Below, one piece after another: positions 1 to 62,227 of a stretch of DNA of 62,227 nucleotides (position 1 is its first letter; each line of letters starts with the position of its first letter). A model generated the notes under the pieces. It made no database searches and was not told the DNA's origin. It saw only the letters and a list, made by a program, of their open reading frames with translations. The stretch covers positions 1 to 62,227 of the forward strand of contig NZ_JAODNW010000009.1 in the NCBI RefSeq assembly GCF_025398255.1, in the 5' to 3' direction. The translations under genes and the position numbers were made by a program. The stretch comes from Chelativorans intermedius (GTDB taxonomy: Bacteria; Pseudomonadota; Alphaproteobacteria; Rhizobiales; Rhizobiaceae).

Positions 1-1428
1 CGAGGTGCCCAGCGCCTCGATGCGGCTGTCGAGCAGGGAGGAGAGGTTGTCGCCCGATTGCGCGATGCGCTGGGCAAGCGTCTCGGAGCGCTCGTTGAGC
101 GCGCGGGTGACCGTTTCGCTGGAGGTCTCCATGCGGCGGATGAATTCCTCCGCCGAGGTGCCGAGCGCCTCGATGCGGCTGTCGAGCAGCAAGGAGAGGT
201 TGTCGCCAGCGGAGGTGATGTGCCTGGCCAGCGTGTCGGCGCGCTCGTCCATTGCGGTGTAGATGGAGGTGCCCGTGCTGCTGATGCGTTCGACCAGGCT
301 TTCGCCCGCCTGACCGAGCGACTGGGTGAGCCGCTGTGCCGCGCTGTCGACGCTGAGGCGGATCTGCTCGCCGGCCGAATCCAGCTCCTCCTTGAGGATT
401 TCGTGGGCGCCGGTGATGGAGGCGCGCACGCGCTCGGCATGGCTGACGATGCCCTCGCGCTCGCTGCCCAGGCTGTCGACGAGCAGCCGGATGCGCGCCT
501 CGTTCTCCGAATAGGCACGTTCCAGCTCGTTCACTTCCGTGTGCACCAGGGTTTCCAGCTCGACGGCGCGCGCCAGGGTGCGTTCGATGCCGTCGCCCAT
601 GGCCTGCACTTCGCGGCGCACGGCCTGTCCCACCTTCATCACCCTTTCCTGCGCCAGATTTTCCGGCTCCAGCAGGCGAGCGGCGACATCCGCCATCTGC
701 TGCGCGGCAAGGCGCATCTCCTGAGCGCGGCGGATCATCACCGCGAAGCCCCAGAAGAGGATGACCGGCACCAGGGCGCCGACCACCAGGCCGATGGCCT
801 GCGGCGAGGCGAGGAGTCCGCCGACCGAGCGGATTTCCCAGATGGAGGGTCCATAGAGGATGTTGCCGAGCACGGCTGCACCGCCGATCCACAGAAGGGA
901 AAGGGCAGCGACAAGCCAGTAGATGGTGCGCGGGGCAGGCCGCTGGAAGCGCTGTCGCAGGCTGGCAGCGGCGTCCTGTCGGTCGTCGTTCGCAGGCGCG
1001 AAGGGCGGGGCGCTGGAGGCTGGCTGCGGCGTGACGGGACGCAGTGTCTCCTGATCCTGGTCGGGCTGCGGCTTGCGCGCCGTCTCGCGGGCCGCCGTGT
1101 CGCGCCCGCGCGCCTCGTCGGCCGCCTCCTTGGCACGTGGGGCAGGCGCGGCGTGTTCCGGCCCGCTGTGGGCCGGGTGGTCATTGTCGCGCCGGGACGC
1201 CACGGCGGGCTGCGCCTTCTCGACGCCGGCGGCACCGTTCTCCCCGTTTCCCTCGCGCGCCAACTCCTCGGCGGCAAGCGAAATCTGCGCTTCCAACTCT
1301 TCCATGGAGGCGGCGATGTCGAGATCGCCGTCGGCGGCCTTGAACTGTTCCGCGTCGAGCTCGAGCGCTGCCTCGAGCTCCTTCACGAAGCTGTCCTCGT
1401 CAGCCTTTGCTGCTGTATTCCGCGCCAT
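1..1428 (-). CDS. Large membrane-anchored coiled-coil protein (kinesin-like), N-terminal part; runs off the window
   Basis: Open on the minus strand from ATG at 1428 to the window edge without a stop (476 codons visible, 3' end missing). The protein starts acidic, then is Pro/Ala/Glu-rich and disordered (about 60-165). Two hydrophobic segments at about 169-191 and 211-232 look like a membrane hairpin. After that it is continuous helical coiled coil rich in E, R, L and A. Near the visible end the coiled coil contains a 51-residue repeat starting DNLS(L/S)LLDSRIEALG. Proteins of this plan are annotated as kinesin-like or apolipoprotein-like in Rhizobiales, but there is no motor domain here. Inference: an envelope or inner-membrane structural scaffold. 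The divergent neighbour is an Hpt protein. Sure that it is a gene (third-position GC, sensible protein); function unknown. Confidence 0.85.
   Translation of the reverse strand, partial: MARNTAAKADEDSFVKELEAALELDAEQFKAADGDLDIAASMEELEAQISLAAEELAREGNGENGAAGVEKAQPAVASRRDNDHPAHSGPEHAAPAPRAKEAADEARGRDTAARETARKPQPDQDQETLRPVTPQPASSAPPFAPANDDRQDAAASLRQRFQRPAPRTIYWLVAALSLLWIGGAAVLGNILYGPSIWEIRSVGGLLASPQAIGLVVGALVPVILFWGFAVMIRRAQEMRLAAQQMADVAARLLEPENLAQERVMKVGQAVRREVQAMGDGIERTLARAVELETLVHTEVNELERAYSENEARIRLLVDSLGSEREGIVSHAERVRASITGAHEILKEELDSAGEQIRLSVDSAAQRLTQSLGQAGESLVERISSTGTSIYTAMDERADTLARHITSAGDNLSLLLDSRIEALGTSAEEFIRRMETSSETVTRALNERSETLAQRIAQSGDNLSSLLDSRIEALGTS
2..207 (-). repeat. 153-bp tandem repeat unit inside the coiled-coil gene
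   Basis: Blocks 2-54 and 155-207 are nearly identical (a few mismatches over 53 bases) and start exactly 153 bp (51 codons) apart. The sequence between them is more loosely repeated. In protein terms the unit begins DNLSxLLDSRIEALGTS. More copies may lie beyond the left edge. Confidence 0.8.
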
Positions 1429-1678
1429 ACGCCGTCACCTGTACTCTTTTGGGCCGTTGCAAACCCGGGTTCACGCGGCCCACATGCCCCCACATCGCGC
1501 CAATCGTATCGTAATGACACGCCGATGCGATGGAAACACGTTTTTGGGCCAATGCCTACAAGTTTAAACATAAGGTTAACGCTGGGCTGGCCCGATTGTA
1601 AGCATTGTCGGGCCGGCATTAACATCTTGTGCACGCGCCTCGCCTATTCGCCGGGGCAGGAGAAAACGGGGAGGAGAC

Positions 1679-2032
1679 ATGCACGCCTGCAAACCGCATG
1701 AAGACGGCAGGGATATGGCGGGACAGCCATTGATCGACCGTGCACACCTTGCCAGGCAGGCCGGCGGCGATGCGGCGCTGGAGCGCGAGGTGCTGGAGCT
1801 GTTCGTCGCCCAGGTGGCGCATGCCGCTCAAGCGCTTGCCGGCGCCGACGCCGGCAAGCGGCGCGAGATCGCGCACAGTCTTGTCGGCACCGGGCGGGCC
1901 GTCGGCGCCTTCGTGCTGGCCGACTGCGCCGCCCGGCTGGAGGCCGCGCCGCAGGACGAGGCGCTGGCAGCGTGCCTTGTGCTTCTCATCGCGCGCACGC
2001 GGGCACAGGTGGCCGGAATGATCGCCCGCTAG
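1679..2032 (+). CDS. Hpt (histidine phosphotransfer) domain protein
   Basis: 117 residues, a single helical Hpt domain. The phospho-acceptor region reads AHSLVGTGRAVGA, with the candidate His at residue 66. In most Hpt proteins the residue three after the His is Lys (HxLKG); here it is Val, while the following Gly is kept. Start chosen at ATG 1679 because of GGGGAGGAG just upstream; the next Met is residue 13. It would relay phosphate between a hybrid kinase and a response regulator in the cytoplasm. No kinase or regulator lies nearby, so the partner is unknown. Transcribed away from the coiled-coil gene. Family call fairly sure; pathway unknown. Confidence 0.75.
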   Translation: MHACKPHEDGRDMAGQPLIDRAHLARQAGGDAALEREVLELFVAQVAHAAQALAGADAGKRREIAHSLVGTGRAVGAFVLADCAARLEAAPQDEALAACLVLLIARTRAQVAGMIAR

Positions 2033-2143
2033 GAGCCGCTGCGCGTCATTCGGTTGACACGTCGCGCGCAGTCATTATCTCGGCGGGAGCAAGAGTTTTC
2101 CGCGTCGCCAGCCGGCGGTAAGGATTCCCAGCAGGAAAGCCGA

Positions 2144-2464
2144 ATGACAAAACTGACCTACATCGCCCCGGACGGTGCGACATTCGAGGTGGAGGCGGAA
2201 GACGGCTCCACGGTGATGGAGAATGCCGTGCGCCATGGTGTGCCGGGCATCGAGGCCGAATGCGGCGGCGCCTGCGCCTGCGCCACCTGCCACGTCTATG
2301 TGGACGAGGAATGGATGGATGCCGTGGGCCAACCGGAGGCGATGGAGGAAGATATGCTCGACTTCGCCTATGATGTGCGGCCCAATTCGCGCCTGTCCTG
2401 CCAGATCAGGGTGCGCGAGGATCTCGACGGGCTGGTGGTGCGTGTGCCCGAGCGCCAGGGCTAG
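2144..2464 (+). CDS. [2Fe-2S] ferredoxin, adrenodoxin/FdVI type
   Basis: 106 residues. Cluster ligands fit the adrenodoxin spacing C-x5-C-x2-C-x36-C: Cys40, Cys46, Cys49 and Cys86, in CGGACACATC and LSCQI; Cys44 is an extra cysteine between them. Start is ATG 2144, preceded by AGGAAAG; the longer open frame upstream lacks such a site. Small acidic electron carrier acting in the cytoplasm. It lies about 40-60 bp before a ferredoxin-NADP reductase, so the two could form an NADPH-to-ferredoxin chain. In alphaproteobacteria such ferredoxins feed P450s, Fe-S or haem/ubiquinone hydroxylation enzymes; which one applies here cannot be told. Confidence 0.9.
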
Positions 2465-3553
<1,089 letters not shown>

Positions 3554-3604
3554 ACCAGTGCCCGGGCGGGAAGGTGGCTTCCGCGGTCTGCCGCGTCCGC
3601 GGCC

Positions 3605-4228
3605 CTATCGGTAGTCCGGCAGCCTGCCCGCCTCGATCTGCTCCAGCCGGTAGCGCAGGAGCCGCAGGAAACGGCTCTCGAAATTGATGCTCTCGACACG
3701 GTCGAAATGCTCCTGCGCGGCATCGTGCTCGGCCAGCACACGCGCCGTCGTCTTTTCCACCTCCGCTGCCAGTACCGCGCAGCTTCTGCGCCGCGGCAGC
3801 GCCTTCAGCCGGTCTTCAAGCCGGCGCCCATGGTTCTTGGCGATGCTCAGATGGCTTTCCTCATGGCGCTTGATGTCGCGGGCGAGCGTGTCCCAAATGA
3901 GACGCACCTCCTTCTCGGCACGCCGGTACATGCGCCACCTGGGCAGTATGACTTCTGCCTTGACGAGGACGCGGGCGTCGGCGATGCGGCAATGCGTGCC
4001 GGAGTCGGCATAGTCCACCTGGGTGGTGAAGGCCATATTGGTGGCTCCCGGGTGTCTTTGTCCGGTGCTCTTCAGTTTGGGGCCGCGCTTTTCGAGCTGG
4101 CGCTCGATCTCGGGCAGGGTCAGCCCGCCGATGGAGAAGTAGCTGTAGCTCTTGGAAAGGGTGGCAGCACCGGCCTGAGGCACGGCCGCGGAAGAAAGCA
4201 GGAGGAGGACAAGGAGAATGCGTGACAT
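3605..4228 (-). CDS. Exported DUF922 family protein, putative zinc metalloprotease
   Basis: 207 residues with a clear signal peptide (MSRILLVLLLLSSAAVPQAGA). Start ATG 4228 has GGAGG upstream; the longer open frame encodes nothing signal-like. The middle carries KRHEESHLSIAK: HEESH fits the HExxH zinc-protease motif expected for DUF922, supporting a periplasmic metalloprotease. Two further cysteines (HCRIAD and RSCAV) could make a disulfide. The substrate is unknown and proteolysis is inferred from the motif only. It faces folP across a divergent gap of about 160 bp and converges on the reductase gene on its other side. Confidence 0.8.
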   Translation of the reverse strand: MSRILLVLLLLSSAAVPQAGAATLSKSYSYFSIGGLTLPEIERQLEKRGPKLKSTGQRHPGATNMAFTTQVDYADSGTHCRIADARVLVKAEVILPRWRMYRRAEKEVRLIWDTLARDIKRHEESHLSIAKNHGRRLEDRLKALPRRRSCAVLAAEVEKTTARVLAEHDAAQEHFDRVESINFESRFLRLLRYRLEQIEAGRLPDYR

Positions 4229-4389
4229 GGGAACCTCCGCCCGGCACATTGCGCCAACTGTGGTGGAGGCGCAACGAAAAGCTGCGCATCGCCGGCCGCG
4301 AATCGTCCGGTCCACGCGAATGGCGATTGATTTTGCCGCACGGGCATCCGACAAGACGGGCCTTGGAGCGCAGACGGGATCCTGAGACG

Positions 4390-5241
4390 ATGATCGAAAC
4401 GCGGCATTGGCAGCTTGCCCATGGGCGCAGCCTGGAGCTCGGGCCGCAGGCGCGCATCATGGGCGTGCTGAACGTCACTCCCGACAGCTTTTCCGATGGC
4501 GGCCGCTACGTGGCGGTGGAAAGCGCGCTGGCCCGCGCCGAGGCCATGCTGGCTGAGGGCGCCGCGATCATCGACGTGGGCGGGGAATCCACGCGCCCCG
4601 GTGCCGAGCCCGTGGGTGAGGCCGAGGAGCAGGAGAGGGTTCTGCCCGTCATCGAAGCGCTGGCCGCGCATGGCGACGCGCTGATTTCCATCGACACCTA
4701 TCGCGCCGCAACGGCCCGCCGCGCCGTGGAAGCCGGCGCGCACATCGTCAACGATGTTTGGGGCCTCCAGCGGGATTCGGCCATTGCGGAGATGGCGGCG
4801 GCGACGGGGGCGGGGCTGGTCGTGATGCACACCGGGCGTGAGCGCGAGAAGCTGGCGGATGTGATTGCCGACCAGCGCCTTTTCCTGCGCCGCTCGCTCG
4901 AAATCGCCCGTGCCGCTGGCGTGGCGGATGCCCAGATCGTGCTCGATCCCGGATTTGGCTTTGCCAAGGAGCCGGCGGAGAACGCGGCGCTGATGGCGCG
5001 CCTCGACGAACTTTCGGATCTGGGCTTTCCACTGGCCGTGGGCACCTCGCGCAAGCGGTTCATCGGCCACTACACCGGCCGCGAGGTGGACCGGCGGGCT
5101 GTCGCGACGGCGGCGACCAGCGCGCTCCTGCGGCTTAAGGGCGCGGCGATCTTCCGCGTTCACGACGTGGCTGAAAACCGGGACGCGCTGTGCATGGCCG
5201 ATGCCATGCTGGCGGCCGGAAAGGAGCGGGAGGCCGTTTGA
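4390..5241 (+). CDS. folP: Dihydropteroate synthase
   Basis: 283 residues. Condenses dihydropterin pyrophosphate with p-aminobenzoate in folate synthesis; the sulfonamide target. TIM-barrel signatures are all present: NVTPDSFSDGG (28-38), IDVGGESTRPGA (61-72), DPGFGFAK (186-193) and SRKRF (220-224). Start at ATG 4390 (MIETRHW); the open frame extends upstream but only with unrelated sequence. First gene of folP-folB-folK; its stop codon overlaps the start of folB (TGATG), which suggests translational coupling. Confidence 0.96.
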   Translation: MIETRHWQLAHGRSLELGPQARIMGVLNVTPDSFSDGGRYVAVESALARAEAMLAEGAAIIDVGGESTRPGAEPVGEAEEQERVLPVIEALAAHGDALISIDTYRAATARRAVEAGAHIVNDVWGLQRDSAIAEMAAATGAGLVVMHTGREREKLADVIADQRLFLRRSLEIARAAGVADAQIVLDPGFGFAKEPAENAALMARLDELSDLGFPLAVGTSRKRFIGHYTGREVDRRAVATAATSALLRLKGAAIFRVHDVAENRDALCMADAMLAAGKEREAV

Positions 5242-5600
5242 TGTATGTCATCCGGATGAAGAACTGCGCTTTCTTCGCGCGCCATGGCGTTCACGACGAG
5301 GAGGAGACGCTGGGACAGCGCTTCTATGTGGATGCGGAGCTGGCCGTGGAGCCCGGCCGGCCTCTGGAAGAAGACTCGATCGAAGACACGGTGGATTACG
5401 GCGTGGCCTTCTCGGTGATCCAGGAGATCATTACCGGCAAGCGGCGTTTCCTGATCGAAGCGCTGGCGCTTGAGGTGGCCAAGGCCCTGACGCGGCGCTT
5501 CCCGCAGATCAAGCATGCCGCCATCACCATCCGGAAGCCGAATGCGCCGGTGCCCGGCGTACTCGATCATGTGGAGGTGACGGTTGATTGGCCCCAGTGA
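5241..5600 (+). CDS. folB: Dihydroneopterin aldolase
   Basis: 119 residues, normal length. Cleaves dihydroneopterin to 6-hydroxymethyl-dihydropterin plus glycolaldehyde in folate synthesis; works as an octamer in the family. Catalytic Glu lies in HGVHDEEE (residues 20-22) and the catalytic Lys is Lys99 in ITIRKPNAP. The ATG at 5241 shares its A with the folP stop. The 3' end overlaps the folK start by 17 bp. Confidence 0.95.
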   Translation: MYVIRMKNCAFFARHGVHDEEETLGQRFYVDAELAVEPGRPLEEDSIEDTVDYGVAFSVIQEIITGKRRFLIEALALEVAKALTRRFPQIKHAAITIRKPNAPVPGVLDHVEVTVDWPQ

Positions 5601-6102
5601 CGTGCCTGCCTTTCTGGGGCTCGGCGGCAATATCGGCGAGCCCGCACGGGCGATGGCCGATGCGCTTGCCTTGCTGGACGCGGCTGCGGGGGTGGAGGTC
5701 GTCAGGGTTTCCGGCCTTTACCGCACGCCGCCCTGGGGCAAGGTGGACCAGCCGGACTTTCTAAACGCCGCTGCCGAGATACGCACGCGCCTTGCGCCCG
5801 AGGCGCTTCTGGAGCTGTGCCTCTCCACCGAGCGCGCCCTGAAGCGCGAGCGGCGCGAGCGCTGGGGACCAAGGCCGATCGATATCGACATCCTGCTCTT
5901 CGGCGACCGCCGGATCAGCATCGGCGGGCTGGAAATTCCGCACCCGCGCATGTTGGAACGCGCCTTCGTGCTGGTGCCCCTGGCCGAGATCGCACCGGAT
6001 CTGGAGGTCGACGGGCTCACCGTCGCCGAGCATCTCGGCCGACTGGATGCCTCCGGCATCGTTGGCGCGAGCGCCGAGGGAAGCTGGTGGCGGCGGGGCT
6101 AA
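5584..6102 (+). CDS. folK: 6-hydroxymethyl-7,8-dihydropterin pyrophosphokinase (HPPK)
   Basis: 172 residues counted from TTG 5584, which lies inside folB; GTG 5602 right after the folB stop is an equally possible start six residues in. Transfers pyrophosphate from ATP to hydroxymethyl-dihydropterin, the step before FolP. GLGGNIG (12-18) is the usual N-terminal loop, and GPRPIDIDILLF (95-106) carries the two metal-binding Asp (100 and 102). Last gene of the folate operon. Its stop overlaps by 4 bp the end of the convergent unknown gene. Confidence 0.95.
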   Translation: MIGPSDVPAFLGLGGNIGEPARAMADALALLDAAAGVEVVRVSGLYRTPPWGKVDQPDFLNAAAEIRTRLAPEALLELCLSTERALKRERRERWGPRPIDIDILLFGDRRISIGGLEIPHPRMLERAFVLVPLAEIAPDLEVDGLTVAEHLGRLDASGIVGASAEGSWWRRG

Positions 6103-6644
6103 TCCCTGGCCACAGCACCCACAGCCTGGGCGTCGAGGCGCCGCAGGGTGACGCCGATGACGGGAACCAGCTCCTCCTGCACGTGCACGGAAATGGTGAC
6201 GTTCATGGTGTCCTTGCCGGTCATCTGGGCGCGCATGGCGCCGGTGAGCTTGTTGCGCTCGATGGCAAAGACGGCATAGCCGTCACGCACCGTACCGCCC
6301 ACCACGTCGAGCCCCTTGCCCTCCGCCCCGTCGAGAAAGGTGCCGCGATAGCCGGAGGCCATGCGTTCCACCCTCGCCGACATCTCCTGGTTGAAGACGC
6401 CGACGCGACAGCCGCCGTCGAGGGCCATGCCGACTTTGCTCTCAGGCGTCGTTCCGGCAAAGTTGCAGACGAACTTGGTGCCCTTGTACTTGCCGGCGAC
6501 GATCTCGCCGGGCCCCGACCAGTTGCCTTCCACCTGCTCGAAGAAGCGCTTCTCGCGCTCCGAGGCCGCGGCAGGCAGGAGCGCGCCGAGCGCCAGCAGG
6601 GTGGCAAGGGGGAGGAGGGCGAATTTGCGCGGCATCGCAGACAT
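6099..6644 (-). CDS. Unknown exported protein
   Basis: About 181 residues starting at ATG 6644 (MSAMPRKFALLPLATLL) or the Met three codons later. The first 26 residues form a signal peptide ending near PAAAS, so it should be periplasmic. The mature part has two cysteines (FVCNF and GGCRVG) that could form a disulfide, and alternating short beta-type segments such as GTVRDGYAVFAIERN. I do not recognise a named domain. Nothing in the neighbours (folK convergent, ycjF upstream on the same strand) tells its job. GGTTAACGCT lies about 55 bp upstream. Confidence 0.7.
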   Translation of the reverse strand: MSAMPRKFALLPLATLLALGALLPAAASEREKRFFEQVEGNWSGPGEIVAGKYKGTKFVCNFAGTTPESKVGMALDGGCRVGVFNQEMSARVERMASGYRGTFLDGAEGKGLDVVGGTVRDGYAVFAIERNKLTGAMRAQMTGKDTMNVTISVHVQEELVPVIGVTLRRLDAQAVGAVARD

Positions 6645-6767
6645 GGGAACCCTGATCATCAGCTTGCGGGAACAGGCACCGCCAGCATGGAGAGTTTTGG
6701 TTAACGCTTTGTCACTGCCCCTTCGCCAGCGCCACACTGCGCGACGCCGGCGTTTTTCGCAAGCCCC

Positions 6768-7835
6768 TCATTCGTTTGGGTTCCGTGGCGTCTGCCCGGC
6801 CTTCGAGGCGAATTGCGTCAGCGCCTTGAGAAAGTCGCCGAGGCCCGGCCGCTCCACGGCGCGAAAGGCGAGGGGGCGGATGGCGGCCATCGCCGCGATA
6901 CCGATTCGCGCCGTCAGCATGCCGTTGACCACGCCTTCGCCGAGCTTTGCCGAAAGGCGCGCGGCGAGGCCGTGCCCCACCAGCTGCTGCACGAAAGCCT
7001 CGCCCGCCGCCATTGAGCCGGTAACGGCGAGATGGGCGAGCACGCTGCGTGACAGGCGCAGAAATCCCAGGAAACCGGGCCGCCCGCAATAAAGCTCCGA
7101 GAGGCGGCGCACGAGGCGGGTTGCCTCGAACAGCACATAGGCGACATCGACGAGCGCCCGCGGGCTGACGGCGGTGACCACGGACACGCGCTTGGCCGCA
7201 TCCAGCACCAGCTTGCGCGCGCGTACGTCGAGCGGGGCCAGAAGCTCCCTTTCCGCGATGTTCAGCAGATCGCGGCCGTCGATGACGTCGCCTTCCAGCT
7301 CCGCGAGGGCGCGCCGGCCGGCCGCCGTGTCGGGGTGGCTGGCAAAGAGCGCGGCAAGCTGGGCGACCACGGCGCGCGCGTCCCGCGTGTCGTCGCTCTC
7401 ATAAGCCCGTTCGGCGCGCTGGCGAAGGCGCTCCACCGAGGCGAGGCGGGCAAGGGCGGCCAACTCACGCACAAGAATGGCAAGCAATGCCAAAGCGGCC
7501 AGCACCGCCAGACCGAGGGCCAGCCAGCCCAGCCAGTCCGCGCGCGCAAACAGGTCGCGAACGAGCCGATCGGTCCACAGCCCGACGGCCAGGGATACGA
7601 GCAGGCCGAAAGCCGCGATGAAGATGGTGCCGAGCCGCGAGCGCCGGCGCGGCGCCGTGGCGGGCCCCGGGGCAGCCGCGGCAGGCTCCAGCGCGTCGAA
7701 CACGTCGGCGTCTGCCGGCGTTATGGTGACGGCATCCACCTTCACCGCCTGTGGCTTGCGCGCGCTGTCCTGGCGCGGCTCGCGCTGCGGCGGTTCCTCG
7801 GGGCTGACGGGAAAGGCGGCGGGGCGGCGGCTCAT
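6768..7835 (-). CDS. YcjF/TIGR01620 family inner-membrane protein (DUF697)
   Basis: 355 residues. Pro/Arg/Ala-rich N-terminus (1-65), two membrane spans (about 68-88 and 99-121), a charged helical stretch, and a C-terminal DUF697-type hydrophobic domain with the run SVVTAVSPRALVDVAYVL. Length and order match YcjF. Its ATG overlaps the ycjX stop by 4 bp (ATGA), so the two are translated together. In enterobacteria ycjXF belongs to the phage-shock regulon; no PspF or sigma54 site is visible here. Confidence 0.88.
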   Translation of the reverse strand: MSRRPAAFPVSPEEPPQREPRQDSARKPQAVKVDAVTITPADADVFDALEPAAAAPGPATAPRRRSRLGTIFIAAFGLLVSLAVGLWTDRLVRDLFARADWLGWLALGLAVLAALALLAILVRELAALARLASVERLRQRAERAYESDDTRDARAVVAQLAALFASHPDTAAGRRALAELEGDVIDGRDLLNIAERELLAPLDVRARKLVLDAAKRVSVVTAVSPRALVDVAYVLFEATRLVRRLSELYCGRPGFLGFLRLSRSVLAHLAVTGSMAAGEAFVQQLVGHGLAARLSAKLGEGVVNGMLTARIGIAAMAAIRPLAFRAVERPGLGDFLKALTQFASKAGQTPRNPNE

Positions 7836-9334
7836 GCGAGTTGGTCTCCCAGGAGAAACTGGAGGGCACGGTCGAGACGGATGTGCGGCAGGGAAAGCGA
7901 GACGCCTTCCGCCGTGCGCTCCAGCTTCGGCGGGCGGAAGCGCACGAAGCGGATCGTCGGCTCCCCCTGTGCCGGCGTTGCCGCGTTCCTGCGCAGGAGG
8001 GCGGTCGGATTCTCGGGAAGGTCCCCCGGAAACACAGCGGTCTCCGTCTCGCCGTCGAAGGTCTGGCCGTCGATCGTCTCGCCGGCAAGCGGTGTGCCGA
8101 TGATGACCGGCAGCGTCTCGCCCTCGTGGCGGGCCGTGCCCTCGCGCGTGGCGCGCACCGCGGCCATCGCCACCACGTCCACCGTGGCGCCGGAGAAGTC
8201 GGCGCGCGCGATGGCGCGGTCGGCCAGCCTGCGCACGATGGCCTGCAACCTGTCATGGCTTTCGTGGTGGATATGGTCGGCCTTGGTCGCGGCGATCAGG
8301 ATGCGGTCGATGCGCCGCGCCACGAGGTCGGTGAGGAGATTGCCGCGACCCGGCCGAAAACAGGCCAGGATCTCCGTCAGCGCCCGCTCCAGATCGCTCA
8401 CCGCAGCCGTGCCGGCGTTGATGGCCTGCATGGCATCGACCAGCACGATCTGCCGGTCGAGCCTGGCGATGTGCTCTCGGAAGAAGGGTTTCACGACGTG
8501 CGTCTTGTACGCCTCGTAGCGCCGCTCCATCATCGCCTGCATGGAGCCGGGGCGCGGCCGCCCGGTCCGCAGGCGCATGAGCGGCGCGAAGGTGAGGGCG
8601 GGCGAGCCCTCCATGTCGCCGGGCATCAGGAAGCGTCCGGGCGGCAGTGTGGACAGCGCCCGCGAATCGTCCTTGCAGGCGGCAAGATAGGCCCTGAAGC
8701 CGTCGAACAGGCGCTGCGCCAACATCTCGTCGGCTTCGGCATCCGGGTCTATGCCGGCGGCAAGTGCGCGCCAGGCGCCGGAAGCCTCCTTACGCGCGGG
8801 AAGCTCGGCCAGCTCCAGCGCCTCGCGGCTGAAAGTCTCATAGCTCTTTCCTAGGAGGGGCAGGTCGAGCAGCCATTCGCCGGGATAGTCGACGATGTCG
8901 ATGGACAGGCGTCCGCGCGAGAACATGCGCCCCCAGGCAGAGGCCGATTCGTACTCGACCGTCAGCCGAAGCTCGGAGATGGCCCGCGTGGAGGCCGGCC
9001 AGACCCGCCGCTCCACGAGAGCGGCAACGTGCTCTTCGTACTGGAAGCGCGGCACCGCATCGTCCGGCTGGTGCTCCAGATAGGCCTTGGCGATGCGGCC
9101 GGAGGACTGTGCCTCGAACAGCGGCAGGCGGCCGCCATGCACCAGATTGTGCACCAGCGCGGATATGAAAACGGTTTTGCCGGCGCGCGAAAGGCCGGTG
9201 ACGCCGAGCCGCACCGACGGCGACCACAGGCCCGAGGCGCGGTCGGCAACGGTGTCGAGAGCGATACGGGCTTCGTCGGCCAGGGTGGTCAGCGATGGCA
9301 AGGGCGTCCCCGATTCGTTGAAGGTCCCAAGCAT
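7832..9334 (-). CDS. YcjX family P-loop NTPase (DUF463)
   Basis: About 500 residues from ATG 9334 (MLGTFNESGT). Walker A is GLSRAGKT (47-54), followed by VFISALVHNLVHG; DIVDYPGEWLLDLPLL is the switch-like stretch and ATKADHI resembles the GTPase NKxD element. Family members are GTPase-like proteins linked to membrane or envelope stress. A longer open frame upstream exists without a ribosome site. It overlaps ycjF by 4 bp and is divergent from dksA. Confidence 0.9.
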   Translation of the reverse strand: MLGTFNESGTPLPSLTTLADEARIALDTVADRASGLWSPSVRLGVTGLSRAGKTVFISALVHNLVHGGRLPLFEAQSSGRIAKAYLEHQPDDAVPRFQYEEHVAALVERRVWPASTRAISELRLTVEYESASAWGRMFSRGRLSIDIVDYPGEWLLDLPLLGKSYETFSREALELAELPARKEASGAWRALAAGIDPDAEADEMLAQRLFDGFRAYLAACKDDSRALSTLPPGRFLMPGDMEGSPALTFAPLMRLRTGRPRPGSMQAMMERRYEAYKTHVVKPFFREHIARLDRQIVLVDAMQAINAGTAAVSDLERALTEILACFRPGRGNLLTDLVARRIDRILIAATKADHIHHESHDRLQAIVRRLADRAIARADFSGATVDVVAMAAVRATREGTARHEGETLPVIIGTPLAGETIDGQTFDGETETAVFPGDLPENPTALLRRNAATPAQGEPTIRFVRFRPPKLERTAEGVSLSLPHIRLDRALQFLLGDQLA

Positions 9335-9442
9335 ATAGGCGACGGGATGCGGCGATGAAATGGCAGCCGCCGCGATGCCCGGCCGTGCCGCTTCACGCGC
9401 TTTTCCTTGGCGGTCAGCGGGATAGGCGGTCACCACTGACAA

Positions 9443-9464
9443 TTGTGTTATCACAAACCGGTTT
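9443..9464. promoter_or_regulatory. Two abutting palindromes between ycjX and dksA
   Basis: TTGTG-TTAT-CACAA (9443-9456) is a perfect inverted repeat and AAACCGGTTT (9455-9464) a perfect palindrome. They sit just upstream of the dksA -35 and about 110 bp upstream of ycjX, so one bound protein could control either or both genes. The regulator is unknown. Confidence 0.4.
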
Positions 9465-9468
9465 GCGC

Positions 9469-9497
9469 TTGTCGCCGCGCGCACACCCGCATATATA
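9469..9497 (+). promoter_or_regulatory. Predicted sigma70-type promoter of dksA
   Basis: TTGTCG, a 17-bp spacer and TATATA. Expected transcript start about 9504, giving a leader of roughly 24 bases before ATG 9528. Confidence 0.55.
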
Positions 9498-9527
9498 GGC
9501 GCCGCTGGCAACAGTGGGGTGTGAGCG

Positions 9528-9944
9528 ATGACCGAAATTGTCGATGCCGACTATGTCCCCTCCGAGGACGAGCCCTTCATGAACGAGCGCCAGCGGGCCT
9601 ACTTCCGCAACAAGCTTCTGAAGTGGAAGAACGAGATCCTGAAGGAAGCGCGCGAAACGCTGGAGGCCCTGCAGCGCGAGAGCGCCAACCATCCCGACCT
9701 GGCCGATCGGGCATCCTCCGAGACCGACCGTGCCATTGAGCTGCGCGCACGCGACCGGCAACGTAAGCTGATCGCGAAGATCGACGCCGCATTGCAGCGC
9801 CTCGACGAAGGCACCTATGGCTATTGCGAGGAGACGGGAGAGCCGATCTCGCTCAAGCGGCTCGACGCCCGTCCCATCGCCACGCTTTCCATCGAGGCGC
9901 AAGAGCGCCACGAGCGGCGCGAGAAGGTCTACCGCGACGATTAG
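9528..9944 (+). CDS. dksA: DksA, RNA polymerase-binding transcription factor
   Basis: 138 residues. DksA enters the secondary channel of RNA polymerase and works with ppGpp in the stringent response. The coiled-coil tip motif DxxDxA is intact (Asp57, Asp60, Ala62 in PDLADRAS). The C-terminal zinc-finger region keeps only one of the four cysteines: Cys100, with Thr103, Ser121 and Ala124 at the other positions, although the backbone (YGYCEETGEPI, RLDARPIATL) is conserved. Such zinc-free versions are known in alphaproteobacteria and as DksA2. Own promoter upstream and a strong hairpin right after the stop, so probably monocistronic. Confidence 0.95.
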   Translation: MTEIVDADYVPSEDEPFMNERQRAYFRNKLLKWKNEILKEARETLEALQRESANHPDLADRASSETDRAIELRARDRQRKLIAKIDAALQRLDEGTYGYCEETGEPISLKRLDARPIATLSIEAQERHERREKVYRDD

Positions 9945-9980
9945 AACAGCCAGGCGGCTGTCTGCCGCCCGGGCTGGTTC
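9944..9980 (+). terminator. Hairpin directly after dksA
   Basis: Stem built from GGCGGC (9953-9958) and GCCGCC (9964-9969), extended outward by AGCC/GGCT and GAAC/GTTC with one-base interruptions. It starts at the last base of the stop codon. No T-run follows, so termination efficiency is uncertain. Confidence 0.5.
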
Positions 9981-10137
9981 CGCATCCCAATTCGGCAAGC
10001 TTCATCAGATTGACATCTTCCGGCAAGTCGCCAAAAGTTGGCGGCCATTGCAGCGCGGCTGCCGGCGCCGGTGGATCGCGGCGAAGGGGCGGTTCGCCTG
10101 TCGGGATTTCAGGCAATTTCCACCGAGGGAGACACCC

Positions 10138-11091
10138 ATGCGAAAACTACTTCTCATCGCCGCGGCGGGCCTCGCCATGGCGACGGCGGCCTCGGCCCAG
10201 ACGGTCAAGGTCTCCGTGACGGCCATCGTCGAACATCCGGCGCTTGACGCGGTGCGCGATGGCGTGCGCGACGGGCTGGCCGACGCGGGCTACAAGGAGG
10301 GCGAGAATCTGCAATTCGTCTACGAGTCCGCGCAGGGCAACCCGGCCACGGCGGCGCAGATCGCCCGCGAATTCGTGGGCAGCGCGCCGGACGTGATCGT
10401 GCCCATTTCCACGCCGTCGGCACAGGCGGTGGCAGCGGCCACGCGCGACATCCCGGTGGTTTTCTCGGCCGTGACCGACCCGCTGGCCGCGGGCCTGGTG
10501 GAATCGAACGAGAAGCCGGGCGGCAACGTCACCGGTGTGTCGGATCTGACGCCCGTTGCCGACCATGTGGCGCTCATCATGGAACTGGCGCCCTCGGCGA
10601 AGAGCGTCGGTTTCGTCTACAATCCGGGCGAGGCGAACTCCGTGGCTCTCCTCGAGCATTTCCGCAACGCGGCCGAGGAGGCAGGACTTTCGGTGGTCGA
10701 GGCGGCCGCCAACAAGTCGGCCGACGTGCAGGCCGCAGGGCGCAGCCTGGTCGGCAAGGCCGATGCCATGTACGTGCCCACCGACAACACCGTGGTCTCC
10801 GCCCTGGAGGCCCTGATTTCCGTTGCGGAAGAGAACGACCTGCCGCTGGTCTCCGGCGACACGGATTCGGTGGAGCGCGGCACGCTCGCCTCCATCGGCT
10901 TCGACTACTATCAGCTCGGCAGGCAGACGGCCGACGTCGTGGTGCGCGTGCTGAAGGGCGAGGCGCCGGGTGACATTCCCGTCACCTTTGCCAGCGGCAC
11001 GGATCTGGTGGTCAACCGCAAGGCTGCCGAGGCCATGGGCGTGACGCTGCCCGAGGGCTTGGTGGAGCGCGCTTCGAAGGTGATCGAGTAG
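10138..11091 (+). CDS. ABC transporter substrate-binding protein, TrpX/DUF534 type
   Basis: 317 residues with a signal peptide (MRKLLLIAAAGLAMATAASA) and no lipobox cysteine, so a soluble periplasmic binding protein. Body matches the ABC_sub_bind (DUF534) family: VSVTAIVEHPALDAVRDGV near the mature N-terminus, VPISTPSAQAVAAATRDIPVVFSAVTDP and FVYNPGEANSVA. Relatives include TrpX-type proteins, some with aromatic amino acid ligands; the substrate here is not known. ATG 10138 follows CGAGGGAGACACCC. Followed by a permease and an ATPase, a complete importer. Confidence 0.9.
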   Translation: MRKLLLIAAAGLAMATAASAQTVKVSVTAIVEHPALDAVRDGVRDGLADAGYKEGENLQFVYESAQGNPATAAQIAREFVGSAPDVIVPISTPSAQAVAAATRDIPVVFSAVTDPLAAGLVESNEKPGGNVTGVSDLTPVADHVALIMELAPSAKSVGFVYNPGEANSVALLEHFRNAAEEAGLSVVEAAANKSADVQAAGRSLVGKADAMYVPTDNTVVSALEALISVAEENDLPLVSGDTDSVERGTLASIGFDYYQLGRQTADVVVRVLKGEAPGDIPVTFASGTDLVVNRKAAEAMGVTLPEGLVERASKVIE

Positions 11092-11269
11092 AAGATTGAG
11101 GCCGGGGCCCTCGCGCAAGCAGGGCCCCGCCGTCCTGCCGGCGCGGCCGGAAGCCCGGACTTTTCATCCCGATTGCCTTCGCCTTCCAATTTTTTCCTTG
11201 CACTTCACCCCGCTTCGCGCCACCGGAGGGCGCAATCGTGAAGGATTCACCGCGGAGCGTTTCGATACA

Positions 11270-12154
11270 ATGTCTGCCATCGCTTTCTGGGGCGCCGTCG
11301 AGCTCGGACTGATCTACGGCTTTGTGGCGCTCGGCGTCTTTCTGGCCTTCCGTGTGCTCGATTTTCCAGATCTTACGGTCGATGGCTCCTTTCCGCTGGG
11401 GGCGGCGGCCGCGGCGGTGGCCATCACCGCCGGCTGGGACCCGTGGCTTGCCTGTCTGCTTGCCGCCGTGGGCGGTGCGCTGTGCGGGCTCGTGACGGCG
11501 TTTCTGAATGTCCGCTTCGGCATATTGAACCTGCTTGCCTCGATCTTGACCATGATCGCGCTGTTTTCCGTCAATCTGCGCATCATGGGGCGGCCAAACA
11601 TGGCCGTGCTGAACCGCGAGACGGTGGTAACACCCTTCTACGACCTGGGGCTGCCGGACCACCTCGTGCGGCCGGCTGTGCTTGCCGTTCTCGTGTTGGC
11701 AACGGTGCTGCTCCTGGCCCGTTTCCTGGCCAGCGATTTCGGCCTGGCCATGCGCGCGGCCGGCGCCAATGCCCGCATGGCACAGGCCAATGGCGTGAAT
11801 GTCGGCCGGCAGATCTATTGCGGTATGGCGCTTTCCAATGCGCTGACCGGGCTGGGCGGCGCCCTGTTCGCCCAGATCGCCGGCTTTGCCGATGTGACGT
11901 CCGGCGTGGGCACCATCGTGGTGGGCCTGGCGGCGGTGATCGTCGGTGAAACGCTGTTTCGTACCCGCATCATGCTGGTGGCGCTTCTGTCCGTCGTCAT
12001 CGGCTCCGTCGTCTACCGCATCGCCGTGCAGCTTGCGCTTTCGGCAGACCTGCTCTTCCTCAAGGCTTCCGATCTGAACCTTGTCACCGCCGTTCTGGTA
12101 ACGCTGGCGCTGATCCTGCCGAAGCTGCGGGCGCGCAGAAAGGCTGTCCAATGA
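11270..12154 (+). CDS. ABC transporter permease of the TrpX-type importer
   Basis: 294 residues, almost entirely hydrophobic, with eight or nine membrane spans, of the LivH/RbsC-like permease fold (BPD_transp_2). Conserved pieces include DFPDLTVDGSFPLGAA near the N-terminus and AMRAAGANARMAQANGVNV in the coupling loop. Start at ATG 11270; the open frame runs 58 codons further upstream with non-membrane sequence. About 180 bp lie between the binding protein and this gene, and it overlaps the ATPase gene by 4 bp (ATGA). Confidence 0.92.
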   Translation: MSAIAFWGAVELGLIYGFVALGVFLAFRVLDFPDLTVDGSFPLGAAAAAVAITAGWDPWLACLLAAVGGALCGLVTAFLNVRFGILNLLASILTMIALFSVNLRIMGRPNMAVLNRETVVTPFYDLGLPDHLVRPAVLAVLVLATVLLLARFLASDFGLAMRAAGANARMAQANGVNVGRQIYCGMALSNALTGLGGALFAQIAGFADVTSGVGTIVVGLAAVIVGETLFRTRIMLVALLSVVIGSVVYRIAVQLALSADLLFLKASDLNLVTAVLVTLALILPKLRARRKAVQ

Positions 12155-12948
12155 TCTCCGTCCAGGATCTGCACGTCACCTTCAATCCCGGCACGCCGCT
12201 CGAGCGGCGCGCCGTCAACGGCATCGACCTGACGCTCCAGGAAGGCGAGTTCGCCACGGTGATCGGTTCCAATGGTGCTGGCAAGTCGACCCTGCTGGCG
12301 GCGATCGCCGGTGACGTCGCGGTGGAGCGCGGGCGGATCGAAATCGGTGGGCGTGACGTCACGCGTCAGGCGCCGGCAAGGCGTGCGGCGCGGGTAGCGC
12401 GCGTCTTTCAGGACCCGCTCGCCGGCTCCTGTGCTGCGCTTTCCATCGAGGAAAACCTGGCGCTGGCGGCAATGCGCGGTGCAAGGCGGGGCCTTGCTTC
12501 CGCCCTCAACGCCGGTCGCCGGGCACTGCTGCGCGAGCGGGTGGCCGAGCTCGGCCTTAACCTCGAAGACCGTATGGGCGACCGCATGGGCCTGCTGTCG
12601 GGCGGGCAGCGCCAGGCGCTGGCGCTCGTCATGGCCACGCTCGCCGGCGCGGAGGTCCTGCTGCTTGACGAGCACACGGCGGCCCTCGACCCCGGCATGG
12701 CGGAGTTCGTGGTCGAGCTCACGCAGCGGCTGGTGAAGGCCCACGGACTGACGACGCTGATGGTGACTCACTCCATGCGGCAGGCGCTGGACCTCGGCAC
12801 GCGCACTGTCATGCTCCATGAAGGCCGCATCGTGCTCGACATCACGGGCGAGCGGCGCAGCAGTATGGATGTGGACGATCTCGTGGCCATGTTCCGCAAG
12901 GTACGTGGCGGCGAGGAGCTTGACGACGACTCGTTGCGGATCGGCTGA
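12151..12948 (+). CDS. ABC transporter ATP-binding protein of the TrpX-type importer
   Basis: 265 residues. Walker A GSNGAGKST (39-47), signature LSGGQRQ (149-155), Walker B EVLLLDEHTAALDP (about 168-181) and switch His in MVTHSM are all intact. Powers the importer made with the two preceding genes. A single ATPase and single permease gene implies homodimers of each. Confidence 0.94.
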   Translation: MISVQDLHVTFNPGTPLERRAVNGIDLTLQEGEFATVIGSNGAGKSTLLAAIAGDVAVERGRIEIGGRDVTRQAPARRAARVARVFQDPLAGSCAALSIEENLALAAMRGARRGLASALNAGRRALLRERVAELGLNLEDRMGDRMGLLSGGQRQALALVMATLAGAEVLLLDEHTAALDPGMAEFVVELTQRLVKAHGLTTLMVTHSMRQALDLGTRTVMLHEGRIVLDITGERRSSMDVDDLVAMFRKVRGGEELDDDSLRIG

Positions 12949-13094
12949 CGCGGCCGGCGCCGGGCGATTTCCGGTGCCTGTCGGGCCTGCACGGGCAGAC
13001 TCCTGTGGCCAAGGTTCCGGCAGACTCGACCCGTCAGGCTCGATCCTGAACAATGGGTGCGATACGCACTGAGTCCGAAAGCCCGGGAACCGAC

Positions 13095-16000
13095 ATGGCA
13101 AGCGACAGGCCATCGCATGACCCGCTGAAGAAAGAAATGGCGCGCCGGAAGACACGCCCTGCGCGGCCCTTCATTCACCTGCGGGTGCATTCGGCCTATT
13201 CCCTGCTGGAGGGCGCGCTGCCGCTTTCCAGGATCATCGGCCATGCCGTAGCGGACGAGGCGCCGGCCATTGCCGTCACCGACACCAACAATCTGTTCGG
13301 CGCGCTGGAGTTTGCCCAGAAGGCGGCGAAGGAGGGGGTGCAGCCCATCATCGGCTGCCAGCTTGCCGTGGCCTTCGCCGATGCCCTGTCCGAGGCGCGC
13401 CGTGGCAGCCACGCCCGGAGGGCGCAACCCGAGCATGAGCCGCTGGTGCTCCTTGCCGCGACGGAGGAAGGATATGCCAATCTGGTGCGGCTCGTCAGCC
13501 GCGCCTATCTGGACAACGAGGCGGGTGCCGCCCCGCACGTATCCGCAGCCTGGCTTGCGGAGCTCGCCGAGGGCATCCTGTGCCTGACAGGCGGCCCGCG
13601 CGGGCCCGTGGGCGCGGCCCTGAAGGCCGACCGGCCCGAGGTGGCCGCCTCGCGGCTGCAATATCTCAGGGAGATCTACGACAGCCGTCTGTATGTCGAG
13701 ATCGAGCGTCTGGCGGGCTACGACCGCGCGCTGGAGGCGGCGACGGTGGACCTCGCCTATCGCCACGATCTGCCGCTGGTGGCGACCAATGAAGCCTTCT
13801 TTCCCGCGCGCGAGGACTTCGATGCCCATGACGCGCTGATCGCCATTGCGGAAGGCGCGGTCATCGCCATGGACGACCGTCGCCGGCTCACGCCCGACAA
13901 TTACCTTCGGTCGCAGGCCGAGATGGCGGCGCTTTTCGACGACCTGCCGGAAGCCATCGACAACACGGTCGAAATCGCGCTGCGCTGCTCCTACTATCCG
14001 AAGACCCGTAAGCCCATCCTGCCGCGTTTCACTGGCAGCGCGCAGGACGCGGAGGCCGCGGAAACGGCGGAGGCGCAGGAGCTGCGCCGGCAGGCCCACG
14101 AAGGGCTTGAGAAGCGGCTGGCCACTCAGGGACCTGCGAAGGGGCACAGCCGCGAGGACTACGTCGCGCGCCTGGAACACGAGCTTGGCATCATCGAGCG
14201 CATGAAGTTCCCCGGCTACTTCCTGATCGTTGCCGACTTCATCAAATGGGCCAAGGCGCACGACATTCCCGTGGGGCCCGGGCGCGGATCGGGCGCGGGC
14301 TCGCTGGTGGCCTATGCGCTGACCATCACCGACATCGACCCGCTGCGCTTTTCGCTGCTGTTCGAGCGTTTCCTGAACCCGGATCGCGTCTCGATGCCGG
14401 ATTTCGACATCGACTTCTGCCAGGAGCGGCGCGATGAGGTGATCCGCTACGTCCAGGAGAAATATGGCCGCGACCAGGTGGCGCAGATCATCACCTTCGG
14501 AACGTTGCAGGCGCGCGCCGTGCTGCGCGATGTCGGCCGCGTGCTGCAGATGCCCTATGGGCAGGTGGACCGCCTGTGCAAGATGGTGCCCTCCAATCCG
14601 GCCAACCCGACACCGCTGAAGAAGGCCATCGAGGACGAGCCGCGCTTTGCCGAGGAGGTGGAGAAGGAACCGATCGTCGGGCAGCTTCTGGAAATCGCCC
14701 AGAAGCTCGAAGGGCTCTACAGGCACGCCTCGACCCATGCGGCGGGCATCGTCATCGGCGACCGGCCGCTGTCCGAGCTGGTGCCCATGTATCGCGATCC
14801 GCGCTCGGATATGCCAGTCACCCAGTTCAACATGAAATGGGTGGAACAGGCCGGTCTGGTGAAGTTCGACTTTCTCGGCCTGAAGACGCTGACCGTGCTG
14901 GAGAAGGCGGTGCAGCTCATCCGCCGCCGCGGCATCGAGATCGACCTTTCGAGCATCCCTTACGACGACCCTGAAACCTATGCGATGCTGTCGCGCGGCG
15001 AGACGGTGGGCATCTTTCAGGTGGAAAGCGCGGGCATGCGCAAGGCGCTGATCGGCATGCAGCCCGACCGCATCGAGGACATCATCGCCCTGGTGGCGCT
15101 CTACCGCCCCGGCCCGATGGAGAACATCCCCACCTACAACGCCCGCAAGCACGGGCAGGAGGAAATCGCCTCCATCCATCCCAAGATCGACCACCTGCTG
15201 AAGGAGACCCAGGGCGTCATCGTCTATCAGGAGCAGGTGATGCAGATCGCCCAGGAGCTTTCCGGCTATACGCTCGGCGAAGCCGATCTTCTGCGCCGCG
15301 CCATGGGCAAGAAGATCCGCTCCGAGATGGACAAGCAGCGCGTGCGCTTCGTGGAGGGCGCGGTGGAGCGCGGGCTGCAGAAGCCGCAGGCCGATTTCAT
15401 CTTCGACCTTCTGGCCAAGTTTGCCGACTACGGGTTCAACAAGTCGCATGCCGCGGCCTATGCCGTGGTCTCCTATCAGACGGCCTATCTGAAGGCGCAT
15501 TACCCGGTGGAGTTTCTGGCCGCGTCCATGACCTACGACATGGCCAACACCGACAAGCTCAACGACTTCCGCCGCGATGCCATGCGGCTCGGCATCGAGG
15601 TGGTGTCGCCCTCGGTGATGACGAGCTTTCGCGATTTCGAGGTGGGCGAGAACCGCATCTACTATTCGCTGGCCGCTATCAAGGGCGTGGGCGAGGCGGC
15701 GGTCGAGCATATCGTCGAGAAGCGCAAGGAGAAGCCTTTCGAGAGCCTGGAAGATTTCTGCGCCCGCGTCGACCCGCGCATCGTCGGCAAGCGCGTGCTC
15801 GAAAGCCTCATCTGCGCCGGCGCGCTCGACTGTTTCGGCCATGATCGGGCGGCGCTGTTTGCCGGCGTGGATCGGCTGATGGGCATGGCCGCACGCGCGG
15901 CGGAGGATGCGGCGATGGGGCAGGGCGACATCTTCGGGACGGCGCTCGAACCGCAGAAGCTGCACCTGCCGGCCGTCGACCCGTGGCTGCCGGCGGAAAA

Positions 16001-16610
16001 GCTGCATCGCGAGTTTCAGGCCGTCGGCTGCTATCTCTCCGCCCATCCGCTCGACGACTATCTGCCGACGCTGGAGAAGATGCGCGTGCAAAGCTGGGCT
16101 GCCTTCCAGGCCGCCGTCAAGCACGGCGCGACCGCCGGGCGACTGGCCGGCACCGTGACGGCCAAGCAGGAGCGCAAGACGCGTACCGGCAACAAGATGG
16201 GCATCGTCCAGCTTTCCGATGCCACCGGCCAGTATGAGGCCGTTCTGTTTTCCGAGACGTTGGCCCAGTACCGCGATCTTCTGGAGCCGGGAAACTCGGT
16301 CGTCATCACCGTTTCGGCGGAAGACAGGCCGGAGGGCGTGAACCTGCGCATCCAGACCGTCCAGTCGCTGGAGGAGGAGGCCAGCCGCATGCAGAAGGCG
16401 CTGCGCGTCTATCTGCGCGACGCGGCGCCCGTCGGTGCCATCTCCTCCCAGCTCAGCAGCCGTGGAGAGGGGCAGGTGAGTCTCATCGTCATCAAGGAGG
16501 GCGGCCAAGGCGAAATCGAGATCGGCTTGCCCGAGCGCTATCGCATCTCCCCGCAACTTGCCGCCGCCATGCGCGCCGTTCCGGGCGTGGTGGATGTCGA
16601 GCTGGTTTAG
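13095..16610 (+). CDS. dnaE: DNA polymerase III subunit alpha
   Basis: About 1171 residues from ATG 13095 (GGGAAC upstream); ATG 13053 would add 14 residues. Order of domains: PHP domain (FIHLRVHSAYSLLEGALPL near the start), polymerase palm with PDFDIDFCQERR holding two catalytic Asp and the third in VKFDFLGLKTL, fingers, HhH region, then an OB fold (GRLAGTVTAKQERKTRTGNK). This is DnaE1, the replicative alpha subunit, not the short ImuC-type DnaE2. Converges with nrdJ. Confidence 0.96.
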   Translation: MASDRPSHDPLKKEMARRKTRPARPFIHLRVHSAYSLLEGALPLSRIIGHAVADEAPAIAVTDTNNLFGALEFAQKAAKEGVQPIIGCQLAVAFADALSEARRGSHARRAQPEHEPLVLLAATEEGYANLVRLVSRAYLDNEAGAAPHVSAAWLAELAEGILCLTGGPRGPVGAALKADRPEVAASRLQYLREIYDSRLYVEIERLAGYDRALEAATVDLAYRHDLPLVATNEAFFPAREDFDAHDALIAIAEGAVIAMDDRRRLTPDNYLRSQAEMAALFDDLPEAIDNTVEIALRCSYYPKTRKPILPRFTGSAQDAEAAETAEAQELRRQAHEGLEKRLATQGPAKGHSREDYVARLEHELGIIERMKFPGYFLIVADFIKWAKAHDIPVGPGRGSGAGSLVAYALTITDIDPLRFSLLFERFLNPDRVSMPDFDIDFCQERRDEVIRYVQEKYGRDQVAQIITFGTLQARAVLRDVGRVLQMPYGQVDRLCKMVPSNPANPTPLKKAIEDEPRFAEEVEKEPIVGQLLEIAQKLEGLYRHASTHAAGIVIGDRPLSELVPMYRDPRSDMPVTQFNMKWVEQAGLVKFDFLGLKTLTVLEKAVQLIRRRGIEIDLSSIPYDDPETYAMLSRGETVGIFQVESAGMRKALIGMQPDRIEDIIALVALYRPGPMENIPTYNARKHGQEEIASIHPKIDHLLKETQGVIVYQEQVMQIAQELSGYTLGEADLLRRAMGKKIRSEMDKQRVRFVEGAVERGLQKPQADFIFDLLAKFADYGFNKSHAAAYAVVSYQTAYLKAHYPVEFLAASMTYDMANTDKLNDFRRDAMRLGIEVVSPSVMTSFRDFEVGENRIYYSLAAIKGVGEAAVEHIVEKRKEKPFESLEDFCARVDPRIVGKRVLESLICAGALDCFGHDRAALFAGVDRLMGMAARAAEDAAMGQGDIFGTALEPQKLHLPAVDPWLPAEKLHREFQAVGCYLSAHPLDDYLPTLEKMRVQSWAAFQAAVKHGATAGRLAGTVTAKQERKTRTGNKMGIVQLSDATGQYEAVLFSETLAQYRDLLEPGNSVVITVSAEDRPEGVNLRIQTVQSLEEEASRMQKALRVYLRDAAPVGAISSQLSSRGEGQVSLIVIKEGGQGEIEIGLPERYRISPQLAAAMRAVPGVVDVELV

Positions 16611-16728
16611 GCACCCGTCTCAAGACAGAAAACGCCCGGCCGCAAAGGGTGTTTCTCCGCGCCTCGGCGCTTGAAGACACCCATTCTCACCCCGTCCTGA
16701 TCCGCTGCGAACCCGGCGCCAACACAGA

Positions 16729-16748
16729 CGGCGGGCCGTTGCCCGCCG
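16729..16748. terminator. Hairpin between convergent dnaE and nrdJ
   Basis: Perfect 8-bp stem CGGCGGGC / GCCCGCCG with loop CGTT in the 177-bp gap between the two stop codons. No T-run on either side. Its position suggests a shared transcription barrier. Confidence 0.4.
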
Positions 16749-16787
16749 CCTGGAAAACCCGTGTCCGGCGCGTATTCCGAACGCCCC

Positions 16788-19700
16788 TCAGGAGCAGCCG
16801 CTGGTCGCTCCGCAGGTGTCACACTTCTCGCAGGTGCCGTTGCGCACCATGGTGAAGTTCTGACACTCGGAGCACATATTGCCGGTGTAGCCCTGCATGA
16901 TGGCCTTCTGTCGGCGGTGGGCTTCCACCTTCTTGGCCTCCGCCGCCTCGTCGGCTGCCGGCTGCTCGGCACTTTCGTCCCGCGCGGCCTCCTCGGCCAG
17001 CTCCTTGGCGCGCTCTTCATAGTCGCGGCGGAAGGCGGAGGCTTCCTCCTGCAGGCCGGCGACCGCCGGCTTGAGCGCCGTCACCGTTGCGCCGGCGGAA
17101 ACGGCACGCACCTTGGGCCCGCCACGGCCGGCCGGCACGCCGCCGGATGCTTCACCGCGGGGCTCGTCGTTCCTGCTCACCATCTTGAAGGGCGTGGCGC
17201 CCCGCGTCAGTCCCCTTGAGAAAGGGGTCGCCTTGCCTTCGTTGATGCCGCGGCCGAGCGCGGTGTTGGAGAAATCGGTCGTGTCGACATGGGCAAGGTC
17301 GTGACGGCCGAGATAGGAGATCGCCAGCTCGCGGAAAACATAGTCGAGAATCGAGGTGGCGTTCTTGATGGCGTCGTTGCCCTGCACCATGCCGGCCGGC
17401 TCGAACTTGGTGAAGGTGAAGGCCTCCACATACTCTTCCAGCGGCACGCCGTATTGCAGGCCGAGCGAGATGGCGATGGCAAAATTGTTCATCATCGCGC
17501 GGAAGGCGGCCCCTTCCTTGTGCATGTCGATGAAGATTTCGCCCAGGCGGCCGTCGTCGAACTCGCCGGTGCGCAGATAGACCTTGTGCCCGCCGACCAC
17601 GGCCTTCTGGGTGTAGCCCTTGCGCCGGTTGGGCAGTTTCTCGCGCTCGCGCACCACGCGCTCGACCACGCGCTCAACGATCTTTTCCGTCACCTGCGCG
17701 GCCTGAGCCGCCGTCGGGGCGGCAACCAGCTCCTCCACAAGGTCGTCGGCTTCCTCGTCGTCCTGCGAGAGCAGCGAGGCATTCAGCGGCTGGGAGAGCT
17801 TCGAGCCGTCGCGATAGAGCGCGTTGGCCTTCAGCCCCAGCTTCCACGACAGCATGTAGGCGTTCTTGCAGTCCTCGACCGTCGCCTCGTTGGGCATGTT
17901 GATGGTCTTGGAGATGGCGCCGGAGATGAAGGGCTGGGCGGCGGCCATCATGCGGATGTGGGATTCGACAGAGAGATAGCGCTTGCCGATCTTGCCGCAG
18001 GGGTTGGCGCAGTCGAAGACGGGCAGGTGCTCATCCTTGAGGTGCGGCGCGCCTTCCAGCGTCATGGCGCCGCAGATGTGAATGTTGGCGGCCTCGATCT
18101 CCTGCTTCGAAAAGCCGAGCGCGGGCAGAATCTCGAAGGAGAAATCGGAGAGCTGCTCGTCGGTGAAGCCGAAGGTCTCCTTCAGCCAGTCTGCACCCAG
18201 CGTCCACTGGTTGAAGGCGAACTTGATGTCGAAGGCGGATTTCAGCGCCGCGTTCAGCGCCGCGATCTTCTCGTCGGTGAAACCCTTGGCCTTCAGCGTC
18301 GTGGGGTTGACGCCCGGCGCCTGGTCGAGCGTGCCATGGCCCACCGCATAGGCCTCGATCTCGGCGATCTGGGCCTCGGTATAGCCGAGTGTGCGCAGTG
18401 CCTCGGGCACGGCGCGGTTGATGATCTTGAAATAGCCGCCGCCGGCCAGCTTCTTGAACTTCACCAGCGCGAAATCGGGCTCGATGCCCGTGGTGTCGCA
18501 GTCCATGACAAGTCCGATCGTGCCGGTGGGCGCGATCACGGTTGCCTGGGCGTTGCGGTAGCCGTGCTTCTGCCCAAGCTCCAGCGCCCTGTCCCAGGCA
18601 GCCCGCGCATGCGTCACAAGCTCTGCCTGCGGGCAATCCTGCGCCTTCAGCGGCACGGGGCTGACCGAAAGATTCTCGTAGCCCTGCTCCTCGCCATAGG
18701 CGGCGCGGCGGTGATTGCGGATGACGCGCAGCATGTGCTCGGCATTGCGCTGGTAGTCCGGGAAGGGGCCAAGCTCGCCGGCCATCTCTGCCGAGGTTGC
18801 ATAGGCCACGCCCGTCATGATGGCGGTGAGCGCGGCGCAGATGGCCCGGCCCTCATCGGAGTCGTAAGGAATGCCGGAGGTCATCAGCAGGCCGCCGATA
18901 TTGGCATAGCCGAGCCCCAGCGTGCGGTACTCGTAGGAAAGCCTGGCAATCTCCTTCGAGGGGAACTGCGCCATCATGACGGAGATTTCCAGCACGATGG
19001 TCCACAGCCTGACGGTGTGCTCATACGCCTCGATGTCGATCGAGCCATCCTTGTTGCGGTACTGCAGGAGATTGATGGAGGCGAGATTGCAGGCCGTGTC
19101 GTCCAGGAACATGTATTCCGAGCACGGATTGGACGCGCGGATCGGACCGGCCGCCGGGCAGGTGTGCCAGTCGTTCATCGTGGTATTGAAATGCAGTCCC
19201 GGATCGGCCGAAGCCCAGGCGGCATAGCCGATCTTTTCCCACAGGTCGCGTGCCTTGAGAACCTTGGCGGGCTTGCCGTCGATGCGGTTGATCAGCGTCC
19301 AATCGCCATCGTTCTCGACGGCACGCAGGAAGTCGTCCTTCAGCGACACGGAGTTGTTGGAGTTCTGGCCGGAAACGGTGAGATAGGCTTCCGAATCCCA
19401 ATCCGTATCGTAGGTCTTGAAGGCGATCGAGGTATAGCCCTGCTTGGCGAACTGGATGACGCGCTTGATGTAGTTCTCCGGCACGGCGTTGCGCTTGGCC
19501 GCCTTCACCTCGCGCTTGAGTGCCGGGTTCTTGGCAGGGTCAAAGCATTCGCCATTGTCAGCCTGGCAGTTGACGCAGGCCTTCATGATGGCTTCGAGAT
19601 GCTTCTTGACGATCTTGGAGCCGGTGACGAGGGCCGCGACCTTCTGCTCCTCCTTCACCTTCCAATCGATATATTCCTCGATGTCCGGGTGGTCGATGTC

Positions 19701-20549
19701 CACCACCACCATCTTGGCGGCGCGGCGCGTGGTGCCGCCGGACTTGATGGCGCCGGCCGCGCGGTCGCCGATCTTGAGGAAGGACATGAGGCCGGACGAC
19801 TTGCCGCCGCCCGAAAGCTTCTCGCCCTCGCCGCGCAGCATCGAGAAGTTGGAGCCCGTGCCGGACCCGTATTTGAACAGCCTGGCCTCGCGCACCCACA
19901 AGTCCATGATGCCGCCCTCGTTGACGAGGTCGTCCTGCACGGACTGGATGAAACAGGCATGCGGCTGCGGGTGCTCGTAGGCCGATTTCGACTTGGTGAG
20001 CTTCTTGGTGAAGGGGTCGACGTAATAGTGGCCCTGGCCCGGCCCGTCGATGCCGTAGGCCCAGTAAAGCCCGGTGTTGAACCATTGCGGGGAGTTGGGC
20101 GCGACGCGCTGGGTGGCAAGCATATAGGCAAGCTCGTCCATGAAGGCGCGGGCGTCTTCCTCCGTGTCGAAATAGCCGCCCTTCCAGCCCCAGTAGGTCC
20201 AGGTGCCGGCCAGCCGGTCGAAGACCTGGCGCGCATCGGTCTCGGAGCCGTAGCGTTCATCCTCGGGCAACTCCGCGAGCGCCTCCTCGTCGGCCACGGA
20301 GCGCCACAGGAAGGAGGGGACGTCGTTCTCCTCCACCTTCTTCAGGCGTGCCGGCACGCCGGCCTTGCGGAAGTACTTCTGGGCCAGGATGTCGCTCGCC
20401 ACCTGGGAGAACTGCGCCGGCACGTCGATATTGTCGAGCCGGAAGACGGTCGAGCCGTCCGGGTTCCGGATCTCGCTTACGGCCTTGCGAAATGCGATCT
20501 CCGCATAAGGAGACTGGCCCTGCTTGGTGAACCGACGTTCGATGCGCAT
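16788..20549 (-). CDS. nrdJ: Adenosylcobalamin-dependent (class II) ribonucleoside-diphosphate reductase
   Basis: About 1253 residues. Makes deoxyribonucleotides using B12; in rhizobia such as Sinorhizobium meliloti NrdJ is the main RNR, making the cell B12-dependent. Visible: the [11 protein letters not shown] stretch with active-site Asn, Cys and Glu, [11 protein letters not shown], the [25 protein letters not shown] core, and a C-terminal tail ([22 protein letters not shown]) with the CxxC pairs of the NrdJ zinc-finger-like end. A charged repeat [16 protein letters not shown] precedes the C-terminal domain. Start ATG 20549 has AGAGGAC upstream; longer open sequence before it is not conserved-looking. 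Preceded by a promoter with two NrdR-like boxes. Confidence 0.96.
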
Positions 20550-20777
20550 CTTCGTCCTCTTCAATATCCCATATATAGCGTCTCCTGGGGAGCGATGCTC
20601 ATCACATCGTGTTCCCGCCGACACCATCTCTTCAACCGGCCGCCAGGCCTCGTGTCATGGCGGCCCTTCATTGCTCCACTTCCGCTCCGCCCGCTTCGGC
20701 TTCGCAAGCCGGGCAGAACCCGCCGGGGAGTTGACCGGCCCGTTTCTGACGCTTCCCTTGGGGGTTCTCCGAACGGA
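20550..20777 (-). other. Long predicted 5' leader of nrdJ
   Basis: About 228 bases between the predicted transcript start and the nrdJ ATG. No open frame looks real. It contains a hairpin TTCTCC-GTTC-GGAGAA right at the predicted 5' end and several GC-rich dyads. Near the ribosome site the sense strand reads CCCCAGGAGACGC, which partly matches the B12 box of cobalamin riboswitches, but the rest of that riboswitch core is not recognisable. Confidence 0.35.
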
Positions 20778-20782
20778 GAAGA

Positions 20783-20798
20783 ACACTCTATTTAGTGG
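20783..20798. promoter_or_regulatory. NrdR-box-like site 1 (proximal)
   Basis: ACACTCTATTTAGTGG matches 13 of 16 positions of the NrdR-box pattern ACACTATATATAGTGT. It covers the predicted -10 of nrdJ. Its centre is exactly 31 bp from site 2, the spacing of paired NrdR boxes (about three helical turns). Confidence 0.75.
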
Positions 20799-20813
20799 CG
20801 AGTTTCGCCGCAA
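20785..20813 (-). promoter_or_regulatory. Predicted nrdJ promoter
   Basis: On the minus strand TTGCGG (20813-20808), 17-bp spacer, TAGAGT (20790-20785). The -10 lies inside NrdR-like site 1 and the -35 touches site 2, so bound NrdR would block RNA polymerase. Confidence 0.5.
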
Positions 20814-20829
20814 TGACTAAATATAGTGT
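20814..20829. promoter_or_regulatory. NrdR-box-like site 2 (distal)
   Basis: TGACTAAATATAGTGT matches 13 of 16 positions of the NrdR-box pattern. Together with site 1 it forms an inverted repeat with arms AACACTCTATTTAGT and ACTAAATATAGTGTT (14 of 15 pairs). Confidence 0.75.
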
Positions 20830-21114
20830 TAACAGATTGCTTATACCCCCTTGGCACCCGTGCCCCCAGCGCCTTCGACCGACAAGAAATCTCCCTCCCG
20901 CCTGCGGCGACAACAGGCGGGGACACGCACGCGACAACAGATTGGAAAACTGACCGACTGAAGGACTATCCGGCCGCGCGTTCCGAAAAGGGAACGCAAG
21001 TCATCATAAAAGGCGACTCGCCCGAACCCGTCAAGCTCTCGTTTCTTGTAAGTTTTGTGACCGCTATATGTTGTGTGTCATGCATGTGGATAGTGGGGAG
21101 AGAGGAAATCCGGG
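20830..21114. other. Gene-free stretch between the nrdJ promoter and the pit stop codon
   Basis: No convincing gene. It holds a direct repeat GCGACAACAG at 20907 and 20931, and a 7-bp hairpin GCGTTCC-GAAAAG-GGAACGC at 20978-20997 that might end pit transcription. Base composition is less GC-rich than its surroundings near 21030-21100. Confidence 0.4.
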
Positions 21115-22677
21115 CTAGCCAAGCGCATCGAGGAACAGGAACACGCCAGCGGCAAGCAGCGCGGCCGCAGGAACCGTCGTCAGCCAGGCGGCGACGATGG
21201 TGCGCACGTGGGCGCGGCGTACAAGCTTGCGGCGGGCAATTTCCTCCCGCGAGATGCCGGGAACGCCGTTCTCCTCCTCGTAGAGGAAGCTGAACGGGCC
21301 GGCATCGGCGTTCGCCATCTGCGCTACCTTCATCTTCTTTCCCCTGCGTTCCAGATAGGCGCGGCGGCGCTTCGAGCGGGCGGTGTACCACTCGCGGAAG
21401 AAACCGACACCGAAGACCGCCCCCACCGCCGTGTGGGTGGAACTGACGGGAAGGCCGAGGCCGGAGGCAACAATCACGGTGATGGCCGCCGACAGCGCCA
21501 CGCAGAAGGCCCGCATCGGGTTCAGCTTCGTGATCTGCTCGCCGACCATGCGGATGAGCTTCGGTCCGAACAGCACCAGGCCGAAGGAGATGCCGAGCGC
21601 GCCGATCACCATCACCCAGAGCGGGATCGCCACCTCCGAGGCGACGGCGCCGGCCTCGACGGTGAAGACGATGGCGGCGAGCGGCCCCACCGCGTTGGCC
21701 ACGTCGTTGGCGCCATGGGCAAAGGACAGCAGGGCGGCGGAAATCACCAGCGGCAGGTTGAACAGCCGCCGCAGGGACTGGTTGCGATTCTCCATGCCCT
21801 GCGAGCGGCGACGCACGTGAACATGCGCCAGGGCCCAGACGACCGCAAAGGCCGCGATGCCGAGAAAGGCGATGGTGCCGTTGCCGATATCCACCACCTT
21901 TTTCAGTCCCTTCATCGCGAGATAGGCGGTGAAGGCGCTGGCCATCACGGCGATGAGCAGGGGCACCCAGCGCCGCGCCGCGGTGATCTTGTCGTCCTGG
22001 TAGATGATGGCCGTCTTGATGAAGGCGAGGAACAGGGCGGCGATGACACCGCCCATGACGGGCGAGACCACCCAGCTTGCCGCGATCTGCGCCATGGTGG
22101 ACCAATCGACCGTGGAGAAGCCGGCCGCCGCGATGCCCGCGCCCATGACACCCCCGACCACCGAATGGGTGGTAGAGACGGGAGCCCCGATCCAGGTTGC
22201 CAGGTTCACCCACAGGGCGGAGGAGATGAGAGCGGCCATCATGGCGCGCACGAAGATCTCCGGGCTTGCCACTGCATCCGGTGCGATGATGCCCTTGGAA
22301 ATGGTGCCGACCACGTCGCCACCGGCGATCAGCGCCCCTGCGGTCTCGAAGATGGCGGCCAGCACCAGCGCGCCGGTGAGCGTCAGCGCCTTCGCGCCGA
22401 CGGCCGGGCCGACATTGTTGGCCACGTCATTGGCGCCGATGTTGAGCGCCATATAGGCGCCGATGGCGGCTGCCGCGATGATGATGACGGCGCGCGGCTC
22501 GCCGATCACGTAGATGGACGCGAAGACGGCGGCCAGCGCCAGAAACAGAAGCCCGAGCCCAGGAGCCACCAGCCGGCGCGCCAGCAGGCTCGTCGCCTCC
22601 TCGACATGCACCAGCTTGTCCAGATCCTTGTCGAGCGTACGCTTCTTGAAGGTGGCGCGGTTGTTCGTGGTGGCCAT
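21115..22677 (-). CDS. pit: Inorganic phosphate transporter, PiT family
   Basis: 520 residues with about twelve membrane spans. The PiT double signature is present: GANDVANNVGPAVGA in the N-terminal half and GANDVANAVGPLAAI in the C-terminal half, plus VSTTHSVVGGV and VSSTHTAVGAV, the paired Na+/H+-coupled transport loops. Start ATG 22677 (MATTNNRATFKKRTLDKDLD) has no strong ribosome site (CGGAACG). Low-affinity phosphate (or metal-phosphate) symporter of the inner membrane. Usually accompanied by a PhoU-like Pit accessory protein; none is adjacent. Preceded by its own promoter. Confidence 0.93.
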   Translation of the reverse strand: MATTNNRATFKKRTLDKDLDKLVHVEEATSLLARRLVAPGLGLLFLALAAVFASIYVIGEPRAVIIIAAAAIGAYMALNIGANDVANNVGPAVGAKALTLTGALVLAAIFETAGALIAGGDVVGTISKGIIAPDAVASPEIFVRAMMAALISSALWVNLATWIGAPVSTTHSVVGGVMGAGIAAAGFSTVDWSTMAQIAASWVVSPVMGGVIAALFLAFIKTAIIYQDDKITAARRWVPLLIAVMASAFTAYLAMKGLKKVVDIGNGTIAFLGIAAFAVVWALAHVHVRRRSQGMENRNQSLRRLFNLPLVISAALLSFAHGANDVANAVGPLAAIVFTVEAGAVASEVAIPLWVMVIGALGISFGLVLFGPKLIRMVGEQITKLNPMRAFCVALSAAITVIVASGLGLPVSSTHTAVGAVFGVGFFREWYTARSKRRRAYLERRGKKMKVAQMANADAGPFSFLYEEENGVPGISREEIARRKLVRRAHVRTIVAAWLTTVPAAALLAAGVFLFLDALG

Positions 22678-22759
22678 GGGGCGTTCCGGCGGTTCCTTAC
22701 AGACGGCCGCGAGGCGCGGCATCGGGCGCGCGCAACGGGATCGCCGCGCGATTCGCTAT

Positions 22760-22788
22760 CGCCTAGGGAATGCGGGCGTCGGGCACAA
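22760..22788 (-). promoter_or_regulatory. Predicted pit promoter
   Basis: On the minus strand TTGTGC (22788-22783), 17-bp spacer, TAGGCG (22765-22760). The same -10 hexamer occurs in front of the tRNA-Leu gene. No PHO-box-like direct repeat is visible. Confidence 0.5.
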
Positions 22789-22822
22789 GTCTCGATGCGG
22801 GATTAACGGTGAAAAGCGCAGT

Positions 22823-23314
22823 TCAGGCGGCGATTTCCCGTGGATTGGGTGAAAAGGCGGCAAGCAGCTGGGCGAGGTCCGGCTCCTGCACGGCCTTGCT
22901 CGCCTCCTCCTGGCTCATCCAGCGGCGGGTGCGCTGGCTCTTCTCCGGCCAGCGTTTCGCCTCTTCCTCCACGCACAGCGGAAAGACCGCCACCTCGCAG
23001 CGCCAGGTAAGCCCGCTCTCGGTCTCCTTGCCGTAGAAATAGCGGCCGATCTCGCGGTCGGCCATCCTGCCTTCGACGCCGGCCTCCTCGCGCGCTTCGC
23101 GGGCGGCGGTGCCAGCCAGGCTCTCGCCGCCTTCCGGCCACCCCTTGGGCAGCACCCAGCGGCCCGTGCCACGGCTGGTGATGAGCAGAACCTCGACACG
23201 GCCCTTCTCCAGCCGCCAGGGCAGGGCGGCAGCCTGCACGCGCGGCGGATTGCCGCCGAACAGCCGGCGCAGGCGTTCCATCAGCCCGATATGTCTGGCG
23301 CGCTCGAAAAACAT
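22823..23314 (-). CDS. Nudix hydrolase
   Basis: 163 residues. A perfect Nudix box GxxxxxExxxxxxxREAxEExGV spans residues 58-80 (G58, E64, REAREE 72-77). The surroundings (RGTGRWVLPKGWPEGG before the box) resemble small diphosphoinositol- or dinucleotide-polyphosphate hydrolases. Start ATG 23314 follows GTGAGGGC. Substrate not predictable. A weak promoter (TTGCCA, 16 bp, TATCTA on the minus strand, 23403-23376) lies upstream. Confidence 0.88.
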   Translation of the reverse strand: MFFERARHIGLMERLRRLFGGNPPRVQAAALPWRLEKGRVEVLLITSRGTGRWVLPKGWPEGGESLAGTAAREAREEAGVEGRMADREIGRYFYGKETESGLTWRCEVAVFPLCVEEEAKRWPEKSQRTRRWMSQEEASKAVQEPDLAQLLAAFSPNPREIAA

Positions 23315-23435
23315 GCCCTCACCGTTGCGGCTTTCTCCCGGGAGGGGAGAATCAGCCCGAGCCGTAACAATATCCTAGATAGGCACCCCCTGCAGATTGG
23401 CAAGCTGGGCGTGTGGGAACGGCGCGCCCGGCACG

Positions 23436-23933
23436 TCAGCCCACCTGCTCGTCGGCAATCGGCCGCTGGTAGGAGAAGCCCATGTCCCAGGGAAAATAGA
23501 TCCAGGTGTCCTGGCTGACCTCCGTGATAAAGGTGTCAACGAGCGGCCGCCCTCTGGGCTTGGCATAGACGGTGGCAAAATGCGCCTTGGGCATCATGGC
23601 GCGCACGATGGCCGCCGTCTTGCCGGTATCGGTGAGATCGTCGACGATGAGCACGTCCTCACCGTCCCTTTCCAGCAGCGGCGGTGCGATCTCCTTGAGA
23701 ACCTTCAGCTCTCCCTGCTCCGTATAGTCGTGGTAGGAGGCCACGCACACCGTCTCGATCAGCCGGATGCCGAGCTCGCGCGCGATGACCGCCGCCGGCA
23801 CGAGGCCGCCGCGGGTGATGCACACGATCGCCCTCCAGCGGCCGTTGGTGCCGGCAAGCCGCCAGGCGAGCGCGCGTGCATCGCGGTGGAACTGGTCCCA
23901 AGAGACGGGAAACGCTTTTTCGGGAAGAGACAT
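23436..23933 (-). CDS. gpt: Xanthine (guanine) phosphoribosyltransferase
   Basis: 165 residues. Salvages xanthine and guanine to XMP/GMP with PRPP. The PRPP loop is [14 protein letters not shown] (94-107), with ITRGGLVPA upstream and a C-terminal WIYFPWDMG that fits the base-binding hood. Start at ATG 23933 with GCGGAG upstream; GTG 23942 is possible. Located one gene from the adenine and purine-handling genes (ade is 4 kb away), consistent with purine salvage. Confidence 0.93.
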
Positions 23934-23966
23934 CTTCTGCACTCCGCTGGGCGTGGAATGCAGGGG

Positions 23967-23996
23967 GACTTAGCCGGAAAGTGGGGGGATGCGCAA
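23967..23996 (-). promoter_or_regulatory. Candidate gpt promoter
   Basis: On the minus strand TTGCGC (23996-23991), 18-bp spacer, TAAGTC (23972-23967), about 35 bases before the start codon. Confidence 0.35.
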
Positions 23997-24042
23997 GGCC
24001 GCCCCCCGCGGGCGCCGATGCCGGTTCTGGCCCCGACAGCCT

Positions 24043-24885
24043 CTACCGCGCCATCAGCGTCGGCGCCGTCATGGACTGCAGCAGGGTGCGGGTCGTGCCG
24101 CCGAAGATGAACTCAGAGACCCGCGAGCGGCCATAGGCGCCCATGACCAGGAGGTCGGCACCCGTATCGGCCAGCCGGTTGATGATCACCTCGCCATGCG
24201 AAAGATCGCCGGAGATTTCGGTGCGCGTGGTCACGTCGATGCCGTGGCGGGCGAGGGCGGTGGCAATGGCCGAACCGGCGAGCCCGGTATCCTGATGCGG
24301 GAAGTCCTGAGGGTCGACCATGAGAACCTCGACGCTGCCGGCCTCCTGCATGAAGGGCAGCGCGTCGAAGGCGGCCCGCGCGGCCTCCTTGCTGCCGTTC
24401 CAGGCCAGGATCACCCGCTTGAAGGGTGCGCTGCGGCCCTTGAAGGTGTAGGGGACAAGCAGGACCGGACGGCCGCTCTCGAAGACCAGGGCCTCGACAT
24501 CGGCCGTCATGCGCGCATCGGCGTCGGGATCGTTCTGCTGGGCGATGACGAGGTCGGCGGTGCGCGCGCTTTCGATGCCGGAGATGGCCGAATCGCCCGA
24601 GACGTTGTCGTAGCCGCGCCACTCCGCGGCGATGCCCTCGGCCTGCGTGCGCTCCATGAAGAGGGCGCGAAGGCGGGCGTGGCGGTCCTCCGCCTCGGCT
24701 CTCATTTCCTCGGTCAGGTCGACCATCGCGCCGCCCAGCGGCGTGGCCACGGCAATGGGCAGCGCCTCGGCGTGCAGGCCGATGAGATGGCCCTGGTGGC
24801 GCGCGGTGAGCGGCAGGGCGAAGTCCAGAAGCCGCGGTGTGTCGGCCTCGCTTTGCAGGATGGCGAGTATCGTCTTGCAGGTCAT
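24043..24885 (-). CDS. Universal stress protein with two Usp domains
   Basis: 280 residues. Two UspA folds in tandem: the first about 1-150 and the second about 155-280. The second carries the ATP-binding pattern G-x2-G-x9-G-(S/T) in GAYGRSRVSEFIFGGTT; the first lacks a clear copy. Start ATG 24885 with GGAGGCTTCC directly before it. Cytoplasmic; exact role in stress unknown. Lies between gpt and the MoaB-type gene, each with separate spacing. Confidence 0.92.
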   Translation of the reverse strand: MTCKTILAILQSEADTPRLLDFALPLTARHQGHLIGLHAEALPIAVATPLGGAMVDLTEEMRAEAEDRHARLRALFMERTQAEGIAAEWRGYDNVSGDSAISGIESARTADLVIAQQNDPDADARMTADVEALVFESGRPVLLVPYTFKGRSAPFKRVILAWNGSKEAARAAFDALPFMQEAGSVEVLMVDPQDFPHQDTGLAGSAIATALARHGIDVTTRTEISGDLSHGEVIINRLADTGADLLVMGAYGRSRVSEFIFGGTTRTLLQSMTAPTLMAR

Positions 24886-24974
24886 GGAAGCCTCCTTGGA
24901 CGGACAACATGCAACGGCCATCGTCCTGGACGGTCCTGCCGCCGCCGTCTTTGTGCCATGTCAACGCATGAGGC

Positions 24975-25715
24975 TCAATCGCGTTGCGCCAGCGCCGCCA
25001 GCATCTCCTCGACCGCCCCGCGGGCTGCCTCCAGCGCATCGGCAGAGCGCGAGCGGATCACGATCTCGGTCCAGAATCGCCCGTCCTGATATTTCGGATA
25101 GGAGCCGATGATGGTCTGGTCGTGCGCCTTCTGCACCGCGCCGAGCGGGCCGCCGATGGTGCCCTCGGGCAGGGGGGAGGGAACGGTCACGGAAAGCAGC
25201 TTCGCGCCCGTTCTGAGCGTCGGGATCACGGTGTCGAGCATGGCCTGGAAGATGGCCGGCACACCCGCCATCACGTGGACGTTGCCGATGATGAATCCCG
25301 GCGCGACCGAGATCGGGTTGGGGATGTGCCTCGCCCCCTTCGGCATACGCGCCATGCGCTTGCGCGCCTCGGAGAAGGCGATGCCGCGCCGGGAATAATG
25401 CTCTTCGAGAAGGTGGTAGGCGTCCGGGTCGTAATCGCAGGGCACGCCGAAGGCGGCCGCGATGGAATCGGCGGTGATGTCGTCATGGGTGGGACCGATG
25501 CCGCCGGTTGTGAAGACATAGGTGTTGCGCGACCTCAGCGCGTTGACGGCCTCGACGATAGCATCCTGGTCGTCCGGCACGATCCGTACTTCCCTGAGGT
25601 CGATGCCGACGGCCGTCATCATGTCGGCCAGGTGGCCGATGTTCTGGTCCTTGGTGCGGCCGGACAGGATCTCGTCGCCGATCACCACCATGGCCGCCGT
25701 CACGATCTCGCTCAT
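24975..25715 (-). CDS. MoaB/CinA-type molybdopterin-binding domain protein
   Basis: 246 residues. Begins with [19 protein letters not shown] and contains [23 protein letters not shown], the hallmark of the molybdopterin-binding (MoCF) fold used as the first domain of CinA. The C-terminal nicotinamide-nucleotide amidase domain of full CinA is absent, so this is the short competence/damage-inducible-protein-A type. Start ATG 25715 with GGAGAA upstream. Activity unknown; CinA relatives act on ADP-ribose or NMN. Confidence 0.88.
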
Positions 25716-25780
25716 CGCGTTGTTCTCCAGCTCGCGCGTCAGATACCCGCATCCGCGGGCTGCGGCAATGGACGGCAAAC

Positions 25781-25799
25781 GGTGAACACAGTGTCCACC
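25781..25799. promoter_or_regulatory. 19-bp near-perfect palindrome in the divergent wrbA promoter region
   Basis: GGTGAACACAGTGTCCACC: arms of nine bases around a central A with one mismatch. It lies 75 bp before wrbA and 66 bp before the divergent MoaB/CinA-type gene. Looks like a dimeric repressor operator; the regulator is unknown. Confidence 0.45.
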
Positions 25800-25819
25800 G
25801 ATGCGGCCGTTTCATCACA

Positions 25820-25842
25820 CCCTGCATCCCTTACATGCAGGG
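25820..25842 (+). other. Hairpin in the wrbA leader
   Basis: Perfect 8-bp stem CCCTGCAT / ATGCAGGG with loop CCCTTAC, 32 bases before the wrbA start. Could be an operator or a leader hairpin. Confidence 0.4.
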
Positions 25843-25873
25843 CGCGAAATTTCAGCAAGCAACGGAAGGGACG

Positions 25874-26473
25874 ATGGCAAAGATCCTGGTTCTCTACTAT
25901 TCGAGCTGGGGCCACATGGAGCAGATGGCACGGGCGGCAGCCGAAGGTGCGCGCGAGGCGGGGGCCGAGGTCACGGTCAAGCGTGTGCCGGAGCTGGTGC
26001 CGGAGGAGGTGGCCAGGAAGGCCGGCTACAAGCTCGACCAGGAAGCGCCGGTGGCCGAGCCGCTGGAGCTTGCCGATTATGACGGCTTCATCTTCGGAGT
26101 CTCCACGCGCTACGGCATGATGGCGGCGCAGCTCAAGAATTTTCTCGATCAGACCGGCCCGCTGTGGGCCGAGGGCAAGCTCATCAACAAGCCGGCCACG
26201 GTCATGTCCTCCACCGCGACGCAGCATGGCGGGGCGGAACTGGCGCTGGCCTCCACCCAGATGGCGCTGCAGCACCATGGCATGATCATCGTGCCGCTTT
26301 CCTATGCCTATCAGGGCCAGTCGGGCAACGATACGGTGCGTGGGGGTGCGCCCTATGGCATGACCACCACCACAAACAGCGACGGCTCGCGGTTTCCCTC
26401 CGAGCAGGAGCTGGAAGGTGCGAAGTTTCAGGGCCGCCGGCTGGCGGAGATCGCGGCCAGGCTCGCCGGTTGA
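25874..26473 (+). CDS. wrbA: NAD(P)H:quinone oxidoreductase WrbA
   Basis: 199 residues, normal length. FMN flavodoxin-like protein that reduces quinones by two electrons, protecting from oxidative stress. N-terminal [15 protein letters not shown] is the phosphate-binding loop; [21 protein letters not shown] and the characteristic [10 protein letters not shown] segment follow. Start ATG 25874 with GGAAGGG. Divergent from the MoaB/CinA-type gene with a shared palindrome region, and followed by a strong hairpin. Confidence 0.96.
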
Positions 26474-26515
26474 CCATCGGTTCTCTTGGGGGGGGGCGTG
26501 GCGCGTGGGGCGCGT

Positions 26516-26541
26516 GACGGGCGGTCTTCGGGCCGCCCGTC
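26516..26541 (+). terminator. Hairpin downstream of wrbA
   Basis: Nine-bp perfect stem GACGGGCGG / CCGCCCGTC with loop TCTTCGGG. It is followed by CTGCCTTGG rather than a T-run. Confidence 0.5.
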
Positions 26542-26570
26542 CTGCCTTGGGCCTCATGCCATGCACGGGG

Positions 26571-26655
26571 TGGTGCGGACGGCGGGGATCGAACCCGCAC
26601 GGATTTCTCCGAGGGATTTTAAGTCCCTTGCGTCTACCAGTTCCGCCACGTCCGC
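26571..26655 (-). tRNA. tRNA-Leu (anticodon UAA)
   Basis: Complete 85-base class II tRNA including encoded CCA. Acceptor GCGGACG pairs with CGTCCGC; anticodon stem AGGGA/TCCCT encloses loop CTTAAAA with anticodon TAA; long variable arm CGG...CCG; T arm GCGGG-TTCGATC-CCCGC. Transcribed on the minus strand. Confidence 0.97.
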
Positions 26656-26670
26656 TGGGCACCGGAGGAA

Positions 26671-26699
26671 CGCCTAGCCGGAGAATGGCGTGCGATCAA
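26671..26699 (-). promoter_or_regulatory. Predicted tRNA-Leu promoter
   Basis: On the minus strand TTGATC (26699-26694), 17-bp spacer, TAGGCG (26676-26671). The -35 overlaps the last codons of the N-acetyltransferase gene. Confidence 0.5.
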
Positions 26700-27511
26700 G
26701 CGATGGCTTCGCGGCGCAGCGCATCGGAAAGCCCTTCGGGGACATCTATCCCGAAAACATCCCACAGCGCCTTCTCGATCTGTGCGGCATCTTCGAGTGC
26801 GCACTGGCTGCCATCCTGTCCATGGAAGGTCAGGCGATTGTTGAACAGCGCGTAGCGGCCGCCGGGTGTCGGCCGGGCGGCGATCAGCGTGTGCCGGAAA
26901 TGGGAGGCCGGATTGGTCGACAGATAGTAGTTGGCCACCTCGTAATCGACCGGCAACTGCTCCTCAAGCCCGAAACGATAGAGAGGGCGCCATGCCCCGC
27001 CCGCCTGGGCATCGAGACGCCAGCTTGCACCCTCGCGCTCCAGGCGGAAGGTCTCGTGCGGGGTTTCCTGCTCGACATCGGCCTGCAGGCGCAGAGGAGC
27101 CGTCTGCGTGAGACCGCCGAAGCCCACATCGGCGAGATAGGTGCCTTGCGCAAGCTCGATGCGCAGGAGCATGTGCCCGCGCGGCGTGATCGTCTCGTCG
27201 TCGCGGCCCCAGAGCACGCGCGCCGCGAGCCCGGAAACCCGGTAGCCCAGCACCGAAAGCACATGCATGAAAAGCAGGTTGTGCTCGAAGCAGTAGCCGC
27301 CGCGTCCGCCAAAAATGAGCTTTTCCTGCAGGGCGGCGAGATCCAGATTGACGGGCCGGTGCATCAACGGATCGAGGTTCTCGAAGGCGATGGCCATCGG
27401 ATGGTGAAGATGGAGGGCGCAAAGCGTCTCCAGGGTCGGTTCCAGCGGGCCTTCGTATTTTATGCGGCGCAGATAGGCCGCCAGATTGATCGTCTGCGGA
27501 GCGACGTTCAT
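26696..27511 (-). CDS. nat: Arylamine N-acetyltransferase
   Basis: 271 residues, standard NAT length. Transfers acetyl from acetyl-CoA to arylamines, hydrazines and similar compounds. The full catalytic triad is there: Cys74 in GGRGGYCFEHN, His113 in PRGHMLL, Asp128 in YLADVGFGG. Start ATG 27511 with GAGGGAC upstream; the open frame beyond it overlaps the ade promoter region and is not real. Divergent from ade. Chromosomal role in rhizobia is probably detoxification. Confidence 0.94.
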   Translation of the reverse strand: MNVAPQTINLAAYLRRIKYEGPLEPTLETLCALHLHHPMAIAFENLDPLMHRPVNLDLAALQEKLIFGGRGGYCFEHNLLFMHVLSVLGYRVSGLAARVLWGRDDETITPRGHMLLRIELAQGTYLADVGFGGLTQTAPLRLQADVEQETPHETFRLEREGASWRLDAQAGGAWRPLYRFGLEEQLPVDYEVANYYLSTNPASHFRHTLIAARPTPGGRYALFNNRLTFHGQDGSQCALEDAAQIEKALWDVFGIDVPEGLSDALRREAIA

Positions 27512-27659
27512 GCGCTTTGTCCCTCGCGGATGTCGGCTATGCAGGTGGTTGATGTGGGGCGGCCTGGCTGATGATGCAAGCGGCCAGCTGACAGTCTCCT
27601 GAATTCTCTGGCATCGTGCCCTCAGGTTTGCCAAAGTCGGGCAGGAAGGGAGACCCCAT

Positions 27660-29474
27660 ATGCCAGCATCTGACGCAGGAACCTTGAGACCCTGGAGCGC
27701 CGTGGCGCCGCTTCTGGTGGACGTTGCCATGGGGCGCAGGCCTGCCGATCTCGTGGTGCGCAACGGGCGCTGGGTGAACGTGCATTCGGGTGAGGTGATT
27801 CCCGGCACGGACATTGCCATTGTTGCCGGGCGTTTCGCCTATTGCGGGCCGGATGCCAGCCACGCCATCGGCGAAAAGACCAAGGTGGTGGATGCCAGGG
27901 GGCGCTATCTGGTGCCAGGCCTGTGCGATGCGCACATGCATGTGGAAAGCGGCATGGTGACGGTGACGGAGTTTTGCCGCGCCGTCATCCCGCACGGCAC
28001 CACCTCCATGTTCATCGACCCGCACGAGATCGCCAATGTGCTGGGGCTTGCCGGTGTGCGCCTCATGCATGACGAGGCGGCCGCGCAGCCCATCAACGTC
28101 TACGTGCAGATGCCCTCCTGCGTGCCTTCCGCTCCCGGCCTCGAGAATGCCGGCGCCCGGCTGGGCGCTGAGGAGGTGGCTCAGGCCATGGGCTGGGAGA
28201 ACATCATCGGCCTGGGCGAGGTGATGAACTTTCCCGGCGTGGCGGCGAACGATCCCGTGATGGTGGGCGAGATCGCCGCCACCGTGGACGCCGGCAAGAC
28301 GGTGGGCGGACACTATGCCTCGCCGGACCTCGGGCGCGCCTTCCACGGCTACGTTGCCGGTGGACCACAGGACGACCACGAGGGCACCCGCGTGGAGGAT
28401 GCCATCGCGCGCGTGCGCCAGGGCATGAAGGCGATGCTGCGGCTGGGTTCGGCCTGGTATGACGTGGCAAGCCAGATCAAGGCGGTAACGGAAGAAGGGC
28501 TCGATCCCCGCAACTTCATCCTGTGCACCGACGACAGCCATTCCGGCACGCTGGTCGGCGAGGGCCACATGGACCGCGTGGTCCGCCACGCCATTGCGCA
28601 GGGGCTGAAACCCGTCACCGCCATCCAGATGGCCACGCTGAACACGGCCGAGCACTTCAAGCTGGAACGCGAACTGGGCTCCATCGCGCCGGGACGGCGC
28701 GCCGACTTCCTGGTGGTTTCCGATCTGGCATCCCTCGTCATCGACGAAGTCTATGCGCGCGGGGTGCGTCTGGCCCGGGACGGCAGGCTGGAGGCGGACA
28801 TCCCCGCCTATGACTATCCGGCGAGCGCCAAGAAGACTGTGCGTCTCGGCAAACGGCTGAAGGCCGGGGACTTCGACATTCCAGCGCCGAAAGGGGCCCG
28901 CAGCGTGCGCGTGCGGGTCATCGGCGTCATCGAGAACCAGGCGCCGACCAGAGCGCTGTCTGCCGAGTTGCCGGTGGCCGGCGGAGTGGTGGCCATGGAC
29001 CGGCGCAACGATGTCTGCCAGATCGCGCTGGTGGAGCGCCATCGCGGCACCGGCGCCGTCACCAACGGCTTCGTCTCCGGCTTCGGTTACACGCAGGATT
29101 GCGCCATGGCTTCGACGGTGGCGCACGATTCGCACCACATGATCGTGGTCGGCACCAACAAGGAGGACATGGCAAAGGCGGCGAACCGGCTCGGCGAGGT
29201 CGGTGGCGGCGTGGTGATGATCTCCCGGGGGCGGGAACTGGCGCTGGTCGAGATGCCGATTGCCGGGTTGATGTCGGACGAGCGTGCCGAGGTGGTCGCC
29301 GCAAAGGCCGCCAGGCTTGCCGCCGCCATGCGGGAAATGGGCTGCACGCTCAACAACGCCTATATGCAGCACTCGCTTCTGGCCCTGGTCGTCATTCCCG
29401 AGCTGCGCATCTCCGATGTCGGGCTGATCGACGTGACGCGCTTCCGCAAGGTCGACCTGTTTCTGCCGTCATAG
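27660..29474 (+). CDS. ade: Adenine deaminase
   Basis: 604 residues. Converts adenine to hypoxanthine plus ammonia in purine salvage. Amidohydrolase fold: metal-binding His92 and His94 in DAHMHVES, the FIDPHEIANV segment, GGHYASP and the CTDDSHSGTLV Asp pair. The C-terminal half with GFVSGFGYTQDCAMASTVAHDSH is typical of bacterial Ade. Start ATG 27660 with GGAAGGGAG. Related adenine-handling neighbour gpt lies 4 kb upstream on the other strand. Confidence 0.94.
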   Translation: MPASDAGTLRPWSAVAPLLVDVAMGRRPADLVVRNGRWVNVHSGEVIPGTDIAIVAGRFAYCGPDASHAIGEKTKVVDARGRYLVPGLCDAHMHVESGMVTVTEFCRAVIPHGTTSMFIDPHEIANVLGLAGVRLMHDEAAAQPINVYVQMPSCVPSAPGLENAGARLGAEEVAQAMGWENIIGLGEVMNFPGVAANDPVMVGEIAATVDAGKTVGGHYASPDLGRAFHGYVAGGPQDDHEGTRVEDAIARVRQGMKAMLRLGSAWYDVASQIKAVTEEGLDPRNFILCTDDSHSGTLVGEGHMDRVVRHAIAQGLKPVTAIQMATLNTAEHFKLERELGSIAPGRRADFLVVSDLASLVIDEVYARGVRLARDGRLEADIPAYDYPASAKKTVRLGKRLKAGDFDIPAPKGARSVRVRVIGVIENQAPTRALSAELPVAGGVVAMDRRNDVCQIALVERHRGTGAVTNGFVSGFGYTQDCAMASTVAHDSHHMIVVGTNKEDMAKAANRLGEVGGGVVMISRGRELALVEMPIAGLMSDERAEVVAAKAARLAAAMREMGCTLNNAYMQHSLLALVVIPELRISDVGLIDVTRFRKVDLFLPS

Positions 29475-29494
29475 GTGCGGCAGCGGCGGTGCGG

Positions 29495-30256
29495 TCAAAG
29501 GATCTCGCGTCGGAAACGGCCTGCGCGCATGAAGTAGAAGGGCACCGGGGCACCCGGTGAAAGCGTCGGGTCGACGGCCAGGCGCTTGCTCAGATCGTCG
29601 AGTATGGTGCGGGTGATGGCGGGAACGTCGGCTTTCATGGCCTCGCGAATGGGCAGCCAGGTCAACTCCTCAAGCTCGTCCGTCGGACCGCCATCGGCAA
29701 GCTCCACGGCCACCGAATCGCGCCAGGCGGCCAGAAAGCGGGTGTCGAAACGGCGGACACGGCCTGGCGGCGTGACGGCGCGCGCGATGTAGCGCAGGTT
29801 TTCGAGGGATGGCGTAACGCCGTGTTCGGCAAAGCCGCGCCAGGCCGCGCTTCTGGTGGCGAAGTCCTGGCGCCGGCCGATGAGCAGCCCGGCTTCCTCA
29901 TAGGTTTCGCGGATTGCCGAGAGGGCGATGGCACGGGCGCGGGACGCGCTGGCCCGTGCGCCCTCGCCAATCAGCCGCGCCTCCTCGTCGGGGTGCAGTG
30001 ATCCGGCGACCGCAATGCGCCCGTCGGCCGGATCGGTGCGCCCGCCGGGAAAGACGAACTGGCCGGGCATGAAGGCATGGCGGCGATGACGCCGACCCAT
30101 CAGGACGAAAGGCTCGCCGGCCCGCCGCTCGACAAGGATGAGCGTGGCGGCATCGCGCGGGCGTATCGCCCTTGCCGCCGGCTTGAGTTCACGCGATTCG
30201 ACCGCATCGAGTTCCTGGCGCGTCATCCCGTCCACGCGCCGCGCCTTAAGACCCAT
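29495..30256 (-). CDS. Nudix hydrolase with a long insertion (NUDT19-like)
   Basis: 253 residues. Core pieces are GQFVFPGGRTD, then about 40 residues of insertion, then AIRETYEEAGLL holding the REx2EExG part of the Nudix box. This spacing resembles the NUDT7/NUDT19 group, some of which act on CoA derivatives; the substrate is not established. Start ATG 30256 comes right after the DUF983 stop (TGAGATG), so translation is probably coupled. An internal Met at 30226 is an alternative. Last gene of the topA-rnr block. Confidence 0.85.
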   Translation of the reverse strand: MGLKARRVDGMTRQELDAVESRELKPAARAIRPRDAATLILVERRAGEPFVLMGRRHRRHAFMPGQFVFPGGRTDPADGRIAVAGSLHPDEEARLIGEGARASASRARAIALSAIRETYEEAGLLIGRRQDFATRSAAWRGFAEHGVTPSLENLRYIARAVTPPGRVRRFDTRFLAAWRDSVAVELADGGPTDELEELTWLPIREAMKADVPAITRTILDDLSKRLAVDPTLSPGAPVPFYFMRAGRFRREIL

Positions 30257-30257
30257 C

Positions 30258-30692
30258 TCAGCGCTCGGGATGGGTTTCCAGAACATCCTTCTCGCCGCCA
30301 AAGCCGTGCATCCTGAGCGCCCACTGCAGCCCCACCACGGCCCCCTTTACCGGACCGATAAGGGCGAGAGACATGGCGAGCGTGAGTGGTGCCCAGATGG
30401 CGATATGCAGCCAGTTCGGCCAATCCGTCGCCGCCTGCACTCCCATGAATGCGCCGACGACCACATGGCCGACAATGACGATGACGAGGTAGGCGGGCAG
30501 GTCGTCGGCGCGGTGATGGCCGATTTCCTCCCCGCAGGACGGGCACCGATCGACCGTCTTGAGAAAAGCGCGGAAGAGCCGCCCTTTCCCACAGGCCGGG
30601 CATTTGCCGGACGCGCCGCGCTGCATGGCCTGGAAGACTGGACGCTGCGGCTGCTGGTCTGCCTGGCTGCCGAAAACACGCTCTTCCATCAC
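30258..30692 (-). CDS. DUF983 family membrane protein with zinc ribbon
   Basis: 144 residues. CPACGKG and CPSCGEE (about 31-55) form a zinc-ribbon, followed by two membrane segments (about 68-92 and 95-118). This is the DUF983 layout. The ATG overlaps the rnr stop by 4 bp. The rnr-DUF983-Nudix order is common in Rhizobiales. Function unknown. Confidence 0.88.
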   Translation of the reverse strand: MMEERVFGSQADQQPQRPVFQAMQRGASGKCPACGKGRLFRAFLKTVDRCPSCGEEIGHHRADDLPAYLVIVIVGHVVVGAFMGVQAATDWPNWLHIAIWAPLTLAMSLALIGPVKGAVVGLQWALRMHGFGGEKDVLETHPER

Positions 30693-32977
30693 CGTCTCCT
30701 GGTCCTTGCCGTGCGTCTGGCCGTTCTTGTGGCATCGCGCTTCGCCTTGTGCAAGGACTTCGACGAGCCGGGCACATGCGTCGGCTCGCTCAGCATCTCG
30801 AAGCGCAGCGCTCCCGCCATCGGCGCCACCTCCAGCAGCCGCACCTCCACCCTGTCGCCAAGCTGGTAGCCGCGTCCGCTTCTCTGGCCGACCAAGGCGT
30901 GCCGCGGCTCGTCATAGATATAGTAATCATTGCCGAGGGAAGAGACAGGAACGAAGCCATCGGCGCCAAATTCCGGCAAAAGAACGAAGATTCCGGCCTT
31001 GGTGACGCCGGAAATGCGCGCGTCGAAGGTCTCGTCGATGCGGTGGGCCAGATGCTCCGCCACCAGCCGATCCACCGTCTCGCGCTCGGCAGCCATGGCA
31101 CGCCGTTCGGTGGCGGAAATGAGGGCGGCAATTTCCTCCAGCCGTTCCTCGTCCTCACCGCGCAGCCCGTCCTTGCCGAGACCTTTTGCCGCGATCAGTG
31201 CCCGGTGCACCACCAGGTCCGCATAGCGCCGGATGGGCGAGGTGAAATGCGCATAGCGGTGCAGGTTGAGGCCGAAATGGCCGAGGTTCTCGGTTGAATA
31301 GATGGCCTGGCTCTGGCTGCGCAGCACCACCTCGTTGACGAGTTGCTCGTGGTCCGTTCCTTCGACGCGCGCCAGGATGCCGTTGAACTGGGCGGGCCTG
31401 AGAGCCGCGCCGCGCGCCAGCGACAGGCCGAGGGAGGCAAGAAAGGCGCGCAGCGATTCCTGCTTGGCCAGGGAGGGCTGGTCGTGGACGCGGTAGATCA
31501 GCGGCTGGCGGGCCGCCTCCAGCGTCTCCGCGGCGGCGACGTTGGCCTGGATCATGAACTCCTCGATGAGCTTGTGCGCATCGAGGCGCGGCGGCACGAT
31601 CACACGGTCCACGGTACCGTCCGGCTTGAGCAGGATCTTGCGCTCCGGCAGGTCGAGCTCCAGCGGTTCGCGCGCCGCGCGCCCGCGTTTCAGGATTGCG
31701 TAGGCGTCCCACAGCGGGCGCAGCACCGAATCGAGGATCGGGGCGGTCTTTTCGTCCGGCTGGCCGTCGATGGCGCTCTGTGCCTGGGGGTAGGAGAGGC
31801 GGGCGGCCGAGCGCATCGTCACCCGGTGGAAGCTGTGGGAGAGCTTTCTTCCGTCGGGCGCAAAGCGCATACGCACCGCCAGTGCCGGCCGCGCCTCGCC
31901 CTCGCGCAGCGAGCACAGGTCGTTGGAAATGCGCTCGGGCAGCATCGGCACCACGCGGTCGGGGAAATAGACAGAATTGCCGCGCTTCAGCGCTTCGCGG
32001 TCGAGGGAGGAGCCGGGCCTTACATAGTGGGCCACGTCGGCGATGGCGACGGTGACGATGACGCCGCCGGGGTTCTTCTCGTCCGGGTCGGGCTCGGCAA
32101 AGACGGCATCGTCGTGATCCTTGGCGTCCGCCGGGTCGATGGTGACGAGCGGAATGTTGCGCCAGTCCTCGCGGCCTTCCATGCCCGCCGGCTGTGCCGA
32201 TTCGGCCTCTTCCAGCACGCTTTCGGGAAAGATGTGCGGAATCTCATGGGCGTGGATGGCGATCAGCGAGACGGCTTTCTCCGTGGCAATGGAGCCCACG
32301 ACCGACAGCACCTTCGCCTTGGGCAGGCCATAGCGGCCGCGGGTGACAGGCTGCACCTCGACGAGATCGCCATGCCGCGCATCCTTGCGGAAATCCTCGT
32401 CGACCAAGAGTTCGGGCTGCCGGCGCTCCACCGGCTCGATGCGCAGCGTGCCATCCTGCATTTCGCGGAAAACGCCGAGCACGGCGCGCCGGCGCTTCTC
32501 GAACACCTTGAGGATACGGCCGGTATAGGCCGGTCCGGCGTCGTCCTCGGCAGGAAGGACGCGGGCGAGCACCCGGTCGCCAAGGCCGGCCACCGTCCGG
32601 CCGCCCCGCTGGGCCCGAATGGTGACGAGCGGCACCGGCCCCTCGTCATCCTCGTCGATCTCGGCCGGCCTGGCGATCAGCCCGCCCTCGGCATCGCGCG
32701 AGAAAATGTCGAGCACGACGACATGGGGCAGGGCGCCCGGGCGCATGATCTTCCTGCGGCGCTTCTGCACCAGCCCCTCGTCCTGGAGCTGGCGCAGCAT
32801 GTCCTTCAGCCAGACACGGTCGCCGCCCTTGATGTTGAACGCCTTTGCAATTTCCCGCTTGCCCGAGCGGTCGGGGTTTTCCGCGATGTAGCGCAGCAGT
32901 TCTTCGCGCGAGGGAAGGTGCGCGCCCCGCTTTTCGCCGGGGACTTGCGCGGTGCCTTTCGTGTTGCGGCGCGCCAA
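30689..32977 (-). CDS. rnr: Ribonuclease R (VacB)
   Basis: About 762 residues from TTG 32977, which follows the topA stop by 4 bp and has GGGGCTGAGGG upstream; the protein then starts MARRNTKGTAQ like its relatives. N-terminal winged-helix (LPSREELLRYIAENPD), cold-shock domains, the RNB catalytic domain with VTIDPADAKDHDDAVF (Asp ligands), and a C-terminal S1 domain (FDARISGVTKAGIFVLLPEFGADGFV), ending in a basic tail. Processive 3'-5' exoribonuclease for structured RNA. Overlaps DUF983 by 4 bp. Confidence 0.95.
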   Translation of the reverse strand: MARRNTKGTAQVPGEKRGAHLPSREELLRYIAENPDRSGKREIAKAFNIKGGDRVWLKDMLRQLQDEGLVQKRRRKIMRPGALPHVVVLDIFSRDAEGGLIARPAEIDEDDEGPVPLVTIRAQRGGRTVAGLGDRVLARVLPAEDDAGPAYTGRILKVFEKRRRAVLGVFREMQDGTLRIEPVERRQPELLVDEDFRKDARHGDLVEVQPVTRGRYGLPKAKVLSVVGSIATEKAVSLIAIHAHEIPHIFPESVLEEAESAQPAGMEGREDWRNIPLVTIDPADAKDHDDAVFAEPDPDEKNPGGVIVTVAIADVAHYVRPGSSLDREALKRGNSVYFPDRVVPMLPERISNDLCSLREGEARPALAVRMRFAPDGRKLSHSFHRVTMRSAARLSYPQAQSAIDGQPDEKTAPILDSVLRPLWDAYAILKRGRAAREPLELDLPERKILLKPDGTVDRVIVPPRLDAHKLIEEFMIQANVAAAETLEAARQPLIYRVHDQPSLAKQESLRAFLASLGLSLARGAALRPAQFNGILARVEGTDHEQLVNEVVLRSQSQAIYSTENLGHFGLNLHRYAHFTSPIRRYADLVVHRALIAAKGLGKDGLRGEDEERLEEIAALISATERRAMAAERETVDRLVAEHLAHRIDETFDARISGVTKAGIFVLLPEFGADGFVPVSSLGNDYYIYDEPRHALVGQRSGRGYQLGDRVEVRLLEVAPMAGALRFEMLSEPTHVPGSSKSLHKAKRDATRTARRTARTRRR

Positions 32978-32981
32978 GCCC

Positions 32982-35531
32982 TCAGCCCCCGGCCTTGCCG
33001 CGCGCTGCCTTCTTGCCGCCCTTGCCGCCCTTGGCGGCAATCAGCGCCAGCGCTTCTTCCATGGTCACGCTCATCGGGTCCTTTCCCTTCGGCAGGGTGG
33101 CATTGACCTTGCCGAAATTCACATAGGGGCCATAGCGCCCGTCGCGCACGGTGACCGCGCCGCCACCGTCGGGATGCTCGCCCAACTCCTTCAGCGCCGC
33201 CGGCTTGGACCGCCGCCCGTTGCCCTTGGCCTTCTTCTCCGCGATCAGCGAAACGGCACGGTTCAAACCGATGGAGAAGACATCTTCCACCGAGTCCAGA
33301 TTGGCGTAGGTGCCATCGTGCAGAAGGAAGGGACCATAGCGCCCGATGCCGGCGGAGATCATCTTGCCGGTCTCGGGATGGGGGCCCACATCGCGCGGCA
33401 GCGAAAGCAGCGCCAGAGCGCGCTCATGGTCAAGATCCTCGGGCTTCCAGCCCTTCGGCAGGCTGGCACGCTTGGCCTCCTTGCCGTCGCCGCGCTGCAC
33501 ATACGGCCCGAAGCGGCCGGAGCGCAAGGTGATCTCCTCGCCGGTGAAGGGGTCGGTGCCGAGCACCCTGTTGCCGTCGAGGCCGGCATCGCCGGCCCCG
33601 TTCTCGCCGTTCTCGCCGAGCTGGCGGGTATAGCCGCACTCGGGATAGTTCGAACAGCCGACAAAGGCGCCGTAGCGGCCGAGCTTCAACGACAGCCTGC
33701 CGGTGCCGCATTTGGGGCACAGGCGCGGGTCTCCGCCATCCTCGCGCGCAGGGAAGACGAGGGGGGCAAGCTCCTCGTTGAGCACATCGAGCACGTCGGC
33801 TACCCGCAGTTCCTTGATGTCGCCGACGGCGCCGGAGAAATCCCGCCAGAAATCGCGCAACACCTCCTTCCAGGAGAGCTTGCCGGCCGAGATATCATCG
33901 AGCTTTTCCTCGAGATCCGCGGTGAAATCGTATTCGACGTAGCGCCGGAAGAAGTTCTCCAGGAAGGCGGTGACGATGCGGCCCTTGGCTTGCGGCACCA
34001 GGCGGCGCTTCTCGATGGTCACATAGTCGCGGTCTTCCAGCGTCTTGAGCGTGGCGGCGTAGGTGGAGGGACGGCCAATGCCGAGTTCCTCCATCTTCTT
34101 GATGAGCGATGCTTCCGAATAGCGCGGCGGCGGCTCGGTGGTGTGCTTGGTCGCGTCGATGCGCTCGCAGTTCAGCGCCTCGCCGCTTCTGATCTCGGGC
34201 AGGCGGCGGCTCTCCTCGTCCTCGCTGTCGTCGTCCTTGATCTCCGCATAGGCGGCGAGGAAGCCGTCGAAGCGCACCACGGAGCCGACAGCGCGCAGAC
34301 CCGCCCTGCGGCCGCTGCCCGTCGCTTCGATTTCCACCGTCGTGCGCTCGATTTCCGCAGCCTGCATCTGGCTGGCGATGGCGCGCTTCCAGATCATCTC
34401 GTAAAGGCGTGCCTGGTCGGCATCGAGATATTTGCGCACCTGCTCGGGCGTGCGCGAGAAGTCGGTGGGGCGGATCGCCTCGTGCGCCTCCTGCGCATTC
34501 TTTGCCTTGACGGAATAGACGCGCGGCTTCTCCGGCAGATAGCGCTCGCCGAAGGTCTGGCCGACCGCCGCGCGCGCCTGCTCCAGTGCCTCGGGCGCCA
34601 TCTGCACGCCGTCGGTTCGCATGTAGGTGATCAGGCCGGCCGTCTCGCCGCCGATGTCCACACCCTCATAGAGACGCTGGGCCACCTGCATGGTGCGCGA
34701 GGCGGAGAAGCCGAGCCGCGAGGAAGCCGCCTGCTGCAGGGTCGAGGTCGTGAACGGGGGCGCCGGATTGCGCCGGGTCGGCTTGGCTTCGACGGAGAGG
34801 ACGCGATAGGTGGCGCCTTCGAGCATCGCCTTGATGGCCTGCGCTTCGCCCTCGCTCTTGATATCGAGCTTCTGCAGCTTGCGTCCGTCGAGCGTGGTAA
34901 GCCGCGCCTCGAAGCGCTCCGCGCGCGGGGTATCGAGAAGGGCGGCGATCTGCCAGTAGTCCTCGCGCACGAAACGCTCGATCTCGGCTTCGCGGTCGCA
35001 GACGAGACGAAGCGCGACGGACTGAACGCGCCCGGCCGAGCGCGCACCGGGCAGCTTCCGCCAAAGAACGGGCGAGAGCGTGAAGCCCACCAGATAGTCG
35101 AGCGCCCGGCGGGCGAGATAGGCATCGACCAGCGAGGCGTCGATCTCGCGCGGTTCGGCCATGGCGTCGAGCACCGCCTTCTTGGTGATGGCGTTGAAGA
35201 CGACGCGGCGCACCGGCTTGTCCTTGAGGGCGCGCTTCTGGCGCAGCACCTCCAGCACGTGCCAGGAGATGGCCTCGCCCTCGCGGTCCGGGTCGGTGGC
35301 CAGGATCAGGCCGTCGGCTTCCTTCACGGCCTTGGCAATCTCGGAGAGCCGCTTGGCGGACGGGCTGTCGACCGCCCACGACATGGCGAAGTCCTCGTCC
35401 GGGCGCACCGAGCCATCCTTGGCAGGCAGGTCGCGCACATGGCCGAAGGAGGCGAGCACCTTGTAGTCCTTGCCAAGATACTTGTTGATCGTTTTCGCCT
35501 TGGCGGGCGACTCGACAATGACGACATCCAT
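32982..35531 (-). CDS. topA: DNA topoisomerase I
   Basis: 849 residues. TOPRIM domain at the N-terminus (Glu8; DPDREGE with Asp80, Asp82, Glu84), active-site Tyr303 in ITYMRTDG, one visible Cys4 zinc finger CPKCGTGRLSLKLGRYGAFVGC, then C-terminal Topo_C repeats (SGRFGPYVQRGDG, GRYGPFLLHDG, DGRYGPYVNFG) and a Lys/Gly-rich tail. Relaxes negative supercoils. First gene of the topA-rnr-DUF983-Nudix block. Confidence 0.96.
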   Translation of the reverse strand: MDVVIVESPAKAKTINKYLGKDYKVLASFGHVRDLPAKDGSVRPDEDFAMSWAVDSPSAKRLSEIAKAVKEADGLILATDPDREGEAISWHVLEVLRQKRALKDKPVRRVVFNAITKKAVLDAMAEPREIDASLVDAYLARRALDYLVGFTLSPVLWRKLPGARSAGRVQSVALRLVCDREAEIERFVREDYWQIAALLDTPRAERFEARLTTLDGRKLQKLDIKSEGEAQAIKAMLEGATYRVLSVEAKPTRRNPAPPFTTSTLQQAASSRLGFSASRTMQVAQRLYEGVDIGGETAGLITYMRTDGVQMAPEALEQARAAVGQTFGERYLPEKPRVYSVKAKNAQEAHEAIRPTDFSRTPEQVRKYLDADQARLYEMIWKRAIASQMQAAEIERTTVEIEATGSGRRAGLRAVGSVVRFDGFLAAYAEIKDDDSEDEESRRLPEIRSGEALNCERIDATKHTTEPPPRYSEASLIKKMEELGIGRPSTYAATLKTLEDRDYVTIEKRRLVPQAKGRIVTAFLENFFRRYVEYDFTADLEEKLDDISAGKLSWKEVLRDFWRDFSGAVGDIKELRVADVLDVLNEELAPLVFPAREDGGDPRLCPKCGTGRLSLKLGRYGAFVGCSNYPECGYTRQLGENGENGAGDAGLDGNRVLGTDPFTGEEITLRSGRFGPYVQRGDGKEAKRASLPKGWKPEDLDHERALALLSLPRDVGPHPETGKMISAGIGRYGPFLLHDGTYANLDSVEDVFSIGLNRAVSLIAEKKAKGNGRRSKPAALKELGEHPDGGGAVTVRDGRYGPYVNFGKVNATLPKGKDPMSVTMEEALALIAAKGGKGGKKAARGKAGG

Positions 35532-35609
35532 CGCGGGCGTACCTTTGTTCGGCGGCCAATGGGCGGCGCCGTTCTTCTCTTGCGGGCCCAGAAGGCCGAA
35601 TCCGCCCGT

Positions 35610-35638
35610 GACATGGCTGTGCTTTCACGCGCGGTCAA
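35610..35638 (-). promoter_or_regulatory. Predicted topA promoter
   Basis: On the minus strand TTGACC (35638-35633), 17-bp spacer, CATGTC (35615-35610). Good -35, weak -10. Confidence 0.4.
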
Positions 35639-35693
35639 GGCCCCCACCGCAAATCGGGGTGCAGAACATCTGTACAATCAAAAAGTGCATCAG

Positions 35694-35711
35694 AATAAAT
35701 GTACATTTATT
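35694..35711. promoter_or_regulatory. Perfect 18-bp palindrome, candidate operator
   Basis: AATAAATGTACATTTATT is fully self-complementary. A TATATA element starts two bases later (35714), so the palindrome occupies the place of a -35 box for a plus-strand promoter. Candidate repressor or activator site for the 79-residue gene. Confidence 0.55.
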
Positions 35712-35822
35712 GGTATATATGTTTCATTGCTCGAAGAATGCTTCCCGTTGGCCAAGTGCGGGAAGAATCATGACAAAAATCCAGCGAAAACGGGGGCTCA
35801 GAAAGCGAGGGAGTGCGGCCGG

Positions 35823-36062
35823 ATGACCCGGACACCGCTTGAGCTGCAGCGCGAGGAAACCCTGACCTATATCGAGGCGATGCTCGGACAACTTGCGATA
35901 CTGGCGCGAAAGGAGCGCTGCGACATGCTGACCTATCTCATCGAGATGGCACATATGGAGGTGAGCGACATCCTGCGAGGCCAGCGCCCCGCGCAACTGT
36001 CGGCCCAGACGGGGCAGCGTTCAACCGCTGTCGTCGAGAAGCAGCGAGACGCTCCCTCCTGA
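35823..36062 (+). CDS. Small conserved-looking protein of unknown function
   Basis: 79 residues, beginning MTRTPLELQREETLTYIEAMLGQ. Residues 5-55 read as two amphipathic helices (ETLTYIEAMLGQLAILARKE and DMLTYLIEMAHMEVSDILRG), followed by a polar tail. Codon bias fits the genome, and it stands alone on the plus strand between two minus-strand blocks. ATG 35823 follows GAGGGAG at a long spacing. Its 3' end overlaps the dprA 3' end by 42 bp. It resembles small hypothetical proteins of Rhizobiales, from memory only. No domain recognised; an AT-rich regulated promoter sits in front. Confidence 0.6.
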   Translation: MTRTPLELQREETLTYIEAMLGQLAILARKERCDMLTYLIEMAHMEVSDILRGQRPAQLSAQTGQRSTAVVEKQRDAPS

Positions 36063-37145
36063 ATGCCGCTCCAGTCGGCCAGCGAGCTCGAGCTCCAGCA
36101 AGATGAGCGAGAGCTGGGCAGGGTGGAGCCCGGTGTGCTGGAGAATCTCGTCGATGTGCACCGGCGTGGGCCCAAGCGCCTCGAGCACCCGGCTGCGGTC
36201 GTCGTCGCTCGGGGCCGGGGCGGCGAGGTCGTCGGGCGGCTCTTCCATCTGCCGTTCCGGCGGCGGACGGCCGAGAAGCGGCGCGATCGCCTCGGCGACA
36301 TCCCCTGCGTCGGTGGTCAGGATGGCGCCATCCTTGATGAGCCTGTTTGTGCCGGCAGCGCGTGGGTCGAGCGGCGAGCCGGGCACGGCGAAGACCAGGC
36401 GTCCCATCTCGTTTGCCAGCCGGGCGCTGATGAGCGAGCCCGAGCGATCGGCTGCCTCCACCACGACAAGCCCGTAGGCCACACCGGCAACGATGCGGTT
36501 GCGGCGCGGAAAGTCCCGCGCGCGGGGTGTCCAGCCGAAGGGCATTTCCGTAAGCACTGCGCCGCGCTCTCCGATCTCCGCGAAAAGCGCATCGTTTTCG
36601 GGTGGATAGGGCCGGTCGAGCCCGCCAGCCATGACCGCCGCGGTGCCCGTTTCCAGCCCGCCCCTGTGGGCGGCGGCGTCGATGCCGCGGGCAAGGCCGG
36701 AGACGATGAGGAAACCTTGCTGCCCCAGCTGCGTGGCAAGACGCCGGGCCAGCTTGATGCCCGAGAGCGAGGCATTGCGCGCGCCGACGATCGCCACTGC
36801 GGGCGCACGCAGCAGCTCAGGCCGGCCCTTGACAGCGATCAGCGGCGGCGGATGGTCGACGCGCGCAAGAAGCGGCGGATACTCCGCCTCGCCGATGGCC
36901 ACGAAGCGGGCGCCCAGCCGGCCGGCCGCTTCCAACTCGGCTTCGATCTCGTCCTCCGGCGGGATGCCGATGCGTCGCGCGCCGCCCTTGCGGGCAAGCT
37001 CGGGCAAGGCAGCCAGGGCGGCCTCGGCGGAGCCGAAGCGGTTGATAAGGTCGCGGAAGGTGGCGGGGCCGACATTCTCCGTGCGGATAAGGCGCAGCCA
37101 GGCGCGCCGCTGCCGCTCGCTCAGGCGGCGGCCCGTCCCGCTCAC
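36021..37145 (-). CDS. dprA: DNA-processing protein DprA
   Basis: 374 residues. Loads RecA on incoming single-stranded DNA during transformation. N-terminal helical SAM-like part (1-70), Rossmann-like core with [28 protein letters not shown] and [10 protein letters not shown], and a C-terminal winged-helix ([16 protein letters not shown]). Start is GTG 37145, overlapping the plsY stop by 4 bp (GTGA). Part of pyrB-pyrC'-plsY-dprA. Confidence 0.95.
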
Positions 37146-37756
37146 CCCTTTGCCCCGATGCGCGACTCGCGGCCTTGGATCAGCCGCACGATGTTCGCCC
37201 GATGCCGCAGGAAAACGAGAAGGCTGAGCACGGTGAAAAGCTGTGCCGGGCCCGTAAGGCCCAGAAGGTAGAGCGCCAGCGGAACGCAGACCGCGGCCAC
37301 AAGCGCAGCCAGCGAGGAATAGCGTGTGGCATAGGCCACCGTCAGCCAGACCGCGGCGAAGACCAATGCACCCTGCCAGGCAGCGGCGATCAGAATGCCG
37401 AGATAGGTGGCCACGCCCTTGCCGCCCTTAAAGCCGAGCCAGACGGGGAACAGATGGCCGATAAAGGCGCCGAAACCGGCCACGAGCCCGTAGTCGGAGC
37501 CATAGAGCGCGGCCAGCAGCACGGCGGCCGTCCCCTTCAGCGCGTCGAGCAGCAGGGTGAGGGCAGCCAGGCCCTTCCGGCCCGTGCGCAGCACATTGGT
37601 GGCCCCGATATTGCCCGAGCCGATCTTGCGCACATCGCCAAGCCCGGCCAGCCGCGTGATGAGAAAGCCGAAGGGAATGGAGCCCAGCAGATAGCCCGCA
37701 CCGAGCGCGGCGAGCAGATAGGGCAGGGCGGTTTGCCAGTCGGCGGGGTCCGGCAT
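37142..37756 (-). CDS. plsY: Glycerol-3-phosphate acyltransferase PlsY
   Basis: 204 residues, five or so membrane spans. Transfers acyl from acyl-phosphate to glycerol-3-phosphate, starting phospholipid synthesis. Conserved loops: [23 protein letters not shown] and [15 protein letters not shown] 37756 has AGGAGGAGGAAGG upstream. Between pyrC' and dprA. Confidence 0.95.
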
Positions 37757-37776
37757 CCTTCCTCCTCCTGCTTCCT

Positions 37777-39063
37777 TCAGGCCGAAAATACTGTGGCGCC
37801 CGCCACCAGCGTTTGCAAGACCCGGCCCTGCATGCGCGCGCCCTCGAAGGCGGTGTTCTTGGAAAGAGAGCGGATGTCCGCCTCGCGCACCACCCATGGT
37901 GCGTCAAGATCGACGACGACGAGATCGGCCGGCGCACCGGGCTTCAGCGTGCCGCCGGGCAGGCCGAAGAGCCGGGCCGGCGCCGTGGACAGCGCCTCGA
38001 CGAGGCGCAGAAGCGGCACATCCCCGCTATGGTAGAGCCGCAGGGCGGCGGCCAGCAGCGTCTCGAGCCCGATGGCGCCCACGGCGGCCTCGGCGAAGGG
38101 CAGGCGCTTGGTGTCCACATCCTGCGGATCGTGGGCGGAGACGATGATGTCCACCGTGCCTTCTCGCAGCGCCTCCACCATCGCCAGGCGATCCTCCTCG
38201 CCGCGCAGGGGCGGGGAGAGGCGGAAGAACGTCCGGTATTCGCCGACGTCGTTTTCGTTGAGGCAGAGATTGTTGATGCTGATCCCCGCCGTCACCGGCA
38301 ACCCCTCATCCTTGGCGCGGCGCATGGCAGCGGCCGACATGGCGGTGGAAATCTCGGCGGCGTGATAGCGCCCGCCGGTCAGCCGCGCCAGCATCAGGTC
38401 GCGCTGCAGAGGAATGGCTTCCGCCTCGCGCGGGATGCCGGGCAGGCCCAGCCAGCTTGCCAGAAGCCCTTCGTTCATGACGCCGGAGGAGGCAAGGGTG
38501 GGATCCTGCGTGGCATGGGAGACGACGATCTCCATGTCGCGCGCATAGGTGAGCGCACGGCGCATGACCAGTGCGCTGGCGACGGTATGCCGGCCTTCCG
38601 TCAGGGCGACGGCGCCGGCTTCGTGCAGAAGGCCGAACTCGCTCAGGTCCCCGCCGGCCAGCCCCTTGGTGATGGCCGCCGCGGGAAAGACGTTGACGAG
38701 CGCCGTTTCGCGCGCGGTGCGAAGCACGAACTCCACCAGCGCCACGTCGTCGATGACGGGCGCGGTATCCGGCATCATGATGAAGGAGGTGACGCCGCCG
38801 GCCGCCGCGGCGCGGCTGGCCGAGGCGATGGTCTCGCGGTGTTCCGCCCCCGGCTCGCCAACGAACACGCGGGCATCGACAAGACCGGGAAGAACGGCCT
38901 TGCCCGCGCAGTCGACGAGACTTGCGCCTTCCGGCACGCCCTGGTTCAGGGCATCGGCTCCGGCGGCGCGAATCGTGCCGTCTTCGACGATCACGGTGCC
39001 GGTCTCGTCGATCCCGCGCGAAGGATCGACGACGCGCGCATTGGTGAAGACGGTGGTGCTCAT
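37777..39063 (-). CDS. pyrC: Dihydroorotase-like protein lacking catalytic residues (PyrC')
   Basis: 428 residues with the dihydroorotase fold, but probably inactive. The usual metal motif DxHxH reads [11 protein letters not shown] (Arg65 and Phe67 in place of both His), and the catalytic Asp of the TDHAPH stretch is Ala310 (VSAHDPQ). The remaining frame is intact and under constraint, so it is not decayed. In Pseudomonas a similar inactive PyrC' is needed to assemble aspartate carbamoyltransferase; the 4-bp overlap with pyrB supports that role here. A true dihydroorotase should be elsewhere. Commonly annotated simply as dihydroorotase. Confidence 0.9.
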
Positions 39064-40022
39064 TCTCCGTCCCCCTCGTTGCGGCGCGGGTCGAGCAGGG
39101 CCTCCATCACCGCCATCCGCACCGCCACGCCCATCTCCACCTGTTCTTGAATGACGCTCTGCGGACCGTCGGCAACTTCCGAGGCGATTTCGACACCGCG
39201 GTTCATCGGGCCGGGATGCATCACCAGCGCATCCTCCTTCGCCGCCTTCAGCTTGCGTGCGTCGAGGCCGTAGAAGCGGAAATATTCGCGCACGGACGGC
39301 ACGAAGCTGCCGGCCATGCGCTCGCGCTGAAGCCGCAGCATCATCACCACATCGGCCCCCTTCAGCCCGTCTTCCATGACGGTGAACGGCTCCACGCCCA
39401 TCTGTGCAAGGCCCGTCGGCATCAATGTCGAAGGCGCGACGACGCGCACGCGCGCACCCAGCGCGTTGAGGAGGATGATGTTGGAGCGGGCAACGCGCGA
39501 GTGCAGGACATCGCCGCAGATGGCCACCAGAAGGCCCGCGATCCGCCCCTTTGCGCGGCGGATGGTGAGCGCGTCGAGCAGTGCCTGGGTCGGATGCTCG
39601 TGCGCCCCGTCGCCGGCATTGACCACCGAGCAGCCGACCTTCTGCGCCAGCAGCGCGGCGGCCCCGGCGGCCGAATGGCGGATGACGAGAATATCCGGGC
39701 GCATGGCGTTCAGCGTCGCCGCCGTGTCGAGCAGCGTCTCGCCCTTCTTTGTGGAGGAGCTCGCCACCGACATGTTCATGACATCCGCCCCCAGTCGCTT
39801 GCCGGCCAGCTCGAAGGAGGACTGGGTGCGCGTCGAGGCTTCGTAGAAGAGGTTGATCTGCGTGCGCCCGCGCAGCGTTGCCAGCTTCTTGAGCGGTTGG
39901 CGGGACACCGCGACGGCGGCATCGGCGCGGTCCAGAAGCATCTCGATGTCGAGCGGGGACAGGCCCTTGATGCCCAGCAGGTGGCGGTGCGGAAAGAGCG
40001 GAAAGGCTGGTGCTTCGGTCAT
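39060..40022 (-). CDS. pyrB: Aspartate carbamoyltransferase catalytic subunit
   Basis: 320 residues. Makes carbamoyl-aspartate in pyrimidine synthesis. Carbamoyl-phosphate loop [16 protein letters not shown] (from Ser63), second substrate loop [28 protein letters not shown], and [11 protein letters not shown] near the end are present. ATG 40022 lies very close to its predicted transcript start. First gene of pyrB-pyrC'-plsY-dprA. Confidence 0.96.
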
Positions 40023-40033
40023 CTCAAGGCGCT

Positions 40034-40062
40034 GCTATAGGCCGAGGTGCCCCCTCCCGCAA
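40034..40062 (-). promoter_or_regulatory. Predicted pyrB promoter
   Basis: On the minus strand TTGCGG (40062-40057), 17-bp spacer, TATAGC (40039-40034). The start codon is only about 11 bases beyond the -10, so the transcript would be nearly leaderless. A CTCCCGC-AA-GCGGGAG dyad overlaps the -35. Confidence 0.55.
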
Positions 40063-40181
40063 GCGGGAGAAAAGCTTGTGGGGCGTTTCTCCCGGCAATT
40101 TTCAATGGAAATGGAAAGGGGTTAGGCTCATATCACCAAACAGGAATGGCCGTCGGTTGCAACGGCAAAGGAAGGACTTGC

Positions 40182-41810
40182 GTGAATCACGAGGTAACGA
40201 ACCAGCCGCCGCCCCTGAGCGGAACCAACGCCTGGCGGGCGGATCCGCTGCTCATCCAGCTTGGCGAGGATTTCTCCGCCAGCGTGCGCAAGGATCTGGA
40301 GATGCTCGGCCGATTCGTGCGCAATGCCGAGGCGCAGGATCTTGCGCGCCTGGCCAACACGCAGGGACCTGCTCTCAAGACGCATGATCGCTATGGGCGC
40401 CGGGCCGACCTCGTCGAGTACCACCCCGCCTACCATGCGCTGATGCGCCGCTCTGTCGGGGCGGGGCTGCACTGTTCCGTATGGGAGGATACGGAGGCGG
40501 AAAAGGGCCGGCGCCACCAGGTGCGGGCGGCGCGCTTCTATCTCACGGCGCAGCTTGAGGCGGGCCATCTCTGCCCGCTGACCATGACGAACGCCTCCCT
40601 GGCCGCGCTGCTGGCCAGCCCGGATCTTTTCCGTGTCTGGGCGCCGCGCGTGCTCTCGCGCAAATATGACCACGCGAACCGAGCCGCCGGGCAGAAACAG
40701 GGTGTCACGCTCGGCATGGGCATGACGGAGAAGCAGGGCGGTACCGATGTGCGCGCCAACACCACCGCTGCCGAACCGGCGGGCAATGGGCTCTATCGTA
40801 TCACCGGTCACAAATGGTTTCTCTCTGCGCCGATGAGCGATGCCTTCCTGGTGCTCGCACAGGCAAAGGAGGGGCTTTCCTGCTTCCTGGTACCGCGTCT
40901 TGGGGAGGACGGTTCGGACAACGGGTTTCGCTTCCAGCGCCTGAAGGACAAGCTCGGAAACCGCTCCAATGCCTCCTCGGAAGTGGAGTTCGACGGTGCG
41001 CTCGGCCATCCGGTCGGCGAGCTCGGCCACGGCATACGCACCATCATGGACATGGTGACGCTGACCCGGCTTGACTGCGCTCTGGGTTCGGCCGGGCTCA
41101 TGCGCGCCGCCCTCGCCGAGGCGGTGCACCATGCACGCCACCGCCGCGTGTTCGGCGCGCGGCTTGCCGAGCAGCCCCTGATGGCCCGGGTTCTGGCCGA
41201 TCTGGCGCTTGATGTGGCGGCCGCGACGGCGCTTTCCTTCCGCCTGGCCCGCGCCTTCGACGAGGCGGCCACCAACCGCTCCGACGCCGCCTTCACACGC
41301 GTCATGACACCGGTGGTGAAGTACTGGGTGTGCAAGATCGCGCCTGCCGTCGCCTATGAGGCGATGGAGTGCCTGGGCGGCAATGGCTATGTCGAGGAGG
41401 CACCGCTTGCGCGCATCTACCGGGAGGCGCCGGTCAATGCCATCTGGGAGGGGTCCGGCAATGTCATGGCGCTCGACGTGCTGCGCGTGCTGGCGCGCAG
41501 CCCTGCGCTGTTCGACGAGGTGCTGGCGCAGATCGAGACCGATCTGGGGGAGGCGGGGCGCGGCACGGTGGAGGTGCTGAAGGCAGCGATCCGCGTTTGC
41601 CAGTCGGACGAAGGCACGGCCCGCATTCTGACCGAGCAGCTGGCGCTGGCCGCCGCCGCTGCCGAGTTGCGCCGGCTGGGGGCAGGGCGCGTGGCCGATG
41701 CGTTCATCGAGACCCGTCTCGCCGGCCAGTGGCGCGCCACCTATGGCATGCTCGATGCACGCCACGACGCCGCCGCCATCGTGGAGATGCTGTATCCCGA
41801 GGAGGGGTAG
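40182..41810 (+). CDS. AidB-like acyl-CoA dehydrogenase family protein
   Basis: 542 residues from GTG 40182, with GGAAGGA upstream; the longer open frame to the left is low-complexity and lacks a site. Acyl-CoA dehydrogenase fold with the FAD-binding GMGMTEKQGGTDVRANTT and GHKWFLSAPMSDAF segments, and the extended N- and C-terminal parts typical of AidB (ECLGGNGYVEE, IWEGSGNVMALDVLR). E. coli AidB belongs to the alkylation (Ada) response and binds DNA. No Ada gene is nearby, so a role in alkylation damage is inference. Confidence 0.88.
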   Translation: MNHEVTNQPPPLSGTNAWRADPLLIQLGEDFSASVRKDLEMLGRFVRNAEAQDLARLANTQGPALKTHDRYGRRADLVEYHPAYHALMRRSVGAGLHCSVWEDTEAEKGRRHQVRAARFYLTAQLEAGHLCPLTMTNASLAALLASPDLFRVWAPRVLSRKYDHANRAAGQKQGVTLGMGMTEKQGGTDVRANTTAAEPAGNGLYRITGHKWFLSAPMSDAFLVLAQAKEGLSCFLVPRLGEDGSDNGFRFQRLKDKLGNRSNASSEVEFDGALGHPVGELGHGIRTIMDMVTLTRLDCALGSAGLMRAALAEAVHHARHRRVFGARLAEQPLMARVLADLALDVAAATALSFRLARAFDEAATNRSDAAFTRVMTPVVKYWVCKIAPAVAYEAMECLGGNGYVEEAPLARIYREAPVNAIWEGSGNVMALDVLRVLARSPALFDEVLAQIETDLGEAGRGTVEVLKAAIRVCQSDEGTARILTEQLALAAAAAELRRLGAGRVADAFIETRLAGQWRATYGMLDARHDAAAIVEMLYPEEG

Positions 41811-41910
41811 GGCAGCCCGTCGAAATTAACCTTAACGAATGGTTAGCGTTGCGTGACGCCGCCGCGCGGGCCAGTCTGCGGCTGAGCCACAGGCAGCGAC
41901 GGAGGGCCCC

Positions 41911-42222
41911 TTGCGCTACATTCTCATCTTCTGGGCGCTGCCCATGGCCCTCATCTGGGGCTGGTATTTCCTTTCCTTCAACGACATCAGCTTCGGGTTC
42001 CTCTTTCTCAGCCGCCCGATGCACGATCTCGTCTTCGAGATCTACGGAAGCATCCTGGGCATCGACCCCGCGGCGCTGCCCATGCTGCTGGCGCGCGCCT
42101 GTGTGATCGATTCCTTGATTATCCTTGCGATTCTCGCCTTTCGCCGCCGCCGCGCCATCCGCGCCTGGCTTGCCGCGCGGCGGATGCGCTATCTGCGTGG
42201 CGATGCCGCCCGCAGCATCTGA
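41911..42222 (+). CDS. Small membrane protein, DUF6105-like
   Basis: 103 residues from TTG 41911, preceded by GGAGGGCCCC. Two membrane segments (about 4-25 and 62-80), [23 protein letters not shown] between them, and an Arg-rich C-terminus. Matches a Rhizobiales-only small membrane family (recognised from memory). Ends inside the 3' end of convergent ruvX (34 bp overlap). Function unknown. Confidence 0.7.
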
Positions 42223-42674
42223 ATCCGGTCGAGTGCGCCCTGCAGGATGAAGGCGGCGGCAGCCGAGTCGATGCGCCCGGCGCGCTTGGCGCGCGACACG
42301 TCCATCTCGATCAGCGTGCGCTCCGCCGCCACGGTGGAAAGCCTCTCGTCCCAGAAGACCAGCGGCAGCGCGGTCAGGGCCGCCAGATTGCGCGCGAAGG
42401 CACGCGTGGACTGGGCGCGCGGCCCCTCGCTGCCATCCATGTTGACGGGAAGGCCGATCACCAGCGCCGCTGCTTCCTCGCCTGCCAGCCGGTCGAGCAG
42501 GACCTTCGCATCCTCCGTGAACTTGCGACGCGCGATCACCGGCCTTGGCGTGGCAAGCCTCAGGCCAAGATCGGAGACGGCAAGGCCGATGGTCCTGGTG
42601 CCCAGGTCGATGCCCGCCACGGGCTGGCTGGTCGGCAAGGTCTCGGCCAATTCTTCGATGGATAGGACGCCCAT
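42189..42674 (-). CDS. ruvX: Putative pre-16S rRNA nuclease / Holliday junction resolvase-like RuvX (YqgF)
   Basis: 161 residues. RNase H-like fold: first Asp strand in [29 protein letters not shown] in the middle and [10 protein letters not shown] near the C-terminal half. Family members mature the 5' end of 16S rRNA. Start ATG 42674; the preceding open sequence adds eight residues from an alternative start. Convergent with the DUF6105-like gene and overlapping its end. Confidence 0.92.
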
Positions 42675-42747
42675 GAGGCTGCCTCGGCTTTGACACACTG
42701 ACAGCGCGTTCTATCCTTTCGTTACGCAACAAGCGAGGAGGCTGAAC

Positions 42748-43455
42748 ATGAAAGTGACGTGGTACGGCCATTCCGCCTTCAGGATCGAGGCGGCCGGCGC
42801 GAACATCCTGATCGACCCGTTTCTGAGCGGCAATCCGAGCTGGGACGGAGGTTGGGAGGGGCCGGCAGAGGGCGTCACCCATGTGCTGCTCACCCATGGC
42901 CACGCCGACCATCTGGGCGATTCGCTGGCCATCCTGAAGAAGACGGGCGCCATGCTGGTGGCCAATTTCGAAGTCTGCATGTATCTGGTGGGGCAGGGCG
43001 TGGGGCAGGACAAGATCAACCCCGGAAACCATGGCGGCACGGTAGATTGCGGCGGCTTCACCACCACCTTCGTGCAGGCCCGCCATTCCTCCTCCTTCCC
43101 GCTCGACGACGGCACCAATGTCTATCTGGGCAATCCGGCGGGTCTGGTTCTGCATTTCCCGCAGGAAAAGACGCTCTATCACATGGGCGACACCGACATC
43201 TTCGGCGACATGGCGCTGATCGAGGAGCTGCACCATCCGGCCATCGGCATCGTGCCCATCGGCGACCGCTTCACCATGGGCGGCGCGGTGGCGGCGCTTG
43301 CCTGCCGGCGCTACTTCAACTTCGAAACCGTCGTTCCCTGCCACTATGCCTCCTTCCCGATCATCGACCAGTCCGCGGAGAAGTTCGTCGCAGGGATGAA
43401 GGGCTCGCGCACCAGCGTGCTTGTGCCGGAGCGCGGCAAGACCGTCGAGCTCTGA
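42748..43455 (+). CDS. Metallo-beta-lactamase-fold metal-dependent hydrolase (UPF0173)
   Basis: 235 residues. HGHADH zinc motif at 50-55 within [12 protein letters not shown], further ligands in [17 protein letters not shown] and PCHYASFP, typical of UPF0173. ATG 42748 has GCGAGGAGG upstream. Substrate unknown. Located directly before gatC with its own promoter. Confidence 0.92.
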
Positions 43456-43481
43456 CGGCGCGCCTTTTTCGGCAATGGTTG

Positions 43482-43510
43482 TTGCGCCCCGCGCCGGGCG
43501 CGACTATAGC
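43482..43510 (+). promoter_or_regulatory. Predicted gatCA promoter
   Basis: TTGCGC, 17-bp spacer, TATAGC, about 35 bases before the gatC start. Same -10 as pyrB. Confidence 0.5.
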
Positions 43511-43545
43511 CCTGTGCCATCGTTTCCCTGGCTAGGAAGAGCAGA

Positions 43546-43833
43546 ATGTCCGTCGATATCGAGACCGTGAAGCGCGTGGCAAGGCTCGCCAGAATCGCCG
43601 TCGACGAGGAGGAAGCCACCCGCATGACCGGCGAGCTCAACGCCATCCTCGGCTTTGTGGAGCAATTGGGCGAGGTGGATGTCACGGATGTCGAGCCGAT
43701 GACCTCCGTCATTCCCATCAGCATGAAGAAGCGCCAGGACGAGGTGACGGACGGCGGCAAGGCGGCCGACATCGTTGCCAACGCGCCGGCAAGCGAGGAA
43801 AACTTCTTCGTCGTGCCCAAGGTGGTCGAATAG
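43546..43833 (+). CDS. gatC: Aspartyl/glutamyl-tRNA amidotransferase subunit C
   Basis: 95 residues, standard size. Small linker subunit that stabilises GatA and GatB in the complex converting Glu-tRNA(Gln) and Asp-tRNA(Asn). VEPMTSVIP and the [18 protein letters not shown] start are characteristic. 57 bp before gatA. gatB is not in the window. Confidence 0.95.
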
Positions 43834-43890
43834 GCGCAGGAAAACTGCGCCGCCACGTCACTGAAACCTCTATTCGAGAAAAGCGGCCTG

Positions 43891-45378
43891 ATGACCGACT
43901 CCAGCCTTACCCGCCTGACCATTGCACAAGCCCGCGAGAAACTCGCCTCGCGCGAGATTTCAGCTCTTGAGCTTACCGAAGCCTATCTGAGCGCCATCGA
44001 GGCGGCGAACGAGAAACTGAATGCCTACGTCGCCGTAACGCCGGACAAGGCGCGGGCCATGGCCAAGGCTTGCGACGCGCGCATTGCCGCAGGAGAGGCC
44101 CGTGCCCTGGAGGGCATTCCCCTCGGCATCAAGGATCTCTTCGCCACCGAGGATGTGCACACCCAGGCGGCAAGCCACATCCTCGACGGCTTCAGGCCGC
44201 GCTACGAATCCACGGTGACCGCCAATCTGTGGGCCGACGGGGCGGTCATGCTGGGCAAGCTCAACATGGACGAGTTTGCCATGGGGTCGTCCAACGAAAC
44301 CTCGTATTACGGCCCGGTCGTCAACCCCTGGCGCGCCGAGGGCGACGACAAGCCCCTGGTGCCCGGCGGCTCCTCCGGCGGTTCGGCCGCTGCCGTTGCG
44401 GCGTGGCTTGCCGCTGGTGCCACGGCCACCGATACCGGCGGCTCCATCCGCCAGCCGGCCGCCTTCACCGCCACCGTGGGGATAAAGCCCACCTATGGGC
44501 GCTGTTCGCGCTGGGGCATCGTTGCCTTCGCCTCCTCGCTCGATCAGGCAGGGCCGATTGCCCGCGATGTGCGGGACGCGGCGATCCTGCTCAGATCCAT
44601 GGCCTCGGTGGACCCCAAGGACACCACCTCCGTGGACCGGCCGGTGCCCGATTACGAAGCGGCCATCGGCCAGTCGGTCAAGGGTTTGAGGATTGGCATT
44701 CCCAAGGAGTATCGCGTCGAGGGCATGTCCGGCGAGATCGAGGCGCTTTGGCAGAAGGGGATCGAGTGGATGCGCGAGGCGGGTGCGGAGATCGTCGACA
44801 TCTCCCTGCCGCACACCAGATATGCGCTGCCTGCCTACTATATCGTGGCGCCGGCGGAGGCATCCTCCAATCTCGCCCGCTATGACGGAGTGCGCTACGG
44901 CCTGCGCGTGCCCGGGCGCGACATCGTGGACATGTACGAGAAGACCCGTGCTGCAGGCTTCGGCCGCGAGGTGAAGCGGCGCGTCATGATCGGCACCTAT
45001 GTGCTCTCTGCCGGCTATTACGACGCCTACTACCTGAAGGCGCAGAAGGTGCGCACGCTCATCAAGCGCGACTTCGAGGAAGCGTTCGCTGCCGGCGTCG
45101 ATGCCATTCTCACGCCTGCCACACCCTCCGCCGCCTTCGGCATCGCCGAGCAGGACATGGATGCCGACCCGGTGAAGATGTATCTCAACGACATCTTCAC
45201 GGTGACGGTGAACATGGCCGGTCTGCCGGGCATTGCGGTTCCTGCGGGTCTCGACGGCAGGGGGCTGCCGCTCGGCCTGCAGCTCATCGGTCGGCCCTTC
45301 GACGAGGAGACTCTGTTCCGCACGGCCCATGTCATCGAACAGGCAGCCGGCCGCTTTGAACCCAGGCGCTGGTGGTAG
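43891..45378 (+). CDS. gatA: Aspartyl/glutamyl-tRNA amidotransferase subunit A
   Basis: 495 residues. Releases ammonia from glutamine. Amidase signature triad intact: Lys81 in LGIKDLF, cis-Ser161 in [10 protein letters not shown], nucleophile Ser185 in [10 protein letters not shown]. Follows gatC. ATG 43891; GatB completing the complex must lie elsewhere. Confidence 0.96.
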
Positions 45379-45414
45379 CCAGGCGGGGCGCGAGAGGGCT
45401 GGGAGGCGGAAGCC

Positions 45415-46242
45415 ATGTTTCATGTCGCTTCCGCCATCTTCTGGGGACTGGTCCAGCCATTCAATCTTGCCGTCTTGCTGGTCGCTGCGTCGCTCGTGGC
45501 GACTTTCGTGCACCGGCGAAGGATCTCGCTCAGCCTCGGCCTTCTGGCATTCCTCATCCTCGGCCTTTCGGGATGGACAACTCTCGGTGCGCTGCTTCTC
45601 CATCCTTTGGAGAACCGCTTTCAGAAGGTGGATCTTCCGCCTGACAAGGTTGATGGAATCATCGTTCTTGGCGGCGGCTTCGAGGGCGCGATCAATCTGG
45701 TGCGCGGCGGCTATGAGCTGAATGCCAGCGGCGACCGCCTGGTCGAGGCGGCCATTCTGGCGCGCCGCTGGCCCGAGGCGCGTCTTGTCGTCTCGGGCGG
45801 TTCGGGCGCGCTGATCCTTCCCGGCGAGGGGGATGCCGATACTGCGCCACGCCTCCTCACGGCGCTGGGAGTCGAGCCGCACCGCATCGAACTGGAAAAC
45901 CGCTCGCGCGATACCTACGAGAATGCGCTGTTCTCACGGCGCCTCGTCGATCCACGGCCGGGGGAGGTCTGGCTGCTCGTCACCTCCGCCTTTCACATGC
46001 CGCGCGCGGCGGGCGCCTTCCGGCAGGCCGGGTTTCCCGTCGTTGCCTGGCCCGTGGACTACAAGACCACGGGCGAGGAGCGCTTTGGCCTCGCCGCCGA
46101 CAACGTGCTCGACTCCCTGCGCAACACCACGACCGCGACTCGCGAGTGGCTGGGGCTTGCCGCCTACCGGCTGACGGGGCGAACCGGGGAGCTTCTGCCT
46201 GCCCCCGAGACTGTGGAAAGCGCCCCGATTTCGCCCCAATGA
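45415..46242 (+). CDS. YdcF/ElyC-type envelope protein (DUF218)
   Basis: 275 residues. One or two N-terminal membrane spans (about 8-30 and 38-62), then a DUF218 domain: GIIVLGGGFEGAINLVRGG, RLVVSGGSGALI, ENRSRDTYENALFS and LVTSAFHMPRAAGAF, the classical motifs. Related ElyC/SanA proteins affect peptidoglycan or lipid carrier metabolism. Start ATG 45415 with GGGAGGCGGAAGCC. 36 bp after gatA. Confidence 0.9.
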   Translation: MFHVASAIFWGLVQPFNLAVLLVAASLVATFVHRRRISLSLGLLAFLILGLSGWTTLGALLLHPLENRFQKVDLPPDKVDGIIVLGGGFEGAINLVRGGYELNASGDRLVEAAILARRWPEARLVVSGGSGALILPGEGDADTAPRLLTALGVEPHRIELENRSRDTYENALFSRRLVDPRPGEVWLLVTSAFHMPRAAGAFRQAGFPVVAWPVDYKTTGEERFGLAADNVLDSLRNTTTATREWLGLAAYRLTGRTGELLPAPETVESAPISPQ

Positions 46243-46451
46243 TTGAAATTTGATGACAGTCAGGCTTTCAAACAAGTCATTGAAATAACAGTACGGATAC
46301 CCATTCTGCGAGAGCCTGGCCGGCGCGTCTGCCCATTTCCCGCCGCTTTTCCTGTTGCATCGCGAAACCGGCAGGAGTATTCCCCGGCCTGAGGCGGCTG
46401 GCCGTGGGGACGAAAGGCCGGCGCCCGAAATGAAGACAAGACGGGAATTCT
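46243..46451. other. Region between the YdcF-type gene and the microprotein
   Basis: No gene seen. It contains an inverted repeat TTTCAA...TTGAAA (46265-46284) and two ATTGAAAT copies, which could be an operator or part of the microprotein promoter. Confidence 0.35.
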
Positions 46452-46580
46452 ATGGACGACTCCGTTCAGAAGTCCTGCTGGAGCGTGACCGTCAAGGCGG
46501 CGGTCGGTCTTGCCGGGATCATCCTCCTGGCGTGGCTCTTTGCAGGAAGCGAATCCCTTGCCGTGATCGCGGCGAGCTAG
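46452..46580 (+). CDS. 42-residue predicted single-span membrane microprotein
   Basis: Reads MDDSVQKSCWSV then a hydrophobic run (about 14-34, VKAAVGLAGIILLAWLFAG) and a short tail SESLAVIAAS. Polar acidic N-terminus, one membrane helix, stop at 46578, then a strong terminator 30 bases later. GGGAATTCT precedes the ATG, a weak but usable site. Too short for routine gene calling. The hydrophobicity pattern and the terminator right behind it argue for a real gene; function unknown. Confidence 0.5.
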   Translation: MDDSVQKSCWSVTVKAAVGLAGIILLAWLFAGSESLAVIAAS

Positions 46581-46609
46581 AAAGAAAATCGTTTCCTTTT
46601 CGGGGATGA

Positions 46610-46640
46610 CAGGGCGCAGCCGCAAGGCTGCGCCCTGTCC
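46610..46640 (+). terminator. Strong terminator after the microprotein
   Basis: Perfect 12-bp stem CAGGGCGCAGCC / GGCTGCGCCCTG closed by a GCAA (GNRA) tetraloop (46610-46637), followed by TCCTTTG. Separates the microprotein from sdaA. Confidence 0.85.
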
Positions 46641-46657
46641 TTTGATGCTTGCCTTTC

Positions 46658-46708
46658 CATGTCGTTTCCTGACATGCATGAGAGACGCGGGCACGCTTGG
46701 ATGCGTGC
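46658..46708 (+). promoter_or_regulatory. Two dyads in the sdaA leader
   Basis: CATGTC-N7-GACATG (46658-46676) and GCACGC-N6-GCGTGC (46691-46708) lie between the terminator and the sdaA ribosome site (TTGGAGTGA). Either may be an operator. Confidence 0.35.
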
Positions 46709-46732
46709 ATTCCGGGCGGTTGGAGTGACTGC

Positions 46733-48133
46733 ATGTTTCTTTCCGTGTTCGATCTGTTCAAGATCGGCATCGGCCCCTCAAGCTCTCACACGATGGGACC
46801 GATGGTGGCGGCCGAGCGTTTTCTGCGTGAGATTGTGCAGGGCGAGTGGCCGCGTCCCGTCGGTGTAGAGGTCGCCCGGCTCTCCGTGAGCCTGCATGGC
46901 TCGCTGGCATTCACCGGTGTGGGCCATGCGACGGATCGGGCGGTGATCCTGGGGTTGCAGGGCTACACGCCGCTGACGGTGGACCCCGACGCTGCGGATG
47001 CGATCATCGAGCGCATCGCGCGGACGAGGCGGTTGAGCCCGCCCGGCCACCCCGAATACCGCTTCGATCCGCAAGCCGATCTCGTCTTCGACCGCAAGGC
47101 GCCGCTGCCCGGCCATGCCAACGGCATGGCCTTCAGCGCCTTCGATGCCGGGGAACGGCTTCTGCTGCGCCGTGTTTACTATTCGGTGGGCGGCGGCTTC
47201 GTGGTATCGGAGGAGGAACTGCAGACCCTCAAGGCCGCCAGCAAGCCGCCCGTGGACACCCGGGTGCCCTTTCCCTTCGCCAATGCCCGTCAGATGCTCG
47301 CCATGGCCGAGGAAAGCGGCCTTTCCATAGCGGACATGAAGCGGGCCAACGAGGAAACGCATCTGGAACGGGCGGAGCTCGATGCCGGGCTGGACCGCAT
47401 CTGGGAGACCATGGCAGCCTGTATCGAGCGGGGCCTGTCGAAGGAGGGCGTGATGCCGGGTGGCCTCAACGTGCGCCGGCGGGCACGCGATCTTCACGAA
47501 AAGCTGGAGGCAGAGTGGCGCCAGAACCGCCCCAACCCGCTTGCCGCCAATGATTGGCTGTCCGTCTACGCCATGGCGGTGAATGAGGAGAACGCCGCCG
47601 GCGGGCGCGTCGTCACCGCGCCCACCAACGGTGCTGCCGGCGTGGTACCGGCGGTGCTGCGCTACTGGCTGCGCTTCCATGTCGATGCCGATCAGAAGGG
47701 CATTCGCGACTTCCTGCTGACGGCTGCCGCCATCGGCGGCATCATAAAGCACAACGCCTCCATCTCCGGTGCCGAGGTGGGCTGCCAGGGGGAGGTGGGG
47801 TCTGCATCGGCGATGGCTGCTGCCGGGCTCGCCGCGGTGATGGGGGGCACGCCCGCACAGGTGGAAAATGCTGCCGAAATCGCGCTCGAACATCACCTCG
47901 GAATGACCTGCGATCCCGTCGCCGGCCTCGTTCAGGTGCCCTGCATCGAGCGCAATGCGCTCGGTGCGGTGAAGGCGGTGACTGCGGCCTCGCTGGCCGT
48001 CAAGGGCGACGGCAAGCACTTCGTCTCTCTCGATGCGGCGGTGGAGACGATGCGCCAGACCGGCCTCGACATGAACGAGCGCTACAAGGAGACGAGCCTC
48101 GGCGGGCTGGCGGTCAACGTGGTGGAGTGCTGA
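46733..48133 (+). CDS. sdaA: L-serine ammonia-lyase (single chain, iron-sulfur)
   Basis: 466 residues. Deaminates L-serine to pyruvate. N-terminal beta domain ([20 protein letters not shown]) and C-terminal alpha domain with the [4Fe-4S] cysteines in [35 protein letters not shown] 46733 with GGAGTGA; 12 residues of open sequence precede it without a site. Preceded by the terminator and two dyads; followed by DUF1489. Confidence 0.95.
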
Positions 48134-48201
48134 GAGCGGTGGTTGTGGATGGCCCAAAGGGGGGCTTTCTTCCGTGACGCCGGCGCCCTAGAAATCCTCC
48201 C

Positions 48202-48636
48202 ATGGCCCTGCATCTCATCAAGCTGTGCGTCGGCTGCGAAAGCCCGGAAGATCTCGAGGCATGGATTGCCATGCGCCTCGAGGAGAAGGCGCGGCGGGGC
48301 GAGCCTGTCGAGCATTTCCACACCACCCGCATGATCCCCCGCAGGATCGACGACCTGCTGGCGGGCGGCTCGCTCTACTGGGTCATCAAGGGCATGGTGC
48401 GCTGCCGGCAGCGGCTGCTCGACATCCGGCCCTTCACCGACGGCGATGGCGTGTCGCGCTGCCATCTGGTGCTGGAGCCGCAGGTGGTGCGCACCCAGTG
48501 GCAGCCCAGGCGGCCCTTCCAGGGGTGGCGCTATCTCAAGCCGCAGGATGCCCCCGCCGACCAGCCGGCCGGCGGAGCAGCCGACGAGCTGCCCGATCAC
48601 ATGCGCCGCGAACTGGTCGAACTTGGCCTCCTGTAG
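48202..48636 (+). CDS. DUF1489 family protein
   Basis: 144 residues, whole-length DUF1489 match: starts MALHLIKLCVGCESPEDLEAW and contains HTTRMIPRRIDDLLAGGSLYWVIKG and FQGWRYLKPQDAP. An alphaproteobacterial family without known function, soluble. 69 bp after sdaA and 48 bp before the VWA gene. Confidence 0.9.
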   Translation: MALHLIKLCVGCESPEDLEAWIAMRLEEKARRGEPVEHFHTTRMIPRRIDDLLAGGSLYWVIKGMVRCRQRLLDIRPFTDGDGVSRCHLVLEPQVVRTQWQPRRPFQGWRYLKPQDAPADQPAGGAADELPDHMRRELVELGLL

Positions 48637-48684
48637 ACGGCGAGGGGCTTGCCAGCCGCCACCGCCCACCACATCTTGTTTCCC

Positions 48685-49422
48685 ATGAACGACAAGAAGA
48701 CGCCTGCCAGAACCGAAGAGAGGGCGGACATCCAGCCGGCCCGCTCGGATCCGCGCGCGGTGGAAGCCTTCGTGCGCCAGGCGCGCGCGCTCGCCCAGAG
48801 CCGCGCAGGAACGGGAAGCGGGCGGCTGATCCTGGCGCTCGACGCCACCATGAGCCGCCAGCCAACCTGGGATCTGGCCTGCGAGATTCAGGCGAAGATG
48901 TTCGACGCCGTGGGCAGGGCAGGGGCGCTCAACGTGCAGCTCGTCTACTATCGTGGCTTCGGCGAGTGTGCGGCCTCGCGTTTCGTCGCCGATACGGCGG
49001 CGCTCAAGCGGCTGATGACGCGCATCGACTGCCGCGGCGGGCGCACCCAGATCGGCAAGGTGCTCTCCCATGCGCTCAAGGAGAACGCGCGCGGCAGGGT
49101 GAATGCGCTGGTCTTCATCGGCGATGCGATGGAGGAGGAGGTGGACACGCTGGCCGACAAGGCCGGTCAGTTGGGCCTCAAGGGCCTGCCGGTGTTCGTC
49201 TTTCAGGAAGGAAGCGACCCGATAGCCACCTCCGCATTCCGCGAGATTGCCAGGCTGTCCAAGGGCGCCTGGTTCCGCTTCGACCGCAATGCCGCCGATA
49301 CGCTTGCCAAGCTGCTTTCCTCGGTTGCCGTCTTCGCCACCGGCGGCCTTGCGGCGCTGGAGGCGCGCGGCCGGCCCGAGGATCGGCTGATGATCGAGCA
49401 CCTGCGTGGCGGGAGGCGATGA
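48685..49422 (+). CDS. VWA-like domain protein
   Basis: 245 residues from ATG 48685 (MNDKKTPARTEE); TTG 48649 would add 12 residues and has a GAGGGGC site rather close. A von Willebrand A fold with the MIDAS pattern DxTxS in LALDATMSRQPTW, a later Thr in RGGRTQIGKVL and Asp in FIGDAMEEE. Soluble, no signal peptide. Its stop overlaps the start of the membrane J-protein by 4 bp, so the pair is made together. VWA pairs with other proteins through metal-bridged contacts; partner unknown, perhaps the J-protein. Confidence 0.8.
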   Translation: MNDKKTPARTEERADIQPARSDPRAVEAFVRQARALAQSRAGTGSGRLILALDATMSRQPTWDLACEIQAKMFDAVGRAGALNVQLVYYRGFGECAASRFVADTAALKRLMTRIDCRGGRTQIGKVLSHALKENARGRVNALVFIGDAMEEEVDTLADKAGQLGLKGLPVFVFQEGSDPIATSAFREIARLSKGAWFRFDRNAADTLAKLLSSVAVFATGGLAALEARGRPEDRLMIEHLRGGRR

Positions 49423-50114
49423 GCGTTCCCCTTCTTGCCTTTGCGCTTCTGCTCATTCTGCTTCTGGCTGCGCTTGCCTTCACGCGGGCAAGCCCGGCCG
49501 GCATTGCAAATGCGCTGCGGCTGGCCGGTCCGCTCGCCCTGGGGATTGCGGGCGTGGTGTTCCTGCTGACCGGGCGGGCGGGCCTTGGCGGCATGCTTCT
49601 TTCAAGTGCGGCCGCTTGGCTCGGCTCCAGCCGTCTGCGGGCCCGGGCGCGGCGCACCCCCGGCCAGCGCTCCGCCGTACGCACGGCAGCCCTTGAAATG
49701 GAACTCGACCACGATACCGGCGCGCTGGAGGGCGTGGTTCTGGTCGGCCGACACGAAGGCCGACGGCTGGCCGGGATGAGCCTTGAGGAGCTCTTGGAAC
49801 TGCGACGGGAGCTGGCGGGCGATGCAGAAAGCCTGCAGCTATTGGAAACGTATCTTGACGGCCGCTTTCCCGTCTGGCGCGAAGGCGCGGATACGGACCA
49901 GGGCCGGGGGCAGGGCAGCACGGGCACTGCGGGCCGCATGACAAAGGAGGAGGCCTACGAGATCCTTGGTCTTCAGCCCGGCGCGAGCGCGGCGGAAATC
50001 CGCAAGGCTCATCGCCGCCTCATGCAGCGCCTGCACCCCGATATGGGCGGCTCGTCTTTTCTTGCCGCGCGTATCAACGAAGCGAGAGACGTACTCCTGT
50101 CCGATCACGGATGA
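49419..50114 (+). CDS. Membrane-anchored J-domain protein
   Basis: 231 residues. Two N-terminal membrane spans (about 3-22 and 34-60), an Arg-rich stretch, a middle charged helical part, and a C-terminal J-domain (about 170-231) with the HPD motif at 206-208 (LHPDMGGSS). J-proteins recruit and stimulate DnaK. This layout (membrane anchor plus C-terminal J-domain) resembles Pam18/TIM14-type proteins. Overlaps the VWA gene (ATGA). Confidence 0.87.
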   Translation: MSVPLLAFALLLILLLAALAFTRASPAGIANALRLAGPLALGIAGVVFLLTGRAGLGGMLLSSAAAWLGSSRLRARARRTPGQRSAVRTAALEMELDHDTGALEGVVLVGRHEGRRLAGMSLEELLELRRELAGDAESLQLLETYLDGRFPVWREGADTDQGRGQGSTGTAGRMTKEEAYEILGLQPGASAAEIRKAHRRLMQRLHPDMGGSSFLAARINEARDVLLSDHG

Positions 50115-50153
50115 ACTCCCCTGGACGCAAAAACTTGCCGTAAGCGGAAGCGA

Positions 50154-51494
50154 TCAGTTCTGCACGGCGTAGCAGGCGACGTTTTTCCTCTTCAGGTCTT
50201 CGCACGCGCTCCAGGCCTCCGCCTTGCCGGAGAAGCCGCCGAAGCGCGCGCGGTAGAAGATCCGCCCATCCTTCTCGAAGACCTCGGTGAACGGCTTTGC
50301 ATCGGCCAGAACCGTGGGCGCGCGCTGGCTCGTCTCGTTCAGAAGGCGCAGCGCGTCGCTCTCGGTGGGCAGGGAGGCGACCTGGATCACCCAGCCCTTC
50401 ACCTCGGTCGACGCCGTCCTCATCGGATCGACGTCGCCTTCCGCCTCCACGCTCACCTGCGGACGCGGCACGGGAGCGGCGGCAAGGGCTGCGCGGGCGG
50501 CCGAGCCTTGCGCCTCCTCCGCATAGGCGATGACGGGAATCTCTTCCGGCCGCTCGGTGGGCACCGGCGCGCTGCGCGGCAGCGCCGCGGCCAGTACGGG
50601 GGCAACACCGCCGCGAGCAATCAGCATGCGGTCGCCGCCCGTCGATGCCTTGGGCAGGGTGCGGTGGATCAGATCGGCCATGTGCGCATCGCGCGAGCGG
50701 GCGGTCTTCCCGCCCATCACCACGGCCACGATGCTCTTTCCGCCGGTCGAGACGGACGAGACCAGATTGAAGCCGGAGGCGCGGATATAGCCCGTCTTGA
50801 TGCCGTCCACGCCCTTCACGCTGCCCAGCAGGTTGTTGTGGGAGGTGATGCGGCGGCCGGCGAAGGTGAAGGATCGGGTGGAAAAATAGTCGTAGTACTG
50901 CGGAAAATGCTCGCGTAGGGCGATTCCCAGCCGCGCCATGTCGCGGGCCGTGGTCTTCTGCGCGCTGTTGGGCAGGCCGTGGGCGTTCCTGAAGGTTGTC
51001 GAGGCCATGCCGAGCTGGCGTGCCTTGCGCGTCATCGTCTCGGCGAACCGTGCCTCGGAGCCACCCAGAAATTCGGCCACCGCCGTGGCAACATCGTTGG
51101 CCGAGCGCGTCACCAGGGCCTTGATGGCCTGCTCGACGGTGATGCTGTGGCCGGCCGGCACGCCAAGCTTGGTCGGCGGTTCGGCGGCGGCGTTGCGCGA
51201 GAAGGGAATGCGCGTGTTCCTGGAGATCCTGCCGCTGTCCATGGCCTCGAAGACGAGGTAGAGGGTCATCATCTTGGTGAGCGAGGCCGGGTAGCGCGGC
51301 GCATCCGCATTGTCCTCATAGAGCACCTTGCCCGTTTTCGCATCGATGACGATGCCGGCATATTTCGGATTGGCAGCGGACGGAGCCGCCGTCAGCATCA
51401 CGGCAGCGGCGAGGGTTGCCGCAACCGCAAAGCCGAAGGAACCGCGAAAGACTCCAAGAAAACCTGCAAGCGTCAGCCGCACGAGCTCACCCAT
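50154..51494 (-). CDS. D-alanyl-D-alanine carboxypeptidase (class A PBP) with SPOR domain
   Basis: 446 residues. Signal peptide/anchor ending about 41. Active-site motifs intact: SLTK (Ser71, Lys74), SAND (131-134), KTG (233-235). After a Pro/Ala linker comes a C-terminal SPOR domain (about 365-446, WVIQVASLPTESDALRLL), which binds denuded glycan at the septum. Trims the fifth D-Ala of peptidoglycan. Starts ATG 51494 with the clpS promoter region upstream on the other strand. Confidence 0.93.
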   Translation of the reverse strand: MGELVRLTLAGFLGVFRGSFGFAVAATLAAAVMLTAAPSAANPKYAGIVIDAKTGKVLYEDNADAPRYPASLTKMMTLYLVFEAMDSGRISRNTRIPFSRNAAAEPPTKLGVPAGHSITVEQAIKALVTRSANDVATAVAEFLGGSEARFAETMTRKARQLGMASTTFRNAHGLPNSAQKTTARDMARLGIALREHFPQYYDYFSTRSFTFAGRRITSHNNLLGSVKGVDGIKTGYIRASGFNLVSSVSTGGKSIVAVVMGGKTARSRDAHMADLIHRTLPKASTGGDRMLIARGGVAPVLAAALPRSAPVPTERPEEIPVIAYAEEAQGSAARAALAAAPVPRPQVSVEAEGDVDPMRTASTEVKGWVIQVASLPTESDALRLLNETSQRAPTVLADAKPFTEVFEKDGRIFYRARFGGFSGKAEAWSACEDLKRKNVACYAVQN

Positions 51495-51809
51495 TCCAGC
51501 CTGTGAAGGACCTCGTTCCGGGGGCGCCCCGCGGGCGACCCATCTGCCCTGACGCTATGGCCGGGGGCGTTACCATTTCGTTTATGGTGTCTTAAATCCT
51601 GCGCGGAATTTTCCAATTCGAAACAAACCCGATGCTTTGCGGCATTTTGCACCGATGGCAAGGCGGTCCGGCGGGGCCGGAACGCCCTCTTTCAAAAAAT
51701 TGACGGCGGCAGGCGTGCAATCCGTATTGTCAGCGCGGGAGAAGGGCTTAAAATCGCCACTGAAGTACCTACATGTCGCCCCTCAAGGGGGGCGAAGAGC
51801 AAGGGACCA
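51495..51809. other. Divergent promoter region of the carboxypeptidase and clpS
   Basis: 315 bases with no gene. It holds a short inverted repeat GAATTTTCCAATTC (51606-51619), a TTGGAA-N16-TAAGAC pair on the minus strand that could serve the carboxypeptidase gene, TTGACG (51701) as a candidate -35 for clpS without a good -10, and the hairpin next described. Confidence 0.4.
51776..51795 (+). other. Hairpin just before the clpS start
   Basis: Stem TCGCCCC / GGGGCGA with loop TCAAGG, ending 15 bases before GTG 51810 and close to the ribosome site. It could mask or regulate clpS translation. Confidence 0.35.
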
Positions 51810-52175
51810 GTGACGATCGGCGAGAGCAAGATGCCAGGCGACGTATTGCGGATGACCCGTGAGAACGGCAACGGCACCGGGCGCGGAACGGCGGTCATTA
51901 CCCGGACCCGGACGAAGACGAAGAAACCGAGCCTCTATCGCGTGCTGCTTCTCAACGACGACTACACGCCGATGGAGTTCGTCGTTCATGTTCTGGAACG
52001 ATTCTTCCAGAAAGACCGGGAGTCCGCCACGACGATCATGCTGCACGTCCACAATCACGGCGTCGGCGAATGCGGCGTCTACACCTACGAAGTGGCCGAG
52101 ACCAAGGTGGCTCAGGTCATGGATTTCGCCCGTCAGCATCAGCATCCGCTGCAATGCGTGATGGAAAAGAAGTGA
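51810..52175 (+). CDS. clpS: ATP-dependent Clp protease adaptor ClpS
   Basis: 121 residues from GTG 51810 (AAGGGACC upstream); ATG 51831 or 51852 are alternatives. ClpS delivers N-end-rule substrates (Leu, Phe, Trp, Tyr) to ClpA. The pocket motifs [13 protein letters not shown] and [23 protein letters not shown] are complete. Rhizobiales often have two ClpS; this is the one in operon with clpA. 7 bp before clpA. Confidence 0.94.
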
Positions 52176-52182
52176 GGTACTA

Positions 52183-54624
52183 ATGCCGGCTTTCTCGCAG
52201 GGCCTGGAACGCGCACTTCACCAGGCGCTGACCTATGCCAACGAACGCCATCACGAATACGCCACGCTGGAGCACCTGCTTCTGGCGCTCATCGACGACA
52301 ACGATGCCGCCGCGGTGATGCGGGCGTGCAATGTCGATCTTGACGAGTTGAGGCGCACCGTCCTCGACTACATAGACACCGAGCTCGACAATCTGATCAC
52401 CGGCTATGACGAGGATTCCAAGCCCACGGCCGGTTTCCAGCGTGTCATCCAGCGCGCCGTCATCCATGTGCAGTCCTCCGGCCGGGAAGAGGTTTCCGGC
52501 GCCAACGTGCTCGTGGCCATTTTCGCCGAGCGCGAGAGCCATGCCGCCTATTTCCTGCAGGAACAGCAGATGACCCGCTACGATGCGGTCAACTACATCA
52601 GCCACGGCATCGCCAAGCGCCCCGGCGCCTCGGAACCGCGCGCCCCGCGCGGCGCCGAGGAGGACCAGGCGGGCGCTACCGGTGCGGAGGCCGAGGAGGG
52701 GGCCAAGAAGAAGCAGCAGCAGGATGCGCTGTCGGCCTACTGCATCAACCTCAACGCCAAGGCGAGGGCGGGGCGCATCGACCCGCTGATCGGCCGCGAA
52801 GCGGAGATCAACCGAACCATCCAGGTTCTGTGCCGCCGCTCCAAGAACAACCCGCTCTATGTGGGCGATCCCGGCGTTGGCAAGACGGCGATTGCGGAGG
52901 GGCTGGCCAAGCGCATCGTCGAGGGCGACGTTCCCGAGGTGCTGCTCGACTCGACCATCTTCGCGCTCGACATGGGCACCCTGCTTGCCGGCACCCGCTA
53001 TCGCGGCGATTTCGAGGAGCGTCTGAAGCAGGTGGTCAAGGAACTGGAGGACTTTCCGGGCGCCATCCTCTTTATCGACGAGATCCACACGGTGATCGGA
53101 GCCGGCGCCACCTCGGGCGGCGCGATGGACGCCTCAAACCTGCTGAAGCCCGCGCTCTCCTCCGGCGCCATTCGTTGTATTGGATCAACGACTTACAAGG
53201 AGTTCCGCCAGTTTTTCGAGAAGGATCGGGCGCTGGTGCGCCGCTTCCAGAAGATCGACGTCAACGAGCCGTCGGTGGAGGACGCCATCGAGATCATGAA
53301 GGGGCTGAAGCCCTATTTCGAGGACTTCCACCGGGTGAAATACACCAATGATGCGGTAAAGGCGGCGGTGGAGCTTTCAGCGCGCTACATCAACGATCGC
53401 AAGCTGCCGGACAAGGCGATCGACGTGATCGACGAGACGGGCGCCTCGCAGAAGCTTCTTCCGGAGTCGAAGCGTCGCAAGACGATCAGCGTCAAGGAGA
53501 TCGAGGCTACCATCGCCACCATGGCGCGGATCCCGCCCAAGACGGTGTCGGCCGATGACGAGAAGGTGCTCTCCGGCCTGGAAGCCGAGTTGAAGCGCGT
53601 GGTCTACGGCCAGGACAAGGCCATCGAGGCGCTGGCCTCTTCCATCAAGCTGGCGCGTGCCGGCCTGCGCGAGCCGGAAAAGCCCATCGGCTCCTATCTC
53701 TTCTCCGGCCCCACGGGCGTGGGCAAGACGGAGGTCGCCCGCCAGCTCGCCGCTTCGCTGGGCGTGGAGCTTCTGCGTTTTGACATGTCGGAATATATGG
53801 AGCGCCACACCGTCTCACGGCTGATCGGTGCGCCTCCGGGCTATGTCGGGTTCGACCAGGGCGGGTTGCTCACCGACGGTGTCGACCAGCATCCCCATTG
53901 CGTGTTGCTGCTCGACGAGATCGAGAAGGCGCATCCCGACCTGTTCAATATCCTTCTGCAGGTCATGGACCATGGCAAGCTGACGGACCACAACGGCAAG
54001 CGCATCGACTTCCGCAACGTCATCCTCATCATGACCACCAATGCGGGAGCGGCCGACATGGCCAAGCCCGCGATCGGCTTCGGCTCGTCGAAGCGCGAGG
54101 GCGACGACATGGAGGCAATCAACCGGCTGTTTACGCCGGAGTTTCGCAATCGGCTCGACGCCATCATTCCGTTCGGTTCGCTGCCTGTTCCGGTCGTGCA
54201 TCAGGTGGTGCAGAAGTTCGTCATGCAGCTTGAGGCGCAGCTCGCCGAGCGTCGCGTCACCTTCGACCTGTCGGAGGAGGCCATCGCCTGGCTTGCCGAG
54301 AAGGGCTACGACGAGCGCATGGGTGCACGCCCGCTGGGCCGCGTGATCCAGGAGCACATCAAGAAGCCGCTCGCCGAGGAGGTTCTGTTCGGCAAGCTGA
54401 AGCGCGGTGGCACCGTGCGGGTCACGCTCGACAGGGAAGCGGACGCGCTGAAGCTCGACGCGATACCGGACGATACCCCGGTCAAGCCGAAACGCGAGGC
54501 CGGATCCTCGCGGAAGGCAAGGCCGGCTGCCGCCAAGAAGGCGAGGCCCAAGGCAAAGCGCCCGCCGGCCACCAAGGAGCCGCCGAAGCGCAGCCTTGTG
54601 CCGCAATTGCCGCGCAAGGACTGA
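52183..54624 (+). CDS. clpA: ATP-dependent Clp protease ATP-binding subunit ClpA
   Basis: 813 residues, longer than E. coli ClpA (758). N domain (1-145), Walker A of the first AAA+ domain GDPGVGKT (228-235), second Walker A GPTGVGKT (509-516), arginine fingers and the ClpP loop IGF ([12 protein letters not shown]). Adds a basic C-terminal tail of about 50 residues rich in Lys, Arg, Ala and Pro. Unfolds proteins and feeds them to ClpP; ClpP is not in the window. Ends before a strong terminator. Confidence 0.96.
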
Positions 54625-54643
54625 GGCAGCTTTTCCCGTCATC

Positions 54644-54680
54644 GCGCGCGTGGACCCTCTCAGGTCCCGCGCGCTTTTTT
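54644..54680 (+). terminator. Rho-independent terminator of clpS-clpA
   Basis: Stem GCGCGCG-T-GGACC / GGTCC-CGCGCGC (one bulged T), loop CTCTCA, then TTTTTT (54675-54680). Textbook shape. Confidence 0.92.
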
Positions 54681-54777
54681 ATGAGCGGCTGGCGCAACGT
54701 CACGCCGCACGGTGAACCAAGCGGGACAGCAGCCGCCTGTCGCATGATGATGGCGGTTGTGTTATTCGGCAAAGCCC

Positions 54778-55524
54778 ATGCAGCACGTTGAACTTGCCCG
54801 TTCCGGCCGGGAGGAAAGGCGCGCGGTCTGGTTCCGCCGTGGCGTGCTTGCCGCCTTTTCCATTCCCGGGCTCATACTGGTCAGCGCTTTTGTCGGCTTT
54901 GCAGGGCTTGCGCGCGATGCGGGCCTGACATTGGCGCAGGCGGTGTTCATGACCGGCGTGGTGTGGGCGCTCCCAGGCAAGGTGGTGCTGGTGGGGGCCA
55001 TCCTTTCGGGAAACGGTCTGCCCGCAGCGGCCCTTGCCGTGGCCTTGTCTTCGGTGCGGCTGGCGCCGATGGTGGTTGCGCTGACGCCGGAGATGCGCAC
55101 GCCCAGAACGCCGGCCTGGGTGCTCTACGCGCTGTCTCACTTCGTCGCTGTCACTTCCTGGGTATTGGCGATGCAGCAGTTCCGCCATGTGCCGCGGTCC
55201 ATGCGCACGACCTATTATGCCGGTCTGGGCGCCACGCTGGTGCTGGTCAATATGGGGGTGGTGGCGGTGGTGTTTGCCATTGCAGGCCGTCTGCCTCCGG
55301 CCGTTTCGGCCGCACTTTTCTTCCTAACGCCAATGTATTTCCTTACCTCCCTGTGGGGTTCGGCGCGTGAGCGTGCGGGACAGGTGGCGATGGTGCTGGG
55401 CCTTGTTCTCGGCCCCGTCTTCCACCTGCTCCTGCCCGAGTTCGACCTTCTGGCGGCGGGCCTGGTGGCCGGTCTGGCGGCCTTCGCCATTCACCTGTCG
55501 GCGGCGCGGAGGGGCGGGGTATGA
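54778..55524 (+). CDS. azlC: AzlC family branched-chain amino acid exporter, large subunit
   Basis: 248 residues from ATG 54778 (MQHVELARSG). Five to seven membrane spans, AzlC signature area GFAGLARDAGLTLAQAVFMT. AzlC with AzlD exports branched-chain amino acids (and azaleucine) in Bacillus; homologues export related compounds. Overlaps azlD by 4 bp. Confidence 0.9.
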   Translation: MQHVELARSGREERRAVWFRRGVLAAFSIPGLILVSAFVGFAGLARDAGLTLAQAVFMTGVVWALPGKVVLVGAILSGNGLPAAALAVALSSVRLAPMVVALTPEMRTPRTPAWVLYALSHFVAVTSWVLAMQQFRHVPRSMRTTYYAGLGATLVLVNMGVVAVVFAIAGRLPPAVSAALFFLTPMYFLTSLWGSARERAGQVAMVLGLVLGPVFHLLLPEFDLLAAGLVAGLAAFAIHLSAARRGGV

Positions 55525-55868
55525 CCTTCACGGCAATCGACGCATGGTGGTGGCCCTATTTGTTCATCCTCGTCGCCGGCTGGCTGGCAACGGACTTCTG
55601 GCGCTTTCTGGGGGTTTATCTCGGCGGGAGGATCTCGGAGGATTCGCAGCTTATCGTGCTCGTGCGCTGCATCGCCACGGCGCTGGTGGCCGCCGTGATC
55701 GCCAATCTGGTGCTCTTTCCCAGTGGCGCGCTTGCCGCAACGCCGCCGCTCCTGCGCGCTGCAGCGGGGCTGACGGGATTTGCGGCCTATCTGGCGTCCG
55801 GCAAGAGCGTTCCCGTCGGGATCGTCGCAGGCGAGGCGGTGTTGGGGGCAGGGCTGCTTCTCGCGTAG
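55521..55868 (+). CDS. azlD: AzlD family small subunit
   Basis: 115 residues with three or four membrane spans (WWPYLFILVAGWLATDFWRFLG, CIATALVAAVIANLVLF, GLTGFAAYLASG). Typical partner of AzlC, overlapping it by 4 bp. Also overlaps nothing downstream; 7 bp before the convergent ligase gene end. Confidence 0.88.
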   Translation: MTFTAIDAWWWPYLFILVAGWLATDFWRFLGVYLGGRISEDSQLIVLVRCIATALVAAVIANLVLFPSGALAATPPLLRAAAGLTGFAAYLASGKSVPVGIVAGEAVLGAGLLLA

Positions 55869-55875
55869 AAGCGAC

Positions 55876-57120
55876 TTACTGAGGCTCGCGAAGCCCGGCG
55901 CGTCGGCGCTTCTCCAGCATCGATTCGCCGCTTGCCAGATAGGTGCCGACGATCAGGAAGACCATGAAGACGGTGTCGATGATGTCATGGCCCAGCACGA
56001 TGTTGACACTGCCGCTGACGCCATAGGTGACAACCAGCGTGAGCAGCAGCATGGCACCGAAACGCGCATTTTCGTCTGATGCCGCGCGCAGGTTTCGCAA
56101 CGCCATCCAGGTGGCGAGAAGGAATACCGCGATCACCGCGCCACCCCCGAGAATGCCCGACTCGACGAGCAAGGTCAGAAAGCCATTGTGGAAATGCGTG
56201 AAGCTGCGGCCGATTCCGAAGTTCTCCGCAAGGTTCTCGCGGATGATCGCGCGCGTGTTCTGCGGTCCGTTGCCGAGGAGGGGGCGGGCGAGAAAATGCC
56301 GGGCACCGATCTCCCACATGGCGAGGCGCAGGCCGGTGGAGCTGTTGTAGTCGCCCTGTTCTGAAAGCACGGTCCAATCCGCTTCGAGCTGCTTGAACCT
56401 GTCGATCAGGACGCCCGAGGCGGCAATGGCGATCATGAGAAAGGCTGCCGCGGCATAGATCAGCGAGCCGCGAAAAATCTGCTGCAGGCGGCGGCGGAAG
56501 ACGATCAGGTTGACCACCAGCAGCACGGCCATCGCCACCCATACCGAGCGCGACTCCGACAGAAGCACCGCAAGCACGCTCGCCGCATACCCGCCAAACA
56601 GCGCCGCCCTCCAGCGGGTCTCCTGAATCAGCGCCGCCGACAGGCACACGGCGCCAGCCATGCAGGAAACAAGCGCAAAGACCAGCGCATTCCCCGCGCC
56701 GCCCTCCGGGCGCGTGTGAAGCACGAAATGCTCCACCAGGGCAAACAGCGCAGCGCCGTAGCTGGCGGCCATGCTGCCGAAAATCGCGGCCTCGCGTACC
56801 GCTGATTTCTCGGAAATGCTCCAGACCGAATAGGAAAAGGGGAAAAGCAGAAAGGTTGCCAGCGGGATGATGCGGCCGATCGTATCCGTGCTCGGCCCGT
56901 TGATCAGATAGGACAGCAGCGTCGCGCCGGCATAGAGATAGAGAAGCAGGGCGATGTTGCGCATGTCGCGGTCATCGCTCAGCCGCTGGCGACGCGTGGC
57001 AACCTCGAAGGTGCACCACAATGCCCCTCCGTGCCACAGGAAGCTGACAAGAGAGCCCGCGATGGGCGACACCGAGAAGCAGGCGAAAGTGAAGAGCCTG
57101 TTGACGGCGGGATATTTCAT
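55876..57120 (-). CDS. O-antigen ligase / polymerase family membrane protein (Wzy_C)
   Basis: 414 residues with about ten to twelve membrane spans and a large periplasmic loop (about 240-310) holding SSTGLRLAMWEIGARHFLARPLLGNGPQ and FTHFHNGFL, the WaaL/Wzy_C hallmark. Either a WaaL-type ligase attaching O-antigen to lipid A-core or a polymerase; the two cannot be split by eye. No other LPS genes lie nearby. ATG 57120 overlaps the HIT gene stop by 4 bp. Confidence 0.88.
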   Translation of the reverse strand: MKYPAVNRLFTFACFSVSPIAGSLVSFLWHGGALWCTFEVATRRQRLSDDRDMRNIALLLYLYAGATLLSYLINGPSTDTIGRIIPLATFLLFPFSYSVWSISEKSAVREAAIFGSMAASYGAALFALVEHFVLHTRPEGGAGNALVFALVSCMAGAVCLSAALIQETRWRAALFGGYAASVLAVLLSESRSVWVAMAVLLVVNLIVFRRRLQQIFRGSLIYAAAAFLMIAIAASGVLIDRFKQLEADWTVLSEQGDYNSSTGLRLAMWEIGARHFLARPLLGNGPQNTRAIIRENLAENFGIGRSFTHFHNGFLTLLVESGILGGGAVIAVFLLATWMALRNLRAASDENARFGAMLLLTLVVTYGVSGSVNIVLGHDIIDTVFMVFLIVGTYLASGESMLEKRRRAGLREPQ

Positions 57121-57605
57121 TCCCGCGCCTGCCCTGCACGGCTGGCCTGTTCTTGTCGAGCCTGGCCCGTGTCCTGCGCCTCGATGACCTCGCGGATCCT
57201 GCGGGCCTGTTCGGCAAGCTGCTCCTGATCGGCCATCTCTCCCGTATGGGGGCGCAGTGCCACGCCTTCAAAGCGGGGTAGGACATGCACATGCAGGTGG
57301 AAGACCACCTGGCCACCCGCCGGCTCGTTGAACTGCTGGATCGTCACGCCGTCGGCGTCGAACGCCCTCATGACGGCGCGCGCCACCTTCTGAACCGTGC
57401 GCATGAGTGCGGCGAGGCTCTCATGGTCGACGTCGAGGATGTTGCGGGCTGGCCGCTTGGGGATCACCAGGCAATGGCCATCGCCGCGCGGCATGATGTC
57501 CATGAAGGCAAGCGTGTCGCCGTCCTCGTACACCTTGTGAGCGGGCAGCTCGCCGCGCAGGATCTTGGCGAAGGGATTGCCCTCGTCATAGGCCGTCATG
57601 GTCAT
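57117..57605 (-). CDS. HIT family hydrolase
   Basis: 162 residues. The HxHxH motif HLHVHVLP (from about 108) defines the histidine triad family; N-terminal PFAKILRGELPAHKVYEDGDTLAFMDI is typical of the Hint group that splits AMP-linked substrates. C-terminal tail of 30 residues is Glu/Gln/Arg rich. ATG 57605 with GAGGAACGCG. Substrate unknown. Confidence 0.92.
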   Translation of the reverse strand: MTMTAYDEGNPFAKILRGELPAHKVYEDGDTLAFMDIMPRGDGHCLVIPKRPARNILDVDHESLAALMRTVQKVARAVMRAFDADGVTIQQFNEPAGGQVVFHLHVHVLPRFEGVALRPHTGEMADQEQLAEQARRIREVIEAQDTGQARQEQASRAGQARE

Positions 57606-57678
57606 CGCGTTCCTCGTCTCTTCAATCGCGGCGCTGGTGTTTTGTGCCGTGGCGCGGCGCCGGTCAAGCCTTCAGTGT

Positions 57679-58857
<1,179 letters not shown>

Positions 58858-58915
58858 GGGCTCCCTCGTCATCCGCCCGCAACATAGGTTGCCGGGGCGG
58901 CGGTTTCACCCTGCC

Positions 58916-59626
58916 TTATGGTGAGAATCCCTCGAAGGTCATCTGGTCGGCATAGCGGAAGGTCCGCTCCATCGCCTCCCTGTTGCGCACCGTCCAGGTG
59001 ATGACGGGCAGCGACAGGCGCTCGCGCAGGAAGGAAACGAAGGGGTTGGGCAGGTCATCCACATTGTAGGAGGCAAAGGACAGGCCATGCGCCAGCATGG
59101 AGAAATGCGCTTCCATATCGGCTGCGCTGCGCCCTTCGGCGGTCAGCCCGATCGGCCAGCCGCCGGCATTCGCGCCCAGCTCGCGGATGATCCAGTGCGC
59201 GAACGACATGAGCGCGACCTTGCCCTCATAGGCGGCCAGGCAGGCAAGCACCTTCTCCGCCAGGCCGGAATCATGGCCCGCCACGCCCTTGAGTTCAATG
59301 ACAAGGGGAACGCGCCCGCCGATCCTCTCCAACACCTGTGCCAGCGTCGGCACCGTCTGCGACGTACCGCCAATGCGGAGCGCGGCGAGTTCGGTGGAGG
59401 AGAGCTGCCAGACCCTGCCTTCCCGCCCCGTCAGGCGCTCCAGGGTTTCGTCGTGGAAGACCACTGGCACCCCGTCGGCGGCCAGATGCACGTCGCACTC
59501 GATGGCATAGCCGTGATCCACCGCCGCCTCGAAGGCGGCGAGGGTGTTCTCCCAGCGCTGACGGTTCATGTCGTGAAAGCCGCGATGCGCGATGGGCTGA
59601 GCCGTCAGCCAGGACAGGTCGGACAT
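58916..59626 (-). CDS. Glycerophosphodiester phosphodiesterase
   Basis: 236 residues, cytosolic (no signal peptide). GDPD motifs: IAHRGFHD with catalytic His, ENTLAAFEAAVDHGYAIECDVHLAADG and the second His in VVFHDETLERLTG. Hydrolyses glycerophosphodiesters to glycerol-3-phosphate and alcohol. 9 bp separate it from the RidA gene, so probably one operon. Confidence 0.94.
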   Translation of the reverse strand: MSDLSWLTAQPIAHRGFHDMNRQRWENTLAAFEAAVDHGYAIECDVHLAADGVPVVFHDETLERLTGREGRVWQLSSTELAALRIGGTSQTVPTLAQVLERIGGRVPLVIELKGVAGHDSGLAEKVLACLAAYEGKVALMSFAHWIIRELGANAGGWPIGLTAEGRSAADMEAHFSMLAHGLSFASYNVDDLPNPFVSFLRERLSLPVITWTVRNREAMERTFRYADQMTFEGFSP

Positions 59627-59635
59627 GGAGGCTCC

Positions 59636-60100
59636 TCAAGCGACTTCGATAATGGCTTCGATCTCCACCGGCGCATTCATCGGCAGAGATGCGACGCCGA
59701 CGGCGGATCGGGCGTGGCGGCCGGTTTCGCCAAGGGCCGCGACAAGAAAATCCGAGGCGCCGTTAGCGACCAGATGCTGCTCGGTGAAGTCCGGCGTGGA
59801 GGCGACGAAGACGGTGATCTTGACGATGCGGCGCACCCGCTCCAGCTTGCCCAGCGCCGCCCGCGCCTGCGCCAGCACGTTGACGGCACACCATTTGGCT
59901 GCCAGCTTGCCGGCTTCGGTGCCGAGCTCGCGGCCGAGCAGGCCCATCGCCATCAGCTTGCCGTCCTTGATCGGAAGCTGCCCCGAGGTGACGAGCAGGT
60001 TGCCCGTCTGCACGAAGGGAACATAGTTTGCGGCCGGGGCAGCCGGTTCCGGCAACTCAACACCCAGTTCGAGAAGCCGCTTGTCGATCGTCGTGGCCAT
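59636..60100 (-). CDS. RidA family protein (YjgF/YER057c/UK114)
   Basis: 154 residues. RidA trimer fold. Conserved GNLLVTSGQLPIKDGKLMA, KWCAVNVLAQARAALG, and the C-terminal ARSAVGVASLPMNAPVEIEAIIEV. The canonical RidA Arg (in the (G/A)R(S/A)xxxxxxLP segment, R130) is present, consistent with enamine/imine deaminase activity. This longer version belongs to a RidA subfamily of unknown substrate. Confidence 0.92.
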   Translation of the reverse strand: MATTIDKRLLELGVELPEPAAPAANYVPFVQTGNLLVTSGQLPIKDGKLMAMGLLGRELGTEAGKLAAKWCAVNVLAQARAALGKLERVRRIVKITVFVASTPDFTEQHLVANGASDFLVAALGETGRHARSAVGVASLPMNAPVEIEAIIEVA

Positions 60101-60219
60101 GAATGTTTCCTCGCTCCTCTATCGCCCTTGCCAAATCGCCTCTCTTTCGCCACGACGGGCATTCATCCGTGACTTGAGAAAGCGCGATATCATAAAACCT
60201 CGATGACGGAGATATCCAC

Positions 60220-61053
60220 ATGCGCGTCCCGCGCCGTGCGCTCTATGTTCTCACACCGCTGGCGAGCGTCTTCGCCGGCATGGCCGCAGCCCAGACGCTC
60301 GTGCCGCATCGCGCCGTCTATGACCTCGCCCTTTCCCACGCCGAGGAGGATTCGCAGGTGGAGGCGCTCGACGGGCGATGGGTGTTCGAGTTCTCCGGCT
60401 CTGCCTGCGAAGGCTATACCCTGAAGTCCCGCATTGTCATGCGCTTTGACACCACGGAGGGGCCAAGGCTCGTGGACCAGCGCGTTACCAGCTTCGAGGA
60501 TGCGGCGGGCGAGACGCTGCGCTTCGTGACGCGCTCCTACATCGACCAGGAGCTTGACAACGAGGTGAAGGGCACCGCGCGTCTTGAAGACGGGAGTACG
60601 GTGGTGGACTACGAGGCGCCGGAGGAAACCCGGCGCAGCTTTGGCCCGACGCTGTTTCCGACGGCACAGATGCGCGAACTCTTGGAAAGGCTCCAAGCCG
60701 GAGAACATTTTTACGAGACCGCCATCTTCGATGGTACGGAGTTTGCCAAGCAGGCGGTGATGGTGTCCGTCGTGGTGGGAAAGGCGAGACCCGTGCCCGC
60801 CGACGATATCGAGCGCCCGGCGCTCGGCCGGCTGGCCGAGGAGTCCTTCGTGCCGGTGACGGCAGCCTATTTCGACGGGGACGCGGCCGATGGCGAGGAG
60901 ACCAGCGACTATAATGTCAGCTTCAAGCTTCACGAGAGCGGCATTCAACGCGACATGGTGATCCGCTACGCCGACTATGCCATGACGGCAAAGCTGGCGG
61001 ATCTGACCCTCCACGAACCAGATGAGGCGTGCGAACAGGAAGACCGAGAATAG
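60220..61053 (+). CDS. eipB: Cell envelope integrity protein EipB (DUF1849)
   Basis: 277 residues with an N-terminal signal peptide (about 1-24). DUF1849/EipB proteins are periplasmic beta-spiral proteins; in Brucella EipB is needed for cell envelope integrity and has a conserved disulfide. Both cysteines are found here: Cys63 (GSACEGY) and Cys271 near the C-terminus (DEACEQ). GGAG precedes ATG 60220. Strong match to the family. Confidence 0.94.
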   Translation: MRVPRRALYVLTPLASVFAGMAAAQTLVPHRAVYDLALSHAEEDSQVEALDGRWVFEFSGSACEGYTLKSRIVMRFDTTEGPRLVDQRVTSFEDAAGETLRFVTRSYIDQELDNEVKGTARLEDGSTVVDYEAPEETRRSFGPTLFPTAQMRELLERLQAGEHFYETAIFDGTEFAKQAVMVSVVVGKARPVPADDIERPALGRLAEESFVPVTAAYFDGDAADGEETSDYNVSFKLHESGIQRDMVIRYADYAMTAKLADLTLHEPDEACEQEDRE

Positions 61054-61159
61054 GAAGCGGTCAAACGGCCCGCCGCACGGGCGCCGCATCACGGCGGGAC
61101 ACAGCCCCGCAAGCCCGCGCAATTGCCTTGGTCGGTGGGTCATTCGGGATCTGGTTGCC

Positions 61160-61237
61160 ATGAACGACAACATTCTGAAAAACGGCCAGAAAATCTTTGC
61201 CGTCGCCCCGATGATGGACTGGACGGAAATTTCTTGA
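61160..61237 (+). pseudogene. dusA: 5' fragment of dusA (tRNA-dihydrouridine synthase A), interrupted
   Basis: The first 22 residues, MNDNILKNGQKIFAVAPMMDWT, are the start of a DusA. Normal DusA continues ...DWTDRHCR; here it goes E-I-S-stop, then unrelated sequence. The fragment stops inside GATGATGGACTGGACGGA (61210-61227), the region used as an attachment site by dusA-directed integrases. The rest of dusA is not in the window. Confidence 0.75.
61210..61227. other. Candidate att core in dusA
   Basis: The 18 bases in which dusA identity ends (GATGATGGACTGGACGGA). Expected to recur at the other end of the inserted element together with the rest of dusA. Confidence 0.5.
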
Positions 61238-61574
61238 ATTTCAACTGGTTGGGAAAGTGCCCGTGCGATTTCCGTGCAGGGACAATGTGAGCCACATGGG
61301 CGCGCACTTTGCGCTTCGGTTGGGCCGGTGACGATGCTCGTTGATGCGCTCCTATCCATGCCGGGTTTAGGAACCGCTCCGCAAGTATCGCGGCCTCGGC
61401 TGCGCCGATCGGGCTCTATCTCGCTTCGTCGCTATCTGGCTGGAGGCTGTCTGAGTTACTTCCTCAACCCCGCTTGAGATCGAAATGGCAACCGGGTTTG
61501 GGTACAAGTGGTGGGTCGGAGTCAAGTTGCGGCTTATGCGTTGTTGCAGGTCCGTAGGGGGGAGAATGCTAGCG
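61238..61574. other. Gene-free start of the inserted element
   Basis: 337 bases between the dusA junction and the LysR gene. GAAATT-TCTTG-AATTTC (61226-61242) is an inverted repeat at the junction. No integrase, transposase or tRNA is seen. ORFs here look accidental. Confidence 0.4.
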
Positions 61575-62153
61575 ATGAATGGAAAACGCATCGGATGGGA
61601 CTGGGAGCCGGATATGCGCACGCTCCGGTGTTTCGTCACGGTCGCCGAAGAGCGCAGCATCACCCGAGCCGCCAATCGGCTCAACATCGCCCAACCTGCC
61701 CTGAGTCGGAGAATCGCCACTCTGGAGGCCGATCTCAACCTCACCCTGTTCGAGCGCTCGGTACGCGGGGTCGATCTGACCCCGAGCGGCAAGATGCTGC
61801 TGAACAGGGCCTATGCGATTTTCAGCCAACTCGCCCAGACCTATCACGATATCACGGCCAGTTCGGAAAAACCTGCGGGCACCGTCGTTGTCGGCATGCC
61901 GCCCACGCCGGGCGAGTTCATCGTGCCGCCGCTCCTGCGCCGCATTGAAGCCGAATTCCCTGAGATCGAGATGCGTTTCCGCGAGGGATTCAGCCGCGAG
62001 CTTGAAGGGCTGCTGCTTAATGGCGAAATCAGCCTTGCAGTCATGCACAATCCACCCGAGCGCCCCGATATTTCGGCGCACGAGCTATTGGTGGAAAAGC
62101 TGCACCTCATCGGCAAGGCCGGTGCGCTGAAACAGGAAACCTACACCCTCTGA
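61575..62153 (+). pseudogene. LysR-family transcriptional regulator, interrupted
   Basis: Start ATG 61575 (with GGGGGGAG upstream) or 61566. Clear N-terminal winged helix-turn-helix: LRCFVTVAEERSITRAANRLNIAQPALSRRIATLE, then the substrate-binding half up to KAGALKQETYTL. LysR proteins are about 300 residues; this one stops at about 190. One reading frame on (+1) continues DLPPAGPSFITRV, close to what a LysR would have at that point, so a frameshift at about 62150 is likely. The window ends before this can be decided. Confidence 0.65.
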
Positions 62154-62227
62154 CCTGCCCCCCGCTGGTCCCTCATTCATAACGAGAGTCTGCAGGTTGG
62201 ATTTGGGTATTCCGGTTCCCCGTCTGG

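Follow-up and report, generated by a model that had tools for sequence, protein, structure and literature searches.

Near the right end of a contig from Chelativorans intermedius, the tRNA-modification gene dusA begins and, after a few codons, changes into other DNA. Was the gene broken there, or was it entered by an integrative element, and where are the rest of dusA and the recombinase? The window considered here, i.e. the whole stretch of 62,227 nt that was analysed, is the complete contig C91 of a 4.18 Mb genome assembled into 101 contigs. Our results mostly uphold the view of 61161-62227 as the junction of the chromosome with a mobile DNA island of a known kind, inserted in the start of dusA and giving this gene a new start. 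With a probability of about 0.9, the window ends in the attL of a dusA-specific integrative element whose opposite end, with the integrase gene, lies on contig C22. The junction is then a normal integration end, with dusA regenerated and the integrase found beside it.

The junction and its counterpart on contig C22

The chromosomal gene left of the junction is eipB (60220..61053, + strand; PF08904, E 8e-66). On the same strand, the dusA ATG at 61161 opens MNDNILKNGQKIFAVAPMMDWT and is followed through 22 codons to 61226, then by EIS and a stop, the 5' remnant (61161..61237) comprising 25 codons before the stop. The break falls inside AVAPMMDWT, which is the published dusA integration site. The DNA beyond 61227 is foreign since its GC content (59.6% in 61228-62150) contrasts with that of 923-nt stretches before 61160 (66.1%, sd 2.3; 0.5% of these are lower). 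This left end of the island (61228..62150, no strand assigned) had no DNA match among the relatives' loci compared. Within the genome, 61230-62227 matched, apart from itself, only the termini of contigs C26 and C1, and this over its final 77 nt. The sole gene recognised in the island part of the window was a LysR-family regulator (61563..62153, + strand; PF00126, E 4.5e-23; PF03466, E 5.9e-17), which is cut by an insertion sequence after about 196 residues; its family matches start near codon 18 and its true start may lie at 61614. The IS end (TGACCTGCCCCC..., 62151..62227, no strand assigned), which we take from its end sequence to be of the IS3/IS407 type, is present in the window over 77 nt. 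The assembler stopped at 62227 because these 77 nt are a repeat that also terminates C1 and C26. A preliminary description had noted a 22-codon dusA start running abruptly into foreign sequence, the lack of an integrase in the first kb of the island and a window ending about 1 kb inside an accessory element. All of this was borne out, by the 61161-61226 frame and the GC drop, by the absence of an integrase from the last kb of the window, and by the succession of foreign DNA (61228-62150) and IS (from 62151).

Contig C22 carries a complete dusA (PRK11815, 511 bits). Its product begins with MYHKSLKNKEKIF-AVAPMMDWT, where the window encodes MNDNILKNGQKIF-AVAPMMDWT, and the gene contains a second copy of the core. 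Around this core, 37 of 40 nt are identical to the attL direct repeat inside the window's dusA (61188..61227, + strand), and these two cores are the only ones in the genome (with at most 2 mismatches). Divergent from dusA lies a tyrosine integrase gene (PF00589), whose MATIVKTKEG start is situated about 160 nt from the core. The order on C22 is dusA, integrase, a gene for a protein of 787 aa and, at the contig end, a left end of the IS. The dusA remainder, the second core copy and the tyrosine recombinase predicted by the preliminary description are therefore all present on C22, and its guess that the integrase would be located at the far end or deeper in is consistent with the position of the enzyme beside the full-length dusA. 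The gene is not lost, however: the island-supplied start makes the C22 DusA full length, in agreement with what is published for this class of elements. Since the rest of dusA exists on C22, a simple deletion that would have left no continuation anywhere in the genome is out.

The choice of dusA, at its 5' part, as a target of tyrosine integrases agrees with the main texts of two publications (PMC4482086 and PMC8409611). The main text of Farrugia et al. 2015 (PMC4482086) reports dusA-specific islands and integrases (DAIs) in more than 200 bacteria, Alphaproteobacteria included, although the name Chelativorans does not occur there. According to this text, insertion takes place at a single position of the dusA 5' end, between imperfect 21-bp direct repeats, a new dusA start is supplied and the original one is left as a remnant; the islands range from 4.8 to 185 kb with variable cargo, and the integrase is their only universal gene. 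The ends described here resemble these islands, as presented there, in the dusA site, the imperfect repeat, the new start, the remnant and the tyrosine integrase beside dusA, and it is because of this shared anatomy that we consider the window end as attL and C22 as the holder of attR. As to the directionality factor PrtN/RdfN, common in such elements though not universal, the same text gives a PrtN homologue for 60 of 94 dusA islands; the profile PF11112 matched in none of nine genomes here, but also in none of 14 controls. In IMEVchUSA3 and related Vibrio dusA elements, the main text of PMC8409611 describes RdfN together with SGI1-like mobilisation genes. The island parts of C91 and C22, which represent the smaller part of the island, showed neither of these.

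Putative residues of the R-H-R-H/Y pentad in the C22 integrase (R209, H300, R303, H326 and Y335, positions that we assigned ourselves and not via alignment with published DAIs) were invariant in all six aligned relatives. The integrase was compared to DAIs through phage proteins. The best phage match was annotated as a shufflon-specific DNA recombinase, and the integrase of Pseudomonas phage H66 displayed 38% identity over 84%. The main text of PMC4482086 names phage H66 as carrying a homologue. A DAI would be expected to have Rci as its nearest characterised relative.

Candidate arm sites on either side of the core

Two candidate arm-type integrase sites follow the remnant in the window (both + strand): CCCGTGCG at 61260..61267 and TCCGTGCA at 61271..61278, i.e. 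at +55 and +66 from the core reference point 61205. On the other side, the interval from the C22 core to the integrase contains five copies of TCCGTACA. Other loci were scanned with the pattern [N]CCGTRC[RA]; the dusA locus of G152 (L069) did not fit the core pattern and that of G013 (L039) was left out. Loci L075, L076 and L204 entered the analysis through motif or BLAST scans only. A candidate site at +66/+67 was present in all eight left-end remnants (that of the window, two each in G005 and G003, and one each in G004, G124 and G152), and one at +55 in five of them. On the integrase side, the seven dusA genes with an adjoining integrase or integrase relic all displayed three to five candidate sites between -161 and -79. 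Near sites were found at about -160, -142, -131 and -99 in the present genome (G000), G005, G003, G124, G011, G203 and G008, the latter having three of these four, and G000 and G005 having a fifth at -79. On contig C2 of G005, A-type arm sites lie at the same spacings as on C22. One candidate site each was retained in the eroded loci of G001, with an integrase relic of 31 residues, and G014, with a 68-nt match to the integrase start. No arm site was detected at the dusA genes of G002, G004, G006, G007, G009, G010, G012 and G015, and none of these eight had an integrase match upstream (E ≤1, in the stretch examined). Likewise, no candidate arm site was found upstream of the remnant in the window, for which reason this remnant is most likely the pre-insertion start of dusA.

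The conjunction of a core and TCCGTRCA at 28-56 nt was recorded in 5 of 394 family genomes (a count that does not comprise G004), at six distinct places, and all five genomes are integrase carriers; the backward control pattern gave none among the matches listed. The exact signature was absent from G036, G203 and G307, i.e. from three of the seven integrase genomes. Searching for a core with TCCGTRCA at a fixed distance is an easy way to test sequences of this clade for dusA islands, and it also works when a draft assembly places integrase and remnant on different contigs. The literature search yielded no paper on arm-type sites at the dusA attL; the main text of PMC4482086 has no description of them and does not use the word arm, nor does the term arm-type appear in that of PMC8409611. 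Within the literature searched, the geometry of these sites is the only part of the present description not found in print. Their spacing and position suggest that the TCCGTRCA-like sites are bound by the integrase, and the candidate sites lend support to the assignment of the window end as attL and of C22 as attR. It seems somewhat more probable than not that they form a two-sided fixed array in the dusA islands of this alphaproteobacterial clade, in which any dusA start could be read as attB when empty, as attL when a left-end remnant and as attR when fed by an island, and stacks of past insertions would constitute a countable record. The several species of the genus that were examined held one to three dusA records, some with an integrase relic only.

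In the scheme that we propose, the C22 tyrosine integrase, of the dusA-associated family, would insert an element in circular form, by recombination, at the AVAPMMDWT codons of dusA. This would leave the original start of 22 codons beside eipB as a remnant, and the element would bring its own first codons, presumably with a promoter, making the C22 dusA full length again. The integrase would bind the dusA core and two arms of TCCGTRCA-like sites, the far arm being a pair spaced by 11 nt and the arm towards the integrase comprising four or five sites. At a later time, an IS would have entered the island, cut the LysR gene and broken the assembly. The two ends likely belong to one island, and the element may be, or may once have been, able to excise.

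Competing readings of the junction

The most serious competitor, although an unlikely one, is a stack of islands, in which the window end would be the attL of an older island and the C22 integrase would come from a younger, adjoining one. Such arrangements are indicated in genus-mates. Three cores in G005 (C44:71550, C44:57709 and C2:22806) probably represent stacked islands with their remnants, and in G003 dusA is accompanied by two remnants (C72 and C75), one of which is preceded by GTGTGCA-type sites as if it had been supplied by an island. In the present genome, a stack is made possible by unmatched IS flanks (see below) and by the site types, the far sites in the window being of the G type (TCCGTGCA) and the near sites at C22 of the A type (TCCGTACA). 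Yet G005 itself combines an A-type integrase side with G-type remnants, like the present genome, and mixed types may therefore be normal. Moreover, a second island should have left a third core unless this one diverged or was deleted, and it is because only two cores were found that a single island is favoured.

Truncation of dusA by a simple deletion or chromosomal rearrangement, without any island, is very improbable. It draws some credit from the fact that the adjacency of eipB and dusA is itself a rearrangement, as in all six genus-mates tested (G003, G004, G005, G006, G010 and G011) eipB is followed by rpsB, which here lies on contig C80, beside an ABC permease gene. The preliminary description had taken eipB for the ancestral neighbour of dusA, but this order was encountered in no relative examined: the roughly 1.5 kb preceding dusA contained no eipB in the 28 relatives' dusA loci compared (out of 29, without L048), and no dusA core adjoined eipB in any of eight relatives' eipB loci. 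In view of the position of rpsB after eipB and of these dusA loci, eipB-dusA was rejected as the ancestral order. The eipB stretch examined in five family members from other genera (L081-L085) did not include rpsB. The break point of this rearrangement falls within the 107 nt separating 61053 from 61161, which is upstream of the dusA start and not at the core. A truncation without an island is further contradicted by the complete dusA with island-type start and integrase on C22, by the coincidence of the break with the published integration site and by arm sites at conserved distances. The even less probable idea of an assembly chimera at the contig end could invoke the IS repeat in which C91 stops, a typical assembly break, but the junction between dusA and island lies 923 nt before the IS and its core and arm geometry is that of seven other remnants.

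Two side observations concern the chromosomal surroundings. The segment 61054-61160 holds the break point of a chromosomal rearrangement for which no link to the island was established. The idea of the ABC permease gene beside rpsB as a former neighbour of dusA found no support: in G004, G010 and G011, its distance is about 0.5-0.67 Mb to rpsB and 0.6-0.84 Mb to dusA.

A direct join of C91 and C22 through a single IS copy, as judged by target duplication, was not borne out: the 4-bp flank is GAGG at C91 and GAAT at C22, and GAGG was matched by none of the seven IS left ends found. One simple IS copy may thus not be what joins the two contigs. A single IS family is behind at least ten contig ends (C91, C22, C2, C11, C14, C19, C25, C37, C1 and C26). 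Among the IS ends found, matching 4-bp flanks were seen only at C37 and C1, which share CCGG; this scarcity suggests IS-linked rearrangements or missed ends.

Two loci of genus-mates deserve mention in their own right. The remnant on C72 of G003 (C72:16850, L199) is followed by a far arm site belonging to one integrase type and preceded by GTGTGCA-type sites belonging to another, such as occur elsewhere at loci of this integrase family. It has the appearance of a start that one island had supplied and a second island then displaced. In G004 (C1:47018-64276), dusA and a remnant with similar upstream sequence lie 16 kb apart, and no integrase was noticed among the long frames between them; this pair is possibly an integrase-less stacked element.

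Related islands and their cargo

The integrase was found at E ≤1e-60 in 7 of 297 family genomes, the present one included, and G003 carries it too. Named genomes contained at least 80 integrase loci, at the top of which stood Nitratireductor luteus SC-ST17 (99%) and Chelativorans xinjiangense lm93 (87%); in the dusA island of the former (L101), the integrase is 99% and the 787/788-aa neighbour 93% identical to those on C22. At 63 of the 80 listed loci, the strand opposite the integrase gene contained a DusA core at a distance of 129-252 nt; at one of these (L117), only 17 codons separate core and stop, which makes it a further remnant. At the other 17, the 1.5 kb around the integrase contained no core. 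At two of them (L113 and L172) the match begins less than 400 nt from the locus start, and the remaining ones possibly use other target genes.

The gene for the 787-aa protein adjoins the C22 integrase (L015:7529-9892). Its product had no family match in Pfam/NCBIfam (E ≤0.001) or PHROGs (E ≤0.01), and a scan of viral contigs revealed no relative. Relatives occurred in 208 plasmid records, of which 177 belong to Rhizobium, Sinorhizobium or Agrobacterium; 88 of the 208 had one place covering at least 80% of the protein, and the full-length relatives among the matches listed were either annotated as hypothetical protein or unannotated. By eye, the protein displays an R...HxxR...Y arrangement like that of a divergent tyrosine recombinase, and Pfam Phage_integrase matched two of seven homologues (best E 0.015). 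Profile comparison returned nothing (probability 0.5%) and a single-sequence fold of the C-terminal 259 residues reached a mean pLDDT of 47. A divergent tyrosine recombinase is thus a possibility that these results support weakly.

The preliminary description regarded the element as the most likely place near the window for a new system. In the related islands examined, cargo of known kinds is accompanied by genes without match, none of which shows what the window's island carries. On contig C2 of G005, which does not reach the far boundary of the stretch, the genes after the integrase and its 787-aa neighbour encode a ThiF/E1-like protein with JAB, a serine recombinase, a TOTE primase-helicase and a haem dehydratase, all absent from the island parts of C91 and C22. 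Beside one of the left ends of G005 are situated a LysR gene, an ABC transporter, an aminotransferase and a PEP-mutase family protein. The dusA island of G124, of which both ends are known, measures 17 kb and encodes an SMC-like ATPase and a protein of 2148 aa. The first 983 residues of the latter (L068:3651-10097) match Avs3a (E 1.5e-174), and its remainder is without PADLOC match.
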